Source: Flavobacterium psychrotrophum (GTDB taxonomy: Bacteria; Bacteroidota; Bacteroidia; Flavobacteriales; Flavobacteriaceae). From it: a stretch of DNA of 64,000 nucleotides. The stretch covers positions 4,402,001-4,466,000 of the forward strand of contig NZ_CP031557.1 of NCBI RefSeq assembly GCF_003403075.1, given 5' to 3'. The position numbers and the translations under genes were made by a program. The first letter of the stretch is position 1; each line of letters opens with the position of its first letter. This document shows, piece by piece, positions 1 to 64,000 of the stretch. The notes under the pieces are model-generated. The model was not told the DNA's origin, made no database searches, and saw only the letters and a list, made by a program, of their open reading frames with translations.

Positions 1-183
1 CTTATACTCGAAATAGCCGTTACCGAAGGACAGGAAGTACAGGAAAACGATACCCTGCTGATACTCGAAGCCATGAAGATGGAAAACACGTTCCATTCGC
101 CACGTGCGGGTGTTATAAAAAGCATAGCCGTAACTAAAGGCCAGGCCGTAGATAAAGGGCAGTTGCTTATAGAGTTTGAGTAG
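1..183 (+). CDS. Biotin carboxyl carrier protein of acyl-CoA carboxylase, C-terminal end
   Basis: This is the last 60 codons of a biotinyl/lipoyl attachment domain, open at the left edge and ending in TAG. The residues LEAMKME carry the biotin-accepting lysine between the two Met residues, and the flanking pattern (EGQEVQENDTLL before, AGVIKSIAVTKGQAVDKGQLL after) is the usual two-fold beta-barrel. The biotin arm would shuttle carboxyl groups between the biotin carboxylase and carboxyltransferase encoded next on the same strand. Its own N-terminus lies outside the window, so total length and start are unknown. The family assignment is secure; the exact acyl-CoA substrate is not. Confidence 0.93.
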   Translation, partial: LILEIAVTEGQEVQENDTLLILEAMKMENTFHSPRAGVIKSIAVTKGQAVDKGQLLIEFE

Positions 184-383
184 GTTATTTAATCGTTGAA
201 ATTGAATAAAAAAAGAGGCTAATTAACCACAACGTACACAATGAAAACCGCCGTAGGCGGAGGGACACAAAGCTGTATGGCAATAGTTATAAACACACAG
301 CTTTGCGAACCTGAAAAATGACTCTGAGTGACTTTGTGCCTTCTCTGTGAAACTTTGTGTAACCCGTGTAAAACAAACTTAAA
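184..383. repeat. Intergenic sequence with CTTTGTG-rich repeat and a hairpin
   Basis: This 200-base gap interrupts an otherwise compact carboxylase operon. It holds a 9-bp inverted repeat CAAAGCTGT/ACAGCTTTG at 268-276 and 297-305. It also has a run of imperfect CTTTGTG words (331-365) that resemble sequence at 28390-28412 and 35305-35345, which suggests a degenerate dispersed intergenic repeat. No gene is apparent. Confidence 0.4.
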
Positions 384-1826
384 TTGAAAAAAATACTTGT
401 AGCTAATCGCGGCGAAATTGCCATAAGGGTAATGAAAACCGCTAAAAATATGGGCATTAAAACCGTAGCTGTTTACAGTGCTGCCGACCGTAATGCCCCA
501 CATATAAAATTTGCAGACCAGGCCGTGTTTATAGGCCAGGCGCCCAGTAGCCAGAGTTACCTGGTTATGGATAAGATAATTGCTGCTGCTAAAGAAACCG
601 GTGCAGATGCCATACACCCCGGTTATGGCTTTTTGAGCGAAAATGCAAATTTTGCCGAAGCTGTTACTAATGCCGGTATAACGTTTATTGGTCCGCGGCC
701 AGATGCCATCCGTATTATGGGGAGCAAGCTGGGCGCTAAAGATGCCGTTAAAGAGTATGGCATACCCATGGTACCGGGCGTAGACGAGGCCATTACCGAT
801 GTGGCTAAAGCCAAAGCCATATCTAAAGAAATAGGTTTCCCTATACTGATAAAAGCCAGTGCGGGCGGTGGTGGTAAAGGCATGCGTATTGTAGAGAACG
901 AAGCCGAGTTTGAATCGCAAATGGATCGTGCTATCAGCGAGGCTACTTCTGCCTTTGGCGATGGTAGTGTGTTCATTGAAAAATATGTGGGTTCGCCCCG
1001 CCATATCGAGATACAGGTAATGGCAGACAGCCATGGTAATACCTTATACTTATTTGAGCGTGAGTGCAGCGTGCAGCGTCGCCATCAAAAGGTGGTCGAA
1101 GAGGCGCCGTCATCGGTTCTTACACCAGAGATTCGTAAGGCTATGGGCGAGGCTGCCGTAAAGGTGGCACAGGCCTGTAACTATCTTGGTGCGGGTACGG
1201 TAGAGTTTCTTTTAGATGAAAAGCTCAACTTCTATTTCCTTGAAATGAATACCCGGTTACAGGTAGAGCATCCGGTAACGGAAATGATTACGGGCTTAGA
1301 CCTTGTAGAGCTACAAATTCGCGTTGCCCGTGGCGAAGCATTACCCATTAAGCAGGAAGACCTGCACATTAAAGGCCACGCAATGGAACTGCGCGTATAT
1401 GCCGAAGATCCGCTGGCAGATTTTGCACCAAACGTGGGCAACCTCGAAGTGTATGAACTCCCGGTGGGCGAAGGGATCCGTGTAGACAACGGTTTTGAAC
1501 AGGGTATGGATGTGCCTATTTATTATGACCCCATGCTGAGCAAGCTTATTACATATGGTAAAGACCGTGCCGAAGCGATTGAGAAAATGATACAGGCCAT
1601 TGCCCAATATAAGATTAAAGGGGTGGTTACCACGTTGCCTTTTGGCACTTTTGTAATGGAGCATGAGGCTTTTCGTTCCGGTAATTTCGATACGCATTTC
1701 GTAAAGAAGTATTATGATGCCGATAAGCTCAAAGCACAACTGGATACAGAGGCCGAAATAGCTGCTTATATTGCCCTTAAGCAATACCTTGAAGATAGCA
1801 AACAACTACGACTACCCATTTTGTAA
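384..1826 (+). CDS. Biotin carboxylase subunit of acyl-CoA carboxylase
   Basis: Catalyses ATP-dependent carboxylation of the biotin on the carrier protein encoded just upstream. It is 480 aa, the length of a free-standing biotin carboxylase. The start [15 protein letters not shown] is the classic N-terminus of the family and fixes the start at a TTG codon at 384; no in-frame ATG lies nearby. The glycine-rich ATP-grasp loop [12 protein letters not shown] is at residues 157-168 and the active-site block [14 protein letters not shown] at 287-300. The carboxyltransferase starts 7 bases after the stop, so the two are co-translated partners. With the CT gene being of propionyl-CoA type, the complex is probably a propionyl- or acetyl-CoA carboxylase; sequence alone does not settle the substrate. 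Confidence 0.93.
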
Positions 1827-1833
1827 ACTACCC

Positions 1834-3375
1834 ATGGAAGATAAAATACAAGCATTAAATAATAAGATAGCCCTTGCCCAGCTGGGCGGTGGCGAAAAGC
1901 GTATTGCTACACAACATAGTAAAAAGAAACTTACCGCACGCGAACGTGTAGCCTATCTTCTAGATGAAGGTTCGTTTGAAGAAATAGGCATGCTGGTTAC
2001 CCACCGCACTACCGATTTTGGTATGGATAAAGAAACCTATTATGGCGATGGCGTTATTACCGGATATGGTACCATAAACGGAAGGGCTGTGTATGTTTTT
2101 GCACAGGATTTTACCGTTTTTGGTGGCGCACTTTCTGAAACCCATGCCGAGAAAATTTGCAAGGTTATGGATATGGCTGTTAAGGCCGGCGTTCCTATGA
2201 TAGGGCTTAACGATAGTGGTGGTGCCCGTATACAGGAGGGTGTTAGGTCACTGGGTGGCTATGCCGATATTTTTTACCGCAATGTACAGGCCAGTGGGGT
2301 TATTCCGCAGATATCTGCCATAATGGGGCCCTGTGCAGGTGGCGCGGTATATTCTCCCGCCATGACCGATTTTACCATGATGGTAGAGGGTAGCAGCTAT
2401 ATGTTTGTTACCGGACCCAATGTGGTAAAAACAGTAACTAACGAAACCGTAACGAGCGAAGAACTTGGCGGTGCGAGTACCCACAGTACAAAAAGTGGCG
2501 TGGCACACATAACGTCTGCTAACGATGTGCAGTGCCTTGAAGATATCAAGACCCTGCTAAGCTACCTGCCGCAAAACAACCGCGAAACTGCGCCAAAACT
2601 CAATGTGAATTTTGCTGATGAGGTGCGCGATGTGCTAAGTGATATTATTCCTGATAATGCCAATAAGCCGTATGATATGCACAAGGTAATACAAGGCATT
2701 ATAGATGAAGACAGCTTCTATGAAGTACATAAGGCATTCGCCGAAAACATCATTGTAGGCTTTGCACGCCTGGGTGGCCGAAGCATAGGTGTTGTGGCTA
2801 ACCAACCTGCCTATCTGGCCGGGGTGCTTGATGTTAACAGCAGTACTAAGGCCGCACGATTTGTGCGTTTTTGCGACTGCTTTAATATTCCGTTACTGGT
2901 GTTAGTAGATGTACCGGGTTTTTTACCGGGTACCAACCAGGAGTGGAGCGGTATTATTGTGCATGGCGCCAAGCTGCTCTATGCGCTTAGCGAGGCTACT
3001 GTGCCACGGGTTACGGTTATTACCCGTAAGGCTTATGGCGGGGCTTATGATGTAATGAACAGTAAACACATAGGTGCCGACTTTAACTATGCGTGGCCAA
3101 GTGCCGAAATTGCTGTAATGGGGGCAAAGGGGGCAAGTGAGATTATCTTTAAAAAAGAGATAAGCGAAGCCGAAGACCCTGCTGCAAAGCTTTTAGAAAA
3201 AGAGGCAGAGTATGCCGATAAGTTTGCCAACCCATACACCGCTGCCCAACGTGGTTTTGTAGATGAAGTAATATTACCAAAAGATACCCGCCGCAAATTG
3301 CTGAAAGCCTTTAGCATTTTAGAACATAAAACGGTAGATACTCCTAAACGCAAACATGGTAATATACCATTGTAA
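1834..3375 (+). CDS. Acyl-CoA carboxylase beta subunit (carboxyltransferase, propionyl-CoA type)
   Basis: Transfers the carboxyl group from biotin to an acyl-CoA. The ATG at 1834 follows the biotin carboxylase stop by 7 bases and gives 513 aa, the normal length for PccB-like subunits; the frame is open further upstream but there it overlaps the preceding gene. Crotonase-fold oxyanion motifs are visible: GGARIQEG at residues 129-136 and [12 protein letters not shown] at 165-176 in the N-terminal half, and the AYGGAYDVM block in the C-terminal half. The C-terminus ends with the typical KHGNIPL. Together with the carrier and carboxylase it forms a three-gene carboxylase locus, which in Bacteroidota usually feeds methylmalonyl-CoA or fatty acid metabolism. 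Confidence 0.92.
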
Positions 3376-3537
3376 ATGAATTTGGTTTAATGTGGAACTG
3401 TCTCAAGAAATAAATGTTTGAGGTTAACTTTGTTGAACCTTTCAGATTCCTTCACTTTTCTATCGTTCAGGTAAGGATGACCATATAAAGTGCCATTTTT
3501 TTTCGGTTCATATAGCAGAACATTTTACAAAAAGCAA

Positions 3538-3567
3538 AATCCCCACCGCATTAGCGGTGGGGATTTT
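3538..3567. terminator. Bidirectional intrinsic terminator
   Basis: A perfect GC-rich stem CCCCACCGC (3541-3549) / GCGGTGGGG (3554-3562) with an ATTA loop, extended by AAT/ATT and flanked by A-rich sequence on the left and T-rich sequence on the right. It lies between two convergent genes, the carboxyltransferase and the 2744-aa T9SS protein, and suits both. Confidence 0.85.
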
Positions 3568-3594
3568 TATTTGGGGTTAAACGTAAGTCAGCCG

Positions 3595-6500
3595 TTAGTA
3601 AACGATGCGCTTAGACACTTTACCTTTTACAGTATTTACCTCTACGATGATTACCTGCTGTGCAATGTTAAGGTTGTTTACAGCTGCTTTGGTATCGTTG
3701 ATGCCATTTGCGCTGTAAAGCTGCCTTCCACGGATATCAAATATGGTAACACCGTTTATAAGGGTGCTGCCTGTATTGATGCTTATGGTATTGCCCTGCT
3801 TGTAAACGATTACTGTATCAGGGTCAACCGTTGGGTTGTCTGTGCCCAGTGCCGATGTAAGGTATACTACTTCGAAACGTCCTTCAAAAGTACCTGCTTC
3901 TGATGTAAAGGTATAGTCGCGGTCTGAGATATTACGGATAATACCTTCAGCATTGTCTTTAAGGTAAATTACCTGACCTTGTTCAAACACACCTTCGGTA
4001 TGGTCAAGGCCTACAGTAAATTCTCCTGCCGCCGGTACTGTAAAGCCCATTGGTACAACATCTGTAGCATCAAACTCCGGCCTTGCCTGGATGGCAAGCT
4101 GCGCGTTTTCTGCCAGCGAGTATAGCGATACCGTATTAGCATCAGTAAGCTTAAGGCCGTCATAACCATAGTCAAGGCCTGTAGTACCTTCTTCCATGTA
4201 TGCGATAAGTGCCTGGCTTGCCGTACCGTTTTGTGCCTTCATGTTCAGCCACAGTTTAGAAGCTGTGCTTTGCGCTGTCCTGAAGAAGCCTTGTGTGGCT
4301 CCCGGTGCTGCACGCCTCATGCTGTTTGTAAAGTTAAGCTGCGGGTTAGTTTGTCCTGTAGCTGTTTTTACAATAAAGCCCTGCCCCTGGCTAATAACCC
4401 AGTTGCCTGCGGTGGCATTTGCACCCTGGTAGAAGTTACCAAGGCTTACCGTTGTAGCATCGCCTGGGTTAGCAGTATAACCTGCCTGTGTAAGGGTAGC
4501 ATATGATGAAGATGCTGCGCTGTTGCGTTTCCTCCACAGGTAAAGACCTGTAGACGTGTGCAGTTTTCCGCTGTTCGCGGTAAAGAAGTCGGCTACGCTT
4601 ATTGGCGATGGGTAAGGGTTACCCACAGCGGTAAAGCGGTTGTTATCTGTAGAAAGCGCGATGCTTACATTACCATTGTTTGGCGTACCTGTAAAGATAC
4701 CGTCAAAGGCAAAAGAAGCGGTGCCTTCATTAAATCCTGTATGAGTATCTGCATTTGGCATACGTATAAGGTATCCTTTTGCAGCCTCAAAGCTGTGGTC
4801 GCCCGGTGTTACTGACCAGTAACCTTCTATCATGGCAGTACCATTGCTGGCATACTTATACTCATAGAAACGCGTTGCCGACGTTGCCGGAGAGAAAGTA
4901 AGCAGGTTTTGTGCTGCCACAGGAGATGACCACATGGTGTAATCTAGCCTGTATAGCGGGTTACTGCTTTTGTGGATGGTAATTTTACCCGCATTGTCGT
5001 TAGTAGCTGTAGCGGCACCTTGTAGAAGTGCACCGTTGTTAGCTATGGTAAGGGTACCAGCCGGGTTAACAGAAAGTATGTTGTCTACACTTAGTGTTGC
5101 ACCTGTAGCTACGGTTAGCGTTGCACCTGCACCTACAGTAAGGTTGTGGGCAAGGGCAGTACCAGTACTAATTACAGGGTTATTGGCTGTTGAAGGTATT
5201 ACCACATCGCTGGTAGCTGTTGGTACTACACCTCCACACCAGTTGGCAGTGTTTGTCCATGATGTGTTAAATGAGCCGTTCCAGTTAAAGCAAGGAACAG
5301 TAACGTTAAGTGTATAGTCTTCAATTTCACCATAGTATCCATCATCATAATAGTCATATGTAACGGCACATGGGTTTGATGGACTTGAGCTACCGTAGTC
5401 TGCCATGATCCTCATGCGGTGGTTGCCCAAAATTGCATTAACAGGTATAGCAAATGAACCTGATACGGTGCTTAAATACAGTCCTGAAACATAAACTCTT
5501 TCTGATGTAGAGAAAGAAAGATCGTTGTTCCAGTCTACCCAAATTGCAACACCATAAGTGCTTGACTGCATCGTTGCGGTGAAGTTGATGGTGCTGCCTT
5601 GTGAACCGGTTACTGATTGTGCACTGAAATTTGAATAACCTGTTCCGCTACTTGTACTTGTATTACTAATGTTAGTAGTACCTCCCGTGGTAGAGAAATT
5701 ACTAATGTAATCATAGTAATCATCGCTTGAAGGTGTACAGAATCCGGTGTAGAAACTTGTATTGGTCCATTCGCCATATTCGGTACCGCAGTTCGACCTG
5801 ATCCAGAAGTAGTAGGTAGTATTTTGAGTTAATGCACTGATTGATTTTGTTAATACTCCGGCAGCCACCGAACCACTTGGGGTAGTTGTTGATGTAGGTG
5901 CTGTAGCCGATGAGGTATAATAATAATCATATCCTGCTGAAGGTGCCTGCGCTGGTGCGCTCCAGTTAAGAGTAGCACTTGTAGTTGTTAAATTGCTTGC
6001 TACAAGAGATATAGGTGTGCCGCAGCTTGGAGACGGATCAATTTTGAAGTTATCAAATGCAAGGTCATAGTCTCCTGAAATCCAGTTTGCAGTAATTCGT
6101 ACCTGAACAGTTTGCCCACTATAAGCTGCAAGAGGATACGTTTTGTTTTGCCACCCTGCTACACCATTATTGTTAACAGTTTCCAGTGTTGTCCAGGTGC
6201 TGCCATAATTTGTAGACAATTGTACAACATAGCTGCCGCTATCAACCGAAGGAGGTGTGTAAGGGCTGTCATAATTTGCTGCCTTATATTTAAACACAAG
6301 TCTGTCATCGTTACCAAGAGGCCCCACGTTTACAGTAGTAAATGTTCCTGTGGCAGTACTTGAAGAATATAAATTCTTTTGGATATAATAAGTATCAGTA
6401 CCTATTGAAGAACGTGAATTATTGACACTGAAGCTTGAACTGGCAATATTCCATCCCGCAGGTGTTGTTGCAGATGTAAAGCCTTCTGTCCAGATAACCG

Positions 6501-9500
6501 GCACCACAATAGCTGTTGTAACGGTAGAAGATGCTGCATTACTATATGTGTAGCTGCTATTGTAGTTAGCTGCTTCCATTACAATAAATACACTTACATT
6601 GTAGCTGATACCCATTGTAAGGCCTGTAAGGTTTACACTCGTTCCATCGCCATTATACACGTTGTAAGCAGCTGCATCTCCCTGGTATGCTGTGCCCGGA
6701 GCAGTAAATACTGTGCTTGCTGAGTATGTAGTGGCTGCCTGCGTTGGCGTACCTACAGTAGTTGAAGTTCCTTGCTTAACAAAAACAAGTACCTGGTGTC
6801 TTGCAGCATCAAATGATGCCGGCAATGTCCAGTTAAGTGTAAGTGCCGTAGGTGTAGCTGCCGTTGCGGTAATAGTAGCTGCAACAGCCGGTTTTGTAGC
6901 ATAATTTAGAGCTGGTATAGTACCATCTGTTTTAAAGTCGATGTTTGTACCGCTGTTTGTATATGTTACGTTTTTAAAATAGTACATGGTACCTGCTGTG
7001 CCTGCTGTAAGAGTACCAGTTGCTGTAGTAGCACCGGTGTATTTTCTTATTGGGCTGGCAGTAGCCAGTGTAGCATTGGCAGCATCGGTTCCGTCTGCAG
7101 GTGTAGCGGCCGGGTTTGTAGTACTTCCTGTAAGTACATAACCATCCGGTGCCTGGGTTCCTGCAACAGCAGCTGTCCATGTAAAATTAATATCTGTAGT
7201 AGTTGCCGTGCTTACCGCAAAAGCAGTAGCATAGTTAGATGGCTCTGACTTATAGGTAGTAAACGTAGAAGATGCAGACCATGGCGACTTATTTGACTCA
7301 TCACAAACTGATCTTACCCATACATAGTATTGTGTATTTGGCAATAGTGTTGTTAATGATGCGGTAACCGTTCCTGCAACAACATTGTATGGTGTTGTAG
7401 TAGCAGCTGTAGGTGCAGTATTTGTGGTGGCGTAGTAATATTCATAACCACCTGCCGGGGCGCTTGTGCTGGCGGTCCATCCAATGGTTGCTGTAGTACT
7501 GCCTGTAGTGGTTGCTGTTAAAACAGTAGGCGGTTCGCAACCCGGCGTTGGCTCAATTACAAAATTGTCGAAAGCATAGTTAGGATTACTCGTAAGCCTG
7601 TTGCCTGTAACTCTTATTTTAACAACCTGTCCTGTATAAGATGCAAGCGGATAAAACTTAGTGTGCCATCCTGTTAGGCTGCTATTTGCTACAGTTTCAA
7701 GAGTTGTCCATGTATTGCCATAGTTTGTAGATATTTCTACAACAAAGTTACCTGTATCTGCCGCTGCCGGGTCTCCGTTGTTAAGTGCAACTTTATAGTC
7801 AAACTTAAGACGGTTATCTGCCGTAAGCAGACCCACGTTAATAGTGGTAAACGAAGATGTAGTGTTAGTGTTATTAAGAGCCCTGTAAATATAGTTGCCA
7901 TTTCCTGCTCCTATAGATGTAGATGCATTGCCAATTGTCCATGCTGCAGTGCTGCTGTTTACCCATCCTGTAGGTAGGGTAGTAGTGGCAAAAGGCTCTG
8001 TCCATGTTACAGGTGTTAGCATATGTGTGCTAAATGTAGTACCGGTTGTCCAGGCGCTGTAATCTGTACCGCCACAAAATGTGCGTACATATACTGTATA
8101 CTGTGTGCCTTGTGTAAGGTTAGTAAGTGTAGTACCTGTAGAAACTGTAGAGTCTGTAAATACAGCACCCGCAGTTCCTGGTGTACCTGTTGTGCGCACT
8201 TCATATTGGTATGAAGTAGCTGTACCCTGTGCAGGAGCCGTCCATGTAACAGCCGCGCCATTGTGTGTTACAGATGTTGTTGTTACCGCTACTGCTGTAG
8301 GTATAAAGCATGTAGGTGCATTTGCAATGGTTACAATATAATCTTCTGTTTCTCCATAAGAGCTTTGTGTACATGCTCCAGATGCGGTATATGCACTGTC
8401 TGAACCTCCACGTACCCTAAGTTTTGTATTGCCAAGAGTAGCCCCGGCAGGTACGGTAAAGGTATAGGTAGCAGTAGCACTACCTGCCGCAGCAGTTGTA
8501 GCAACGCCTATTGCCTCATCGGCATCAAAAATAAGGTTTTGGTTATAGTCTATCCATGCTGCACTATATTGTGTGCCGTCTGTACCAAATGTAATTGCTA
8601 CGGTATTATTAGCAATTCCGCGATACAGCACAACAGGAGTGTTGCTGTATGAAGTATAGTTAGTACTGCTGTTACTACTACTGTTAGTATAAGCAGCGCC
8701 ATAAGTAGGTGTTATAGCAACATTTGTAACAATATCGGTTGCATTAACGGTACCCGGTGTAGTTATACAGTAGCCTGTATAAAAACTTCCGCCGGCAGCC
8801 CATTCAGATTTTTCTGTACCTGCACAGGCAGATCTTACCCACCAGTAATAGCTGGTAGATGCTGTAAGCGAGGTAAGGTTAACCGAGTTTCCGGTTGTTG
8901 TGTTTGTAGGTGTAGTGGCAGCTACAGGAGCTGTGTTAGTTGAGCTAACATAGTACTCATATCCGTTAGCCGGTGTAGTGGCAAGAGCTGTCCACCCAAT
9001 GGTAGCTGTGGTTTCTGTAATGTTCGTTGCTGCACTTACTGCAGGAGCATTACACGCCGGCCTGTTCTCTACAGTAACATCATCAATATAAATGTAATAT
9101 CCGTCTAAGCCTCCGGGTGGTACATGAAATGCTATGTAAGTAGTTCCGCTATAAGCCGAAAGGTCGATAATTACTTCCTGATAAGCAGTATTTGCTACTG
9201 TTGTAAGTGTTTGTAGCGTAGTTGTAAAATCGGCAGGAGCCCTGCCTGTTGTAGACAGTTTTACAGTATAATCATTAGGCTCGCTGGCGCTTCGTGCCCT
9301 TACCCAGTAACGCAGCCTCTGATTGCCTGCTAGTGTTATAGCAGGAGTTATAAGCCAGTCGTTATTTGCGCCACTATTAAAGTCGGTATACAGGGTTACG
9401 CTTTTTGTTCCTCCATGGGCATAAGTAGCATCGTTAACTGTAGTCCATTTATCGCCGTCAGCATTGGCATCAATCACCGTCCAGCAATCCGGAGTTGTAG

Positions 9501-11829
9501 ATGCTGCTGCCGATTCAAATGTTTCGTTAAAAGGGAATACTGTTACAGCATTACAATCTGTCCTAAAAGTAGCAGGTCCTGACCAGTCAGATTTTGTAGT
9601 GGCATCACAAACTGAACGCACCCAAAAGTAATAAGTTGTATTTGCTGTTAGGCTGCTAAGAGGTACAGATAATACACCGGCAGCTACACTTCCTGTAGGT
9701 GTTACAGGAGCTGTGTTTGTGGTGCTGTAGTAATATTCGTAGCCGTTTGCCGGTACGATTGTAGGTGCTGTCCAGCTTATGGTAGCGTTGTTAATAGTTG
9801 ATGTTGCCGTTAAGGCCAGAGGCGTTAAACACTGAGGAATTATAAGGCTAACGTTGTCTACGGCTGCAGGAGGGTTTGTACCGCCACTGCTGTCGTTGTA
9901 CCATTCAAAAACAAGCCTTACCGTAGAGCCGGCAAAAGCAGAAAGGTTTAGTGTGTTATTTGTATAAGTTTGCCATGTGCTTTGAAGGTTAAAGTTACCG
10001 CCCAACTGAATACGGGTTCCAGATGAAGAAATTTGGGTGCCTGGTGTTGGTACATAAGTTACCGGTACAAGCCATGCCCTTAGGTAATCTAAAGAAGCAG
10101 TTTCTCCTACTCCCTTCCAGTTAAAAGAGAGTTGTGTAACGCCTGTTCCTGCCGGTATAGCAATATCTCTATAAGCCTGAACTGTTGCAGAAGAGTTAAG
10201 TGTGTAGGTATTTGCAGTACCGTCGTTAGTAATATATAACGACTTAGAGCCTCCATTGTTTACAGCAGATCCTACCATCCATTTGTTTGTATATGATGCG
10301 TTTAGAAGGTTGTAAGTAACTGCGCCTTCAAAATCTTCTGTATAGGGAAGTGTTGCCGGGGTTTGCCCGGTGATAAAAGTACTTACTGAATAATAAGTGG
10401 TACCACCGTTATTAGTAGCATATGCCCTTAGGTAATACGTAGTGTTTGGTGTAAGGCCGGCAATGGTTGTGCTAAAAGTGCCCCCTGCCACACCGCTAAA
10501 ACCGGTACCTGCAACTTGCGTGCCTGTACCACCTGTAAAGGTAGCTGTGCTGTATTCTAAACCGTATGCAGTAATGTTGCTGCAACCTAAGCTGCTTATG
10601 GTGCTTCCGGTAATGGTAACCTGGTTAGAGCTTAAGGCGCCCAAAGCGCCATTACTGCTTAATGAAGGGGCTGTATTAATACCGGCTCCTGTTGCAGCCA
10701 CATTTGTAGTAGAGGTAGTACCACCACCTGTAATGGGGATATTGCCATTATATGCTCCTGAGGTTGTTACCGTAGGACTTAATTTTACATAAACCTGCTG
10801 CGATAAACTGCCGGATACGGGAGACAGCGCAAGTGTGCTTGTATATGGGCCCGCAGAGGCAGTACTGTAAGTATAGCCCGTAAGTGCTCCTACAGTTACA
10901 TCTCCGGTAAGATTACCGCCTGTAAGCGTAAAGCTACCGGCTGCAGATGTATTGTTTATACATACATTGCCAAAACCTGACAGGGTAGTGGCTACTGTGT
11001 AGGGATTTTGGCTTATGGCACCTGTAAACTGAATTTGTGCAAGTGTTCCTGTCCTTGTTCCTGAACCAGGTGTAGCAGGGTTAACGTTTGTAGATGTATC
11101 ATTACTTAAATAAAGACCGGTGTTAGAAGCAGACGTGTAAGAGTTAAAAGTAGCACGACTTGCGCTGCTGGTATAAAGGGCAGCTTTTTCATACACGCCT
11201 ATAACAATGTTATCTGTATTATTATATGCAAAAGGAGTAGTTAATGTAAATTCTATCCATGAATTAGCTACAGGTGTAAAGGTACCATCATATACTTGTG
11301 TTAATGATGCTGCCGGAACCCAGTCTGAAGTTGATGAAAATGAGCTTTTGCTGGTATGGCCAATATAAATTCTCCAATCGTTCCATGCTGTTGTTGAACT
11401 TCCTAAGGATGTACAGTAGAAACGTATTTTCGTGATATTGCCCGCAGTTCCCTGTGCGACATTGTATTCTGCCTTTGTTATAATTTGCTGCGTATAGTTG
11501 TAACCAAAGTAGCTGTTTATAGGCATAGTGGTATTTGTTGCAGTACCAGATCCTATTTGTATAGTGCCCGTTTGTGCATTGATACCCATACATACTAATA
11601 GTAACAATGCAGTTAGGCCTAAAGAGAGATTTTTCCTTTTAGTTTGCCTTTCAACATAATTTGTTGTGTGGTTTCTGTTTCTATTAGAAATTATTTGTCT
11701 TGTTAATGCCCCTAAGAGCACAAGCCGTTTTTTGGATTGTGAAAGCAAAGAACCGTCGGAACTTTTTAATCCATGTGGTAATGCGGCAGTGGTTTGGCTT
11801 CGTGCCGCGAGAGTGTAATTTTGTTTCAT
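3595..11829 (-). CDS. Giant T9SS-secreted multidomain protein (FN3, adhesin-like and GEVED modules, type C sorting signal)
   Basis: A 2744-aa exported protein. After an unusually long N-terminal region (1-66) comes a signal-peptide core LSLGLTALLLLVCMGINAQ (about 68-86). The mature part is a chain of beta-sandwich modules: fibronectin-III-like repeats recognisable by NTTYYFWVRSVCD-type strands, MAM/cleaved-adhesin-like modules with 'DDVTVEN' or 'DNFVIEP' ends, and two GEVED-type modules ending in YGETEDYIV and YGEIEDYTL. The last ~550 residues share a platform (WNG..W.N..NW, then RLDYT.WS.PV, then GYLIRMPN and VGNPYPSPIS) with the two following T9SS genes. It ends in a ChiA-like type C sorting domain (LWLN, YDGLKL, ATDVVPMGF, final KRIVY) that directs export through T9SS. 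Substrate and adhesion role are unknown. Confidence 0.88.
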   Translation of the reverse strand: MKQNYTLAARSQTTAALPHGLKSSDGSLLSQSKKRLVLLGALTRQIISNRNRNHTTNYVERQTKRKNLSLGLTALLLLVCMGINAQTGTIQIGSGTATNTTMPINSYFGYNYTQQIITKAEYNVAQGTAGNITKIRFYCTSLGSSTTAWNDWRIYIGHTSKSSFSSTSDWVPAASLTQVYDGTFTPVANSWIEFTLTTPFAYNNTDNIVIGVYEKAALYTSSASRATFNSYTSASNTGLYLSNDTSTNVNPATPGSGTRTGTLAQIQFTGAISQNPYTVATTLSGFGNVCINNTSAAGSFTLTGGNLTGDVTVGALTGYTYSTASAGPYTSTLALSPVSGSLSQQVYVKLSPTVTTSGAYNGNIPITGGGTTSTTNVAATGAGINTAPSLSSNGALGALSSNQVTITGSTISSLGCSNITAYGLEYSTATFTGGTGTQVAGTGFSGVAGGTFSTTIAGLTPNTTYYLRAYATNNGGTTYYSVSTFITGQTPATLPYTEDFEGAVTYNLLNASYTNKWMVGSAVNNGGSKSLYITNDGTANTYTLNSSATVQAYRDIAIPAGTGVTQLSFNWKGVGETASLDYLRAWLVPVTYVPTPGTQISSSGTRIQLGGNFNLQSTWQTYTNNTLNLSAFAGSTVRLVFEWYNDSSGGTNPPAAVDNVSLIIPQCLTPLALTATSTINNATISWTAPTIVPANGYEYYYSTTNTAPVTPTGSVAAGVLSVPLSSLTANTTYYFWVRSVCDATTKSDWSGPATFRTDCNAVTVFPFNETFESAAASTTPDCWTVIDANADGDKWTTVNDATYAHGGTKSVTLYTDFNSGANNDWLITPAITLAGNQRLRYWVRARSASEPNDYTVKLSTTGRAPADFTTTLQTLTTVANTAYQEVIIDLSAYSGTTYIAFHVPPGGLDGYYIYIDDVTVENRPACNAPAVSAATNITETTATIGWTALATTPANGYEYYVSSTNTAPVAATTPTNTTTGNSVNLTSLTASTSYYWWVRSACAGTEKSEWAAGGSFYTGYCITTPGTVNATDIVTNVAITPTYGAAYTNSSSNSSTNYTSYSNTPVVLYRGIANNTVAITFGTDGTQYSAAWIDYNQNLIFDADEAIGVATTAAAGSATATYTFTVPAGATLGNTKLRVRGGSDSAYTASGACTQSSYGETEDYIVTIANAPTCFIPTAVAVTTTSVTHNGAAVTWTAPAQGTATSYQYEVRTTGTPGTAGAVFTDSTVSTGTTLTNLTQGTQYTVYVRTFCGGTDYSAWTTGTTFSTHMLTPVTWTEPFATTTLPTGWVNSSTAAWTIGNASTSIGAGNGNYIYRALNNTNTTSSFTTINVGLLTADNRLKFDYKVALNNGDPAAADTGNFVVEISTNYGNTWTTLETVANSSLTGWHTKFYPLASYTGQVVKIRVTGNRLTSNPNYAFDNFVIEPTPGCEPPTVLTATTTGSTTATIGWTASTSAPAGGYEYYYATTNTAPTAATTTPYNVVAGTVTASLTTLLPNTQYYVWVRSVCDESNKSPWSASSTFTTYKSEPSNYATAFAVSTATTTDINFTWTAAVAGTQAPDGYVLTGSTTNPAATPADGTDAANATLATASPIRKYTGATTATGTLTAGTAGTMYYFKNVTYTNSGTNIDFKTDGTIPALNYATKPAVAATITATAATPTALTLNWTLPASFDAARHQVLVFVKQGTSTTVGTPTQAATTYSASTVFTAPGTAYQGDAAAYNVYNGDGTSVNLTGLTMGISYNVSVFIVMEAANYNSSYTYSNAASSTVTTAIVVPVIWTEGFTSATTPAGWNIASSSFSVNNSRSSIGTDTYYIQKNLYSSSTATGTFTTVNVGPLGNDDRLVFKYKAANYDSPYTPPSVDSGSYVVQLSTNYGSTWTTLETVNNNGVAGWQNKTYPLAAYSGQTVQVRITANWISGDYDLAFDNFKIDPSPSCGTPISLVASNLTTTSATLNWSAPAQAPSAGYDYYYTSSATAPTSTTTPSGSVAAGVLTKSISALTQNTTYYFWIRSNCGTEYGEWTNTSFYTGFCTPSSDDYYDYISNFSTTGGTTNISNTSTSSGTGYSNFSAQSVTGSQGSTINFTATMQSSTYGVAIWVDWNNDLSFSTSERVYVSGLYLSTVSGSFAIPVNAILGNHRMRIMADYGSSSPSNPCAVTYDYYDDGYYGEIEDYTLNVTVPCFNWNGSFNTSWTNTANWCGGVVPTATSDVVIPSTANNPVISTGTALAHNLTVGAGATLTVATGATLSVDNILSVNPAGTLTIANNGALLQGAATATNDNAGKITIHKSSNPLYRLDYTMWSSPVAAQNLLTFSPATSATRFYEYKYASNGTAMIEGYWSVTPGDHSFEAAKGYLIRMPNADTHTGFNEGTASFAFDGIFTGTPNNGNVSIALSTDNNRFTAVGNPYPSPISVADFFTANSGKLHTSTGLYLWRKRNSAASSSYATLTQAGYTANPGDATTVSLGNFYQGANATAGNWVISQGQGFIVKTATGQTNPQLNFTNSMRRAAPGATQGFFRTAQSTASKLWLNMKAQNGTASQALIAYMEEGTTGLDYGYDGLKLTDANTVSLYSLAENAQLAIQARPEFDATDVVPMGFTVPAAGEFTVGLDHTEGVFEQGQVIYLKDNAEGIIRNISDRDYTFTSEAGTFEGRFEVVYLTSALGTDNPTVDPDTVIVYKQGNTISINTGSTLINGVTIFDIRGRQLYSANGINDTKAAVNNLNIAQQVIIVEVNTVKGKVSKRIVY

Positions 11830-11853
11830 CTATATAAAAATCTGATAGGAAAA

Positions 11854-11861
11854 CAAAAATA
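11854..11861 (-). promoter_or_regulatory. Candidate -7 element for the 2744-aa T9SS gene
   Basis: On the minus strand this reads TATTTTTG, a full match to the Bacteroidota -7 box TAnnTTTG, 25 bases before the ATG at 11829. No TTG lies at the expected -33 distance. Its position supports the long-N-terminus start codon. Confidence 0.45.
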
Positions 11862-12231
11862 AATATTTAATATTTTGTTAATACTTCGTGTTGTATTTTT
11901 AAATTTTTAGCATAAAAACTTAATTTTTGTTGTATTTGTAACAAATACTTTCAATGCAGATGCGTGATTAAGATTGATATTCATATTTTTTTTGTTAAAA
12001 TATAAAAACATCAAATGTTATATTTGTAACATTAAGTTGCTTTTTATTCTTTAATATCAATTTATTACAGATTAAATGTTGTATTATGTCGATAAAATGA
12101 ATTTGCTAATTAATTATTTTATATTTCATTATTAACATAATATATGGCGTAGTCTTAAATACTTTAGGAGACGTGTTTTGTTGTATATATAACATTCTAA
12201 TATTATGTATAAGTTAAGGGTGATAATGGCT

Positions 12232-12528
12232 TTATAATATGCCCAAAACCGAATTGGTTTGTTCTTTTATTAGGTTGTGTTTGCTGATAAATTTTTCGGT
12301 TGTTGTTTTGCTCAGCTTAGTCAAGAATGGATCAGGCCTAAATTGTTTTCTTGCTACATAATTATCTCTGGGTCTATGGTAAGGGAAATCATAGATGTTA
12401 AAGCCCTGGTAAGTTGTCTTGGTTTTGCGAGGTGTCTTTAAGATGCTGCTTATAATATATATGTTAATTGTATTTTGTCTTGCAGTCTTGATTGTGGTAT
12501 TTTGGTTCGGGTATTTTAATGATATCAA
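12232..12528 (-). CDS. Doubtful small ORF, no recognised family
   Basis: A 98-aa reading frame beginning MISLKYPNQN, rich in Lys, Thr and Asn, with no signal peptide, membrane segment or motif that I recognise. It lies in a very AT-rich stretch where chance frames encode exactly this composition. No promoter of the TAnnTTTG type was seen in front of it. It may be spurious or the decayed end of a former gene. Confidence 0.15.
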   Translation of the reverse strand: MISLKYPNQNTTIKTARQNTINIYIISSILKTPRKTKTTYQGFNIYDFPYHRPRDNYVARKQFRPDPFLTKLSKTTTEKFISKHNLIKEQTNSVLGIL

Positions 12529-12808
12529 TAGAGGTTGAGGTAGCTTGTGGGTGAGGTTGTGCTATGTGGTAAAAAGGAAGTCCATTTTAGTTTATTTAAT
12601 AGTGTGGTAACGCCTTTTAAATACTGATTTATTTTTTACATATTTAAAATCAGGCCGCGAATGATATCGATCAGTAAAAAGTATAGACAATGTTTATTAA
12701 TCTATGCTTTTTGTCGGCAAATTTTACTGTATAGCCGTAATTACCTTGTTTTTAAGGCTTTTAATATAGTTGTTTTTGATAGTTGTCTATACTTTATCTA
12801 TTAATGGT

Positions 12809-12842
12809 TTGTTAATATTTATCTAATATGCGCTTACCTTTG
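12809..12842 (+). promoter_or_regulatory. Bacteroidota-type promoter
   Basis: TTG (12809-12811), a 23-base spacer and TACCTTTG (12835-12842) match TTG-N17-23-TAnnTTTG. Transcription would run toward the 1109-aa T9SS gene through about 500 bases that hold a ten-codon frame at 13070. Confidence 0.5.
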
Positions 12843-13069
12843 CACTGTTGAACGATAGTTATTACGCATCCTTAACTTAGTTTAATGCAGTTCGTCGGCA
12901 CTTATGTACAGTTTAACGGCACACCATAAGGCCTCAACGAAATGTAAGAAGAAAAGGTATAAAGCGCATGTACCTTTGCTTCATCAAAACAGAACAACTG
13001 TACCGCCGCGAGGCAGAACAAAAGCATCAACGAGTAACTAAAAAACAGTAAAACAAAAAAATTAAAAAA

Positions 13070-13102
13070 ATGAATACTTCAGATTTCTCCCCGCCACGAT
13101 AA
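13070..13102 (+). CDS. Possible ten-residue leader peptide
   Basis: ATG, nine sense codons and TAA encode MNTSDFSPPR. The frame is preceded by an A-rich stretch (13041-13069) like the translation starts of highly expressed flavobacterial genes, and lies downstream of the promoter at 12809-12842. It could be a leader peptide or the relic of a truncated gene start; there is no further evidence that it is translated. Confidence 0.2.
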   Translation: MNTSDFSPPR

Positions 13103-13282
13103 ACAAGTTTTTTCTGATAAAATGTGTTAAAATAAAGGAGTAAACAGCCTGTCTTTGTAAAGTGATCTAAGGATGTATTTCAACGATAAAAAGTAGACGT
13201 TCATCTGAAACATTCTGAAAAACAGAAACGTGAAAATCTTAAAAAATTCTTAAAATTATTTTTTTTACTGAGAAATTTAATC

Positions 13283-13327
13283 TAAGTTTGCACCCGCATC
13301 TAAAAAATAGTTAAGCCCCCTTAACTA
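13283..13327 (+). promoter_or_regulatory. -7 element and leader hairpin of the 1109-aa T9SS gene
   Basis: TAAGTTTG (13283-13290) matches the -7 consensus, 62 bases before the ATG; no good -33 TTG is seen. The leader then contains the perfect hairpin TAGTTAAG (13308-13315), CCCC, CTTAACTA (13320-13327), ending 24 bases before the start codon. Confidence 0.4.
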
Positions 13328-13351
13328 CCTAAAATTTAAATAATTACTAAA

Positions 13352-16300
13352 ATGAAAAAAGCATTATTTCTACTATTGCTATTGCCTTTTATTGCCCTAT
13401 CTGAAACCAACGCTACATGGGCAGTTAATCCTCTAAATGGTACCTATACTGTAGGAGCAGGCGGCAACTACACAACGCTTACAGCTGCTGTTGCGGCACT
13501 AAACGCTAACGGTATTTCTGGGCCGGTAACTTTCAAGCTTACAAATGCCACTTATAGTGTAGCTACAGGTGAAACTTTCCCGCTAACAATCAATTCTATA
13601 ACGAATTCTTCATCTGCTAATATAGTTACTTTTGAACCCGCGACTGGTAACAATGTAACAGTTGAGGCGACAAATCAAACTATTAATAATAATCTTGCTC
13701 CAGTAGCTGCGGTATTTGTTTTAAAAGGAGCTGATTATGTAACTTTTAACGGTGGCACTGCTAAAAATCTTATCCTTAGAAACGCAAACAACGTAAATGA
13801 TGATTCAGCGCGTGCTGTAATATGGGTTGCGGCAAATGGTACAGATGCTGCTACTAACATAACTGTAAAAAATACTGTTCTTAAAGGTTGCCCTAGTTCA
13901 AACTCTAAATACAATGGAGGTGTTTACTCCGGTGCTTATGGTCTTGCAGGTAGCTATGGTAAACATATAAGCATAAGTGAGGCTCTAGCTAATAATACAG
14001 GTCTTGTAGTAACAAACAATACTTTTATAGATGTAAGGAACGGTGTGTATGTAAATGCAGGTTCGTCAACCGCTACAAATATTACAGTTTCTGAAAATGA
14101 CTTTGGTGGTTATAGTGCTTCAAATGGTGTTCGCCTTTCAGGGGGTGTAATTCTTAAAAATGTGAATGGCTTTACCGTAACAGGAAATTCAATACATGAT
14201 ATCATTCAGGATTTCTCAAACGGAAATCTTGCGGTAAGGGCTGGTGGTATTCACATAGGTGAAGCTTCTAAAGAAGGGGTTATCACTAAAAATAACATCA
14301 AGAACCTTGTGAGGACTAGCGATAACAGCTATCAGTTTGCAGGTGTAGCACTTGAATCTACTGTAGCAATTACTAATATACTTGTTGCAAATAACTTCAT
14401 ACTGAATTTAAAAACAAACTGGGCAGGTGATACTACTCAGGCTTCACACGGTATCAGTATTGTAAAAGGCGGAAGCTACAAGATATACTTTAACACTGTA
14501 GCTTTTAATAACAGCCAAGATGGAGGATTCTCTACGGCGCTATATGTAGGTGCTAACGCAGGTAGCAATATTGATGTAAGAAACAACATTTTCTCTAATC
14601 AGCAAACAAATAGTAGTGCTAACAGGCTTGCTATCCTTATAATAAAAGATCCTTCTCAGCTTGGATCAGTATTCAGCAACCTTAACTATAACGCTCTTTA
14701 TGCTCAATACATAGGGTATGCGGGTACAAATGCTAACTGGACTGGTAATAGCGGTAATACTAACTATCAGACATCATTAAGTGGATGGAAATCGGCTACA
14801 GGTCGCGATTTTAATTCTCTAAACGTTAACCCTTCTTTTGTAAGTGCTACAGATCTACACCTTACTGCAAATAATGCTACTAACGCTACACTTGCAGGTA
14901 CAGCAATCAGCTCAGTAAAAAAAGATATTGATGATAATGTAAGAAACTTTGTTACTCCTACAATTGGTGCAGATGAGTATGGTGTTTCTCCTTATGTAGA
15001 TGCTACTACTTGTGATGCTTCTACAATATGGAACGGTACAGCATGGAGCAATGGTGAGCCAACAGCTACTACAAATGCAATTTTTAATGGAAGCTACACT
15101 CAAAACGGTGGTATACTTAACGCTTGTACACTTTATGTAATGGATGGTGCTACTGTAATATTTACAAACAACAGTACTGCTAAAGTAGTACACAGTGTAA
15201 ACGTAACAACTGCAGGTTCACTTACTTTTGAAAGTAGCTCTAACCTTATCCAGGTAGAAAACGACGCTAACACAGGTATAGTAACTGTAAAACGCCTTAG
15301 CGGTAAACTAAAAAGGCTTGATTACACAATATGGAGTGCACCGGTAGTTGACTCAAGGACGGCAGACTTCCAGACACTAAAAACGTTCTCTCCAGAAACA
15401 TTAGCAAACCGTTTCTACACATATACAACTACACAAGGTGTGTTTAATACAGTAGATGAAAACACAACAAGGTTCGCAGCTGCATCTGGTTACCTTATCC
15501 GTATGCCAAATACAGGTAGTGCAACAGGTTATAACGCAGGTACCGGAAGGATGCAATACAATGGTGTTTTTACAGGTACTCCTAACAATGGTGTAGTAAC
15601 AAAAAGCCTTGGATATGGCGATAGCGCACACGCTTTCACAATGGTTGGTAACCCTTACGCATCTCCAATAAGCATCAAAGCTTTCATTAATGCTAACATA
15701 GACCAGATTGAAGGTACTGTATGGCTTTGGAGAAAAACAAACAATGCTACTCAAACAAGCTACTGTACTGCAAACCTTTCAGGATATGTTGCAAACAGCG
15801 CTCCGGGTGGAAATACTACAGATGGTAACGATCTTATCCTTAACCCTTATGCAGTAGATCCAAGCGGTTTCCTTAACACAGCTCAGGGCTTCTTTGTAAA
15901 AGCAAAAGGTACAAACAAACAAGTAGCGTTTAACAACGCAATGAGAATAGACAATCACTCAAATGCATTCTTTAGGGCTGCTGCTCCTTCAACAGATATC
16001 AGCCGTGTTTGGTTAAACGTTGCAAACGCAGCAGGTGAATTTGATCAGGTTCTTTTAGCTTACAACCCTGATACAACAACAGGATATGATAATGGATATG
16101 ACGGTATGTCTATGTCTTCTGGAAACCTTAGCCTTTACTCTACACTAAACGTAGAAAACGAAACGCTAAACCTTGCAATCCAGACACGTGGAGCGTTTAA
16201 CGCAACAGACGTGGTGCCAATGGGCTTTGCAGCTCCTACAGCAGGTACTTACACAATAAGTGTAGATCAGGTAGACGGTGTATTTGCTCAGGGACAGATA

Positions 16301-16681
16301 GTTTACCTTACTGATAACGTAGAAGGTATAACAAGAAACATTACTGCTAAGAGCTATACATTTACATCAGAGGCTGGTACATTTGCAAACAGGTTTACTG
16401 TAACTTATGCTCAGGGCGCTCTTGGTACAGATAACCCAATAGCTACACCTGCAACAGATGTAATAGTGTACAAAGACAACAAGCAGGTAGCTGTTACAGC
16501 TCCACAGGCAATAAAATCGGTAGTAGTTTATGATATGCTTGGCAGGGCTCTTTACAACAATGCTAAAGTAAACAGCAACGAGTTCAAAACTATCGATATC
16601 AATACAGCACAACAAGTAGTTGTAGTACTTGTAACACTTGAAAACAACCAGGTGGTGTCAAAGAAAATTATGATGAACTAA
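13352..16681 (+). CDS. T9SS-secreted beta-helix protein with type C sorting signal
   Basis: A 1109-aa exported protein with a clear signal peptide (MKKALFLLLLLPFIALS). Residues ~30-130 carry the GAGGNYTTLTAAVAALN opening common in secreted flavobacterial proteins. About 120-550 is a run of Asn/Val/Ile-rich short strands (NNTF, ENDF, GNSI, NNIF) typical of a right-handed parallel beta-helix, the fold of polysaccharide lyases and adhesins. The C-terminal half contains the platform shared with its two neighbours (KRLDYTIWSAPV, GYLIRMPNTG, VGNPYASPIS) and a ChiA-like type C T9SS signal (VWLNVANA, NGYDGMSM, ATDVVPMGF, VVYDMLGRALY). The final residues KKIMMN differ from the usual KKII[YF] end, and the stop codon lies inside a repeat hairpin. 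Enzymatic activity cannot be inferred. Confidence 0.85.
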   Translation: MKKALFLLLLLPFIALSETNATWAVNPLNGTYTVGAGGNYTTLTAAVAALNANGISGPVTFKLTNATYSVATGETFPLTINSITNSSSANIVTFEPATGNNVTVEATNQTINNNLAPVAAVFVLKGADYVTFNGGTAKNLILRNANNVNDDSARAVIWVAANGTDAATNITVKNTVLKGCPSSNSKYNGGVYSGAYGLAGSYGKHISISEALANNTGLVVTNNTFIDVRNGVYVNAGSSTATNITVSENDFGGYSASNGVRLSGGVILKNVNGFTVTGNSIHDIIQDFSNGNLAVRAGGIHIGEASKEGVITKNNIKNLVRTSDNSYQFAGVALESTVAITNILVANNFILNLKTNWAGDTTQASHGISIVKGGSYKIYFNTVAFNNSQDGGFSTALYVGANAGSNIDVRNNIFSNQQTNSSANRLAILIIKDPSQLGSVFSNLNYNALYAQYIGYAGTNANWTGNSGNTNYQTSLSGWKSATGRDFNSLNVNPSFVSATDLHLTANNATNATLAGTAISSVKKDIDDNVRNFVTPTIGADEYGVSPYVDATTCDASTIWNGTAWSNGEPTATTNAIFNGSYTQNGGILNACTLYVMDGATVIFTNNSTAKVVHSVNVTTAGSLTFESSSNLIQVENDANTGIVTVKRLSGKLKRLDYTIWSAPVVDSRTADFQTLKTFSPETLANRFYTYTTTQGVFNTVDENTTRFAAASGYLIRMPNTGSATGYNAGTGRMQYNGVFTGTPNNGVVTKSLGYGDSAHAFTMVGNPYASPISIKAFINANIDQIEGTVWLWRKTNNATQTSYCTANLSGYVANSAPGGNTTDGNDLILNPYAVDPSGFLNTAQGFFVKAKGTNKQVAFNNAMRIDNHSNAFFRAAAPSTDISRVWLNVANAAGEFDQVLLAYNPDTTTGYDNGYDGMSMSSGNLSLYSTLNVENETLNLAIQTRGAFNATDVVPMGFAAPTAGTYTISVDQVDGVFAQGQIVYLTDNVEGITRNITAKSYTFTSEAGTFANRFTVTYAQGALGTDNPIATPATDVIVYKDNKQVAVTAPQAIKSVVVYDMLGRALYNNAKVNSNEFKTIDINTAQQVVVVLVTLENNQVVSKKIMMN

Positions 16682-16994
16682 TCATAATGGTTTAGTAATT
16701 TTTTAGTTGGATGTAGGCTCCCGGCCGTTAAACGCGGGGAGCCTTTTTTTAGTACATTCTTTTATTGAAAAAATATAGCAGATGCAGGCTAAACGTTAAT
16801 TGTGGCTGGTTTAACCCCACAATGTTTTAGTAATTTTTTAGTTGGATGCTAGCCCTGGTGGCAACACCGGGGCTTACTAAAAAAAGCCTAATCTGACAAT
16901 CCTTTATTGTAATGCACGTAATGCACGCATTATAATGTTTTAGTAATTTTTTAGTTGGATGCACGATATAGGGTACCTCGTGGTGCCCTTTATC
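16667..16994 (+). repeat. Three tandem hairpin-linker-hairpin modules
   Basis: A 28-nt sequence starting AATGKTTTAG and ending AGTTGGATG occurs at 16686-16713, 16821-16848 and 16934-16961, identical except for one base in the first copy. Each copy begins with the final AAT of a left hairpin (16667-16688, 16799-16823, 16906-16936) and is followed by a right hairpin (16716-16743, 16851-16874, 16965-16994). The hairpins pair well in every copy although their sequences are unrelated between copies, so pairing rather than sequence is kept. The first left hairpin contains the stop codon of the 1109-aa gene. I do not recognise this element. Confidence 0.8.
16716..16750 (+). terminator. Intrinsic terminator of the 1109-aa T9SS gene
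   Basis: GGCTCCC (16716-16722) pairs with GGGAGCC (16737-16743) and is followed by seven Ts. It is also the right-hand hairpin of the first tandem repeat module. Confidence 0.75.
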
Positions 16995-17080
16995 ATTTTA
17001 ACTAATAACGCCCCCAAAACAAATTTATCCCCCTTTAAATCGTGGTAATGTATTTAAAATAGAAAATCAGTTATCATTAA

Positions 17081-17142
17081 TATTTCTTATCTGTACTTCT
17101 TAGTGCCCCCATTAAAAAGTACAATCCCCAAAATAAGAAATA
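17081..17142 (+). other. Large leader hairpin upstream of the 1086-aa T9SS gene
   Basis: TATTTCTTAT (17081-17090) pairs perfectly with ATAAGAAATA (17133-17142), and nested inside GTACTT (17093-17098) pairs with AAGTAC (17117-17122). It lies 42 bases before the start codon, so it could shape the messenger leader. The rest of 16995-17184 shows nothing recognisable. Confidence 0.5.
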
Positions 17143-17184
17143 TAAGATATCAGGTTAAATGCACTACCCAAACAGCTATTTTAC

Positions 17185-20100
17185 ATGAACAATTCTATTT
17201 TTACCCAAAAATCATTAAGGGTTAAGCTTGTCAGTGCCATACTGCCGGTTATGCTTTCCCTGATTACCTTTTCGGCAGGTGCACAATGTACACCCGCAGG
17301 AGATCAAACTACTTACGGCCAGGAACAATGGATAGGCTATGTGTACAACAACTATTCTACTGCAGTAAGCCCTCCAACATCGCCATTTAGCGGAACTTAC
17401 CGTGGCTATGTTACTAAAACATCTGACTTTACTTATGATATGGGCAATGGAGCCGTATCCGGAGATAACGTTTGTGGCGTAACGAGTGCAGATTATTTTG
17501 CCATCCGTTTTAAGATGAAAAAAGCACTTGCTGCCGGTTATTACAAGTTTCACGTAGGTGGAGATGATGGTTTTAGACTGAGCCTTAATGGTGGTACTTC
17601 ATTCCCGGATAACCTTCAGGCCTGGAGCGACCATGGTAATATTTCTAAAGAGGCCGTTTATTATCACGCAGGTGGTGTTATAAACCTTGTTATAGAATAT
17701 TATGAAAAAGCAGGAGGTGCTACAGTAGACTTTAATGTAAAAGCGCTTGACTGTAACTCTACAGCGCCTACAACTATTACCGGAGATAATAGTGTATATG
17801 CTTGTTATCCTACCACAACCCTTACTGCATCTGGCGGAACAGCCGGCACAGGCAGCCACTATGAGTGGGGAACAGGAACCGTTGCAGGTCAAAACATTAT
17901 ATCTGGCCAGCAGGGTGCTTCTATAACCAGGACACTTACTGCAACTACTACTTACTGGGTGCGTCGCGTATCGGGTTATGAATGTGCTTCTAATTCAGAT
18001 GCTATATTTTATACCGTGCAATACCAAAACTTAACACCTGGTAACCCTGCAGAATATGGAAACAATATCTGGAAGGTATATACAACCACCTATAATGTTA
18101 ATGCTAATAATGCAGAAACCTATAAAGGTTACTTTACAGACAGTAACCTGAGCTATAACTCAGAGGCTAGTTTTGCAGGAGGTTCAAACCCGTCTACAGC
18201 TGCTACATGGGAAGGCTGTAATTTTACAAGTAACGACTACTACTTTTTTACCGCAAAACGCCAGGGCTTTCCGTGTAACGATTATGTGGTAACACTAAAC
18301 AAGTGGGACGATGAGATCTGGGTTTATATAAATGATGAAACAACTCCTGTATACCATTATAATGGCTGGAGTGGGGGTGCGCCTACAGTACCTTATCCTC
18401 TTGGTACTATTCATCTTGGTCCTGAATCTAAGATTACTGTAAAAGTTCGTGAATCTGCCGGAGATGCTAATGCTTACATTAAAATTGTACCAGCGGTTAC
18501 AGCCCCTGCATCAATAACAGGTACTAACGTTACCTGCCCGGGTACAGCAGTAGCACTTACTGCTCAGGGTGGTACTACAGGGGTAGCCGGTGTTTATCAG
18601 TGGGGTACAGGAACCGTACCAGGCCAAAACATTATAGCTGGTGCTACAACCGCACAGGTTACAGTAAGGCCGGTAGCTAACACTACATACTGGGCACGCA
18701 TTTCTAAGCCATCTACTTGCGTGGGAGGTTATACAGATGCGGCGTTCTTTACAATATCGCTACAGGAAAATACCTGGATAGGCCCTGCAAACTCAGACTG
18801 GAACAATGCCACTAACTGGTCTTGCGGCGCAATACCAACCATAGGTCAGGTAGTAATAATACCTACAGCAAGCCACCAGCCTGCTATTACAAGTACGGCT
18901 TATGCTAAAACACTTACAGTACAGTCGGCAGCATCAGTAACCATAGCTGCAGGTGGTACCATGTACATTGCAGATGAGCTGGTTGTTTCGCCTTCGGCAA
19001 CTTTTACGGTAGAAAATAATGGTGCGCTTGTACAACAGCATAATGCTGTTAACAGTGGCAAAATTAAGCTTATAAAAAACACAAACCCTTTATACAGGCT
19101 GGATTACACACTATGGTCTGCTCCGGTAACGGGACAAAACATGGCAGCTTTTAGCCCTAATACTACAGCTAACCGTTTTTATGAATATAAGTATGCACAA
19201 AACGCAAGCAACGCGTGGATAGAAGGCTACTGGTCTGTAGATGCTACCGTTACTGACTTTACAAAAGGGAAAGGCTATCTTATACGTATGCCAAATTCCA
19301 GTACTGTTGCAGGTTATGAGCAGGGTACAGGATCTGTGCCGTTCATTGGTAATTTTACAGGCGAGCCAAACAACGGTGCGGTAAACGTAACGCTTTCTAT
19401 GGATAACAACCGCTTTACAGCAGTGGGTAATCCTTACCCGTCTCCTATAAGCGTGACAGATTTCTTTACTGCAAACGGTTCTAAACTGGCTACAGATACG
19501 GGTATCTACCTTTGGAGGAAACGTAACAATGCAGTGGCATCTTCTTATGCTACCCTTACGCTTGCAGGCTTTGTGTCTAATCCTGCCGCAGGCGGAGGTG
19601 CAGACCAACAAACCTATTACAGGAGTGGTTCAGAATGGCTTTTGGCACAAGGACAGGGCTTCATCGTAAAAACGAGTACTACGGCTACCACAGCACCGGT
19701 GCTTACGTTTGAAAACAGCATGCGCCGCGCTGCACCGGGTGTAAACCAGGGCTTTTTCAGGGAAGCACAAAGTACAGCTTCTAAACTTTGGCTAAACGTT
19801 ACTAATAGTGCTGGGGCTGCGGCTCAAACGGCAGTTGCCTATATGGAAAATACCACTACAGGTATAGACTATGGTTATGATGGTAAGCTACTTGCAGATG
19901 CTAATACTGTAGCTTTATACTCTATAGCGCAGGATACTAACTTTGCTATACAGGCAAGAGATACATTTAATGTTTCAGATGTTGTAGCTATGGGCTTTGT
20001 AGCTCCTGCTGCCGGTGAGTATACTATTAACCTTGACCATGCTGAAGGTGTGTTTGAAAACGGGCAGGCTATCTACCTTAAAGATAATGTAGAAGGCATC

Positions 20101-20445
20101 ATTCGTAACATTAGTGGTCGTAATTATACTTTTACAACCGAAGCCGGTACTTTTGAAAGCCGTTTTGAGGTAATGTATACAAACTCAGTTTTAGGTACAG
20201 ATAATCCAGAAGCTGTAGCATCTAATGTTGTGGTTTATAAAAACAATAACCAGGTAAATATTAATGCACCGCAGGCCATAGCATCTGTAGCTATATTTGA
20301 TGTATTGGGCAGGAACGTGTACAACAAAGCCGGTATCAACAATGTTGAATTCAGCACCGGCGAACTTAACGTTGCTCATGAGGCGCTTATCGTTAAGATA
20401 ACGCTTGCTAACGGTGCCCAGGCATCTAAAAAGATAATCTTCTAA
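17185..20445 (+). CDS. T9SS-secreted PA14-like protein with type C sorting signal
   Basis: A 1086-aa exported protein with signal peptide (hydrophobic core about 14-32, cleavage near SAGAQ). Residues ~35-190 (WIGYVYNN, GYYKFHVGGDDGFRLSLNG) look like a PA14-type carbohydrate-binding beta-barrel, and a second related block spans ~285-450. Between and after them are two Ig-like segments that each contain a WGTGTV.GQNI repeat (~225 and ~472). From ~530 (WIGPANSDWNNATNW) it follows the same platform as the 2744-aa protein, with nearly identical stretches such as NRFTAVGNPYPSPIS and NSMRRAAPG. It ends with a ChiA-like type C sorting domain and KKIIF. It is probably a surface or secreted glycan-binding protein; no catalytic motif is visible. 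Confidence 0.86.
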   Translation: MNNSIFTQKSLRVKLVSAILPVMLSLITFSAGAQCTPAGDQTTYGQEQWIGYVYNNYSTAVSPPTSPFSGTYRGYVTKTSDFTYDMGNGAVSGDNVCGVTSADYFAIRFKMKKALAAGYYKFHVGGDDGFRLSLNGGTSFPDNLQAWSDHGNISKEAVYYHAGGVINLVIEYYEKAGGATVDFNVKALDCNSTAPTTITGDNSVYACYPTTTLTASGGTAGTGSHYEWGTGTVAGQNIISGQQGASITRTLTATTTYWVRRVSGYECASNSDAIFYTVQYQNLTPGNPAEYGNNIWKVYTTTYNVNANNAETYKGYFTDSNLSYNSEASFAGGSNPSTAATWEGCNFTSNDYYFFTAKRQGFPCNDYVVTLNKWDDEIWVYINDETTPVYHYNGWSGGAPTVPYPLGTIHLGPESKITVKVRESAGDANAYIKIVPAVTAPASITGTNVTCPGTAVALTAQGGTTGVAGVYQWGTGTVPGQNIIAGATTAQVTVRPVANTTYWARISKPSTCVGGYTDAAFFTISLQENTWIGPANSDWNNATNWSCGAIPTIGQVVIIPTASHQPAITSTAYAKTLTVQSAASVTIAAGGTMYIADELVVSPSATFTVENNGALVQQHNAVNSGKIKLIKNTNPLYRLDYTLWSAPVTGQNMAAFSPNTTANRFYEYKYAQNASNAWIEGYWSVDATVTDFTKGKGYLIRMPNSSTVAGYEQGTGSVPFIGNFTGEPNNGAVNVTLSMDNNRFTAVGNPYPSPISVTDFFTANGSKLATDTGIYLWRKRNNAVASSYATLTLAGFVSNPAAGGGADQQTYYRSGSEWLLAQGQGFIVKTSTTATTAPVLTFENSMRRAAPGVNQGFFREAQSTASKLWLNVTNSAGAAAQTAVAYMENTTTGIDYGYDGKLLADANTVALYSIAQDTNFAIQARDTFNVSDVVAMGFVAPAAGEYTINLDHAEGVFENGQAIYLKDNVEGIIRNISGRNYTFTTEAGTFESRFEVMYTNSVLGTDNPEAVASNVVVYKNNNQVNINAPQAIASVAIFDVLGRNVYNKAGINNVEFSTGELNVAHEALIVKITLANGAQASKKIIF

Positions 20446-20469
20446 GAAAGCAATTTTCTTAAAATTATA

Positions 20470-20505
20470 AACCCCGCAGCTGTTATGGTTGCGGGGTTCT
20501 TTTTT
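20470..20505 (+). terminator. Intrinsic terminator after the 1086-aa T9SS gene
   Basis: AACCCCGCA (20470-20478) pairs perfectly with TGCGGGGTT (20490-20498), followed by a T-rich tail, 25 bases after the stop codon. Confidence 0.85.
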
Positions 20506-20582
20506 GTGGGCTTATAAGATAAGGTTAAGTCCGGTGCTTTCGGCGTAATTCCGTAACTTGCGGTTACAATTTTACACACATT

Positions 20583-21053
20583 ATGACCGAAACTGAACGC
20601 AAGTTTTTAGTGCTTGCAGATACCTATAGAACCGACGCTTACACGCATAAACGCATTACCCAGGGCTACCTTAGTTCGGTTCCGGACAGAACCGTGAGGG
20701 TGCGTATTAAAGGAGATAAAGGTTACCTTACCATAAAAGGACGTAGTAACGAGAGTGGTACTACCCGTATGGAATGGGAAAAAGAAATAACCCTTGCTGA
20801 AGCCGAACAATTGCTTGCCATTTGCGAACCCGGCGCCATCGATAAGGTGCGCTACGAAGTAAAAGTGGGTGGCCATATTTATGAAGTAGATGAATTTTTT
20901 GGTGAAAATGGAGGGCTTGTGGTTGCTGAAATTGAACTGGCCGATGAGCACGAAGCTTTTGAAAAACCACAATGGCTTGGCGAAGAAGTAACGGGAACCG
21001 AACGCTATTATAATGCTTACCTGAGCCGTAATCCCTACAACACATGGAAGTAA
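20583..21053 (+). CDS. CYTH-domain protein (probable inorganic triphosphatase)
   Basis: A 156-aa single-domain CYTH protein. The hallmark ExExK metal/triphosphate motif is E3-T-E5-R-K7, followed by alternating Arg/Lys/Glu strands (TVRVRIKGDKGYLTIKGR, MEWEKEI, YEVDEFFG, VVAEIEL) that line the triphosphate tunnel of this fold. Known members hydrolyse tripolyphosphate or thiamine triphosphate, or in some lineages make cAMP; a short bacterial CYTH protein like this is most often a tripolyphosphatase. The stop overlaps the next gene's start by 10 bases, which suggests translational coupling with the flavin reductase. Confidence 0.85.
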   Translation: MTETERKFLVLADTYRTDAYTHKRITQGYLSSVPDRTVRVRIKGDKGYLTIKGRSNESGTTRMEWEKEITLAEAEQLLAICEPGAIDKVRYEVKVGGHIYEVDEFFGENGGLVVAEIELADEHEAFEKPQWLGEEVTGTERYYNAYLSRNPYNTWK

Positions 21054-22030
21054 ATACTACATACGACCTGCTTATTATTGGTGGCGGTCCCATAGGCATG
21101 GCCTGTGCCATAGAAGCGCAAAAAAAAGGACTCAACTATATTATACTCGAAAAAGGGGCATTGGTAAACAGCCTGTTTAACTACCCGCTGTACATGACGT
21201 TTTTTAGTACTGCCGAACGGTTAGAAGTGGGTAACGTGCCTTTTAGCTGTATTGCTCCTAAGCCGGGCAGGCAGGAAGCGCTGGAATATTACCGCAACAT
21301 ACAAAAGCATTTTAACCTTAACATCCGCCTTTTTGAAAAGGTGGTGTCGGTTAATAAAGATGTAAACGGCAACTTTAATGTAATGTCTGAAAAAGCAGCC
21401 TATGTGGCGAAAAACGTAGTCATTGCCACGGGTTTTTATGATATACCGGTGTATATGGATGTACCGGGCGAGAACCTGCCGCACGTGCGCCACTACTATA
21501 AAGAGGCACATGAATATGCGTTTAGAAAAGTACTTGTTGTAGGTGCTAATAACAGCAGTGTAGATGCCGCTTTAGAGAGCTGGCACAAAGGCGCCGATGT
21601 AACTATGGTTATTCGCAAGGGCGAAATTAACGACCGTGTTAAATACTGGATAAAGCCCGATGTAGAGAACCGAATTGCCGAAGGCAGCATTAAAGCATAT
21701 TACTATTCTTCGATTACAGAGATACGCGATAAGGAGGTAGACATAAGCACACCCGAAGGAAGCGTAACCATAGCGTCAGATTTTGTATTGGCACTTACGG
21801 GTTACCGTCCTGATATCGACTTTTTAAAAAGCTGTGGTATTAATACGCATGATGATGTGCTTTGCGTACCCGTTTATAACCCTGAAACAATGGAAACTAA
21901 TGTGCCCGGCCTGTACCTTGCCGGTGTGGTGTGCGGCGGTATGGAAACCCATAAATGGTTTATAGAAAACAGCCGTGTACATGCACAAATGATCGTGAGG
22001 GATATTGTTACAGCTAACGAATCTGATTAA
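21044..22030 (+). CDS. ypdA: YpdA-family FAD/NADPH-dependent reductase
   Basis: A 328-aa two-dinucleotide-fold flavoprotein related to thioredoxin reductase but without a CxxC redox motif. GGGPIG at residues 13-18 binds FAD, ATGFYD at ~128-133 follows the usual second FAD motif, and VVGANNSSVDAA at ~165-176 is the NADPH-binding fold. The C-terminal LYLAGVVCGG block is the last FAD contact. This pattern is that of YpdA, described as the bacillithiol disulfide reductase. Whether this host makes bacillithiol cannot be told here because no bsh gene is in the window. ATG overlaps the last codons of the CYTH gene by 10 bases. Confidence 0.85.
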   Translation: MEVNTTYDLLIIGGGPIGMACAIEAQKKGLNYIILEKGALVNSLFNYPLYMTFFSTAERLEVGNVPFSCIAPKPGRQEALEYYRNIQKHFNLNIRLFEKVVSVNKDVNGNFNVMSEKAAYVAKNVVIATGFYDIPVYMDVPGENLPHVRHYYKEAHEYAFRKVLVVGANNSSVDAALESWHKGADVTMVIRKGEINDRVKYWIKPDVENRIAEGSIKAYYYSSITEIRDKEVDISTPEGSVTIASDFVLALTGYRPDIDFLKSCGINTHDDVLCVPVYNPETMETNVPGLYLAGVVCGGMETHKWFIENSRVHAQMIVRDIVTANESD

Positions 22031-22038
22031 TTTAAAGA

Positions 22039-22703
22039 GTGAAGAATCAACCTGTTTTGACTACAGAAGCGGTATTCCCGGTTATCGTAATACTGTTCAG
22101 TATTTTTAATATTTCAAGTCACTTAGGTGATCTACTTTCTTTTTCGGTGCTGGTGTCATTACTGGGTATTGTTGGGGCTGCATTGTTTTTTTTGAAGCAC
22201 AGCATTGCCCCAAAAATTATTTACGCCTGGATCATTGTACAAATTGTAGTTGTTGAGCCAAACTTTAATTTGACTCAGGGCTTAACGTTTTACCTTTTTT
22301 TTGGCGTAGATGACCATTCAGTAAATATTAATGTTGTGGCCCTGTTAATGCTTGGCGCTGCGCGTATATTGGCTACAGCCGGGCTGGCCGGTAAAATGGT
22401 AACGGTTTCTCAATTCCGCGAAAGCGAGCTTGGCAACGTATTTCCGGTTACAGGCACGCTTATTAGAAGGGTAAAGCTCGAAGCGAAAAAAACTGGTTAC
22501 TGGCACACCTTACAGATCCTGTTACATACAACAACAAGCCGGTATATTATGTCTTGATACGCAGGAAAGATGATAAAACCCTGAAATTGTCTAAAGAAAA
22601 ACAAATAAGCTTTTTAAGGCTGGTTGTTGAAGAAACCGACCTTGACAATACTACTAATGCGAAACGTTTTCCGTTTATAGAATGGGTGTATGTGGCAAAG
22701 TAA
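22039..22703 (+). pseudogene. Membrane protein gene with a frameshift near its 3' end
   Basis: From a GTG at 22039 the frame encodes a protein with about four hydrophobic segments (FPVIVILFSIF, LVSLLGIVGAALFF, IIYAWIIVQIVVV, VVALLMLGAARIL) and stops at 22557 after 172 aa with an odd tail. If reading shifts by one base at about 22515 the protein continues as DPVTYNNKPVYYVLIRRK and ends FPFIEWVYVAK with TAA at 22701-22703, giving a well-behaved soluble C-terminal domain of ~62 more residues. One missing base in the codon after TTA would explain this. It is either a real frameshift mutation or a sequencing error. I do not recognise the family. It starts 8 bases after the YpdA stop. Confidence 0.65.
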
Positions 22704-22704
22704 G

Positions 22705-22998
22705 ATGAAAAACAGCAGGTTATACATATTAGTGTTGTTTATTGCTTTCAACTTGCTGTCAGCACACGTTATTGTGCCATATGCCCAGCATCAGGTAAAT
22801 GGGCATGTTAATTTTGGTTCCTTTTTAGGAATACTTTTCTACGTTATAGCTATGGCTATTTTGTTTTTTGCAATGTATAGGGCAACAGTTCACTATGTTG
22901 TACGTCATTTACTTTACCTGCTTGTTTTTATTACTGCATTTTGTTATTGGGGCTACAGGCTATATACATTATCTTGTTTGGTATGTAATGATGGCTAA
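22705..22998 (+). CDS. Small membrane protein of unknown function
   Basis: A 97-aa protein starting MKNSRLYILVLF, with three hydrophobic segments (about 5-25, 36-58 and 66-88) and little else. An in-frame ATG 15 bases upstream overlaps the preceding gene, so the ATG at 22705 is preferred. It begins one base after the restored stop of the frameshifted membrane protein gene and probably belongs to the same transcript. Its stop codon abuts the stop of the convergent TerC-family gene with no space between them. No family is recognised. Confidence 0.55.
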   Translation: MKNSRLYILVLFIAFNLLSAHVIVPYAQHQVNGHVNFGSFLGILFYVIAMAILFFAMYRATVHYVVRHLLYLLVFITAFCYWGYRLYTLSCLVCNDG

Positions 22999-23991
22999 TT
23001 ATGATTTTTCTTCTTTTTTAGGAAACATAAACGAAGCCACCACAGCCGCAAGTAATACCCCGCCCACAACCGCCAGAGATACAACAGATGAGATATGCAC
23101 AAACGGACTAATTAGCATCTTAACACCAATGAATGCAAGTATAACGGCAAGCCCATAGTGCAGTTTGCTGAACATGTGCATAAAATTAGCCAATAAAAAG
23201 TAGAGTGCCCGTAAGCCCAGTATGGCAAAAATGTTACTGGTGTAGAGTATAAAAGGGTCGTTTGGGGCAATGGCAAAAATGGCCGGTATGCTGTCTACTG
23301 CAAAAATAAGGTCGCTGAATTCTATTACGGCAACTACAACTAACAGTGGTGTAGCCAGGCGTTTTCCGTTCTCTATTGTAAAGAAGGTGCCGCCCTCAAA
23401 ACTGTTGGTTACCTTAAAGAATTTATGCACCAGCCGCGATCCGGCAGATTTAGAAAAGTCTTTGTTTTCGTCATCGTCATTGTTTGATGACCACGATTTA
23501 ATACCGGCTACAATAAGAAAAATACCAAAGATGGTGAGCACCGCATTAATGCGCACGCTTTCGCCAAAAAGGGTCATGGCAGGCAAGTAGGTAAGGTTGA
23601 TAAGCTCAACACCTGTAAAGATAAATATTGCCCTAAAAAACAATGCGCCTATAATACCCCAAAACAACACCTTATGATGCAGGTGCTTGGGTACACTAAA
23701 AAAGCCGAACACCATGATAAACACAAAAAGGTTATCTACAGATAAGGCTTTTTCTATCCAGTAAGCACTCTGAAATTTTGCAAAGGCATCAAAGCCCATT
23801 ACATAATACAGTACTCCGCTAAAGCCCATGCTCAGGCTTATCCAGACAATGCTCCAGGTAAGGGCTTCTTTATTGCCCACCACATGGCTGTTCTTATTAA
23901 AAACCCCAAGGTCGAGCAACAGCATAATAACCACCGTTATCCCAAAAATAGCCAGTACAGCCGGATGGTTGATAAGGTGGTCATTATTCAT
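22999..23991 (-). CDS. TerC/Alx-family integral membrane protein
   Basis: A 330-aa protein with about nine membrane segments. It carries the two acidic signatures of the TerC family: KALSVDNLFVFIMVF near residue 85 and EFSDLIFAVDSIPAIFAI near 220, whose Asp/Glu residues are conserved within the membrane. The loop GIKSWSSNNDDDENKDF in the middle is cytosolic in Alx. Family members export manganese or protect against metal and tellurite stress, often co-translationally at secretion sites. It lies 9 bases downstream of gpsA on the same strand and is probably co-transcribed. No yybP-ykoY-like riboswitch can fit in that gap. Confidence 0.88.
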   Translation of the reverse strand: MNNDHLINHPAVLAIFGITVVIMLLLDLGVFNKNSHVVGNKEALTWSIVWISLSMGFSGVLYYVMGFDAFAKFQSAYWIEKALSVDNLFVFIMVFGFFSVPKHLHHKVLFWGIIGALFFRAIFIFTGVELINLTYLPAMTLFGESVRINAVLTIFGIFLIVAGIKSWSSNNDDDENKDFSKSAGSRLVHKFFKVTNSFEGGTFFTIENGKRLATPLLVVVAVIEFSDLIFAVDSIPAIFAIAPNDPFILYTSNIFAILGLRALYFLLANFMHMFSKLHYGLAVILAFIGVKMLISPFVHISSVVSLAVVGGVLLAAVVASFMFPKKEEKS

Positions 23992-24000
23992 AAGCTATAT

Positions 24001-24996
24001 TTAATCGAGTTTGTCGGTAAGTTTTTTAAATACCTGTTTGGCATCCTTCCCTTCATATAAAATACCGTATACGGCATCAATAATAGGGGTTTTGGCACCA
24101 TAGCCTTTATTAAGGTTGTAGGCACTTTTTGTGGCATAATATCCTTCGGCAACCATGCTCATTTCCATCATGGCGCTTTGCACGGTGTAGCCTTTGCCTA
24201 TCATGTTACCAAACATCCTGTTGCGCGAAAATACCGAATATCCTGTAACCAAAAGGTCGCCCAGATAGGCAGAATCGTTAATGTTACGCTTCATTTTGTG
24301 TACCTTACGGATGAACTTCTTCATCTCCCTAACCGCATTACTCATCAAAAGCGCCTGAAAGTTATCGCCATAACCAAGGCCGTGTGCAATACCGGCAGCA
24401 ATGGCAAAGATATTTTTAAGCATAGCAGCATATTCTGTACCTATAATATCGTCAGATATTTTGGTCTTGATATAATGGCTGTTCAGATTTTTAGCCATTG
24501 TCTTGGCTTTCTTTTCGCTGCCGCAGGCTATAGTAAGGTAACTAAGGCGTTCCAGCGCTACCTCTTCGGCATGGCAGGGGCCAGTAATTACACCTATGTT
24601 GTCATAATCAAGATCGTATACATCATGAAAGTGCTCGCCTACAATAAGGCTGGTTTCGGGTACAATACCTTTAATGGCACTAAATATCACTTTATCTTTA
24701 AGGGGTACGGTAAGGTTTTCAAGCTCCTTACTAAGAAAAGCAGAAGGTATGGCAAATATCACATAGTCTGCATTAGCTACAGCCTCGTTAATATCATTGG
24801 TAAGCAACAGCTTATTGGTGTCAAATTCTACCGAACTAAGGTAATTAGGGTTGTGCTTTTGCGCCTTAATATGCTCTATAGCCGATGTGTTTCGCATGTA
24901 CCACGCTATCTGGTCTACGTTAGAGCACAGCATCTTAGCTATGGCCGTTGCCCAGCTACCGCCACCTATAACTGCAAACTTAGGAGAATCACTCAT
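24001..24996 (-). CDS. gpsA: Glycerol-3-phosphate dehydrogenase [NAD(P)+]
   Basis: Reduces dihydroxyacetone phosphate to sn-glycerol-3-phosphate for phospholipid synthesis. At 331 aa it matches the family length. The N-terminal Rossmann motif GGGSWATA is at residues ~11-18, FAIPSAFL follows the nucleotide-binding fold, and the substrate-binding block contains ITGPCHAEEV and a catalytic lysine in the AAMLKNIFAIAAGIAHGLGYGDN segment. It is first in a two-gene unit with the TerC-family gene. The upstream region contains TACTTTTG on the minus strand near 25020-25027, a plausible -7 box. Confidence 0.93.
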   Translation of the reverse strand: MSDSPKFAVIGGGSWATAIAKMLCSNVDQIAWYMRNTSAIEHIKAQKHNPNYLSSVEFDTNKLLLTNDINEAVANADYVIFAIPSAFLSKELENLTVPLKDKVIFSAIKGIVPETSLIVGEHFHDVYDLDYDNIGVITGPCHAEEVALERLSYLTIACGSEKKAKTMAKNLNSHYIKTKISDDIIGTEYAAMLKNIFAIAAGIAHGLGYGDNFQALLMSNAVREMKKFIRKVHKMKRNINDSAYLGDLLVTGYSVFSRNRMFGNMIGKGYTVQSAMMEMSMVAEGYYATKSAYNLNKGYGAKTPIIDAVYGILYEGKDAKQVFKKLTDKLD

Positions 24997-25321
24997 GTAT
25001 AAATGTTTGTTTTACATGCCAAAAGTACTCAATTTTAACATAACCTGCTAAGTAAGCTACTGAATCCATAATTGTTAAATTATAAATATTAACATTTTAC
25101 AGCATCATTTTGTGCAATGAAACGTGCTATTCTGCGTTATCATATTGAATTTTGTTTAATTCCAGGATTACACAAGGTTAGTTAAATTTTTTGTTTTTGG
25201 TGTTTAAAAGGCATTTGTGCAATAGTACGAGTGCCTTTTATTATTTACACTAATGTACTAAAAGCAGCAATGCGCCGATAATAAAGGAATGTTAAGTGTT
25301 AAGCAACAATCTTAACTACGA
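24997..25321. other. Intergenic region with a probable terminator
   Basis: Lies between two minus-strand genes. The carboxylesterase upstream probably ends at the inverted repeat AAAAGGCA (25206-25213) / TGCCTTTT (25232-25239). The side next to gpsA carries its promoter candidate. No reading frame or RNA is apparent in the rest. Confidence 0.45.
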
Positions 25322-26839
25322 TTATTCCTTTTCCATCATAGCCTGTAAAAAATCCAGTCGGGCTTTATCGGGTAATGGCTTTGCCTCCGGATTAATATCA
25401 AACTCCATGATCATACTTTGTTTATCAGTATACGCAGGCCATTGCGTTAATCTGTTTCCGTTAGGGTTACCTGTTTTAATAAAGTTAACCCAGTAGTTAC
25501 TCATGGTGTCGGCAAGCGTATAATCGGCATCTGCCCAGGGGCGGTCTACCGTGCCCAGGTTATTAAATGTATAGGGAACCTCGCCGGTATGAGAAGCGCG
25601 GTATTTAAGATATTCGCCCGTAGCCGGAACCACGTGTGTAAAACGGTATACATAAGCTGTACCGCGCTGTAATTGAGCCTTAATCAGGCTATATTCCGGG
25701 ATGCCGAACTGGCGGTCGCGGCTCAGGTCCAGCTGTGCCTGCTCAGCTTCTACATCATTATTGGCAGGGTAGAGGGTTAGTAGCTTTTGGGCATTGTTTT
25801 TATATTCATTTTCTATCTGTTGCGTAAAGCCGGCTGCATCTTTAAATTCACCCCAAAATAAATCTTCGTTCTCATTCCAGCCCGTAAGTAACGTAACCGG
25901 ATTCTCTTTGTTTGCAGTAAAAGTTTCGGCTAATCCTGATGGCAGCACGTAACCATCTATAACCGGACGGCGTATACCTCCCTGTGCATCCAGTATTTGT
26001 TTTGACGACAGTTTTCTTAAATCGGCCATGTTTTTTGCGCCAAGCTTTTCGGCCAATTCAGCACCCTGTTTTTCGGCTTCCGCCAATGCCGGCTGTTCCC
26101 TAAAGAACCCCGAACCACTTTGAGCAATGGCTTTATTAAACAATCCTTTTGCTAACGGCGAACCTATAAGGTAAGTAACACTCATGCCGCCTGCGCTTTG
26201 CCCGGCTATAGTAACATTAGCAGGGTCGCCACCAAAGGCCGCTATGTTTTGCTGTACCCATTTAAGTGCTGCAACCTGGTCGAGCAGGCCATAATTTCCG
26301 GATGCTTTATGCCCGGATTCCTTACTCAGCTCCGGGTGCGCCATAAACCCAAACAAGCCCACACGGTAGTTAAAGCTTACCACCACAATGCCTTTTTGCG
26401 CCAGCGCGGCACCATCATAAATGGGTACGCCGCTGCCACCCCCTGCAAATCCGCCGCCGTATATCCAAACCAAAACCGGGCGTTTCTCGGTTGGGGCTGT
26501 AGTGCCGCTCCATACGTTAAGATACAGGCAGTCTTCGCTTATGGGCGATTTTGGGATCAGGAACTCCTGGCTCCACATACTAAACGGTACAGGTTCGCCC
26601 TGCATGGGGCTTGCGCCAAAGGCAATGCATTCGCGCACGCCCCTCCATGGTTTTACAGGTTGTGGTGCTTTCCAGCGCAGGTTGCCCACGGGCGGTGCCG
26701 CAAACGGAATGCCCTTGTATATACTGATATCGTTATTTGTTACGCCCGATATTTTACCTCCGGTTATTTTGATTTCCTGTGGTAACTGGGCATGCGCCGA
26801 AAGGCATAATAATATGATGAGGATGTAAAGCTTTTTCAT
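25322..26839 (-). CDS. Secreted type B carboxylesterase
   Basis: A 505-aa alpha/beta-hydrolase with a signal peptide (MKKLYILIILLCLSAHAQ), which decides the start at 26839 over an upstream in-frame ATG at 26899. Typical type B blocks are present: GIPFAAPPVGNLRW, EDCLYLNVW, the oxyanion GGGFAGG, and the nucleophile elbow GQSAGG in place of the more common GESAGG. The acid residue lies around NENEDLFW and the catalytic His in ASHTGEVPYTFNN. It should hydrolyse carboxylic esters in the periplasm or outside the cell; the natural substrate is unknown. It stands alone, divergent from the MFS gene. Confidence 0.87.
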   Translation of the reverse strand: MKKLYILIILLCLSAHAQLPQEIKITGGKISGVTNNDISIYKGIPFAAPPVGNLRWKAPQPVKPWRGVRECIAFGASPMQGEPVPFSMWSQEFLIPKSPISEDCLYLNVWSGTTAPTEKRPVLVWIYGGGFAGGGSGVPIYDGAALAQKGIVVVSFNYRVGLFGFMAHPELSKESGHKASGNYGLLDQVAALKWVQQNIAAFGGDPANVTIAGQSAGGMSVTYLIGSPLAKGLFNKAIAQSGSGFFREQPALAEAEKQGAELAEKLGAKNMADLRKLSSKQILDAQGGIRRPVIDGYVLPSGLAETFTANKENPVTLLTGWNENEDLFWGEFKDAAGFTQQIENEYKNNAQKLLTLYPANNDVEAEQAQLDLSRDRQFGIPEYSLIKAQLQRGTAYVYRFTHVVPATGEYLKYRASHTGEVPYTFNNLGTVDRPWADADYTLADTMSNYWVNFIKTGNPNGNRLTQWPAYTDKQSMIMEFDINPEAKPLPDKARLDFLQAMMEKE

Positions 26840-27000
26840 GGGCAGGTTTTGGAAATGGAAAGGTACAAAGAATTTAGGCTTGTATAATAAGCACCGCATA
26901 GGGCACTGTTTTTTGTTATTTTAGTATCTCAAATACCAGGAACCAGTGATATCAAAAAATAGTCTTATTCCTTGAAAAGGCTAGATTGTAGGACATCAAA

Positions 27001-27065
27001 TCTGCGAAAATCCGTGCCTGTGCAGCATCCGTGTCACCTGCCTGCCGTCAGGCAGATCCGCGTTC
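27001..27065 (+). repeat. Dispersed 65-bp repeat, copy 1
   Basis: This 65-base segment matches 58692-58756 at 55 of 65 positions without gaps. It contains the palindrome CTGCCTG-CCGT-CAGGCAG. It lies in the 340-base gap between the divergent carboxylesterase and MFS genes; apart from this repeat the gap holds nothing recognisable. Confidence 0.7.
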
Positions 27066-27181
27066 CAACATTCGAATGAAGCTTCCAAATTACCGTATAA
27101 CCAAATCCCCGCATCAACATCTTACAACTAACTATCATCTTTTTACAAGAAAAGTCCACGCTTTTTCCCGAAATTAGCGGT

Positions 27182-28360
27182 ATGCAAAATACATCCATCA
27201 CAAAAACACAAATAGCGGTTATGAGCGTTGCCGCAGGCGTGTGCGTGGCAAACATTTATTACAACCAGCCTATTTTAAAAGCCATTGCGCACGACTTTAA
27301 CGTACCCGAAAGCCGGGCGGGAATTATATCGGTGCTGGCACAGGCGGGCTACGGGCTTGGGCTGTTTTTTCTTACACCGCTGGGCGACAAGGTAGACCGT
27401 AAGAAACTCATTATTGGCTTAATGGCGGTATTGGTAGCAGTACTTATAGGTACAACATTTGTACAAAGCTTTTTCTGGCTGTGCATATTCAGCTTGCTTA
27501 CAGGATTAATGAGTGTGGCCGCGCAGGTAATACTGCCTATGGCTGCCGGCATGGATACCCAGAACCGTGGTCGTACTGTAGGCATTATTTTTACAGGGAT
27601 ACTGGTAGGCATACTCGCAGCACGGGTATTTAGCGGACTTATTGCGGAGTGGCTCAACTGGCGTTGGGTGTATGGTATTTCGTCTGGAATGGTTGTAGTT
27701 TGTATGCTTATGGTGCAGGGCAGCCTGCCTAATGTAAGAGCAGGTTTTGACGGCAGTTATGCTAAGCTGTTAGGTTCGTCTTTACTGCAGTTAAAACGCT
27801 TTCCGCTATTGCGGAGAACGGCCTTGCTGGGGGCGCTGATGTTTGGGTTATTCTGTTCGTTCTGGACTACGCTTACCTTTCACCTTAGTGGTGCACCATT
27901 TAATTACGGACCCGATGTTATAGGCCTGTTTGGTTTTATAGCCATAGGCGGGGCATTGCTTGCCCCCATGTTTGGTAAGCTTGCAGATAAAGGAAACCCG
28001 GCTAAGGCGCAACTGTTCTCTGGCCTTATGGTGTTAATTAGCATTATTTTAATAAAAATATTCCCGGAGTCAGTGCCATGCTTCGTAATTTCGGTATTAT
28101 TGCTCGATGTGGGCGTGCAGGCCACGCAAGTAACAAACGTTGCTACCATTTACAATCTTGATGCCACGGCACACAGCCGCATTAATACGGCTTATATGAC
28201 CAGCTATTTTATAGGCGGCGCATTAGGCAGTTACATAGGGCTGCAATGTTGGAGCCTTGGCGGGTGGGATGTTGTAACATGGCAGCTGTTGGCGTTTTGT
28301 GTAGTGGCATTAGGTATTGTAATAGCCTCTCCCCGGCCCTCTCCAAAGAAGAGGGAGTAG
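27182..28360 (+). CDS. Major facilitator superfamily exporter
   Basis: A 392-aa transporter with about 12 hydrophobic helices. The loop between helices 2 and 3 has LGDKVDRKKLIIGLM, an MFS motif-A variant (G-D-K-x-D-R-K/R), and a related LADKGNPAKAQLFS loop follows in the second half. Overall it resembles drug/H+ antiporters of the YnfM/arabinose-efflux type. The substrate is unknown. The last residues SPRPSPKKRE come from a low-complexity CCTCTCC/GAGAGG segment (28324-28356) that looks like an intergenic repeat extending into the 3' end of the gene, so the natural C-terminus may once have been different. Confidence 0.85.
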   Translation: MQNTSITKTQIAVMSVAAGVCVANIYYNQPILKAIAHDFNVPESRAGIISVLAQAGYGLGLFFLTPLGDKVDRKKLIIGLMAVLVAVLIGTTFVQSFFWLCIFSLLTGLMSVAAQVILPMAAGMDTQNRGRTVGIIFTGILVGILAARVFSGLIAEWLNWRWVYGISSGMVVVCMLMVQGSLPNVRAGFDGSYAKLLGSSLLQLKRFPLLRRTALLGALMFGLFCSFWTTLTFHLSGAPFNYGPDVIGLFGFIAIGGALLAPMFGKLADKGNPAKAQLFSGLMVLISIILIKIFPESVPCFVISVLLLDVGVQATQVTNVATIYNLDATAHSRINTAYMTSYFIGGALGSYIGLQCWSLGGWDVVTWQLLAFCVVALGIVIASPRPSPKKRE

Positions 28361-28404
28361 CTTCACGGCCCGCACTAAGATTATTAAGCAGCTTAGTGAC
28401 TTTG

Positions 28405-28412
28405 TAACTTTG
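28405..28412 (+). promoter_or_regulatory. Candidate -7 element for the beta-propeller gene
   Basis: TAACTTTG matches TAnnTTTG and lies 13 bases before the ATG at 28426. It is part of a short tandem CTTTGTAA run. No TTG is present at -33, so support is partial. Confidence 0.35.
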
Positions 28413-28425
28413 TAACTTCAAAAAA

Positions 28426-29502
28426 ATGAAAAACATTTTCTTTTCACTCTTAATAACGGGTACTGCGTTTGCGCAAAAGCTTGAAGAAGTTGCTTCTTTT
28501 GGTAAAAACCAGCCCATAGGCGTAGCGGTAGAAACTACAACTAACCGTGTGTTTGTATCGTTTCCGCATAACGAACCGTTTTTATATGGCCTGACTGAAA
28601 TTAAAGATGGCAAGCGTGTAGCTTATCCTGATACGGGGTGGAACTGGTATGTGCCGAAAGAATATGATACGCATTTTTATAATGTACAGGATATTTATGC
28701 CGATGATAAAGGCTGCCTCTGGATACTGGATAGTAAGCCGGCCGGTGGCGCTGCCCTAACCAGTACAGGTGCTGCCGAAAAAGAAGGAAGGTTTAAGCTG
28801 GTTAAGATAAAGCTTGCCGACAATAAAGTGGAGAAAGTCTATAATTTTGGCGGACTTGATAAGGCCAAAAGCGGGCTGAATGATGTTCGGGTAGATACAG
28901 GGCGTAACCTGGCATACCTAAGCGACCCTGCCCAGAATGCCATTGTAGTCTTAGACCTCGCTACAGATAAAGTGCGCATTGCGCTGCAAAATGACACCAG
29001 TACTGTTATTAATGAAGGCTACATTTTAAAGATTGACGGGCGCGAAATGCGTGGCGAAGACGGCAAGCCTTTTAGTAGTGCAGTAAACAGCATCGCCCTT
29101 ACAAAAGACAATAAATATTTTTACTATAAACCCATTAATCAGGATAAGCTGTACCGTGTTGCAACGCAGTATCTGGCGGATGTCAAGCTTACTGCTGCTG
29201 CGCTGAGTAAAAAAGTAGAAACGATAGCTGATGCCGGCGTTACCCACGGACTCGAATGTGATGCTAAGGGGAATATCTATTTTGGGCATTCGCCGAGCCA
29301 TAGCATTAAGTATGTAAGCCCCGATGGCAAAGTAAACACGCTGGTTACAGATAACAGGATCATTTGGCCGGACAGTTTTGGTATAGGCAGCGATGGTTAC
29401 CTGTATTTTAGCGCTTCTCAGCTTAACCGCTTGCCGAAATGGAATGGCGGCACCGACAGGGTGCAGTATCCGTACAGGGTGTTCAGGGTAAAAATGCCTT
29501 AG
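28426..29502 (+). CDS. Secreted royal-jelly/yellow-family beta-propeller protein
   Basis: A 358-aa protein with a short signal peptide (MKNIFFSLLITGTAFAQ). The pattern GVAVETTTNRVFVSFP, YNVQDIYADDKGCLWILDSKP, LNDVRVDTGRNLAYLSDPAQNAIVVLDL and NSIALTKDNKYFYYKPI marks the six-bladed propeller of the major royal jelly protein / yellow family. Bacterial members are often annotated as L-dopachrome tautomerase-related, but their substrates are generally unproven. It follows the MFS gene by 65 bases on the same strand and converges on ohrR with a 10-base gap. A ligand-binding or lactonase-like role is possible; none is demonstrated by the sequence. Confidence 0.85.
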   Translation: MKNIFFSLLITGTAFAQKLEEVASFGKNQPIGVAVETTTNRVFVSFPHNEPFLYGLTEIKDGKRVAYPDTGWNWYVPKEYDTHFYNVQDIYADDKGCLWILDSKPAGGAALTSTGAAEKEGRFKLVKIKLADNKVEKVYNFGGLDKAKSGLNDVRVDTGRNLAYLSDPAQNAIVVLDLATDKVRIALQNDTSTVINEGYILKIDGREMRGEDGKPFSSAVNSIALTKDNKYFYYKPINQDKLYRVATQYLADVKLTAAALSKKVETIADAGVTHGLECDAKGNIYFGHSPSHSIKYVSPDGKVNTLVTDNRIIWPDSFGIGSDGYLYFSASQLNRLPKWNGGTDRVQYPYRVFRVKMP

Positions 29503-29512
29503 GTTACTAATA

Positions 29513-29947
29513 TCAGATGTTAATGCTTTGCAGTAATTTGTTTAGTAGTCCGTGCAATTGTTGTGCTTCATCTTCGCTGATTCCAATATTATCTATTAGT
29601 GTATTTTGAACAAGATGTGCATCAGTTTTCAGGTTTTTACCTTTTTCAGTCAAAGAGATCATAACATTGCGCTCATCTTTGTCAGAACGGGTCCTGTTTA
29701 TAAGTTCCATATCCTGCATACGTTTGAGTAATGGGGTAAGGGTATTAGACTGAAGTTCCAGTTTTTTCGAAATTACAGAAACGTTAATGACATCCTGCTC
29801 CCACAATACCAGTAATACCAGATATTGTGGATAGGTAATACCTAGTGCAGTAAGTGCAGGCTGATAACATTTTGTTACCAGCCTTGATGCCGCATATAAC
29901 GGGAAACACAATTGGTTTTCTAATTTTAATGAATCTGTTTTTTTCAT
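29513..29947 (-). CDS. ohrR: MarR/OhrR-family peroxide-sensing repressor
   Basis: A 144-aa winged-helix regulator. The N-terminal ENQLCFPLYAASR places Cys14 in the position of the redox-sensing cysteine of OhrR, and a second cysteine follows at 27. The winged helix spans ~35-100, with ISKKLELQSNTLTPLLKRMQ as recognition region and RTRSDKDERNVMISLT as the wing. It is adjacent to ohr on the same strand, the usual pairing. A -7-like TATATTTG (minus strand, 29969-29976) sits 22 bases ahead of the ATG. It is expected to repress ohr until oxidised by organic hydroperoxides. Confidence 0.85.
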   Translation of the reverse strand: MKKTDSLKLENQLCFPLYAASRLVTKCYQPALTALGITYPQYLVLLVLWEQDVINVSVISKKLELQSNTLTPLLKRMQDMELINRTRSDKDERNVMISLTEKGKNLKTDAHLVQNTLIDNIGISEDEAQQLHGLLNKLLQSINI

Positions 29948-29995
29948 GTTCCTGTTTCTGCTTCAATGCAAATATATGTTGAACCCGTTTAAACT

Positions 29996-30412
29996 TTACA
30001 GTATTTCGAGTTTAACGCCAATATTTCCGCGTGTGGCATTAGAATAAGGGCAAACAGCGTGTGCTTTTTTTACAAGCTCTTCTGCTTTTTCAGGAGCTGT
30101 TCCCGGTATGCGTACCGCTAAGGCAACATCTAGAGAAAAACCACCTTCATTATTTGATATCAACGCTACTGTAGCCTTAACACTTGATGGTGTTTCGGGC
30201 TTTACCTTTTCCTGATGCATAATAAGGTTCAGTGCGCTGTCAAAACAAGCAGCATAACCCGCTGCAAACAATTGTTCGGGGTTTGTATATCCCTGCACCC
30301 CGCCTAATTCTTTTGGCATGCGTACTTCTAATTCTAAAATGCCGTCTTCGCTTTTAACGCTTCCGTTTCGGCCACCGGTAACTTCTACTGTAGTTTGATA
30401 CAATGTTTTCAT
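29996..30412 (-). CDS. ohr: Organic hydroperoxide resistance peroxiredoxin Ohr
   Basis: A 138-aa thiol peroxidase that reduces organic hydroperoxides. The two active-site cysteines are present: Cys56 in AAGYAACF and Cys121 in AHAVCPYSNATRGN, the standard Ohr/OsmC pattern. Glu and Arg partners are expected in the N-terminal strands (LELEVRMP). It lies 48 bases upstream of ohrR and has its own promoter with a palindromic operator just ahead of it. Confidence 0.93.
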   Translation of the reverse strand: MKTLYQTTVEVTGGRNGSVKSEDGILELEVRMPKELGGVQGYTNPEQLFAAGYAACFDSALNLIMHQEKVKPETPSSVKATVALISNNEGGFSLDVALAVRIPGTAPEKAEELVKKAHAVCPYSNATRGNIGVKLEIL

Positions 30413-30434
30413 TATTTTTATCGTTTAAGATTAA

Positions 30435-30475
30435 ATCGTGCACGATACAAATGTAATGCTTTTTCCGAATACCAA
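30435..30475 (-). promoter_or_regulatory. ohr promoter with palindromic operator
   Basis: On the minus strand TTG (30473-30475), a 17-base spacer and TACATTTG (30448-30455) match the Bacteroidota promoter. Directly after the -7 box, at the expected transcription start, is the perfect 12-bp palindrome ATCGTGCACGAT (30435-30446), well placed for OhrR to block initiation. Confidence 0.75.
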
Positions 30476-30485
30476 AAGAAAAATT

Positions 30486-31511
30486 TTAATCCCTTTCTTC
30501 CAGCACCTTTATCATCCTGAACGACTTCAGCAAATGCAGCAAACCCGGAATAATCAGTGTACCACCAATAATAAGGCTGATGCCCAATACCTTCATAACC
30601 TTATCTGGCGCAGCATGGTCGAGCAGGCTTACAGAACCGTGTTTGGTAATAATGAGGTATGGGAAGTGTGTACCTATGGCTGCAAACAAAATTAGCAATA
30701 CCTGTAGCCCGGCAAGAAACCGGCTCCAGATAACGCGGCCTATTTGTATAACCTTCCATAAAGGATAAAGCAATATGCCCGATAATATAACTGCGCCTAT
30801 AGCTAAAGGGTTTGAGATAAACTGCTGTGTAAATTCATTGCCCTGAAAGTATCCTGTAAGTATGGTAACCATACCGATAACCACTACGGTAATAATTGCG
30901 ATGCCCGCTTTGCGCATGTACATACGTTTCTCATAATCTTTAGCTTCGCCTATTAAAAACGTTGCAGCAAGAAATACACATAAAGCACTAAAAAAGAAAC
31001 CTGTAAGTATAGGGAAGGGTTGTAACCACGGATATATGTACAGGTCATAAAAGTTAGCGTTAGGAGCCTGCTCCAGCGTTTGGATGTCTCCGTTAAGCAG
31101 TGCGCCAAAAGTCATCCCTAAAAAGATGGGTGTAACCAGGCAACTAAACTCAAACATACGGTCGTACAGGTGCTGGCTCTTGTCTTTTACGGCATCATAG
31201 TGCCGGAATACAAACGCCACACCGCGTAATGTAATGCCCAGTAATATCAGTGTAAGCGGTATGTGCATGTACACAATAATGATGTTGTAAAAGTCAGGAA
31301 AAGCAATCCACAGCACTACGATAAGGATAATGATCCAGATGTGGTTAGCTTCCCATACGGGGCCCATAACACTGTACACCGTTTTCTTGATTGATTTTTT
31401 ATGGTCTGGCCCACTAAAGAGTTCGAGTGTACCGGCACCAAAATCGGCACCACCCAAGAGCACATATAAAAAGAAAGAGAGGACAACGAAAAGCAATACT
31501 ATATAAAGCAT
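30486..31511 (-). CDS. cydB: Cytochrome bd ubiquinol oxidase subunit II
   Basis: Subunit II of the high-affinity bd oxidase, a membrane protein of 341 aa with about eight helices. The start MLYIVLLFVVLSFFLYVLLGGADFGAGTLELF is the conserved N-terminus and sets the start at 31511 rather than at an upstream in-frame ATG inside a repeat. The VWEANHIWIIILIVVLWIAFPDFY block in the first third is another family landmark. It follows cydA on the same strand after a gap of about 270 bases that holds an inverted-repeat element. The nearby ohr operon fits a respiration and oxidative stress neighbourhood. Confidence 0.93.
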   Translation of the reverse strand: MLYIVLLFVVLSFFLYVLLGGADFGAGTLELFSGPDHKKSIKKTVYSVMGPVWEANHIWIIILIVVLWIAFPDFYNIIIVYMHIPLTLILLGITLRGVAFVFRHYDAVKDKSQHLYDRMFEFSCLVTPIFLGMTFGALLNGDIQTLEQAPNANFYDLYIYPWLQPFPILTGFFFSALCVFLAATFLIGEAKDYEKRMYMRKAGIAIITVVVIGMVTILTGYFQGNEFTQQFISNPLAIGAVILSGILLYPLWKVIQIGRVIWSRFLAGLQVLLILFAAIGTHFPYLIITKHGSVSLLDHAAPDKVMKVLGISLIIGGTLIIPGLLHLLKSFRMIKVLEERD

Positions 31512-31606
31512 ATTAATCGGTTTATTGTTAATGCCTGCAACGTCTTTAATACTTTGCAGGAGATTCAGGTACAAATTAGGTTTAAGTAACGGTCTAAATT
31601 TTATGC

Positions 31607-31744
31607 AACCACATAGGCACATAAATTACAGCCTCAATAAAGAGAGTAAAGGGAATGTAATTCCTCACATAGCTATGTGAAGCGTAGCTTCGTCTATAGT
31701 AAACTTTTTTTGAAGAATGCTATTGGCTATGTATCTATGTGGTT
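31607..31744. repeat. MITE-like inverted-repeat element between cydA and cydB
   Basis: A 17-base end (AACCACATAGGCACATA, 31607-31623) recurs inverted at 31728-31744 with two mismatches, bounding a 138-base noncoding segment. The inner sequence also holds CACATAGCTATGTGA, a nested palindrome. It looks like a small non-autonomous hairpin element or a structured spacer in the cydAB transcript. Confidence 0.6.
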
Positions 31745-31778
31745 TAATTTTTTTACAATTTTAGTTCGTTACTAAATC

Positions 31779-33080
31779 TTAAACAGGGCTTTGGTTAAGC
31801 ACTTTTATCTGGCGGGCCATGAGCCAGCTAACCGCTACGGTAAGGGTAGCATACAACAGTACATACATATAAAAGCTATAGATCATGCCCGGCATGGGTG
31901 TAACGGCATCTTTAGTGCGCATTACGTTATGGATTATCCAGGGCTGGCGGCCTACTTCGGTTACAATCCATCCCGCTTCAAGAGCCAGAAAGCCCACGGG
32001 CGCCATTAATGCAAAGTATAGCCAGTAGCGTTTGCTGCCCTGCCACGACTTCTTTTTAAGGCTGATGAAGTAGACAAGTGCTGCCAGTACCAGTAACCCG
32101 CCAAGGCTAACCATTACCTGAAAGGCGTAGTGCGTAATGGCAACGGGCGGTCTATTCTCTTTTGGGAAATCTTTAAGTCCCTTTACTTCGGCATCAAAAT
32201 CGCCAAAGGCCAGGAACGATAGCATTTTTGGCAGTTCTATTTTATGGCTAACAGTTTCGTTTTCTTCGTCAACAATACCGCCAATGTATAGTGGAGCACC
32301 CTTTTCGGTTTCGTAATGCGCTTCGAGCGCAGCGAGCTTTACAGGCTGACGGTAGGCAATGTCCTTGGCAGAAACGTCGCCACTCAGGGGTTGCAGCAAT
32401 GCCGCTACAGCACCAAAAACAATAGCGATATTAAAAGCGGTTTTGTGCACCAGTGTATTACGCCCCTTGTATATCTGCCAGGCGTGTATTCCGGCAACGG
32501 CAAAAGAGGTGGCGGCAAAAGCAGCAAGCGTCATGTGGAGCGCCTGTGCAAACCAGGCATCATTAAGAAATGCCTTAACCGGGTCGATGTTAAGAAACGC
32601 GCCGTTAACGTAGTCAAACCCTGATGGACTGTTCATCCAGCTGTTGGCTGACACCACGAGTATGCCCGATATCATTCCGGATAAACCTACGATAACACCG
32701 GTAAAAAGGTGAAAACGTTCGGGTATCTTATTCCATCCGTAGAGGTAAAAGCCCAATGCCAGTGCTTCGATAAAAAAGGCAGCGCCTTCCAGCGAAAACG
32801 GCATCCCGATAATGGGGCCGGCGTGCTTCATAAACGCAGGCCACAGCAGCCCAAGTTCAAACGAAAGGGCAGTGCCGGATACGGCTCCGGTTACAAAAAA
32901 TATGGCTACGCCTTTTTGCCATGCCTTGGTAAGGGTCAGGAACTCAGGGCGGCGCGTTTTTAACCATTTCGCATGGCTCAATACCATAAAAAAGGGCATT
33001 ACCATACCAATACAGGCAAATACAATGTGAAAGATGAGAGTGAATGCCATTTGCATTCGTGCGGCATCTAAATTATCCAT
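31779..33080 (-). CDS. cydA: Cytochrome bd ubiquinol oxidase subunit I
   Basis: Subunit I carries the quinol site and haems b558, b595 and d. MDNLDAARMQMAFTLIFHIVFACIGM is the conserved N-terminus with His18 as haem ligand and supports the start at 33080; 14 extra codons upstream are open but unlikely. A second haem histidine lies in AQALHMTLAAF, and GRQPW in TEVGRQPWIIHNVMRT is the signature of the family. At 433 aa it has the short quinol loop. It precedes cydB and should transfer electrons from menaquinol to oxygen under low oxygen. Confidence 0.93.
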   Translation of the reverse strand: MDNLDAARMQMAFTLIFHIVFACIGMVMPFFMVLSHAKWLKTRRPEFLTLTKAWQKGVAIFFVTGAVSGTALSFELGLLWPAFMKHAGPIIGMPFSLEGAAFFIEALALGFYLYGWNKIPERFHLFTGVIVGLSGMISGILVVSANSWMNSPSGFDYVNGAFLNIDPVKAFLNDAWFAQALHMTLAAFAATSFAVAGIHAWQIYKGRNTLVHKTAFNIAIVFGAVAALLQPLSGDVSAKDIAYRQPVKLAALEAHYETEKGAPLYIGGIVDEENETVSHKIELPKMLSFLAFGDFDAEVKGLKDFPKENRPPVAITHYAFQVMVSLGGLLVLAALVYFISLKKKSWQGSKRYWLYFALMAPVGFLALEAGWIVTEVGRQPWIIHNVMRTKDAVTPMPGMIYSFYMYVLLYATLTVAVSWLMARQIKVLNQSPV

Positions 33081-33190
33081 TTTAGGAGGGTTTAATTTCA
33101 GATTCACCCAAAGGTACGGCACAAATTAATAGGGTGTCGGGATTTTGTGGGGATTATTTTTAGGGTTAAAATTGGAAGAACTTTAATTTG

Positions 33191-33278
33191 ACACGGATTA
33201 CAAATCCGCGCCATCTCGTGGAGTTGTAACATCGTCTTTGACTGCTGCTGTTCGATAGCGCGAATCTGTGATCCGTGC
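33191..33278. repeat. REP pair 1 (left of transposase)
   Basis: Two inverted ~25-base units: 33191-33215 (CACGGATTACAAATCCGCG core) and 33254-33278 (reverse orientation, AGCGCGAATCTGTGATCCG). Each unit has its own mini-hairpin (CGGATT-ACA-AATCCG) and together they form a larger stem. Confidence 0.85.
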
Positions 33279-33333
33279 TTGCTTACCACATGTTTATATT
33301 GTTTTTGGTTAAATGTATAAAAGCGCTATTAAG

Positions 33334-33423
33334 GCACGGATTACAAATCCGCGCCATCCCGAGGGGGATGTAAACGTTGTATCTGACTAATCTCATGCGA
33401 TAGCGCGGATTTGCAATCCGTGC
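33334..33423. repeat. REP pair 2 (left of transposase)
   Basis: Units at 33334-33358 and 33399-33423 in inverted orientation, nearly perfect copies of the palindrome (GCACGGATT ... AATCCGTGC). The right unit ends 33 bases before the transposase start codon. Confidence 0.88.
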
Positions 33424-33455
33424 GAAAAATAATATCTTTACATAAACCAATATTT

Positions 33456-34010
33456 ATGTCAACCAAATACAAAGCACCAACTACTGAAGAGGCTTATTTC
33501 GTTACGCTTACCACTGTTGGTTGGGTGGATGTATTTACCAGGCTGAATCAAAAATATAACATTATTGATTCTCTGCAATATTGTCAGAAGCACAAGGGAT
33601 TAGAAATATATGCGTATTGTCTTATGCCAAGCCACCTTCATATGGTTTGTAAAGCTACTGATGGTGTTATAGTGGCCGATATAATGCGGTATTTGAAAAA
33701 GTTTACAGCCAAGAAAATAGTAGCTTCAGTCATTGATGAGCCCGAGAGCCGTAAGGAGTGGTTGTTGAAATTTTTTCATGATGCGTGCGAACATCTTAAA
33801 AGACCGCAACAATTTAAAGTATGGCAGGATGGTTACCATGCCGAAATTGTACAGTCAAATTGGTTCTTAAAACAAAAGATTCATTATATACATAACAATC
33901 CGGTTGTTGAAAAAATAGTAGCAAATCCTGAAGACTATTATTTCAGTTCAGCTCGTAACTATGCAGAACTTGATAATGATCTGGAAGTCATATTGCTTGA
34001 TTTGTTTTGA
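33456..34010 (+). CDS. REP-associated tyrosine transposase (RAYT, IS200-like Y1 family)
   Basis: A 184-aa single-domain Y1 transposase. The HUH metal site is H60-L61-H62 in YCLMPSHLHMV, and Tyr144 in KIHYIHNNPV is the candidate nucleophile, followed by the characteristic NPV and YYFSSARNY end. The ATG at 33456 is preferred because an in-frame start at 33411 falls inside a REP unit. It sits alone between two REP pairs on the left and two pairs plus a single unit on the right, the typical organisation of these domesticated transposases. It would nick and move or maintain the REP hairpins. All key residues seem intact. Confidence 0.92.
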   Translation: MSTKYKAPTTEEAYFVTLTTVGWVDVFTRLNQKYNIIDSLQYCQKHKGLEIYAYCLMPSHLHMVCKATDGVIVADIMRYLKKFTAKKIVASVIDEPESRKEWLLKFFHDACEHLKRPQQFKVWQDGYHAEIVQSNWFLKQKIHYIHNNPVVEKIVANPEDYYFSSARNYAELDNDLEVILLDLF

Positions 34011-34018
34011 AAAGTGAG

Positions 34019-34106
34019 GCACGGATTGCAAATCCGCGCCATCAAGAGGGATTGAATTTAATGGGTTATATATTTCCGGTAGATAGCGCGGATCTGTGAT
34101 CCGTGC
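34019..34106. repeat. REP pair 3 (right of transposase)
   Basis: Units at 34019-34043 and 34082-34106 in inverted orientation. The left unit begins 9 bases after the transposase stop codon. Confidence 0.88.
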
Positions 34107-34131
34107 TTAATTTTTCACATTGTTCTAGGGG

Positions 34132-34211
34132 GCACAGATTATAAATCCGCGCCATCAAGAGGGGGATGGTCTGACTATGCTCATGCGATAGCGCGTATCT
34201 GTAATCCGTGC
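34132..34211. repeat. REP pair 4 (right of transposase)
   Basis: Units at 34132-34156 and 34187-34211. Both have a few substitutions (CACAGATTATAAATCCGCG; AGCGCGTATCTGTAATCCG), and the spacer is shorter than in the other pairs. Confidence 0.82.
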
Positions 34212-34242
34212 TTAATTTATGTATCACTTTATTGGTGTAATG

Positions 34243-34267
34243 GCACGGATTACAAATCCGCGCGATC
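34243..34267. repeat. Single REP unit without partner
   Basis: One left-type unit (GCACGGATTACAAATCCGCG core) with no inverted partner before the AraC-family gene at 34325. It marks the right limit of the REP cluster. Confidence 0.8.
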
Positions 34268-34324
34268 TCGTGTTATGCACTTGAAAAACTTTTCTACCTT
34301 TGATTTTTACAAATTTTCCTAAAA

Positions 34325-35254
34325 ATGGACAGCACCACACTCGAACAGTTTTACAGCAAAGAATTCCATAAAGGCAGAGGGGCAGGCGGCGGCCTGCTGC
34401 CGGAGGGCATCAGTAAAGAAATAGGCCATTTTAACGTGTTTAACGTAGGCGAGATTGTGGCCCAGTACCGCAAAAAACCCTTTATGCCCTATAACCGCAG
34501 GCTGTACTATAAGATAAGCTTTATTACCGGTCGCCACCGTGCCGAGTATGCCGATAAGGAAATAGAGATAGACAAATACGCACTGCTGTTTGCCACGCCA
34601 CGGCTACCGTATCGCTGGCTTCCGTTGGATGAAGAGCAGGGCGGATACTTTTGTATTTTTACTGAGGAGTTTTTGGTGCAAAGCAAAAGCGGTGTAGTAC
34701 TGGATGACCTGCCAATTTTCACGCCGGGAGGTTACCCCGTGTTTATGCTTAGCGATACTGAAGCGGAGGATATTAGAGCCATTTTTGAAAAAATGTACAA
34801 AGAGCTTTCCGGTAACTATGCCTATAAGTACGACCTGCTGCGCAACTACCTTATGGAGCTTATTCACTACGGGCAAAAGCTACAGCCCGATACTGCACTG
34901 TATACAGCAAATACATCATCGTCGCGCACAGCATCATTGTTCGCTGAGTTGCTGGAGCGTCAGTTTCCCATAGCGTCGTCAGGGCAAAAGCTAAGCCTGC
35001 GTACCGCGAAGGACTATGCCGAACGACTGGCCGTGCACGTTAACCACCTTAATAAAGTACTTAAAGAACATACGGGTAAAACCACTACCGAACTTATCAA
35101 GAACCGTATTGTGCAGGAAGCCAAGATCCTGCTCCGCCAAACGGACTGGAATATTAGCGAAATAGCCTATTCACTGGGGTTTGAAGAGGTGGCGCATTTT
35201 TCTAACTTCTTTAAGAAAGAAACTACGCTGTCGCCCGCAGGCTTCAGGGTATAG
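34325..35254 (+). CDS. AraC-family transcriptional regulator
   Basis: A 309-aa regulator with a cupin-like N-terminal sensor (about 30-130) and a C-terminal double helix-turn-helix (about 205-309). The second HTH has the family pattern NISEIAYSLGFEEVAHFSNFFKKETTLSPAGFR. The first includes AERLAVHVNHLNKVLKEHTGKTTTELI. It is followed on the same strand, 195 bases later, by an SDR oxidoreductase, and a regulator/SDR pairing of this type is common in Bacteroidota; regulation of that gene is an inference. Confidence 0.9.
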   Translation: MDSTTLEQFYSKEFHKGRGAGGGLLPEGISKEIGHFNVFNVGEIVAQYRKKPFMPYNRRLYYKISFITGRHRAEYADKEIEIDKYALLFATPRLPYRWLPLDEEQGGYFCIFTEEFLVQSKSGVVLDDLPIFTPGGYPVFMLSDTEAEDIRAIFEKMYKELSGNYAYKYDLLRNYLMELIHYGQKLQPDTALYTANTSSSRTASLFAELLERQFPIASSGQKLSLRTAKDYAERLAVHVNHLNKVLKEHTGKTTTELIKNRIVQEAKILLRQTDWNISEIAYSLGFEEVAHFSNFFKKETTLSPAGFRV

Positions 35255-35449
35255 TTTAGATTTAAAAAGCCTTGTGCTCTTTAACGCCGTAAGATAATGA
35301 GACAGCTTTGTGTTCTTCGTGAAAAACCTTGTACTCCTTGTGGTAAAGCTTACATGTTGGTTTGAATTTTGCAAATTTTAGATTGATATTCGCAAATGCT
35401 GCATTTTATAGATTTCGCAACTTTGTTGTATCAAAAAATTACAATAAAA

Positions 35450-36175
35450 ATGAAACTTACAAACAGCAAAATTTTAATAACAGGTGGTGCCAGCGGCATT
35501 GGCCTGGGTCTTACAGAACGTTTTGTATCATTGGGCAATACCGTAATAATTGTTGGCCGCCGTGCCGAACTGTTAGATGAGGTTGCCGCAAAATATCCGG
35601 GTAAGGTTGTTGCAAAAACAGCCGACCTTAGTAGCAAGGAGAGCCGCAAAGAATTGTACGACTGGGTAGCTGAAAACCATGCAGACTTAGAAGCCTTTAT
35701 TAACAACGCCGGTATCCAGAACTGGATGGACGTTTCTGATGCCGACTTCCTGGATCGTGCCCTTGCCGAAATTGTAACTAACATTGAAGCGCCACTGCAC
35801 CTTACGGCACTGTTTGCCAAATTGCCATCGCTTAAAACGCTGGTTAACGTTACATCGGGCCTTGCGTTTGTACCTGCCAGTAAAATTGCGGTGTACAGTG
35901 CTACTAAGGCGTTCTTCCATTCGTTTACACTAAGTACACGTTATATGTTAAAAGGTAAAGGTATCGAAGTAATAGAGCTTATACCGCCGGCACTGGATAC
36001 TGATCTTGGTGGTACGGGCATACACAGTCAGTTTCCTCCCGTTAGCGGATTTATCGATAGCGTTTTTGCCGATCTTGAGCAGGGCAAAACAGAGATTACA
36101 TATATGCACAGTACTGATATGGCTAACGGCGGCCCCGAAGTACTTAAGGCACGCTTTGATGTGCTTAATCCATAA
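35450..36175 (+). CDS. Short-chain dehydrogenase/reductase (DltE-like)
   Basis: A 241-aa classical SDR enzyme. TGGASGIG at residues 11-18 binds NAD(P), NNAG is at ~85-88, and the catalytic residues are S136, Y149 and K153 (YSATK). The start at 35450 gives a normal SDR N-terminus (MKLTNSKILITGG), while an in-frame ATG at 35396 would add a hydrophobic tail unlike the family. Upstream, TTG-N23-TAGATTTC (35382-35415) is a near match to the Bacteroidota promoter. The substrate is unknown; regulation by the preceding AraC protein is plausible. Confidence 0.87.
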   Translation: MKLTNSKILITGGASGIGLGLTERFVSLGNTVIIVGRRAELLDEVAAKYPGKVVAKTADLSSKESRKELYDWVAENHADLEAFINNAGIQNWMDVSDADFLDRALAEIVTNIEAPLHLTALFAKLPSLKTLVNVTSGLAFVPASKIAVYSATKAFFHSFTLSTRYMLKGKGIEVIELIPPALDTDLGGTGIHSQFPPVSGFIDSVFADLEQGKTEITYMHSTDMANGGPEVLKARFDVLNP

Positions 36176-36201
36176 AAATACACACACCACTTTTATTACC
36201 T

Positions 36202-36234
36202 ATCCCTGGAGGCTGCTGCTTTCAGGGATTTTTT
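36202..36234. terminator. Terminator between convergent SDR and umuD genes
   Basis: ATCCCTG (36202-36208) pairs with CAGGGAT (36223-36229), followed by TTTTTT. It serves the SDR gene on the plus strand and touches the umuD stop codon on the other. Confidence 0.65.
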
Positions 36235-36679
36235 ATATTATTTTTTTAATCACATAAGTAACCAGTCCCCACAGAACAAACTGATTTTGGTCGGTAACCG
36301 CTATGGGTTGGTAGGCAGGGTTTTCGGGCATCAGCAATAATCCGTCGGGTGTGTACTTAAGGCGTTTTACAGTAAACTCCCCATCTATCAGGCAAATGGC
36401 TATTCGGCCATCGGCAGGATCAAGGCTGCGGTCTACAACAAGCAGGTCGCCATCGTCTATGCCGGCATTTATCATAGAATGTCCTGATACTCTTATGTAA
36501 AAAGTGCTTAGTGCATTGCGGGTTAGGTATTTGTTGAGGTCGATCTTATACTCCATAAAATCGAGCGCGGGCGATGGAAATCCTGCTGACACGCCGTGCG
36601 TAAACAAAGGAAGTTCGATAAGGCTATCCGTTTCTGCCGGATGTATGCTCAGCCTTGGCTTGTTACTGTTTACCGGCAT
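36233..36679 (-). CDS. umuD: UmuD-like autoproteolytic subunit of error-prone polymerase
   Basis: A 148-aa S24-family LexA/UmuD peptidase without a DNA-binding domain. The self-cleavage site is A32-G33 in SAGFPSPA, the catalytic dyad is Ser68 in GHSM and Lys105 in FTVKRL. After RecA-stimulated cleavage UmuD' would activate the UmuC polymerase for translesion synthesis. Its ATG overlaps the last codons of umuC by 10 bases (36670-36679), so it is translated second. This is opposite to the usual umuD-umuC order. Confidence 0.9.
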   Translation of the reverse strand: MPVNSNKPRLSIHPAETDSLIELPLFTHGVSAGFPSPALDFMEYKIDLNKYLTRNALSTFYIRVSGHSMINAGIDDGDLLVVDRSLDPADGRIAICLIDGEFTVKRLKYTPDGLLLMPENPAYQPIAVTDQNQFVLWGLVTYVIKKII

Positions 36680-37941
36680 TGCACTGTAAGTATTTCGTTA
36701 ATATCGGTAGTATAGCGGGGCGAAAGCATTTTCTGGTTCATGTCCCAGGTTTTGGCAGCCTGTGTGGCCAAGCGCACAATGCGTTTGCCGTTCTTCTCAT
36801 TTACCTTGTCCATAGCTTTCATCAGGGCAAGGTGTCGAGGGTCTTCGTTGTTAAACAGGTTAAGCTGTTTTGCATCCTGCGGAATAAGTTCTGTAACAAT
36901 TATCCCGGCCTTTTTAAACCTTACCGTATTGGTTTCTGCCAGCATTTCTTTAAGCAGCTGTACGGCAACGGTGCTTATAGTAAGCGCAGAGTTTGTAGCA
37001 AAGGGTAGTGTAATGCCTTTACTGTAGTGGTACTTTGGGTCGTCTATACTGTGTTTGTCGGCTACCAGCATTACAATAACCATATGGCAGCAGGAATTTT
37101 GTTTGCGCAGTTTTTCGGCAGTAACGGTTGCAAAGGTACTTACGCGTTCGCGTATCAGGTCATAATCGGTAAGCTGTTTCGGGAAGCTCCGGGTGGTAGC
37201 AATGCTCTTTTTACTTTCAGGAACAGCACCATCGCCTATGGCGGGTATGCCCTCAAGCTCCATTTTTAAACGTAGTCCTACCACACCCCATTCTTTTTTT
37301 ATCCAGTCGTGCCAGTGTGGTTGTATGAGGTCGTATGCTGTAAGTATATTTTTCGCCTTAAGCCTTTTTGCCATACGTCTTCCTATGCCCCAAACGTCTT
37401 CTGCCTTAAGCCACTTAAGCGCTTTAAGGCGTTTTTCATCTGTATCCATAACATAAGTGCCGCCGGTGTGTTCCTGGTATTTCTTTGCAATGCGGTTTGC
37501 AGCTTTTCCCAGCGTTTTAGTGGGTGCTATACCTACACATATGGGCAGGCTGAGCCACTTCAATACTTTTTCACGCATTTGCTGTCCGTAGGCATGATGA
37601 TTTGTAATTGCTATTTCGTTAAGGTCAAGAAAGGCCTCGTCTATGCTGTATTCTTCAACATTTGGAGTAAAAGTGCGCATAATACCCATAACACGTTGGC
37701 TGAGGTCGCCATAAAGCGAATAATTACTGGAAAATACCTTTACTTTGTGCTGTTTTAAATGTGTACGAATCTTAAATTCCGGCGCAGCCATGGGTATGCC
37801 CAGTGCTTTAGCCTCTTCACTTCGCGATATAATGCATCCATCATTATTAGACAACACAATAACAGGCTTCTCCTGCCATTGCGGCTGAAAAACCCTCTCG
37901 CATGAGGCATAAAAGTTATTGCAGTCAATTAGTGCATACAT
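36670..37941 (-). CDS. umuC: UmuC-like Y-family DNA polymerase
   Basis: A 423-aa translesion polymerase. MYALIDCNNFYASCERVFQP holds the first catalytic Asp (D6) and the steric gate region, and YSIDEAF at ~98-104 gives the second acidic pair (D101, E102). The thumb and little-finger parts follow (GIAPTKTLGKAANRIAKK; the DUF4113-like end with WDMNQKMLSPRYTT). The start is set at 37941; an ATG 18 bases upstream is also open. The start codon overlaps the palindrome at 37940-37955, probably an SOS-type operator. Confidence 0.9.
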   Translation of the reverse strand: MYALIDCNNFYASCERVFQPQWQEKPVIVLSNNDGCIISRSEEAKALGIPMAAPEFKIRTHLKQHKVKVFSSNYSLYGDLSQRVMGIMRTFTPNVEEYSIDEAFLDLNEIAITNHHAYGQQMREKVLKWLSLPICVGIAPTKTLGKAANRIAKKYQEHTGGTYVMDTDEKRLKALKWLKAEDVWGIGRRMAKRLKAKNILTAYDLIQPHWHDWIKKEWGVVGLRLKMELEGIPAIGDGAVPESKKSIATTRSFPKQLTDYDLIRERVSTFATVTAEKLRKQNSCCHMVIVMLVADKHSIDDPKYHYSKGITLPFATNSALTISTVAVQLLKEMLAETNTVRFKKAGIIVTELIPQDAKQLNLFNNEDPRHLALMKAMDKVNEKNGKRIVRLATQAAKTWDMNQKMLSPRYTTDINEILTVQCR

Positions 37942-37955
37942 ACCTGCAAAGGTAT
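37940..37955 (-). promoter_or_regulatory. Palindromic operator and -7 box at the umuC start
   Basis: The inverted repeat ATACCT-TTGC-AGGTAT (minus strand) contains TACCTTTG, a full match to TAnnTTTG, six bases ahead of the ATG at 37941. A repressor here would cover both the promoter and the start codon, as a LexA-type SOS box does. No TTG is seen at -33. Confidence 0.5.
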
Positions 37956-38020
37956 ACATTAGCTATAAAATATAAGATTATATTCTGAATATTTTATTTA
38001 ATTCTTATAGTTGTGTTAGG

Positions 38021-38614
38021 CTATATAGCAGAACCGGGTTGCCACGGCATGCCATCTATAATATGATTAAGCCCTTCAGGCGTAATATTGAGGCAGGAAG
38101 CTATCATTTGTCGCGGTGCGCGTTCGTTTAATGTGGGTATCTTAGTAATAAGTCTGGAATATTTTTCTTCATCAGAAAATATCATATTATCAAGTATGTT
38201 GCGTGTAGTAACCTCGATGAATTTTTGTATTAGCAGGTTCATCATATCATTAAACCGCTGTATTTTAAACCGTAGGTTTTCCAGTTCATTATGTTCTATT
38301 AGTACCAGGCGTGTTGTTTCGAGTGCACGTGCACTGTACGGAATGGGTGTGCCCGTAAGCAGGCTGTTGCGGTCGCCTGCCCAAAATAATTCGGGCGCAA
38401 AACTCAGCGTTTTTTCTATACCTGCGCCATCAGTGGTGTAATTTACAAGCAGCCCGCCGCACACAAAACCATTGTATGGCCACAAGCTGCCCTCTGTAAA
38501 AAGAATTTCTCCGGCCTGCAAATCAACAACGGTTGCAACCGCTGCTATTTGTTGCAGTTCGGCTTCGCTATAATCTTCTTTTTCAAGCAGATATTTTTTA
38601 AAGTTATTTACCAT
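38021..38614 (-). CDS. Crp/Fnr-like cyclic-nucleotide-binding-fold regulator, paralogue 1
   Basis: A 197-aa protein with a cNMP-binding beta-barrel (about 20-115; QAGEILFTEG, GIEKTLSFAPELFWAGDRNSLLTG) and a C-terminal helical part. The end RAPRQMIASCLNITPEGLNHIIDG corresponds to the HTH of this group, but the recognition helix departs from the usual LSRIR pattern. It lacks the glycine/arginine residues of a canonical cAMP pocket. It is followed downstream on the minus strand by nothing until the umuC region and preceded by a paralogue at 38686-39258. Confidence 0.8.
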   Translation of the reverse strand: MVNNFKKYLLEKEDYSEAELQQIAAVATVVDLQAGEILFTEGSLWPYNGFVCGGLLVNYTTDGAGIEKTLSFAPELFWAGDRNSLLTGTPIPYSARALETTRLVLIEHNELENLRFKIQRFNDMMNLLIQKFIEVTTRNILDNMIFSDEEKYSRLITKIPTLNERAPRQMIASCLNITPEGLNHIIDGMPWQPGSAI

Positions 38615-38685
38615 GACTGATTTTGGCTTTAGCCAAATTTACGAAAAAATTAGCTGTACGGTTTTTAGTAATGTAGGATTTTATG

Positions 38686-39258
38686 TTATAATAATCTATT
38701 AATTAAATAAGATAAGACCTTGCATTCCATATCAAGGTAAGTAGCTATGGTATTTAATGGAGCGCGTTGTAACACAGTAGGGAATTTTGCAATAAAGGCA
38801 GCAAACTTTTCTTCGTCGTTAAAGTTTAGGGTTTCGGCCATTCGCGTTTGGTATGCGCTTAGGTTGCGCTGTATTAATGTGGTCATAAATTCGCTGAAAG
38901 GCGTAAGGTTGACACACAGCCTGTCAAAATCATCTTTGGTTATCAGTACAAGTTGGGTAGGCACAAGCGCTTCTACATTTACGGTAGAAGGTTTTCCGGT
39001 AAGCAGTCCCTCACGATCTCCGGTCCAGTAATGTTCCGGAGAAAAATTAATAGTAATGGGCTTTCCATCTAAACCTGTGCGGTATCCGCGGGTAAGCCCG
39101 CTGCACACAAAGGCATTATGGCCCCAAAGATCACCCTCTGTAATAAGTTTTTCGTTAGCTGCAAGCGAACGATAGCTACAAACTTTTTTAACCTGTTGTA
39201 GGTCTTCTTCCGTAAAGGCAGCCTTATCTTTTAAGTAGCTGCTAAACACCTCGAACAT
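38686..39258 (-). CDS. Crp/Fnr-like cyclic-nucleotide-binding-fold regulator, paralogue 2
   Basis: A 190-aa relative of its downstream neighbour with the same layout: beta-barrel (AANEKLITEGDLWGHNAFVCSGLTRGY, TINFSPEHYWTGDREGLLTGKPS) and a helical end RAPLNTIATYLDMECKVLSYLINRLL. The C-terminal HTH looks shortened. The divergent SDR gene starts 183 bases away, so this regulator may act on it; that is an inference from position. The tandem arrangement suggests a local duplication. Confidence 0.8.
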   Translation of the reverse strand: MFEVFSSYLKDKAAFTEEDLQQVKKVCSYRSLAANEKLITEGDLWGHNAFVCSGLTRGYRTGLDGKPITINFSPEHYWTGDREGLLTGKPSTVNVEALVPTQLVLITKDDFDRLCVNLTPFSEFMTTLIQRNLSAYQTRMAETLNFNDEEKFAAFIAKFPTVLQRAPLNTIATYLDMECKVLSYLINRLL

Positions 39259-39441
39259 CGTGCTGAATTTGCTGTCAAATGTATATAAAAATCTGTGCCG
39301 TGGGCAATTGAAACCACAGCTAACGCCATATTGCTTAAATTAAACGACGAGTAGTGTTAAAATAAGATTAAATCGGTTTCGCTTCATTATTAAGCAATAA
39401 TCTATTCGTAACTTTAGTATATAATTTTAAATAATTGAATC

Positions 39442-40194
39442 ATGTCATTATTAGCAGGTAAAGTGGCTTTTGTGTCGGGCGGTGGCTCTGGCATAGGCCG
39501 TGCAATTGCCGAAACATATGCCGCTGAAGGCGCAAAAGTAGTTATAGCCGATGTAAATGAAGAGCACGGCAGCGAAACTGTAAAAGCGATAGAAGCTGCC
39601 GGCGGTGTTGCTTTTTTTATAAAAGGAGATTCCAGCAAGCCGGAAGATAATAAAAAGTTTGTTGAAGAAACCGTAGCAAAATACGGCAGGCTTGATGTTG
39701 CCTGTAATAATGCGGGCATAGGTGGCCCTGCATTGCCAACAGGCGAATATACCATTGATGGCTGGGATAAGGTAATTGCGCTTAACCTTAGCGGTGTTTT
39801 TTATGCGTGCCGCTACCAGTTAGAGCAAATGGAAAAAAATGGTGGAGGTAATATTGTAAACATTGCCTCGATACACGGTACTGTAGCTGCGCCAAACAGT
39901 GTGGCATATACAGCATCTAAACATGGTGTGGTAGGGCTTACCAAAAATATTGCAACCGAATACGGACAAAAAAACATAAGGTGTAATGCTGTAGGGCCGG
40001 GCTATATAGAAACGCCTTTGCTTAGTGCTAACCTTGATGAAAACGCCATGAAAGCCATAGCCGCAAAAGCGCCGATGAACCGCCTGGGTACCCCTCAGGA
40101 AATAGCAGACCTCGTTGCTTTTCTAAGTTCAGATAAATCATCTTTTACTACTGGCGGGTATTTTATTGCAGATGGCGGATATACCGTAGTATAG
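39442..40194 (+). CDS. Short-chain dehydrogenase/reductase (FabG/glucose dehydrogenase-like)
   Basis: A 250-aa classical SDR. GGGSGIG at residues 13-19 binds the cofactor, D37 after the second strand hints at NAD(H), NNAG is at 89-92 and the catalytic residues are S143, Y156 and K160 (YTASK). The end SSFTTGGYFIADGGYTVV is the standard FabG-like C-terminus. Reaction unknown; close relatives act on 3-oxoacyl, sugar or alcohol substrates. It is divergent from the Crp-like paralogues. Confidence 0.88.
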   Translation: MSLLAGKVAFVSGGGSGIGRAIAETYAAEGAKVVIADVNEEHGSETVKAIEAAGGVAFFIKGDSSKPEDNKKFVEETVAKYGRLDVACNNAGIGGPALPTGEYTIDGWDKVIALNLSGVFYACRYQLEQMEKNGGGNIVNIASIHGTVAAPNSVAYTASKHGVVGLTKNIATEYGQKNIRCNAVGPGYIETPLLSANLDENAMKAIAAKAPMNRLGTPQEIADLVAFLSSDKSSFTTGGYFIADGGYTVV

Positions 40195-40224
40195 TTTTTT
40201 ACATAGATGTTTTATATATAAAAG

Positions 40225-40262
40225 AAGGAGGCTCACGTTACCACGCGCGATGCCTCCTTTCG
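40225..40262 (+). terminator. Terminator after the FabG-like gene
   Basis: AAGGAGGC (40225-40232) pairs with GCCTCCTT (40252-40259) followed by a short T-rich tail, 31 bases after the stop codon. Confidence 0.65.
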
Positions 40263-40691
40263 TTTAAAATAGCACTACTTATTTTACTTTTTAAAATCGG
40301 GTCAAAAACCATTTTATCCCGTAATGTTTTTGACTCTTAAGGTCTTACCTTTTTGGTTAGAGTTGTAAACATAATAAAATATTTTAACATATATAGCTAA
40401 ATTGTTAAATAATGTGATAAACCGATTGATTTTTAAGATAAAAAACCTGATTACTAAAACGATGTAGGAATATTATTGCGTTTATATGAGTTTTTCTCTT
40501 TTTTTTGTTGATTTGCTAAAGTCTTTTTGTTGCCGTTGCTAATGAGAGCCTGTAAATTGATTTAATTTTCGTGTAAAGCCAGTATTTGCGTAGCTTTTTG
40601 CATTGTGATATTGCTTAAAACAAAAAAACACGCCAAAAATTTCATTATCAGCTAAAAAACAATTTTATTTGGGGTTCAGGAAATATATAAT
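40263..40691. other. AT-rich intergenic region with an inverted repeat
   Basis: Upstream of the NUDIX-type regulator. GTCAAAAAC (40301-40309) and GTTTTTGAC (40326-40334) form a perfect 9-bp inverted repeat. No promoter matching both boxes and no reading frame worth calling were found. Confidence 0.4.
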
Positions 40692-41441
40692 ATGGAATTG
40701 AAAGACATCCTGATACAGCGCAGTACTGAGTTGTATCAAAATTACTTACCGCATATATCGATAGACTGTGTTGTCTTTGGTTTTCATGAGGCATCGCTTA
40801 AGGTACTTTTAGTACGCATGAAGGGCCAGGAAGACGGCTGGGCATTACCGGGAGGTTATATGGGAAAAGATGAGGTAATGAAAAAAGCCGCTGACCGTAT
40901 TTTGACCGAACGTACAGGTGCTACAAACATTTATCTGCAACAGTTTAGAGTGTTTGATGAACTGGATAGGGTAGGCGATTTTTTTAAAGATTATCCGCAT
41001 GGACAATGGCACGCACAACGTTTTGTATCGGTAGGATTTTACGCTTTGGTAGATTATACAGATGTTACACCTGTTATAGATGAGTATAGCGACGCCTGTG
41101 AATGGATGGATGTAGACAGCCTGCCCGGTATGGTAATGGATCATCGTGCTATTTTAGACAAGGCGCTTATAACACTGCGCAGGCAGCTTAACTATAAGCC
41201 TGTAGGGAATAAATTGCTTCCCGAAGAATTTACCATGCCTGAGCTGCAAAAGCTTTATGAGATAATATTAGGCAAAAGCCTTAATCGCGGAAATTTTTAT
41301 CGTAAGATGATGGCTTATAATATTCTTGATAAGCAGGAGGGTACCCGTAAGGGAGGTGCGCACAAAGCGCCTAACCTCTACAAGTTTAACCTTGAGCGGT
41401 ATAAAGAAGCGCTTAAAGACGGTTTTAAAGAAGGATGGTAA
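40692..41441 (+). CDS. NrtR-type NUDIX-domain transcriptional regulator
   Basis: A 249-aa protein with an N-terminal NUDIX fold (about 20-150) and a C-terminal winged helix (about 170-245, ending ...APNLYKFNLERYKEALKDG). The NUDIX box spans G55-G76 but two of its three catalytic glutamates are replaced (R69-I-L-T-E73-R-T-G), so hydrolysis is unlikely and the domain should act as a ligand sensor. Characterised relatives are the NAD regulator NrtR and the arabinose regulator AraR of Bacteroides. No sugar or NAD gene is next to it, so its regulon is unknown. Confidence 0.85.
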   Translation: MELKDILIQRSTELYQNYLPHISIDCVVFGFHEASLKVLLVRMKGQEDGWALPGGYMGKDEVMKKAADRILTERTGATNIYLQQFRVFDELDRVGDFFKDYPHGQWHAQRFVSVGFYALVDYTDVTPVIDEYSDACEWMDVDSLPGMVMDHRAILDKALITLRRQLNYKPVGNKLLPEEFTMPELQKLYEIILGKSLNRGNFYRKMMAYNILDKQEGTRKGGAHKAPNLYKFNLERYKEALKDGFKEGW

Positions 41442-41461
41442 TAGTCATCTGCTAAAAATAC

Positions 41462-41519
41462 GATATTATATAAAATAAATGAGGCGCCATATAGCGCCTC
41501 ATTTATTTTATATAATATC
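41462..41519. terminator. 26-bp perfect palindromic bidirectional terminator
   Basis: Bases 41462-41487 and 41494-41519 are perfect reverse complements with a 6-base loop CATATA. The GC core is GAGGCGC/GCGCCTC and the outer arms are A/T-rich, giving an oligo-U-like tail in both directions. It stands between the convergent NUDIX gene and nuoN. Confidence 0.85.
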
Positions 41520-41527
41520 CGGAATAT

Positions 41528-42958
41528 TTATCCTATCAAAGAAAGTAGTGCGTCAGGATATAGTGCAATAGCAATATTTAGCACAATAGCTATAATTGCA
41601 ACAGTACTATAAGCTATAGGTGCAGGTTCCGTTTTTTCGGTAGCTTCTTTAGTATACATAGCAAGTATTACCTTAAAGTAATAGCCAACACTAATTATAG
41701 AGCTTATTACTGCAAGCACTATTAGGGTTAAGGTTGCTGTATTGCTCTGCGAACTTAATGTACCTTTATCAAGCAGCTGCGCAAAAAGGAAGAATTTACC
41801 AAAGAACCCTGCAAAAATAGGGATACCCGCCATAGACAGGAATGAGCCGGTAAGTATTGCAGACAGTAACGGATGTGTTTTGCCCAGGCCATTAAAGCTG
41901 TATATTTCTTCGTTGCCCTTATTGCCACATACAGCAAGTAGTACTGCAAAGGCTGCTATTCCGGCTAAAGCATAAGCTGTAGCATAATAAAACAGGTTGC
42001 TTTCGGCTGCTGTAACACTCATAAACTGAAACGACAACATCATATAACCTGCGTGAGATATACCTGAAAACGCAAGCATACGTTTTACATTTGTTTGTTT
42101 CAGGGCTATGAGGTTACCTACTATCATAGACAGTACGGCCACAACATTTATTGTTGTAAGGAAGCCCGGCAGGTGCGGATTTAATGTTACTACAAGCTTA
42201 AAGAAGGCTGCCATGGCTGCAACTTTTGCAAGGGTACTCATTGTTGCTGTTGTAAGCGCAGGAGAACCTTCATAAACATCGGGTGCCCAGAAGTGAAAAG
42301 GCACTGCAGCAATCTTAAACATAAGGCCAATGCTTAACAGTATGGTACCCATACTAAACCATGCAGGCATAGTGTCGCGGTCAAGCGAGTTGATGAATTG
42401 AATATCAAATGAACCTGTTGCACCATATATAAGCGTAATACCAAAGAGTATAAAGCCCGATGCAAATGCTCCCATTAGGAAGTATTTCATACCGGCTTCG
42501 TTACTTTTTACATTTTTAGGTTCGCTTGCTGCAAGCACATATAATGCTATTGAAAGTACCTCGATACCAAGAAAGAACATAGAAAGGTTACCAAACGTTA
42601 CCATTGCAATGGCACCCGTAAGTAGAAAAAGTTTTATGGCAACAAAGTCTGATATCTTTGGTTTGTGTTCTTTTTGAAAGTCGGGAGTAAGTGTTACTAA
42701 AAATGCGGTAAGCAATATAAACAGCCCACTAAATGCTAACCCGTATTTTGTGGTAACAAACATGTTGTAGAACTGTTTTTCGTCAAAGCCAAATCCCGGG
42801 AACAACTCAGCGCTGACTCCTGTTACTTTTAAGCCTACATAAACAAACACAGCAAGAAGTCCTGTTACCGTAACGGGAACAATGGCTTTCCTCAGGTTAA
42901 AAATCTCAGCTATAAGGCATAAAATACCTAATCCTGTAATAGCTATTAATATTTCCAT
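41528..42958 (-). CDS. nuoN: NADH-quinone oxidoreductase subunit N
   Basis: A 476-aa antiporter-like membrane subunit of complex I with about 14 helices. Key residues of the proton path are visible: [21 protein letters not shown]-type block ([17 protein letters not shown]) with the central Lys, and [12 protein letters not shown]. Also seen are the upstream [13 protein letters not shown] and [11 protein letters not shown] segments. It is the last gene of the nuo operon, starts 2 bases after nuoM, and ends 9 bases before the strong bidirectional terminator. Confidence 0.94.
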   Translation of the reverse strand: [476 protein letters not shown]

Positions 42959-42960
42959 TA

Positions 42961-44403
42961 TTAATTATATCGGTTTATGTACACTAAAATCTTTTGTATC
43001 TCCGGAAGCACAATATCAGATATTGGCTTAGGGTAAAGGCCAAAGCCTATAAGCACGGCTATAATAAGCACAAATACCAGGCCTTCGCCAAAGGTTACAT
43101 CGGCAAAAGGTTTTGCATTTGTTTCACCAAGCATTACCTGCTGGTACATTCTTAACATATAGAATGCGCCCAGTATTATGGTTGTACCACCTACTATTGC
43201 AAAGGCAATGTGCACCTGCGCAAGGCTGTACAGTACTTCAAATTCTCCTACAAAGTTAAATGTGCCCGGTAGCGCTACTGATGCAAGCACCAGGATCATG
43301 AACATAGATGCAAACTTAGGCGCCTGAGAACGGATACCGCCCATCTCTGCAATGTCCTGTGTTTTATAACGGCGTTCTATTATCTCTGCGGCAAAGAAAA
43401 CACCGGCAACTACAAAACCGTGTGCTATCATTTGCAGGAATGCCCCACGAATACCATCAAGAGTAAGCGTATAAGCACCGGCAGCAATAAGGCCAACGTG
43501 TGCTAATGATGAGTAAGCAAGCACTTTTTTAATATTGGTTTGCCTAAGGGCAAGTAAAGAGCCATATATAACACCCGCAATACACAGGCCTACTACAATA
43601 TATTTATATTGTTCTGCGGCAAACGGTGCAATAGGCAGCTGCCAGCGCACAATGCTGTAAAGTGCCATTTTAAGCATAATGCCCGAAAGCAGCATGGTAC
43701 CCACAGCCGGAGCTTTTTGATAGGTATTTGCCTGCCAGCTATGGAAGGGTATAATAGGTGTCTTGATAGCATAAGCAAGAAAGAACGCCCAGTAAATAAA
43801 GGTTTGTTCTTTTGCACTAAGTATCGTAGAATACAGTTGCAGGTTAAGGAACGAGTGTGCCTTTTGGTACAGGTAGATAAATGCTACCAGCATAAATAAC
43901 GACCCTGCAAAGGTGTATATAAAGAACTTGATAACTGCTTTTTTACGTTCTTCGGCATCGCCACCACCCCATATAAGTGCAATGAAGTAAATAGGGATAA
44001 GTGAAAGTTCCCAGAATATGTAGTAAACAAAACCGTCTACACTAAGGAAAGAGCCCACCATGGCAAAGGCCATGAACATAATTAGCGCATAAAAAGTGCT
44101 TGTTTTAGGGAACAGGTTACCAAAAGAAGAATACACGATAATAGGTGTAAGAGCGGTAGTAAGTGCCACCATAGTCAACGATAGCCCGTCTGCCTGAAGC
44201 CCAAAGACTACAAGCGGCCTGGTAAGCCATTGTGCATGAAAGCTAACACCTTCGCCCAGGCTGTAGCGGTAAATAATATACAGCGTAGCTGCAAATGCGG
44301 CTGTGCTAAAAAGCAATGCCGTTTTAGAAGCAAGCTTATCGCCCACAAACCAGGTAGCCGCAGCTCCAAAAAGTAAAATAACCAGTATAAATGATACGTC
44401 CAT
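42961..44403 (-). CDS. nuoM: NADH-quinone oxidoreductase subunit M
   Basis: A 480-aa antiporter-like proton channel subunit of complex I. Family landmarks are FWELSLIPIYFIALIWGG with the conserved Glu, the AYAIKTPIIPFHSWQANTYQKAPAVGTMLLSGIMLKM segment with Lys residues, and the broken helix ALRQTNIKKVLAYSSLAHVGL. It lies between nuoL (9 bases upstream) and nuoN (2 bases downstream), the conserved order. Confidence 0.94.
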   Translation of the reverse strand: MDVSFILVILLFGAAATWFVGDKLASKTALLFSTAAFAATLYIIYRYSLGEGVSFHAQWLTRPLVVFGLQADGLSLTMVALTTALTPIIVYSSFGNLFPKTSTFYALIMFMAFAMVGSFLSVDGFVYYIFWELSLIPIYFIALIWGGGDAEERKKAVIKFFIYTFAGSLFMLVAFIYLYQKAHSFLNLQLYSTILSAKEQTFIYWAFFLAYAIKTPIIPFHSWQANTYQKAPAVGTMLLSGIMLKMALYSIVRWQLPIAPFAAEQYKYIVVGLCIAGVIYGSLLALRQTNIKKVLAYSSLAHVGLIAAGAYTLTLDGIRGAFLQMIAHGFVVAGVFFAAEIIERRYKTQDIAEMGGIRSQAPKFASMFMILVLASVALPGTFNFVGEFEVLYSLAQVHIAFAIVGGTTIILGAFYMLRMYQQVMLGETNAKPFADVTFGEGLVFVLIIAVLIGFGLYPKPISDIVLPEIQKILVYINRYN

Positions 44404-44412
44404 CAGTATAAA

Positions 44413-46293
44413 TTATTTTGCCAGAAAAATATAGCCTATTATAGAACAAACACCCAATACAAATACCAGCAGGTAGAATCCTACGCTGCCATTTTGCAGA
44501 GTCCTGCCTTCACCACCCAGGGTAACGGCAAGTTTGCCCAAGCCAAACACTAATCCCGAGATGGCTACTTCGGTAACATTTTTAAAGAAGCTGCCTATGG
44601 CGTAAAGAGGCTTTACAATTATGGCAGTATAAATTTCGTCAACATATAATTTGTTGTACAGTACATTGGCAAGGCCTGCAAATTCTTTATCTGCCGGTGG
44701 CACTTCGCCTTTTTTCATGTACTTGGCATAAGCAATGCCTATACCTATAAGCGCGCCTATTACGGCTATGCCCATAAGCATATATTCTTCATTACCCAGT
44801 TCGTGGTGTGCCGCAGGGGCAGCCATTACAGGCGCAAGATATTCGTTTAACCAGCTGGCTCCCGGCAGGCTTATAGCACCGCCTACAAGTGCAAGCAATG
44901 CAAGCACTATAAGTGGGAAGGTAATAAGCGCAGGCGATTCGTGCAGGTGGTGTTTTTGCTCTTCTGTACCCCTAAAGTCTTTGTAGAACGTAAGGTATAG
45001 CAGGCGGAACATATAGAACGCCGTCATTATAGAAGCTAATGAGCCAATACCCCACAGCACAGGGTTGTGGTGAAACGCCGTCATTAATATTTCGTCTTTT
45101 GAGAAGAAGCCTGAGAATGGTGGTAAACCTGATATTGCAAGCGTAGAAATAAGGAAGGTGCCAAAGGTAATTTTCATAACCTTACGAAGCCCGCCCATAT
45201 TGCGCATATCCTGCTCGCCGTGCAGCGCGTGGATAACAGATCCTGAACCAAGGAACAAACATGCTTTAAAGAATGCGTGTGTTATTACGTGGAAAACAGC
45301 AATTTCATAAGCACCGCAACCTAATGCCAGGAACATAAGCCCAAGCTGTGATACGGTAGAGTATGCCAGTACTTTTTTAATATCGGTTTGTACAAGGCCT
45401 ATTGCGGCTGCTACAAGTGCTGTTAATGCACCTACTACAGCTATAACTTCAAGTACTTCCGGTGTAAGGTTAAACAAAAAGTTTAGCCTAGTTATCATAA
45501 ATATACCTGCGGTAACCATGGTGGCAGCATGTATAAGTGCAGATACCGGCGTAGGGCCTGCCATCGCATCCGGTAACCAGGTGTATAGAGGCAATTGTGC
45601 ACTTTTACCACACGCACCTATAAACAGGCACAGCATTGCAGTACTCAATAGTTCTTTATTATATACCCAGCCGTTAGCAATTTCTGCTTCTATCACACTG
45701 TATTCTGTAGTGTGGAAAAGATAAGCAAGGATAAAGATACCGATAAGGAAACCAAGGTCGCCAATACGGTTCATTATAAATGCCTTTTTTGCCGCATCGT
45801 TATAATCCTGGTTTTTATGCCAAAATCCAATAAGCAGATAAGAGCAAAGCCCAACACCTTCCCAGCCTATAAACATAATAAGCAGGTTGCTGCCCATTAC
45901 CAGCGTTATCATAAAGAAGATAAACAGGTTAAGGTAAGCAAAGAACTTGTGCACGTTCTCGTCATCGTGCATATAGCTGATAGAGTACATATGGATAAGT
46001 GTACCAATACCGGTAACAAACATTAACCACAGTAGTGAAAGCTGATCCAGCTGGAAGCTGAAATCAACGGTAAAGTTAGCAAGTGTAAGCCACTGGCCAA
46101 GGTTAATGATAACAGGTTCTTTAGTAGCGAGTACCTGCAAAAAGAAAGTAAGCGTTACTGCGAAAGCAGCGGCTACGGCAGCTGTGCCAAGCCATCCCGG
46201 AGCGTTGTGCCCCAGTTTCTTTCCAAAGAAAATGTTGATCAGGAACCCTGCAAAGGGTACAAACAAGAGTAGTAAGGCCAAATTATTATCCAT
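44413..46293 (-). CDS. nuoL: NADH-quinone oxidoreductase subunit L
   Basis: A 626-aa subunit, the distal proton-pumping unit with the long lateral helix at its C-terminus. The blocks FIGWEGVGLCSYLLIGFW, GKSAQLPLYTWLPDAMAGPTPVSALIHAATMVTAGIFMI and TDIKKVLAYSTVSQLGLMFLALG are diagnostic. It starts 6 bases after nuoK and is followed by nuoM after 9 bases. Length and motif content look complete. Confidence 0.95.
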   Translation of the reverse strand: MDNNLALLLLFVPFAGFLINIFFGKKLGHNAPGWLGTAAVAAAFAVTLTFFLQVLATKEPVIINLGQWLTLANFTVDFSFQLDQLSLLWLMFVTGIGTLIHMYSISYMHDDENVHKFFAYLNLFIFFMITLVMGSNLLIMFIGWEGVGLCSYLLIGFWHKNQDYNDAAKKAFIMNRIGDLGFLIGIFILAYLFHTTEYSVIEAEIANGWVYNKELLSTAMLCLFIGACGKSAQLPLYTWLPDAMAGPTPVSALIHAATMVTAGIFMITRLNFLFNLTPEVLEVIAVVGALTALVAAAIGLVQTDIKKVLAYSTVSQLGLMFLALGCGAYEIAVFHVITHAFFKACLFLGSGSVIHALHGEQDMRNMGGLRKVMKITFGTFLISTLAISGLPPFSGFFSKDEILMTAFHHNPVLWGIGSLASIMTAFYMFRLLYLTFYKDFRGTEEQKHHLHESPALITFPLIVLALLALVGGAISLPGASWLNEYLAPVMAAPAAHHELGNEEYMLMGIAVIGALIGIGIAYAKYMKKGEVPPADKEFAGLANVLYNKLYVDEIYTAIIVKPLYAIGSFFKNVTEVAISGLVFGLGKLAVTLGGEGRTLQNGSVGFYLLVFVLGVCSIIGYIFLAK

Positions 46294-46299
46294 CAGGCG

Positions 46300-46620
46300 T
46301 TATCCTTTTAGGTTCTTTAAGTTATCAATGTCAATGCCGTTCAGGTTACGGTACACGGCTACAAGTATGGCAAGGCCAACAGCTACTTCGGCAGCAGCCA
46401 CAGCCATAGAGAAGAATACAAATACCTGCCCCGCAGCATCCTGGTGGTACGTAGAAAAAGCTACAAGCAGCAGGTTTACCGCATTTAGCATAATCTCTAT
46501 AGACATGAACATGATGATGGCATTCCTCCTGAAAAGTACCCCAAAAGCGCCTACGCTAAATAGCAGTGCCGAAAGGTACAGGTAGTTTTCAATGCCAATT
46601 TGCTGTAATATATTTTCCAT
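46300..46620 (-). CDS. nuoK: NADH-quinone oxidoreductase subunit K
   Basis: A 106-aa three-helix membrane subunit (ND4L). The two membrane glutamates of the proton channel lie in [19 protein letters not shown] and [20 protein letters not shown]. It starts 1 base after the nuoJ stop and precedes nuoL by 6 bases, in the conserved J-K-L order. Confidence 0.94.
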
Positions 46621-46621
46621 A

Positions 46622-47125
46622 TTAGCTGTTGATGTGTTCTTTTTTAGATAGTAATACCGCGCCTATCATCGATACTAAAAGCAGTACAGATGCAAATTCA
46701 AACGGTATCATATAGTCGTTTAGCAATACTTTACCCAATACGTTAATAGACTGGTAATCCTGCCCTGAAACTTCGTATTTAGTAATAACAGGCTGCGATT
46801 TAATAAATGCAGCAATAAGTATAAGCCCGAATATTCCGAAAGCTCCGGCAGCAGCAAGGCGTGAAAGCAGTGGTTTGTTTTTTTCGCCTTCTTTATTGAG
46901 GTTCATAAGCATGATGGTAAAAAGCATCAGGATCATGATAGCACCCGAATATACAATTACGTGCACCATGGCAAGAAACTGCGCGTTGAACATAAGATAA
47001 TGCCCTGCAATAGAGAAGAAACACAGTACAAGATATATGGCACTGTGTATAGGGTTTTTACTAAGGATGGTTAAAAAAGCCGTTCCCAGTGTTATGGCCG
47101 ATAATATGTAGAATAATGTTAGCAT
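46622..47125 (-). CDS. nuoJ: NADH-quinone oxidoreductase subunit J
   Basis: A 167-aa membrane subunit (ND6) with five helices; the segment [23 protein letters not shown] contains the pi-bulge helix typical of this subunit. Two starts are possible, GTG at 47128 and ATG at 47125. The ATG is preferred since it avoids overlap with the nuoI stop and gives the usual [12 protein letters not shown]-terminus. Confidence 0.93.
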
Positions 47126-47127
47126 CA

Positions 47128-47673
47128 CTAATTAGCCATTTGGGGTTTAGTGTTATTAATAGCCATATCAAGCGGCATTACCAGTTTCTCTTTACCAAAG
47201 ATAAAATCTTCCCTGTTACTGTTAGATTTTACCATTACACGGCTTTTAGTAAGGTATATGGCCTGCTTAGGGCACGCTTCTTCACACAGGCCGCAAAAAA
47301 TGCAGCGCAGCATGTTTATTTCATATATAGAAGCATATTTCTCCTCACGATACAGGTGTTTTTCATCCGGCTTGCGCTCTTCGGCCTTCATAGTAATGGC
47401 TTCGGCAGGGCAGCTCAGGGCACACAGTCCGCAGGCAGTACAGCGCTCACGGCCTTCGTCATCGCGCATCAGCATATGCTGGCCACGGTATACGGGGCTA
47501 AGCTCACGTGTTTCTTCAGGATATTTAATGGTAACCTTGCGCGTAAAAAGGTGGCCCAGGGTAATCCATAAACCTTTGGCAATTGCCACAAGGTAAAGGC
47601 TTTCCATAAAGGTCATCTTTTTATTGGAAACCTCCTTTTTGCGTCCCGATAATGATATGGTTTCTATAGACAT
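47128..47673 (-). CDS. nuoI: NADH-quinone oxidoreductase subunit I
   Basis: A 181-aa ferredoxin-like subunit carrying clusters N6a and N6b. The two 4Fe-4S motifs are CTACGLCALSCPAEAI and CIFCGLCEEACPKQAI. The N-terminal amphipathic region (SLYLVAIAKGLWITLGHLFTRKVTIKYPEE) matches the family. It lies between nuoH (54-base gap) and nuoJ (2-base gap). The C-terminal ~30 residues past the second cluster are family-variable. Confidence 0.95.
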   Translation of the reverse strand: MSIETISLSGRKKEVSNKKMTFMESLYLVAIAKGLWITLGHLFTRKVTIKYPEETRELSPVYRGQHMLMRDDEGRERCTACGLCALSCPAEAITMKAEERKPDEKHLYREEKYASIYEINMLRCIFCGLCEEACPKQAIYLTKSRVMVKSNSNREDFIFGKEKLVMPLDMAINNTKPQMAN

Positions 47674-47727
47674 TGTATTATTCTTTAATTCCCAAAAAGG
47701 GAGTCATGTATCACAATCAAATTTTAA

Positions 47728-48765
47728 TTAAGCCTGGTCTGCTAAAAGGATAATTACAGCAGTAATAACAATGTTAGCAATAGCCAGTGGAATAAGCATT
47801 TTCCAGCCCAGTTTCATCAGCTGGTCATAACGGAAACGTGGAATCGTCCAGCGTACCCACATATAAAAGAATATGAAGAAACATATCTTTATAAACAGTA
47901 CACCTATACCGATAATGCTTGATGCGTTAGCGCTCCAGTTTTCAGCAACCCAGTCCATACCCGGATAGTTATAAGCACCAAAGTACAGGATGGCAAGTAT
48001 TGCAGACGATATAAACATAGAGGCATATTCTGCAAACAGGTAAAAGCCCATTTTCATTGAAGAATATTCTGTGTGGTAACCACCTATAAGCTCAGCCTCA
48101 CATTCTGCTAAGTCAAATGGGGTACGGTTAGTCTCGGCAAACGAACATACCAGGAATATAAGGAAACCTACCGGCTGGTAAAGGACATTCCACCTCCAGC
48201 CGTGCTGCCCTTCGGCAATGTGGCGCAGGCTTAGCGAACCATCCATCATAACAAGTGCAATAAGGGCAAGACCCATAGCAACCTCGTAAGATATCATTTG
48301 TGATGACGCACGCATGGCACCCATCAGCGAGAATTTGTTGTTAGAAGCCCATCCGCCTATCATGATGCCATAAACACCTATAGAAAGTACACCAAACACA
48401 TACAGCATACCAATGTTGATGTCTGTAGCCTGAAGGATAACGTCGCGGCCAAAGATGTGCAGCTTATCGCCCCATGGTATAACGGCACTTGTAATAAGTG
48501 CGGTACTCATAGATATGGCCGGCCCCATAATAAACAGGAACCTGTTTGGGGTATTAGGAAAAAACTCTTCTTTAGAGAATAGTTTTAAACCATCTGCCAG
48601 TGGCTGCATAATACCACCCGGACCTGCACGGTTAGGGCCTATACGGTCTTGTAACCATGCCGCTAATTTACGCTCAGCAAGGGTTTCATACATGGCAAAA
48701 AGCATTGTTATGGCAAAAATTACCACAATAAAAATGCTTTTTTCTATAATAATAGCTTGATCCAT
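47728..48765 (-). CDS. nuoH: NADH-quinone oxidoreductase subunit H
   Basis: A 345-aa membrane subunit (ND1) that forms the quinone tunnel. Diagnostic blocks include YETLAERKLAAWLQDRIGPNRAGPGGIMQPLADGLKLFSKEE, the NRTPFDLAECEAELIGGYHTEYSSMKMGFYLFAEY loop with the acidic cluster, and WVRWTIPRFRYDQLMKLGWK. It precedes nuoI. The gap on its upstream side to nuoG (83 bases) holds repeat-like sequence, unlike the tight joins elsewhere in this operon. Confidence 0.95.
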   Translation of the reverse strand: MDQAIIIEKSIFIVVIFAITMLFAMYETLAERKLAAWLQDRIGPNRAGPGGIMQPLADGLKLFSKEEFFPNTPNRFLFIMGPAISMSTALITSAVIPWGDKLHIFGRDVILQATDINIGMLYVFGVLSIGVYGIMIGGWASNNKFSLMGAMRASSQMISYEVAMGLALIALVMMDGSLSLRHIAEGQHGWRWNVLYQPVGFLIFLVCSFAETNRTPFDLAECEAELIGGYHTEYSSMKMGFYLFAEYASMFISSAILAILYFGAYNYPGMDWVAENWSANASSIIGIGVLFIKICFFIFFYMWVRWTIPRFRYDQLMKLGWKMLIPLAIANIVITAVIILLADQA

Positions 48766-48802
48766 CTTTCTTTAGTTAAAAGTTTAAAGTATGAAGGTTT
48801 AA

Positions 48803-48825
48803 AGTTGAGGAAGCTTCCGGCAACT
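48803..48825. repeat. Inverted repeat in the nuoG-nuoH gap
   Basis: AGTTG and CAACT flank a central GGAAGCTTCC palindrome, inside an 83-base gap (48766-48848) that also has a direct repeat of GTTTAAAGT-like words and ATCAACCGTCAACC. Most other nuo junctions have fewer than 10 bases. Confidence 0.45.
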
Positions 48826-48848
48826 AGTAACCATCAACCGTCAACCCT

Positions 48849-49892
48849 TTATACGTTTCCTTTTTTATATACTTCCTGTTCTGCGGCCTTAAGCGGAATG
48901 GCAGGCATACTTATCTTTTTACGGTCTTTTTCGCGTCCCAGTAAAATATGTTTCTCGGTTTCAATGTGTACCGGCTCTATCTTACGGGTGTAGTTGTTTG
49001 CGTTGATAACCGAGTCTTTTTCAAACTTGCGTGGCCCTTCAATAACCCAGTCAGCAACTTCTTTATGATCAAAACGGCATTCGTTACAAATAAACTCTTC
49101 TACTTCGTGGTACTCATCTTTACGGGCAGTAACACGTTGTATTTCGTTACCAAACATCCAAAGGGTGGTTTTGCCACAACATTTGGTACAGTTACGGTGT
49201 GCATTGTATGGCTTGTTAAACCAAACCCTTTGCTTAAAGCGGAATGTTTTATCAGTAAGTGCACCTACAGGACACACATCGATCATATTACCCGAAAACT
49301 CATTATCAATTGCCTTAGAAATAGCTGTTGATATTTGCGAGTGGTCGCCACGGTTAAGTACACCATGTACACGATTATCTGTAAGCTGATCTGCTGTCAT
49401 TACACAACGGTAACATACAATACAACGATTCATGTGCAGTTGTATGTTTGGCCCTATATTTTCTGGCTCAAAGGTACGTTTTTCCTCAATAAAGCGCGTT
49501 TTGGCAGCACCGTGCTTAAAGCTAAGGTTTTGCAGGTCGCACTCACCGGCCTGGTCGCATACCGGGCAATCCAGCGGGTGGTTTATCAAAAGGAATTCGG
49601 TAACCGATTTACGTGCATCTACAACCCTTTCAGATGAAATGCTCTTAACCTCCATACCGTCCATACAGCCGGTAACGCAAGATGCCATTAGTTTAGGCAT
49701 AGGGCGTGGGTCGGCTTCACTACCTTTAGAAACCTCTACAAGACAGCAACGGCATTTACCGCCACTCCCTTTAAGTTTTGAATAATAGCACATGGCTGGC
49801 GGAACGCTTTCGCCGCCTATTTTGCGCGCAGCCTGCAGGATGGTGGTCCCCGGTTCTACGTCTATTTCCTGGCCGTCTATTGTTACTTTCAT
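48849..49892 (-). CDS. nuoG: NADH-quinone oxidoreductase subunit G, short form
   Basis: A 347-aa subunit with the N-terminal ferredoxin domain (2Fe-2S ligands C35, C46 and C49 in AMCYYSKLKGSGGKCRCC and C71 downstream) and the following CPVCDQAGECDLQ and CIVCYRCV/CPVGAL 4Fe-4S cluster motifs. The 4Fe-4S-type CTKCCGK and CNECR patterns follow. The large molybdopterin-like domain that makes typical NuoG 700-900 aa long is absent. The protein ends with a basic tail at KKGNV and a clean stop, so this is a natural short form of NuoG, as seen in other Bacteroidota, rather than a truncation. Confidence 0.88.
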   Translation of the reverse strand: MKVTIDGQEIDVEPGTTILQAARKIGGESVPPAMCYYSKLKGSGGKCRCCLVEVSKGSEADPRPMPKLMASCVTGCMDGMEVKSISSERVVDARKSVTEFLLINHPLDCPVCDQAGECDLQNLSFKHGAAKTRFIEEKRTFEPENIGPNIQLHMNRCIVCYRCVMTADQLTDNRVHGVLNRGDHSQISTAISKAIDNEFSGNMIDVCPVGALTDKTFRFKQRVWFNKPYNAHRNCTKCCGKTTLWMFGNEIQRVTARKDEYHEVEEFICNECRFDHKEVADWVIEGPRKFEKDSVINANNYTRKIEPVHIETEKHILLGREKDRKKISMPAIPLKAAEQEVYKKGNV

Positions 49893-49925
49893 TTTATTCT
49901 TGTTTGAAAGTTGAATGTTTTAATG

Positions 49926-50037
49926 TTTAAAAGTTTTGTTAAACCCTCAAACACCGCACTGTATTCAGCTTCTTATTTTTTGGTTGAAAGTATAGCCCGT
50001 CAGGAACTTTACAACTTTCAACATTATAACTTTTAAA
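49926..50037. repeat. Inverted repeat in the nuoF-nuoG gap
   Basis: TTTAAAAGTT (49926-49935) and AACTTTTAAA (50028-50037) are perfect inverted copies; nearby GAAAGTTG and CAACTTTC form a second pair. They fill most of a 147-base gap (49893-50039) in the operon. Confidence 0.5.
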
Positions 50038-50039
50038 AC

Positions 50040-51410
50040 TTAAATTACTGCTTGTTTAGCTACCAGGTGTCTTACCTTCTCAAAAGGTTCGTCAACAAAG
50101 TGGTCGCGGTTTTTTATTTTTTCAGGGAAACGGATGTGGTATTCAAACTCGTCCCTAAAGTGGCGTATGGCTGCTGCCACCGGCCATGCTGCTGCATCGC
50201 CCAGCGGGCATATGGTATTACCCTCTATCTTGCGCTGTATGTCCCAAAGCAGGTCAATATCTTCTTCACGGCCGTGACCGGTTTCTATACGGTGCAGTAC
50301 TTTTTCCATCCAGCCGGTACCCTCGCGGCATGGTGAGCACTGCCCACAGCTTTCGTGGTGGTAAAAGCGGCTAAAGTTCCAGGTGTTGCGCACTACGCAG
50401 GTAGTATCGTTATACACGATAAAACCTCCAGACCCTAATGAAGAGCCTGTTGCAAAACCTCCATCGGCAAGCGATTCGTAAGTCATTAAACGGTCTTCGC
50501 CGGCAGCGGTCTTATAAATAAGGTGCGCAGGAAGAATAGGCACAGATGAGCCTCCCGGTATTAATCCTTTAAGCGGACGATCGTTCATCATACCGCCAAG
50601 GTATTCGTCAGAATTCATAAATTCATCTACCGTCATGCCCATGTCTATTTCATAAACGCCAGGGTTTTTACAGTGTCCTGATGCAGAAAATAGTTTGGTA
50701 CCCGTAGAACGCCCGATGCCTATTTTAGCATACTCAGCGCCGGTGTTATTCACGATCCAAGGCACAGCAGAAATAGATTCTACATTGTTTACCACGGTAG
50801 GGTTAGCCCAAAGGCCACTAACAGCAGGGAATGGCGGCTTGATGCGCGGGTTACCCCTTTTGCCTTCAAGCGACTCAATAAGTGCAGTTTCCTCACCACA
50901 AATGTAAGCACCTGCACCGCAATGCACATGAAGGTCAAGATCCCAGCCGGTACCCATTATATTTTTACCCAGCCAACCTGCGGCATAGGCTTCTTTAATT
51001 GCGTTTTCAAGAATGCGGAATACCCACATATATTCGCCACGAATGTAGATGTAACTAAGGTTACAACCCAGTGCGTAACTAGAAGTAATCATACCCTCTA
51101 TCAAAAGGTGAGGTATGTACTCCATAAGATAACGGTCTTTAAACGTTCCCGGTTCAGACTCATCTGCATTACAAACAAGGTGCCTTGGCTTACCCGATTT
51201 TTTATCGATAAAGCTCCATTTCATTCCGGTAGGGAAACCCGCACCACCACGCCCGCGAAGGCCACTGGTTTTTACTTCTTCCACCACCTCGTCCGGTGTC
51301 ATGCTTTTAAGCGCTTTTTCTACAGAGCGGTAGCCACCGTGCTTGCGGTATACCTCATAGGTTTTTATACCCGGTACATTAGCGTGCTCTAATAATATCT
51401 TTTGTCCCAT
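50040..51410 (-). CDS. nuoF: NADH-quinone oxidoreductase subunit F
   Basis: A 456-aa flavoprotein that takes electrons from NADH. GLRGRGGAGFPTGMKWSF is the FMN/NADH-binding loop (residues ~50-67), and AYICGEETALIESLEGKRGNPRIKPPFP continues it. The N3 4Fe-4S ligands are in ESCGQCSPCREGTGWM and the later ICPLGDAAAWPV. It starts 3 bases after nuoE. A slight feature is the extended C-terminus after the cluster, RFPEKIKNRDHFVDEP. Confidence 0.95.
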   Translation of the reverse strand: MGQKILLEHANVPGIKTYEVYRKHGGYRSVEKALKSMTPDEVVEEVKTSGLRGRGGAGFPTGMKWSFIDKKSGKPRHLVCNADESEPGTFKDRYLMEYIPHLLIEGMITSSYALGCNLSYIYIRGEYMWVFRILENAIKEAYAAGWLGKNIMGTGWDLDLHVHCGAGAYICGEETALIESLEGKRGNPRIKPPFPAVSGLWANPTVVNNVESISAVPWIVNNTGAEYAKIGIGRSTGTKLFSASGHCKNPGVYEIDMGMTVDEFMNSDEYLGGMMNDRPLKGLIPGGSSVPILPAHLIYKTAAGEDRLMTYESLADGGFATGSSLGSGGFIVYNDTTCVVRNTWNFSRFYHHESCGQCSPCREGTGWMEKVLHRIETGHGREEDIDLLWDIQRKIEGNTICPLGDAAAWPVAAAIRHFRDEFEYHIRFPEKIKNRDHFVDEPFEKVRHLVAKQAVI

Positions 51411-51413
51411 TGT

Positions 51414-51956
51414 TTATTGCGTAATGGTCAGTTTATGTAAATCTATTTTTCCGGCGCGGCAGTCTTCTATAAGAGCATCAACCTTTTCAGGGTCAAGCTT
51501 CTCCTTATAAAAATCGCCCAACTGTAGCATAGGTGCATAACCACAGGCACCAAGGCACTCAACGCCTACAACCTGAAATAGCCCATCCGGCGTTACTTCG
51601 CCTTCTTTAACACCCAGTTTGTTACAGGTATAGTCCATCAGGTTTTCTGCACCACGAATTGAGCAGCAAGACGTCCTGCAAAACTCAAGCATATATTTAC
51701 CTATAGGCTTAGAGTTGTACATGGTATAAAATGTAACCACCTCGTATACTTCTATAGGCTTAATACCAATGATCTCAGCAACTTTATCCTGTAGTGGTAT
51801 GCTAAGCCAGTTATCGTGTGCATCCTGTACTTCGTGCAGTACCGGTAGCAGGGCACTCTTGCGCTTATCGGCAGGGTAGTGGCTCAATAGCTCATCAATC
51901 CTGGCCTGTAAGGCAGGTGTTATATTTATTTCCTGATGTGCGTGACTAATCTCCAT
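51414..51956 (-). CDS. nuoE: NADH-quinone oxidoreductase subunit E
   Basis: A 180-aa thioredoxin-fold subunit with the 2Fe-2S cluster N1a. Ligands lie in CRTSCCSIRGAENL and VECLGACGYAPM (C-x4-5-C and C-x3-C). It forms the NADH-oxidising module with NuoF and NuoG. The join to nuoF is 3 bases, but the gap toward nuoD upstream is 155 bases and holds an inverted repeat. Confidence 0.94.
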   Translation of the reverse strand: MEISHAHQEINITPALQARIDELLSHYPADKRKSALLPVLHEVQDAHDNWLSIPLQDKVAEIIGIKPIEVYEVVTFYTMYNSKPIGKYMLEFCRTSCCSIRGAENLMDYTCNKLGVKEGEVTPDGLFQVVGVECLGACGYAPMLQLGDFYKEKLDPEKVDALIEDCRAGKIDLHKLTITQ

Positions 51957-51967
51957 CTCTTTATTCT

Positions 51968-52094
51968 ATTTTGAATTTTGAATTGTAAATTTTAAATGAT
52001 GATTTAAAACCTAATCCAAATTCATGTATCAAAAACGTTTCTTCTATCGTTGTGTGAACCCTGAGTGCCAGTGAGGTAATTCAAAATTCAAAAT
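51968..52094. repeat. 17-bp perfect inverted repeat in the nuoD-nuoE gap
   Basis: ATTTTGAATTTTGAATT (51968-51984) and its exact reverse complement (52078-52094) bound a 127-base element that fills most of the gap between nuoD and nuoE. The inner sequence has no reading frame. It resembles a MITE-like insertion or a structured spacer in the operon transcript. Confidence 0.65.
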
Positions 52095-52111
52095 ATAAAA
52101 TTCAAAATAAT

Positions 52112-53347
52112 CTATGCGTCCAGTTCTCCTGCAATAACATTTAAGCTAGACAGTGTGGCAATGGCATCAGAAAGCATTTGCCCCCTTACCATTTCATTAA
52201 ATGCCTGGTAATATATAAAACACGGCCTGCGGAAGTGTAGCCTGAACGGTGTGCGGCTGCCATCTGTAATCAGGTAAAAGCCAAGTTCGCCGTTACCGCC
52301 TTCTACCGGATGGTATACTTCGGTTTTAGGAACCGGTACTTCGCCCATCACAATTTTAAAGTGGTATATAAGCGCTTCCATGTTTGTGTACACTTCCTCC
52401 TTTGGTGGCAGGTAATAATCGGGCACATTAGCGTGGAACGGGCCTTCAGGCAGTTTTGCCAGGGCTTGTTTTATTATCTTGATGCTCTCCCATACTTCAG
52501 CACTGCGCACGCAGAACCTATCGTAGGTGTCACCTGATTTTCCTACAGGAACATCAAATTCAAAATCTTCGTAAGAGCTGTACGGCTGCATAACGCGCAC
52601 ATCATAATCTATACCGGCAGCACGCAGGTTAGGGCCGGTAAAGCCATAACTCATAGCCCTTTCGGCAGATATTGGGCCCACATCTATAGTACGGTCCATA
52701 AAGATACGGTTACGCATCAGCAGGTTTTCAAACTCCGTCCATATTGGTGGAAACTCTTCTAAAAAGTCGTTTATTTTTTTAAAGGCAGCAGGGCTCCAGT
52801 CCCTTTCAAAGCCTCCTATGCGGCCCATGTTTGTAGTAAGGCGGGCACCACATATTTCTTCGTAAATTTCGTATATTTTTTCGCGGTACTGAAAAACATA
52901 CAGGAAGCCTGTAAGTGCACCGGTATCTACACCCAGTACAGAGTTACAGATAATGTGGTCTGCAATACGGGCAAGCTCCATAACAATAACCCTAAGGTAT
53001 TGTACACGCTTGGGTACTTCTATATCAAGTGCTTTCTCCAGGGTCATCCACCAGCCCATGTTATTTATGGGCGATGAGCAATAGTTCATCCTGTCAGTAA
53101 GCGGGGTTATCTGGTAAAATGGCCTGTTTTCGGCAATTTTTTCAAAAGCACGGTGAATGTAGCCTACGGTACCTTCGCCATCTACTATGCGCTCTCCATC
53201 CATCAAAAGTATGTTCTGGAAAATGCCGTGTGTGGCAGGGTGGGTAGGACCCAGGTTTAGTATAGCGAGTTCGCTGCCGTCTTCATTCTGCCTTTGCTTA
53301 ATGATCTTGGCATAGCGCTCCTCAGGTGGTAATAACAGGTCTGACAT
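52112..53347 (-). CDS. nuoD: NADH-quinone oxidoreductase subunit D
   Basis: A 411-aa hydrogenase-like subunit that shapes the quinone site with NuoB. The NLGPTHPATHG block near residue 30 contains the quinone-binding His, with EKIAENRPFYQITPLTDRMNY and FGFTGPNLRAAGIDYDVR-type segments (YGFTGPNLRAAGIDYD). The end is DPVFGEVDR-free but keeps SLNVIAGELDA, the normal close. It is followed by nuoE after 155 bases. Confidence 0.95.
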   Translation of the reverse strand: MSDLLLPPEERYAKIIKQRQNEDGSELAILNLGPTHPATHGIFQNILLMDGERIVDGEGTVGYIHRAFEKIAENRPFYQITPLTDRMNYCSSPINNMGWWMTLEKALDIEVPKRVQYLRVIVMELARIADHIICNSVLGVDTGALTGFLYVFQYREKIYEIYEEICGARLTTNMGRIGGFERDWSPAAFKKINDFLEEFPPIWTEFENLLMRNRIFMDRTIDVGPISAERAMSYGFTGPNLRAAGIDYDVRVMQPYSSYEDFEFDVPVGKSGDTYDRFCVRSAEVWESIKIIKQALAKLPEGPFHANVPDYYLPPKEEVYTNMEALIYHFKIVMGEVPVPKTEVYHPVEGGNGELGFYLITDGSRTPFRLHFRRPCFIYYQAFNEMVRGQMLSDAIATLSSLNVIAGELDA

Positions 53348-53369
53348 GTTTTATAAAACTTATTGCCGG

Positions 53370-53900
53370 TTAAAAATTTAGTGCATTGTCTGTACTGCGT
53401 CCAAAGAAACGGTCATCCTTATCGGTACGGCCGCCATCTTCCATCGGGAACTCTTTACGCATCGGGAACGACTCCATCTCATCCATATTCAATATACGTT
53501 TAAGCTGAGGATGCCCTTTAAAAATGATGCCGTAAAAATCGTATGTTTCGCGTTCCTGCCAGTTAGCACCTAGAAACAGGTTAGTAGCAGTATCTATTTC
53601 CGGTGTGTCGCCGTTAAGATATGCCTTTACGCGAATGCGCACATTATCCATCCAGTTGTGCATGTGGTATACCACAGCAAACTGCCTTTCTTTTTCGTTG
53701 TCAGGGTAGTGTACCCCGCACACATCGGTAAGAAAGTTAAAACGCAAAAGTGCGTCTTCCTTAAGGTACTGCAATATAGCATTGGCATTATCTGCCTGCA
53801 CCTCAAAAGAAAGTATATCTTTTATCTGAACAAAACCGGAAACATTGTCGCCAAAGGCACCGGTTAGTTTATCTTCTATTACAGCTGATTCTAAAGCCAT
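53370..53900 (-). CDS. nuoC: NADH-quinone oxidoreductase subunit C
   Basis: A 176-aa peripheral-arm subunit. Typical pattern: FLTDVCGVHYPD near 60, RVKAYL near 100, and the signature NWQERETYDFYGIIFKGHPQLKRILNMDEMESFPMRKEFP near 130-165. It is separate from nuoD here (not fused as in enterobacteria). It starts 2 bases after the nuoB stop; the spacing to nuoD is 22 bases. Confidence 0.94.
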   Translation of the reverse strand: MALESAVIEDKLTGAFGDNVSGFVQIKDILSFEVQADNANAILQYLKEDALLRFNFLTDVCGVHYPDNEKERQFAVVYHMHNWMDNVRIRVKAYLNGDTPEIDTATNLFLGANWQERETYDFYGIIFKGHPQLKRILNMDEMESFPMRKEFPMEDGGRTDKDDRFFGRSTDNALNF

Positions 53901-53902
53901 GC

Positions 53903-54454
53903 TTATGTAATGTTATAAGAAGCCAATAATTCCTGGTACTCCGGAGAACTTCTCCTGCGTACCGACTCTGATTTTACAATTTCCTGCAGTTTCATAACGC
54001 CGTCCAGTATCTGCTCCGGCCTTGGCGGGCATCCGGGTACGTAAACATCTACCGGGATAACCTTGTCAATACCCTGAAGCACACTATAGGTGTCAAATAT
54101 ACCGCCCGATGATGCACATGCACCTACAGCTATAACCCAGCGAGGCTCGCTCATTTGCTCGTATACCTGCCTTAAGATAGGTGCCATTTTCTTGGCGATG
54201 GTTCCCATAACAAGCAGCATATCGGCCTGGCGCGGAGAAAAACTCATACGCTCAGAACCAAAACGTGCCACGTCATAATGCGATGCCATGGTAGCCATGA
54301 ATTCGATACCGCAGCAAGAGGTAGCAAACGGAAGCGGCCAAAGTGAATTAGCACGGGCTAAGCCCACTACGCTGTCCAGCTTTGTTGCAAAAAATCCCTG
54401 GCCTTCTACACCTTCTGGTGCGTCAACCAATTTTATGTCTGATGAATTGCTCAT
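53903..54454 (-). CDS. nuoB: NADH-quinone oxidoreductase subunit B
   Basis: A 183-aa subunit carrying cluster N2 next to the quinone. The ligands include the tandem CC in [24 protein letters not shown], the GACASSGG region and [17 protein letters not shown] near the C-terminus. The gap to nuoA upstream is 53 bases. Length and motifs are complete. Confidence 0.95.
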
Positions 54455-54507
54455 AGTAATTTTAATTTTGATTATCAGGTATATGCTTCAAAAAGTATAC
54501 CCCGATA

Positions 54508-54873
54508 TTATTCCCACTCCAGGCCTTTCTTTTTCATTACATAGAAAAAACCAACGATAAGCAGGAACATAAAGATGCCCATTTTAGCAAGGCCTTCAAA
54601 CCCCATTTCGCGGAAGTTTACCGCCCATGGGTACATGAAGATAACTTCTACGTCAAACAAAACGAAAAGTATGGCTACAAGGAAATATTTAACCGAGAAA
54701 GGTATACGGGCATTACCTACCGACTCTATACCACACTCAAAATTTTTGTCTTTATTTACAGAGTTGCGCTTAGGGCCCAGCTTGCCTGAAATAAAAATGG
54801 TGCTGGCCACAAAGCCTACGGCTAATGCCGCCTGCATGAATATAGGGAAGTAATCTACCTGGCTTGTCTGCAT
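54508..54873 (-). CDS. nuoA: NADH-quinone oxidoreductase subunit A
   Basis: A 121-aa three-helix membrane subunit (ND3). The NKDKNFECGIESVGNARIPFSVKYFLVAILFVLFDVEVIFMYPWAV segment contains the ECG motif and the acidic residues of the quinone-coupling helix. It is the first gene of the nuo operon and lies behind a promoter candidate at 54904-54911. Confidence 0.95.
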   Translation of the reverse strand: MQTSQVDYFPIFMQAALAVGFVASTIFISGKLGPKRNSVNKDKNFECGIESVGNARIPFSVKYFLVAILFVLFDVEVIFMYPWAVNFREMGFEGLAKMGIFMFLLIVGFFYVMKKKGLEWE

Positions 54874-54903
54874 AATTTGTGTGTATAACTGAAAACAATT
54901 TCA

Positions 54904-54911
54904 CAAATATA
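54904..54911 (-). promoter_or_regulatory. Candidate -7 element of the nuo operon promoter
   Basis: TATATTTG on the minus strand, 30 bases ahead of the nuoA ATG, matches TAnnTTTG. No perfect TTG at -33, though a TTTTAG lies about 18-23 bases further upstream. The remaining 54912-55100 shows no gene. Confidence 0.5.
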
Positions 54912-55102
54912 CACGTCATTATTTAACTAAAAGCGGCTTTGCTAAAGAGATAAACTTAGGGGTGGTTAATTTTTATTGGTTCTAAATAACTTTGTAAAAA
55001 TAACGTTTTCGTTAAGTTTGATGATTTTGTTGTTTGTGTGTTGTTTTGTTTGAGAATTGCAGGCTTATGTGGTATGCTGTTGGTAATATGATAGTATTTT
55101 AA

Positions 55103-55131
55103 TAGAAAAAGCCACCCTGTAAGGAGTGGCT
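55103..55131 (-). terminator. Terminator of the cold shock gene
   Basis: Read on the minus strand: AGCCACTC, loop CTTACA, GGGTGGCT, then TTTT. The 8-bp stem has one G.T pair and lies 31 bases past the stop codon of the csp gene. Confidence 0.8.
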
Positions 55132-55161
55132 GTACTGTAAATCAGGTATGCTAACTATATA

Positions 55162-55359
55162 TTAATTAAGCGCGGCAACCTGAGCTGCTACTTTACCTTT
55201 TTTTCCTTCTTCTTCAACATAGCTTACTTTGTCGCCTTCACGAAGACCTTCTACACGAAGTCCTGTTGCGTGAACAAAGATATCTTTGCCTGTTTCGTCG
55301 TCTGTAATGAATCCAAAACCTTTAGATTCAATAAAAAATTTTACTTTGCCTGTTCGCAT
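55162..55359 (-). CDS. Cold shock protein (CspA family)
   Basis: A 65-aa single-domain RNA/DNA-binding OB fold. RNP1 is KGFGFI at residues 13-18 and RNP2 is DIFVHAT at 26-32. It should act as an RNA chaperone and antiterminator. It has its own full promoter (55388-55416) and an intrinsic terminator, so it is a monocistronic unit. A 28-base A-rich leader lies between the promoter and the start codon. Confidence 0.94.
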   Translation of the reverse strand: MRTGKVKFFIESKGFGFITDDETGKDIFVHATGLRVEGLREGDKVSYVEEEGKKGKVAAQVAALN

Positions 55360-55387
55360 TGTTGCAATAAAAAAAATTAATAATGTC

Positions 55388-55416
55388 CAAAGGTAAAATT
55401 AATAATGACACGGCAA
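55388..55416 (-). promoter_or_regulatory. cold shock gene promoter
   Basis: On the minus strand TTG (55414-55416), an 18-base spacer and TACCTTTG (55388-55395) match the Bacteroidota promoter consensus exactly. It lies 29 bases before the csp ATG. Confidence 0.8.
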
Positions 55417-55768
55417 AGACAATTGTTAAAAAAATTAAATAATATTTATTTTAATGGTTTTTATTGAATATGTTTCAATAATTATTACAGTTCAATGCTT
55501 AACATGTAAGCATAACGAAATTGTGTGCAAATTTTATCAAACGTTATAGCTTTCTAGTATTCCCTTTTAGTGCCTTAAATAATGTATGTAATTGCGGTTA
55601 TACTGCTTTCTTTTGTTTAATTATGTTATTTTTCATTTTAAGTATTTGATTGTTAATTAATTGTGTAATTTTTTTTACTGAAAATTAACTTTTTTTTGAA
55701 GTTTCTCAAAAAATTAACATTTAACAAAATGTGAGGTTTTATAGTAATGTAAATCTTTAAAGCAGTTC
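55417..55768. other. AT-rich intergenic region without visible gene
   Basis: Lies between the csp promoter and the small RNA promoter. Very AT-rich; I see no reading frame, hairpin or promoter beyond those listed. Confidence 0.5.
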
Positions 55769-55953
55769 TATATTTGCCCCAAGGAAATAACCACCAACCA
55801 ACTTTATTTCCGTCGATTGATTAGTTTGAGTTTAGTTAAGTTTAGGTAAAATATATAGAAAAAGGAGGCACTGCAAAGTGTTTTAATATAAAAACTAATC
55901 AATCAGCCAATACCAACAAGGGTGCTACTTTTAAAGTGCACCCTTGTTTTTTT
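55769..55953 (+). ncRNA. Probable structured small RNA gene (about 170 nt)
   Basis: A complete transcription unit without a reading frame. A -7 box TATATTTG (55769-55776) is followed by hairpin 1, GGAAATAA (55783-55790)/TTATTTCC (55804-55811) with a C- and A-rich loop. Next is a perfect 13-bp long-range helix, GATTGATTAGTTT (55815-55827)/AAACTAATCAATC (55892-55904). Inside it are an AGGAGG motif and a CACT-GCAA-AGTG hairpin with GNRA loop (55869-55880). It ends in a strong terminator, CAAGGGTGC/GCACCCTTG plus seven Ts (55917-55953). No TTG at -33. The transcript would start near 55781. I do not recognise the family; 6S RNA or a lineage-specific regulator is possible. Confidence 0.7.
55917..55953 (+). 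terminator. Terminator of the small RNA
   Basis: CAAGGGTGC (55917-55925) and GCACCCTTG (55938-55946) with an inner ACTT/AAGT extension, followed by TTTTTTT. A 13-bp stem with one bulge. Confidence 0.88.
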
Positions 55954-55970
55954 GTATATATATTACAGTA

Positions 55971-56627
55971 TTAATCGCTCCAGTCTATCCTGTAACTAAC
56001 AGATAAAGATGTGCTGTTTAGTTTTGCACCATCAAGACCGTCAAAAGTTTGGGTAAGTCCCATGTTGTATTTTAATTCAAACAAAAGGTCAGTGCCCTCT
56101 TCAGCAGATAAAGGAAGGCGGTATCCTATGCCCGGGAATATGCCTGCCATTGTTTCTTTGTAACTTGCATTTTCGATGCCGGAATCAAACGAGCTACCTG
56201 TCTCCATCTTTGTTTTTCGGGATAAGTACAAATCAACATAGCCTCCAACATTTATAAAGAAATTTCTTTTCTCTCCTATATAATAACGTATGCCTATGGG
56301 AATATTAAGAAATGTTGCAGTTTCTGTACTGCTCATTTTCGAAATAAAAACAGTCTCGTTCTCTGTGTAAGTATTTTCGTAATCCATCTTATACGACTTA
56401 CGATTGTAATTAAGATGCCCAAAAATAGCAAGATTTTCTAAGACAGGAATTTCCATAGATACTCCAAGTTCAAAATTTGCTGAAGAACTGGTCTTGTAAG
56501 CAGGATTGTCTAATTTTAGATTAGATAAAGTACCTCCCAGGTTCACGCCATAAATTGTTGGTTGCTCCTGTGCTGTAGATGCCAGTGAAAATAATGCTGC
56601 CGCGAGCAGAAATGTAATTTTTTTCAT
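55971..56627 (-). CDS. Outer membrane beta-barrel protein
   Basis: A 218-aa protein with a signal peptide (MKKITFLLAAALFSLASTAQ). The rest is alternating polar/hydrophobic strands: YGVNLGGTLSNL, FELGVSMEIPVL, FGHLNYNRKSYKM, TFLNIPIGIRYYI, FFINVGGYVDLYLS, LLFELKYNMGLT, and a C-terminal strand SLSVSYRID. This is the pattern of the PorT/outer membrane protein beta-barrel domain family of Bacteroidota. Function unknown. It stands between the sRNA (convergent) and aspS (same strand, separated by a terminator). Confidence 0.82.
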   Translation of the reverse strand: MKKITFLLAAALFSLASTAQEQPTIYGVNLGGTLSNLKLDNPAYKTSSSANFELGVSMEIPVLENLAIFGHLNYNRKSYKMDYENTYTENETVFISKMSSTETATFLNIPIGIRYYIGEKRNFFINVGGYVDLYLSRKTKMETGSSFDSGIENASYKETMAGIFPGIGYRLPLSAEEGTDLLFELKYNMGLTQTFDGLDGAKLNSTSLSVSYRIDWSD

Positions 56628-56661
56628 TTATATGGTTGATTTTAATAATGCGGCAAAAATA

Positions 56662-56702
56662 AAATAAGAGTCCGTAATAAAAAATATTACGGACTCTTAT
56701 TT
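56662..56702. terminator. 18-bp perfect hairpin terminator after aspS
   Basis: Bases 56662-56679 and 56685-56702 are perfect reverse complements with a 5-A loop; the core is AGAGTCCGTAATA. It lies 20 bases beyond the aspS stop and 34 bases upstream of the barrel-protein start. The A/T-rich arms make it work in either direction. Confidence 0.75.
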
Positions 56703-56722
56703 AGTAGGATATTATTTACTTA

Positions 56723-58471
56723 TTATGCTTTTAAAGCAATATGAAGCTCATTAAGTTGTTTATCGTCAATAACACTTGGTGCATCGATCATTACATCGCG
56801 GCCGCTGTTATTTTTAGGGAACGCAATAAAGTCGCGAATGGTTTCCTGTCCGCCAAGTATTGCAGTAAGCCTGTCAAAACCAAAAGCCAGTCCGCCGTGT
56901 GGTGGCGCACCATACTGAAACGCATCCATCAGGAATCCAAACTGGGCCTTAGCCTCTTCTTCTGTAAATCCAAGATACTTAAACATAAGTGCCTGTGTAG
57001 CCTTATCGTGTATCCTTATAGAACCTCCGCCTATTTCGTTACCATTTAGCACAAGGTCATACGCATTAGCGCGTACAGCTCCCGGGTTTGTTTCCAGTAA
57101 CGGCATATCTTCCGGCTTAGGAGATGTAAACGGGTGGTGCATGGCGTGGAAACGGTTACTCTCTTCATCCCACTCCAGTAACGGGAAGTCTACAACCCAT
57201 AGTGGTGCAAACACTTCTGGGTTGCGCAGGCCAAGCCTTGTAGCTACCTCCATGCGCAGGGCGCTAAGGCGTGTACGGGTTTTGTGTGAATCGCCACTTA
57301 GTACTAATATAAGGTCGCCCGGTTGTGCGCCGGTAATTTCAGCCCATTTTTTAAGATCTTCTGCATCGTAGAATTTATCTACAGACGATTTTATACTACC
57401 GTCAAGCTCATATTTAGCATATACCATACCGCTTGCACCTACCTGAGGGCGTTTTACCCATTCTATAAGCTCGTCTATTTGCTTGCGTGTGTAAGAAGCG
57501 GCACCCGGCACGGCAATACCTACTACCAGTTCGCTGCTGTTAAATACAGCAAATTCTTTATGTTGTGAAACGGCATTTAACTCGCCAAACTCCATCCCAA
57601 AGCGAATGTCCGGCTTGTCGTTGCCATATTTTTTCATGGCCTCGTCGTAGGTCATTCTTGGGAATAGTCCTGTTTCTACGCCTTTAAGTTCTTTTAGTAA
57701 GTGGCTTGCAAGCCCCTCAAAAGTCTGTATAATGTCTTCCTGTTCTACAAACGCCATTTCGCAGTCTATTTGTGTAAACTCAGGCTGGCGGTCTGCGCGC
57801 AGGTCTTCATCACGAAAACATTTTACGATCTGGAAATATTTATCCATACCGCCCACCATAAGCAATTGCTTAAAAGTTTGTGGCGATTGTGGCAGGGCAT
57901 AGAACTGACCTTCGTTCATGCGGCTTGGTACAACAAAGTCGCGCGCCCCTTCAGGGGTACTTTTAATAAGTACCGGTGTTTCTACTTCTATAAAGCCTTT
58001 TGCAGAAAGATAGTTGCGCACCTCTATACCTACCCTATGGCGAAACATAAGGCTGTTTTTTACCGGATTACGGCGAATGTCAAGGTAACGGTATTTCATA
58101 CGGATGTCTTCACCTCCGTCTGTTTCATCTTCTATTGTAAAGGGTGGTATTTGCGAAGCATTAAGTATGGTAAGTTCTTTTACAAGAATCTCAATGTCGC
58201 CGGTAGCCATGTTTGGGTTTTTGCTTTCGCGCTCTATCACGGTACCTTTTACCTGAATAACAAACTCGCGCCCCAGTGTTGCTGCAAGATCCTGAACGGC
58301 TTTTTCTGAACGGCTTTCGTCAAAAATAAGCTGGGTAATACCGTAGCGGTCACGCAGGTCTACCCAAATCATAAACCCTTTGTTACGTGATTTTTGTACC
58401 CATCCGGCTAGTGTTACTTCCTGGTTGATGTGCGTGGCGTTTAGCTCACCGCAATTATGGCTTCTGTACAT
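56723..58471 (-). CDS. aspS: Aspartyl-tRNA synthetase
   Basis: A 582-aa class II synthetase of bacterial type. An N-terminal OB fold ([29 protein letters not shown]) binds the anticodon. Motif 2 is [21 protein letters not shown], and motif 3 is [14 protein letters not shown]. The bacterial-specific GAD insertion lies between them (~290-400). [11 protein letters not shown] is the standard N-terminus. A -7 box TAAATTTG (minus, 58491-58498) lies 20 bases before the ATG. Confidence 0.95.
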
Positions 58472-58490
58472 TATTGTAAATTTTGTGCTG

Positions 58491-58498
58491 CAAATTTA
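58491..58498 (-). promoter_or_regulatory. Candidate -7 element of aspS
   Basis: TAAATTTG on the minus strand matches TAnnTTTG 20 bases ahead of the aspS start; no TTG is at -33. Confidence 0.5.
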
Positions 58499-58691
58499 CT
58501 CAGATAGTTGAAAAAAACCGATTAGGAGTAGTGTTTTTTTGAGTAAGAGGGGAGCAGGTTTGGTATTTAGGCAATAAGGTAGAAATACCGGATGATTTAT
58601 ATGGTAATATTTAACAGCATTACATAAAGAGATTTCTCAACGCTACTGCGCTTCGAAATGGAAAACGCCGGACTAAGTAACCGTGAAAAAA

Positions 58692-58756
58692 TCTGCGTAA
58701 ATCCGCGTCTGCGAAGCATCCGTATTACCTGCCTGGCGGCAGGCAGGTCCGCGTTC
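58692..58756 (+). repeat. Dispersed 65-bp repeat, copy 2
   Basis: Same orientation as copy 1 at 27001-27065, 55 of 65 bases identical. Its palindrome ACCTGCCTG-GCGG-CAGGCAGGT is longer than that of copy 1. It fills part of the gap between aspS and the next minus-strand gene, whose stop it nearly touches (12 bases). Confidence 0.7.
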
Positions 58757-58767
58757 TATTTTAAAAA

Positions 58768-59121
58768 CTAATACCGGTTACGGAACCATACTTTTTGCCA
58801 TTCTCTTTTAAGGATAAGAAACGTAACCTGCTCGGCAAGTTCGGCGATGTCGCCGCCGTTAAGGGCTTTTATTTCGCCCTCGGGCACATCTATTATATAT
58901 AACAGGTTAAGATACTCTGCAAACTTATGGTGAATAAGCCTGAATATTTTATCCTGTACCGCCATCTTTAAGTCAAAAGGGGTAATGCCTTCTTGAAAAT
59001 CTACAGGCTCATTAGCCAGTGCAAAGTCTTTGTTTACCTGCTCTGTAAGCTTAATGTAAAGCTGTTCTTTTTGTGCCTGGCTTAATAACAGGTCGGTGCT
59101 TTCGGGTGGGGTATAAATCAT
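58768..59121 (-). CDS. Small conserved protein of unknown function, coupled to a polyprenyl synthase
   Basis: A 117-aa, mostly helical, soluble protein (MIYTPPESTDLLLSQAQKEQLYIKLTEQVNKDF..., ending FLILKREWQKVWFRNRY). No motif I can assign. Its ATG overlaps the stop of the polyprenyl synthetase by 4 bases (59118-59121), so the two are translationally coupled. The coupling suggests a role near isoprenoid metabolism, but this is only positional. Confidence 0.75.
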   Translation of the reverse strand: MIYTPPESTDLLLSQAQKEQLYIKLTEQVNKDFALANEPVDFQEGITPFDLKMAVQDKIFRLIHHKFAEYLNLLYIIDVPEGEIKALNGGDIAELAEQVTFLILKREWQKVWFRNRY

Positions 59122-60092
59122 ACGGTGCGTTTCATCAGGTTTTGCCCAAAGGTGTGCAGTGCCTCTTTATTTTCGGCAGAAATCTCCATCTTATCCAGTG
59201 TGGCAAATGCCTTAAGTGTGTACGTCTCTATAGCCGCTTTTGTAGCAGTATCAGCGCCCGTATTTATAAACAGGGTTTTTACAGCCTCAATTTTTTGGGT
59301 TGGGTTTTCAGGTTGCGATGCAAACCAGCTCAATACCTCTTGCTTGTCATTAACGTTGCCATGTTCAAGCGCCTTAAGGTACAGGAATGTTTTTTTATTC
59401 TCGATGATATCGCCGCCCACTTGTTTGCCAAAAGTTTCAGGATCGCCAAAGGCATCAAGGTAATCGTCCTGTAGCTGGAAAGCAATACCCAGGTTAAGCC
59501 CAAAGTCATATATAAGGTTAGCGTTTTCCTGAGATGTATTAGCAACAATAGCACCCATTTTCATAGCCGCCCCCACTAATACCGCCGTTTTGTATTCGAT
59601 CATTTTAAGGTATTCTGCTTCGGTAACGTCGTTGCGATCCTCAAAGTCTACATCCCATTGCTGGCCTTCGCAAACTTCAAGAGCTGTTTTACTGAACAGT
59701 TTTGCCAGCGCCTTAAAGGTTGCAGGTTCATATTGCTCAAAATATTGGTAAGCCAGTATAAGCATGGCATCGCCGCTGAGTATGCCTGTATTTAGGTTCC
59801 ATTTTTCGTGCACGGTCTGGTGGCCACGGCGCAGTGGTGCATCATCCATAATATCATCATGCACCAGGCTAAAGTTATGAAATATCTCTACGGCTATTGC
59901 AGCGGGCAGGGCATCATGCGCATCGGTATTAAAAATCTCTGCAGCCATAAGGGTAAGTACCGGCCTTATGCGCTTGCCGCCAAGTGATAGTATATAAGTT
60001 ACAGGGCTGTATAAATTAGCAGGCTCTTTTTGCAGGTTAGCAGTAGCAAAATAATTAGCTACTATTTCCTGGTAATATGCTATTGATTGCAT
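59118..60092 (-). CDS. Polyprenyl synthetase (farnesyl/geranylgeranyl diphosphate synthase type)
   Basis: A 324-aa all-helical trans-isoprenyl diphosphate synthase. The first Asp-rich motif DDIMD is at residues 79-83 with the following APLRRG, and the second DDYLD at 209-213. The GGKRIRP motif near 39-45 binds isopentenyl diphosphate. A Phe sits five residues before the first motif, which favours short products (C15-C20); this is a prediction. It is first in a pair with the 117-aa gene and divergent from a TetR gene, with shared control sites in between. Confidence 0.9.
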   Translation of the reverse strand: MQSIAYYQEIVANYFATANLQKEPANLYSPVTYILSLGGKRIRPVLTLMAAEIFNTDAHDALPAAIAVEIFHNFSLVHDDIMDDAPLRRGHQTVHEKWNLNTGILSGDAMLILAYQYFEQYEPATFKALAKLFSKTALEVCEGQQWDVDFEDRNDVTEAEYLKMIEYKTAVLVGAAMKMGAIVANTSQENANLIYDFGLNLGIAFQLQDDYLDAFGDPETFGKQVGGDIIENKKTFLYLKALEHGNVNDKQEVLSWFASQPENPTQKIEAVKTLFINTGADTATKAAIETYTLKAFATLDKMEISAENKEALHTFGQNLMKRTV

Positions 60093-60149
60093 TTACAAAT
60101 TTTTGGCTAAAGTAATTTATTCCGCACTGTTGTGCAATCAAAAAATAAT

Positions 60150-60167
60150 TTTGACACAATTGTAAAA
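60150..60167. promoter_or_regulatory. TTTGACA-N4-TGTnAAA operator, imperfect copy
   Basis: TTTGACA-CAAT-TGTAAAA matches the palindrome found twice at 60855-60906 except for one base in the right arm. It lies between the polyprenyl synthase and the first TetR gene. Confidence 0.5.
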
Positions 60168-60172
60168 ACTTT

Positions 60173-60212
60173 GGAAACTTTTTTTGTTTTTAAAGTTTCC
60201 TTTATATATTTG
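60173..60212 (+). promoter_or_regulatory. Promoter and inverted repeat of the first TetR gene
   Basis: TTG (60184-60186), an 18-base spacer and TATATTTG (60205-60212) match the promoter consensus. GGAAACTTT (60173-60181) and AAAGTTTCC (60192-60200) form a 9-bp inverted repeat that surrounds the -33 box, a probable autoregulatory site. Confidence 0.72.
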
Positions 60213-60232
60213 CACTCGAAATAATACCCTAA

Positions 60233-60832
60233 ATGAAAGAGAAGATTTTAGAAAAAGCTATGGATATGTATCTTAAACTTGGGTTTAAGAGCGTAACCAT
60301 GGATGATATAGCGCAGGAAATGGGTATTAGTAAAAAGACTATTTACCAGCATTATGCCAATAAGACCGACCTGGTGACTGAGGTGGCTACTTTGCTTGTA
60401 AACAAAATTTCGTGTGATATAGATACTATTTATGCCGAAAAGCACAATGCTATTAAAGAGCTTTTTGAGATACGCCGGTATTTAAAAACAACACTCGACG
60501 ACCAGTATATGGCGCCTGTACACCAGCTTAATAAGTATTACCCAGAAGTGGCGTTAAGTGTAAAGTCGAGCCAATTTGATAAAATGCATGAAAGCGTAAA
60601 AGACAATCTTAACCGTGGTATTGAAGAAGGGCTTTACAGGCCGGATATTGACCCTGAATTTATATCCCGAATTTATTTTAATGGCATTACAGGAATTAAA
60701 GACTCCGCTGTTTTTCCTGATGAGTTGTATACTAGAACACAAACTACAAAAATGTACCTTGAGTATCATGTAAGGGCAATAGGTACTTTAAAAGGTACAG
60801 AAATGCTTGAAGAATACCTTAAAGAATCATAA
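60233..60832 (+). CDS. TetR/AcrR-family regulator, first of two
   Basis: A 199-aa TetR-fold repressor. The HTH is FKSVTMDDIAQEMGISKKTIYQHYANKTDLV (about 19-48), the standard pattern. The C-terminal ligand domain is all-helical (~60-195). The leader is short, with the ATG 20 bases after the -7 box. It lies upstream of a second TetR gene and the TolC/RND operon on the same strand, so it may help control efflux. The ligand is unknown. Confidence 0.9.
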   Translation: MKEKILEKAMDMYLKLGFKSVTMDDIAQEMGISKKTIYQHYANKTDLVTEVATLLVNKISCDIDTIYAEKHNAIKELFEIRRYLKTTLDDQYMAPVHQLNKYYPEVALSVKSSQFDKMHESVKDNLNRGIEEGLYRPDIDPEFISRIYFNGITGIKDSAVFPDELYTRTQTTKMYLEYHVRAIGTLKGTEMLEEYLKES

Positions 60833-60854
60833 ATAAAATTAACACAATTTTAAA

Positions 60855-60906
60855 TTTGACAAAATTGTCAAAATTTTTACATTTGCACTTTGACAAAAAT
60901 GTCAAA
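60855..60906 (+). promoter_or_regulatory. Promoter of second TetR gene with two palindromic operators
   Basis: TTG (60856-60858), a 19-base spacer and TACATTTG (60878-60885) match the promoter consensus. Operator 1, TTTGACA-AAAT-TGTCAAA (60855-60872), covers the -33 box. Operator 2, TTTGACA-AAAA-TGTCAAA (60889-60906), covers the start site. Their centres are 34 bp apart. This strongly suggests repression of this gene and the efflux operon behind it. Confidence 0.82.
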
Positions 60907-60924
60907 CAAAAAAGTTAAACAAAT

Positions 60925-61542
60925 ATGTCAGCTAAGAAAACCGATGAAATTGCTGTAGATACTGAACAGCTGATAAAAGACACTGCCAAGCACATTTTTT
61001 TTGGCGAAGGCCGTTTTAATGCCACCACCCAGGAAATAGCAGATGCTGCCGGGGTAAACCGTACGCTTATAAATTATTATTTCCGTTCGCGCGACAATCT
61101 TTTCCAAACTGTATTTGAAGATGCCCATACTAAGGAGATAGAGCGTACTGAGATGATTGTTTTTGGCAATTTGCCCTTTAGGGAAAAGATAGACCGCTAC
61201 CTCGATATCTTTTTTGAACAGAGTAAAGAGTACCCGTACCTTGAAATTTACATGGTTACCCAAATGAATCAGGGGTGTGTATACAAAGACCCTGAAACCA
61301 TGAACCGCATGCTCGATAAGTTTTACCTGGAGATAGCCATAGAGATGGATCGTGGCAATATCCAGAAAATGAGGCCAGAACAGTTTTTGCTCAATTTTAT
61401 ATCGCTTACAACCTTTCCGGTATCTATGCGGCCGCTGCTACAGGAAAGTATGGGCTTTAGCGATAACAGCTATGAGCGCCTGCTGGAAGAGCGAAAAGAG
61501 ATTATTATGAATATGCTTTTTAGAGAAGATTATCAATTATAA
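60925..61542 (+). CDS. TetR/AcrR-family regulator, second of two
   Basis: A 205-aa TetR-fold repressor. The HTH reads TTQEIADAAGVNRTLINYYFRSRDNLF (about 34-60). The C-terminal domain (~75-200) is helical and ends FREDYQL. It is preceded by the two-operator promoter at 60855-60906 and followed after 32 bases by the TolC gene, so it most likely autoregulates and represses the efflux pump. It is not closely similar to the first TetR protein outside the HTH. Confidence 0.9.
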   Translation: MSAKKTDEIAVDTEQLIKDTAKHIFFGEGRFNATTQEIADAAGVNRTLINYYFRSRDNLFQTVFEDAHTKEIERTEMIVFGNLPFREKIDRYLDIFFEQSKEYPYLEIYMVTQMNQGCVYKDPETMNRMLDKFYLEIAIEMDRGNIQKMRPEQFLLNFISLTTFPVSMRPLLQESMGFSDNSYERLLEERKEIIMNMLFREDYQL

Positions 61543-61574
61543 ACACCCGTCACATCATTAAAATCAAACAAAAA

Positions 61575-62951
61575 ATGAACAGTTTAATCACCCGCGGGGG
61601 TATTTTGGCAAAAGCCTTAGCCCTTAGCATGGTTGTCCTTTTTGTTTCGCAGCTGCAGGCACAAACTGCACCGGCGCAAACCATTACCCTAAAGGATGCC
61701 ATTAACTATGCGCTGCAAAATAAAGCCGATGCCGCCAAGGCAAAGCTGGATGTTGAGAACAGCGAATATAAAATACAGGAGGTGCGCTCGCAGGCGTTGC
61801 CTACCATATCTGCATCGGGCAGTGCTACTTATAATCCTATACTGCAGTTAAATGCGTTACCGGGCGACTTTTTTGGCGCACCTGGTACTACTATACTTGC
61901 ACCGTTAGGGCAAAAGTGGAACTCTGTTGCCGGTGTAAACCTGTCGCAGAAAATATTTGACCAGTCGGTTTTTACAGGCCTTCAGGCAGCACGCACAACC
62001 CGCGAGTTTTATCAGGTTAATGCACAGCTTACCGAGGAGCAGGTTATAGAACGCGTGGCAAACAATTACTACCAGGTGTATGTACAGCGTCAAAAACTTA
62101 TCCTTATAGATAATACCTATAAGAATACAGAGAAAACGCGCAACATTATTAAAGGACAGTTTGAAAGTGGCCTTGCCCGTAAAATTGACCTTGACCGTAT
62201 GAATGTAAACCTGCGCAATATAGAAACGCAGCGCCAAACGCTTATTAATGCGGTGCAACTTCAGGAAAATGCGCTTAAGTTCTACATGGGTATGCCTATA
62301 AACACGCCTATAACACTGCCGGACAGCGACTTTAAAGTAAAGCCGCTTGCACTTGAAGAAAGTACCGATGTTACTAAGCTTGCACAGTACCAGTTGCTAA
62401 AGAAACAGGAAAAACTGTACTACTACAACAAAAAGGCACAAATAGCGGCTTACTACCCTACGCTTTCTTTAACAGCGGGTTACAACTACATAGGCCAGGG
62501 ACCTGAGCTGCCGTGGTTTAAAAAACCAAGCGATGGTGTATACTGGTCAGACTATTCTACTATAGGGCTAAATTTGCACATACCTATTTTTAACGGGTTT
62601 GGTACCCGCTCTAAAGTAAGGCAGGCTGATATTGACCTTAGAAAAACAGCCGAGGATATTAAAGATGCCAAGCTAAGCCTTGACATGGCTTTTGAAAATG
62701 CTAAAACGCAGATTACAAACAGCCTGATAACCATTGAAAACCAAAAGGAAAACGCACAGTTAGCCAAAGAGGTTTTAGACAATACACAAAATAATTATAC
62801 ACAGGGGCTCGCCACACTCACCGACCTGTTAGATGCCGAGAATTCACACATTGAGGCACAAAATAACTATACTGCCGCGCTGTTAGATTACAAACTGGCC
62901 GAAGTACAGCTTATAAAAGCAAAAGGAGAATTACAAAACCTTAAAAATTAA
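61575..62951 (+). CDS. TolC-family outer membrane efflux channel
   Basis: A 458-aa outer membrane factor with a signal peptide (MNSLITRGGILAKALALSMVVLFVSQLQAQ). It has the two-fold OEP repeat: a long coiled helix region (ITLKDAINYALQNKADAAKAKLDVENSEYKIQEVRSQALPTIS) and its second copy (LLKKQEKLYYYNKKAQIAAYYPTLSLTAGYNY; ENAQLAKEVLDNTQNNYTQGLATLTDLLDAENSHIEAQNNYTAALLDYKLAEVQLIKAKGEL). It would form the exit duct for an RND pump. Six bases separate it from the adaptor gene. Confidence 0.9.
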   Translation: MNSLITRGGILAKALALSMVVLFVSQLQAQTAPAQTITLKDAINYALQNKADAAKAKLDVENSEYKIQEVRSQALPTISASGSATYNPILQLNALPGDFFGAPGTTILAPLGQKWNSVAGVNLSQKIFDQSVFTGLQAARTTREFYQVNAQLTEEQVIERVANNYYQVYVQRQKLILIDNTYKNTEKTRNIIKGQFESGLARKIDLDRMNVNLRNIETQRQTLINAVQLQENALKFYMGMPINTPITLPDSDFKVKPLALEESTDVTKLAQYQLLKKQEKLYYYNKKAQIAAYYPTLSLTAGYNYIGQGPELPWFKKPSDGVYWSDYSTIGLNLHIPIFNGFGTRSKVRQADIDLRKTAEDIKDAKLSLDMAFENAKTQITNSLITIENQKENAQLAKEVLDNTQNNYTQGLATLTDLLDAENSHIEAQNNYTAALLDYKLAEVQLIKAKGELQNLKN

Positions 62952-62957
62952 TTAGCA

Positions 62958-64000
62958 ATGAAAAAAGTAATATATATAGTAGTAATAGCTGCCATTATAG
63001 GCGTAGGAGCTTTAATGCTGAATAAAAATAAAGCAAAAAATGATGCCGAAACAGCCGTGGTAGCACAGCAAAACAGTTCGGTATCCGTACGTACAGCTGT
63101 AGCAAAACAGGGTGTGCCTGATCTTGCCTACACAGCAAACGGTAATTTTGAAGCAGCACAGCAGTTAGATTTTCCTGCTGAGAACAATGGACGTGTAGTT
63201 AATGTACTTGTAGATGAAGGCGACCAGGTGCGCAAAGGTCAGGTACTTGCTACTATAAAAGGAGACCAGCTTAATGTACAATTACAAAGCGCAAAGGCTG
63301 CTTATGAAAATGCACAGAGCGATGCCAAGCGTTATGAAAACGCTTTTAAAACCGGCGGTGTTACACAACAGCAGGTAGACCAGAGTAAAGTATCGCTTTC
63401 AAATGCAAAGGCGCAGTATGATGCTGCCCGTATAAACATAGGCGATGCCAGCATCAAATCCAGTATTAACGGTATTGTAAACGCCCGTAATATAGAGCCG
63501 GGAAGTGTTGTATCTCCGGGTACTGTGCTTTTTGAACTTGTAGACGTTAGCTCGCTAAAATTAAAAGTAAATGTACCTGAAAGCCAGGTAGCAACACTTA
63601 AGGTTGGTACATCTGTAAAAGTAACTGCCAGCGTATATCCTGATAAAGAGTTTACCGGAAAAATAACCTTTATTGCCCCTAAAGGCGATACGTCACTTAA
63701 CTTTCCTGTAGAAATAACGATAGCTAATAACCCTAATAACGAACTTAAGGCAGGTATGTACGGAAGCGTTGTTTTTGGTACTTCATCAAAACAGCCGGAA
63801 GTGCTTACTGTACCTCGTGTAGCGTTTGTGGGTGGTGTGGGTAACAACCAGATATTTGTTGTAAAAGATGGTGCTGTTACACTTACTAAAGTGGTTGCCG
63901 GGCGTATTTTCGGCGAAACGGTGGAGGTTCTTAAAGGCCTTAATGCCGGAGACGTTGTAGTAACCAGCGGACAGATAAACCTTGCAGAAGGCAGTAAAGT
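62958..64000 (+). CDS. RND efflux periplasmic adaptor subunit, partial
   Basis: The gene starts with ATG at 62958 and runs off the right edge, so only the first 347 residues are visible. MKKVIYIVVIAAIIGVGALML is an N-terminal membrane anchor or signal. The lipoyl half-motif GRVVNVLVDEGDQVRKGQVLATIKGDQLN comes next, then the coiled-coil hairpin (~115-165), the second lipoyl half (SSINGIVNARNIEPGSVVSPGTVLFELVD) and a beta-barrel domain. This is the HlyD/AcrA fold. The RND transporter gene is expected next, outside the window. Confidence 0.92.
   Translation, partial: MKKVIYIVVIAAIIGVGALMLNKNKAKNDAETAVVAQQNSSVSVRTAVAKQGVPDLAYTANGNFEAAQQLDFPAENNGRVVNVLVDEGDQVRKGQVLATIKGDQLNVQLQSAKAAYENAQSDAKRYENAFKTGGVTQQQVDQSKVSLSNAKAQYDAARINIGDASIKSSINGIVNARNIEPGSVVSPGTVLFELVDVSSLKLKVNVPESQVATLKVGTSVKVTASVYPDKEFTGKITFIAPKGDTSLNFPVEITIANNPNNELKAGMYGSVVFGTSSKQPEVLTVPRVAFVGGVGNNQIFVVKDGAVTLTKVVAGRIFGETVEVLKGLNAGDVVVTSGQINLAEGSK

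Follow-up and report, generated by a model that had tools for sequence, protein, structure and literature searches.

FopS is a family of paralogous small RNAs (sRNAs) of Bacteroides (PMC11697453). One FopS member is derived from a 3' UTR, and the sequence is also carried by a phage (PMC11697453). Similar to FopS, the three modules described here would belong to a multicopy sRNA family of the Bacteroidota whose shared seed pairs near the start codons of surface-protein mRNAs. Different from FopS, whose copies are dispersed, about 65–70 nt long and mostly equipped with their own promoters (PMC11697453), the modules were mostly found in tandem behind one T9SS gene. This comparison, which is one of descriptions only, suggests that the modules may work like FopS. 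Rfp18 of F. psychrophilum, as described in its report (PMC9723704), is likewise a conserved Flavobacterium sRNA in which one region is predicted to pair with several secreted-protein mRNAs; different from the modules, it is an independent transcript with a stem-loop reported as the pairing region, again compared by description only. Finally, LhrC, Qrr and the Cia-dependent RNAs are named as tandem or sibling sRNAs in the report on FopS (PMC11697453). Few sRNAs of Flavobacterium were found in the literature searched, and no description of the module element was found there. The modules appear to form a new small-RNA family with a regulatory role.

The module array and its T9SS gene

The window, a stretch of 64,000 nucleotides from Flavobacterium psychrotrophum, contains three tandem modules on the forward strand (16667–16750, 16799–16886 and 16905–16998), each of which consists of an AT-rich hairpin, a 23-nt core and a GC-rich hairpin. 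In module 1, the left hairpin ATTATGAT/ATCATAAT (16667–16688), identified from the sequence and by stem scan, is followed by the core (16691–16713) and by the right hairpin GGCTCCC/GGGAGCC with seven T behind it, which is terminator-like (16716–16750). Module 2 contains the left hairpin ATTGTGG/CCACAAT (16799–16823), the core (16826–16848) and the right hairpin AGCCCTGGTG/CACCGGGGCT with the tail TACTAAAAAAAG (16851–16886), which is able to pair with the core. Module 3 possesses the left hairpin ATTGTAATGC/GCATTATAAT (16905–16937), the core (16939–16961) and a right hairpin of 13 positions with one mismatch, followed by ATTT (16965–16998). A GC hairpin with a T run is clear only for module 1. 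At 16875–16886, and also in loci L068, L082, L084 and L105, an ACTAAAA end replaces the T run and could pair with the module's own core.

The cores, located by word search, have the same 23 letters in all three modules; over 28 nt they differ by a single base (AATGG in module 1 and AATGT in modules 2 and 3). All three cores and six stems lie where the earlier note had placed them, and its core spacing of 135 and 113 is correct. The longest word present three times in 16601–17100 was 23 nt, compared with at most 12 nt in 1000 dinucleotide shuffles. Moreover, the predicted fold of 16660–17010 had an energy of -115.5 kcal/mol (z = -7.74), which was equalled in 0 of 100 shuffles. Rfam gave no match at gathering scores in the window; ten weak matches at E ≤5, all below gathering and the best with an E of 0.12, were taken as chance. 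In the window's own genome outside the array, no match to the core was better than three mismatches, and the covariance model found nothing at E ≤1 in twenty other 20-kb stretches of this genome.

LhrC, Qrr and the Cia-dependent RNAs each comprise several near-copies with shared targets, and each copy has its own promoter. Different from these RNAs, modules 2 and 3 are not preceded by any promoter-like box that could be recognised by eye.

The array follows a gene on the forward strand (13352–16681) that was identified by its sequence and signal match as encoding a T9SS surface protein of 1109 aa with a type C signal. Its stop codon (16679–16681) is inside the left hairpin of module 1. The earlier note had regarded the C-terminal KKIMMN as atypical and as a possible mark of insertion into the gene end. 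The type C (ChiA-type) signal, however, matches residues 1054–1107 of the 1109 residues, so the end is neither cut nor atypical for such a signal. The orthologues, which are 1297–1619 aa long and 43–51% identical over the shared part, have similar ends, among which KKIMMN, KKIMVN, KKIMVD and KKIMLN were seen again. A left module hairpin also covers the stop codon of a gene of this kind in at least 10 loci, in one of which (L072) the stop codon is that of the second gene. Because both the stop codon in the hairpin and the KKIMMN-like ending recur in orthologues, the arrangement is common to them and no insertion is indicated. In L068, L071, L076, L082 and L083, the first recognised copy starts 80–159 nt past the stop codon.

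The next gene in the window (17185–20445, forward strand) encodes a protein of 1086 aa with a T9SS type C signal, of which about the last 500 residues are similar to the first protein; no module was seen after it. In L082 (5655–6005), two module copies are separated by a decayed N-terminal piece similar to this second T9SS gene; some arrays may thus have originated by loss of a gene between copies.

Distribution and conservation of the modules

The earlier note had suggested looking for the core elsewhere, near T9SS genes. The exact 23-mer was found in 16 of 398 genomes of the same genus (24 copies, often in tandem). An exact 20-mer of the core was found in 22 stretches among 84,980 species genomes searched, all titled Flavobacterium. 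Arrays of two or three were common, with three copies in F. subsaxonicum and two each in F. akiainvivens, F. rivuli and F. zepuense. The N-terminal part of the T9SS gene had a match below 1e-80 in 11 of the 398 genomes, all 11 of which contained the exact core; 50 genomes had weaker matches and none of these contained it.

Copies also occurred apart from this gene. In G024 and G408 (both F. beibuense) and in G153, no homologue of the T9SS gene was found, and a single copy was near a gene of ketoacyl-synthase size (Pfam-checked in G024). In G033, one copy was behind a short homologue of the T9SS gene and another near a synthase gene. G108, the metagenome-assembled genome MedPE-SWcel, carries two copies elsewhere than at the T9SS gene (covariance model E of 1.5e-6 and 1.6e-5), and G403 (F. 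suaedae) has one copy found by the same model (E of 1.9e-5). L107 was rejected as independent virus evidence, being identical to contig 12 of G108, and L106 and L108 look protein-coding and appear to be chance matches. At L074:2382–2860 of G108 (reverse strand), two module-like copies are preceded by repeats like ACCGTTCATC, which we take to be LytTR/AlgR-type boxes.

Among 43 copies at 22 loci, nearly every one has both stems, and the stem sequences vary. For the stem scan, L075 and L078 were left out, and one false match (L077) and one duplicate were dropped. As the stems were picked per copy, the shuffle ranks are indicative: the left stem was matched in at most 10 of 100 shuffles in all 43 copies, whereas for the right stem no more than 3 of 100 shuffles did as well in 42 copies, and 35 of 100 did in the remaining one (L094_857). 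The pair types differed along both stems across the 43 copies, and in a sequence-only alignment of 34 copies the left stem covaried, with 4 of 6 pairs changed on both sides. RNAalifold recovered only the left stem, because the sequence alignment misplaces the right one. The covariance model, whose use the earlier note had also suggested, recovered held-out module copies and found two diverged copies that the stem-scan pattern had missed (L068:4576 and L082:6344). As in sRNA families, a conserved unpaired seed is flanked by structured parts. Since both stems persist in 43 copies while their sequences change, it is close to certain that the modules are a conserved structured RNA, and the functional RNA with kept pairing that the earlier note had proposed is borne out.

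Seed complements at start codons

The word ATCCAACTAA is the reverse complement of the 3' half of the core. In eight core-bearing genomes, 81 sites were found and 78 sorted; the three unsorted ones, all of G108, were two modules and a prophage site in L075. After removal of 22 elements, 56 non-element sites were left, of which 19 were 8–60 nt upstream of start codons, compared with 2 of 43 in four core-less genomes (G007, G010, G011 and G032; one-sided Fisher 2.6e-4). Permuted words were at start codons in 37 of 648 and 20 of 487 cases. These counts include the removal by hand of row L331, a module that had been counted as a target (20/57 to 19/56), and the sites classed as elements include L246 and L270, which are located 17 and 21 nt ahead of short ORFs, as well as 2 of 45 control sites. 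Four of the 19 sites had prompted the test; without them the count was 15 of 52. Without G108 it was 10 of 42 against 2 of 43 (p 0.012). The enrichment of ATCCAACTAA at start codons suggests trans-acting sRNAs that share a seed.

Of the 19 sites, 17 were in G108 (9/14), G251 (F. salilacus, 4/7), G239 (2/7) and G403 (2/7). The other four genomes, which include the window's own (G000 1/7, G141 1/5, G110 0/2 and G332 0/7), gave 2 of 21, equal to background. Moreover, seed words were not enriched at 362 gene starts of the window's own genome, a tenth of that genome: ATCCAAC and TCCAACT occurred 0 times and CCAACTA once, and only the generic ACTAAAA was enriched. The sites lend support to the putative seed step in four relatives, whereas the window's own genome has so far given no such support. 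Trans action through the seed is accordingly graded as probable for some relatives and as only plausible in the window's own genome.

Outside modules, the 16 genomes contain 12 sites of the 13-mer CATCCAACTAAAA, of which 7 closely precede a start codon (two of the 7 are orthologous), compared with 1 site for the reversed pattern. The candidate targets include lipoprotein-like proteins, recognised by reading their N-termini, a Pvc16_N protein, a tail-collar protein and, in G239, a prophage-operon ORF beside a repressor-like gene and with SSB-like and primosome-like genes. The site is kept between genomes for two candidate targets, a lipoprotein-like protein (66% identity) and the prophage ORF (52%), whose G108 homologue has a similar site. 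At L228:4814–4837 and L075:5518–5544, a near-complete core complement of about 20 nt precedes the start codon of ORFs in prophage-like operons.

Four genomes (G251, G239, G403 and G332) also contain a short stretch with TTAGTTGGATG, followed by a GC hairpin with a T run (L256, L258, L251 and L310, near position 1500). In three of them the stretch is preceded by a box like TAnnTTTG, a Bacteroidota promoter motif. This locus may be another family member, possibly a free-standing small RNA, or a coincidence.

Proposed function and alternatives

We propose, with a probability of about 0.6, that one small regulatory RNA element is repeated three times, as the modules, in the 3' UTR of the T9SS gene, and that its seed acts on other mRNAs. 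The modules would be transcribed with the 3' end of the gene, or released from it as small RNAs. The 3' half of the core, UUAGUUGGAU, would serve as the seed, base-pairing with other mRNAs at their translation initiation regions and probably preventing their translation, and the several copies could give a higher dose or act as siblings. Of the three ideas in the earlier note, a regulatory RNA array fares best given the seed sites in relatives, while the own genome stays at background.

A cis-acting 3' UTR is a rather unlikely alternative: its hairpins would terminate transcription and shield the end of the mRNA, and an RNA-binding protein would bind the core. The modules are directly behind the gene and on its strand, and 25 of 43 copies have a T run behind the right stem. 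However, three genomes that lack a homologue of the gene altogether have copies, further copies are at another place in G108, and the seed complements cluster at start codons in four relatives. The multi-terminator of the earlier note holds only in part: 25 copies have a run of at least four T, but 7 have an A run and 11 lack runs of either kind, and an invariant 23-nt linker would be superfluous for a terminator alone.

Self-regulation through pairing of the core with the gene's own 5' leader (AATTACTAAA ahead of the ATG against TTTAGTAATT) is improbable. In its favour, the leader shows conservation, and the only occurrence of AATTACTAAAATG in the own genome is at the start codon of the 1109-aa gene. 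This pairing, good by eye, was unsupported by ranking: it ranked 19 of 362 in the own genome, and twelve leaders ranked 18 to 135 of 216 against genes of relatives. The leader (13290–13352) contains a hairpin with a C-rich loop that was not seen in the other T9SS genes compared. Of 398 genomes, 7 matched a pattern for this hairpin, and each of these has the core; this is no clean test of co-occurrence, because the pattern missed forms with a five-C loop, including the window's own.

DNA target sites for an integrase or single-strand transposase, as also raised in the earlier note, are very improbable: an invariant core beside hairpins and the paralogous or decayed T9SS genes between some copies would suit them, but the modules are on the strand of the T9SS gene wherever this gene is upstream, the core is present in all eleven genomes with close orthologues, as for vertical inheritance with the gene, and the tails are terminator-like.

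Implications

Starting from the small regulatory RNA element with a trans-acting seed, a wider picture can tentatively be drawn, although as a whole it is rather unlikely: a Flavobacterium-specific sRNA regulon would have grown from the stop codon and 3' UTR of one T9SS gene, with tandem siblings and dispersed relatives sharing one seed, through which surface lipoproteins, contractile-tail-type genes and an early prophage operon would be silenced. The module family provides a seed as well as candidate targets that are open to direct tests. If the proposal is true, the production of one secreted protein would be tied to the control of other surface and phage genes.
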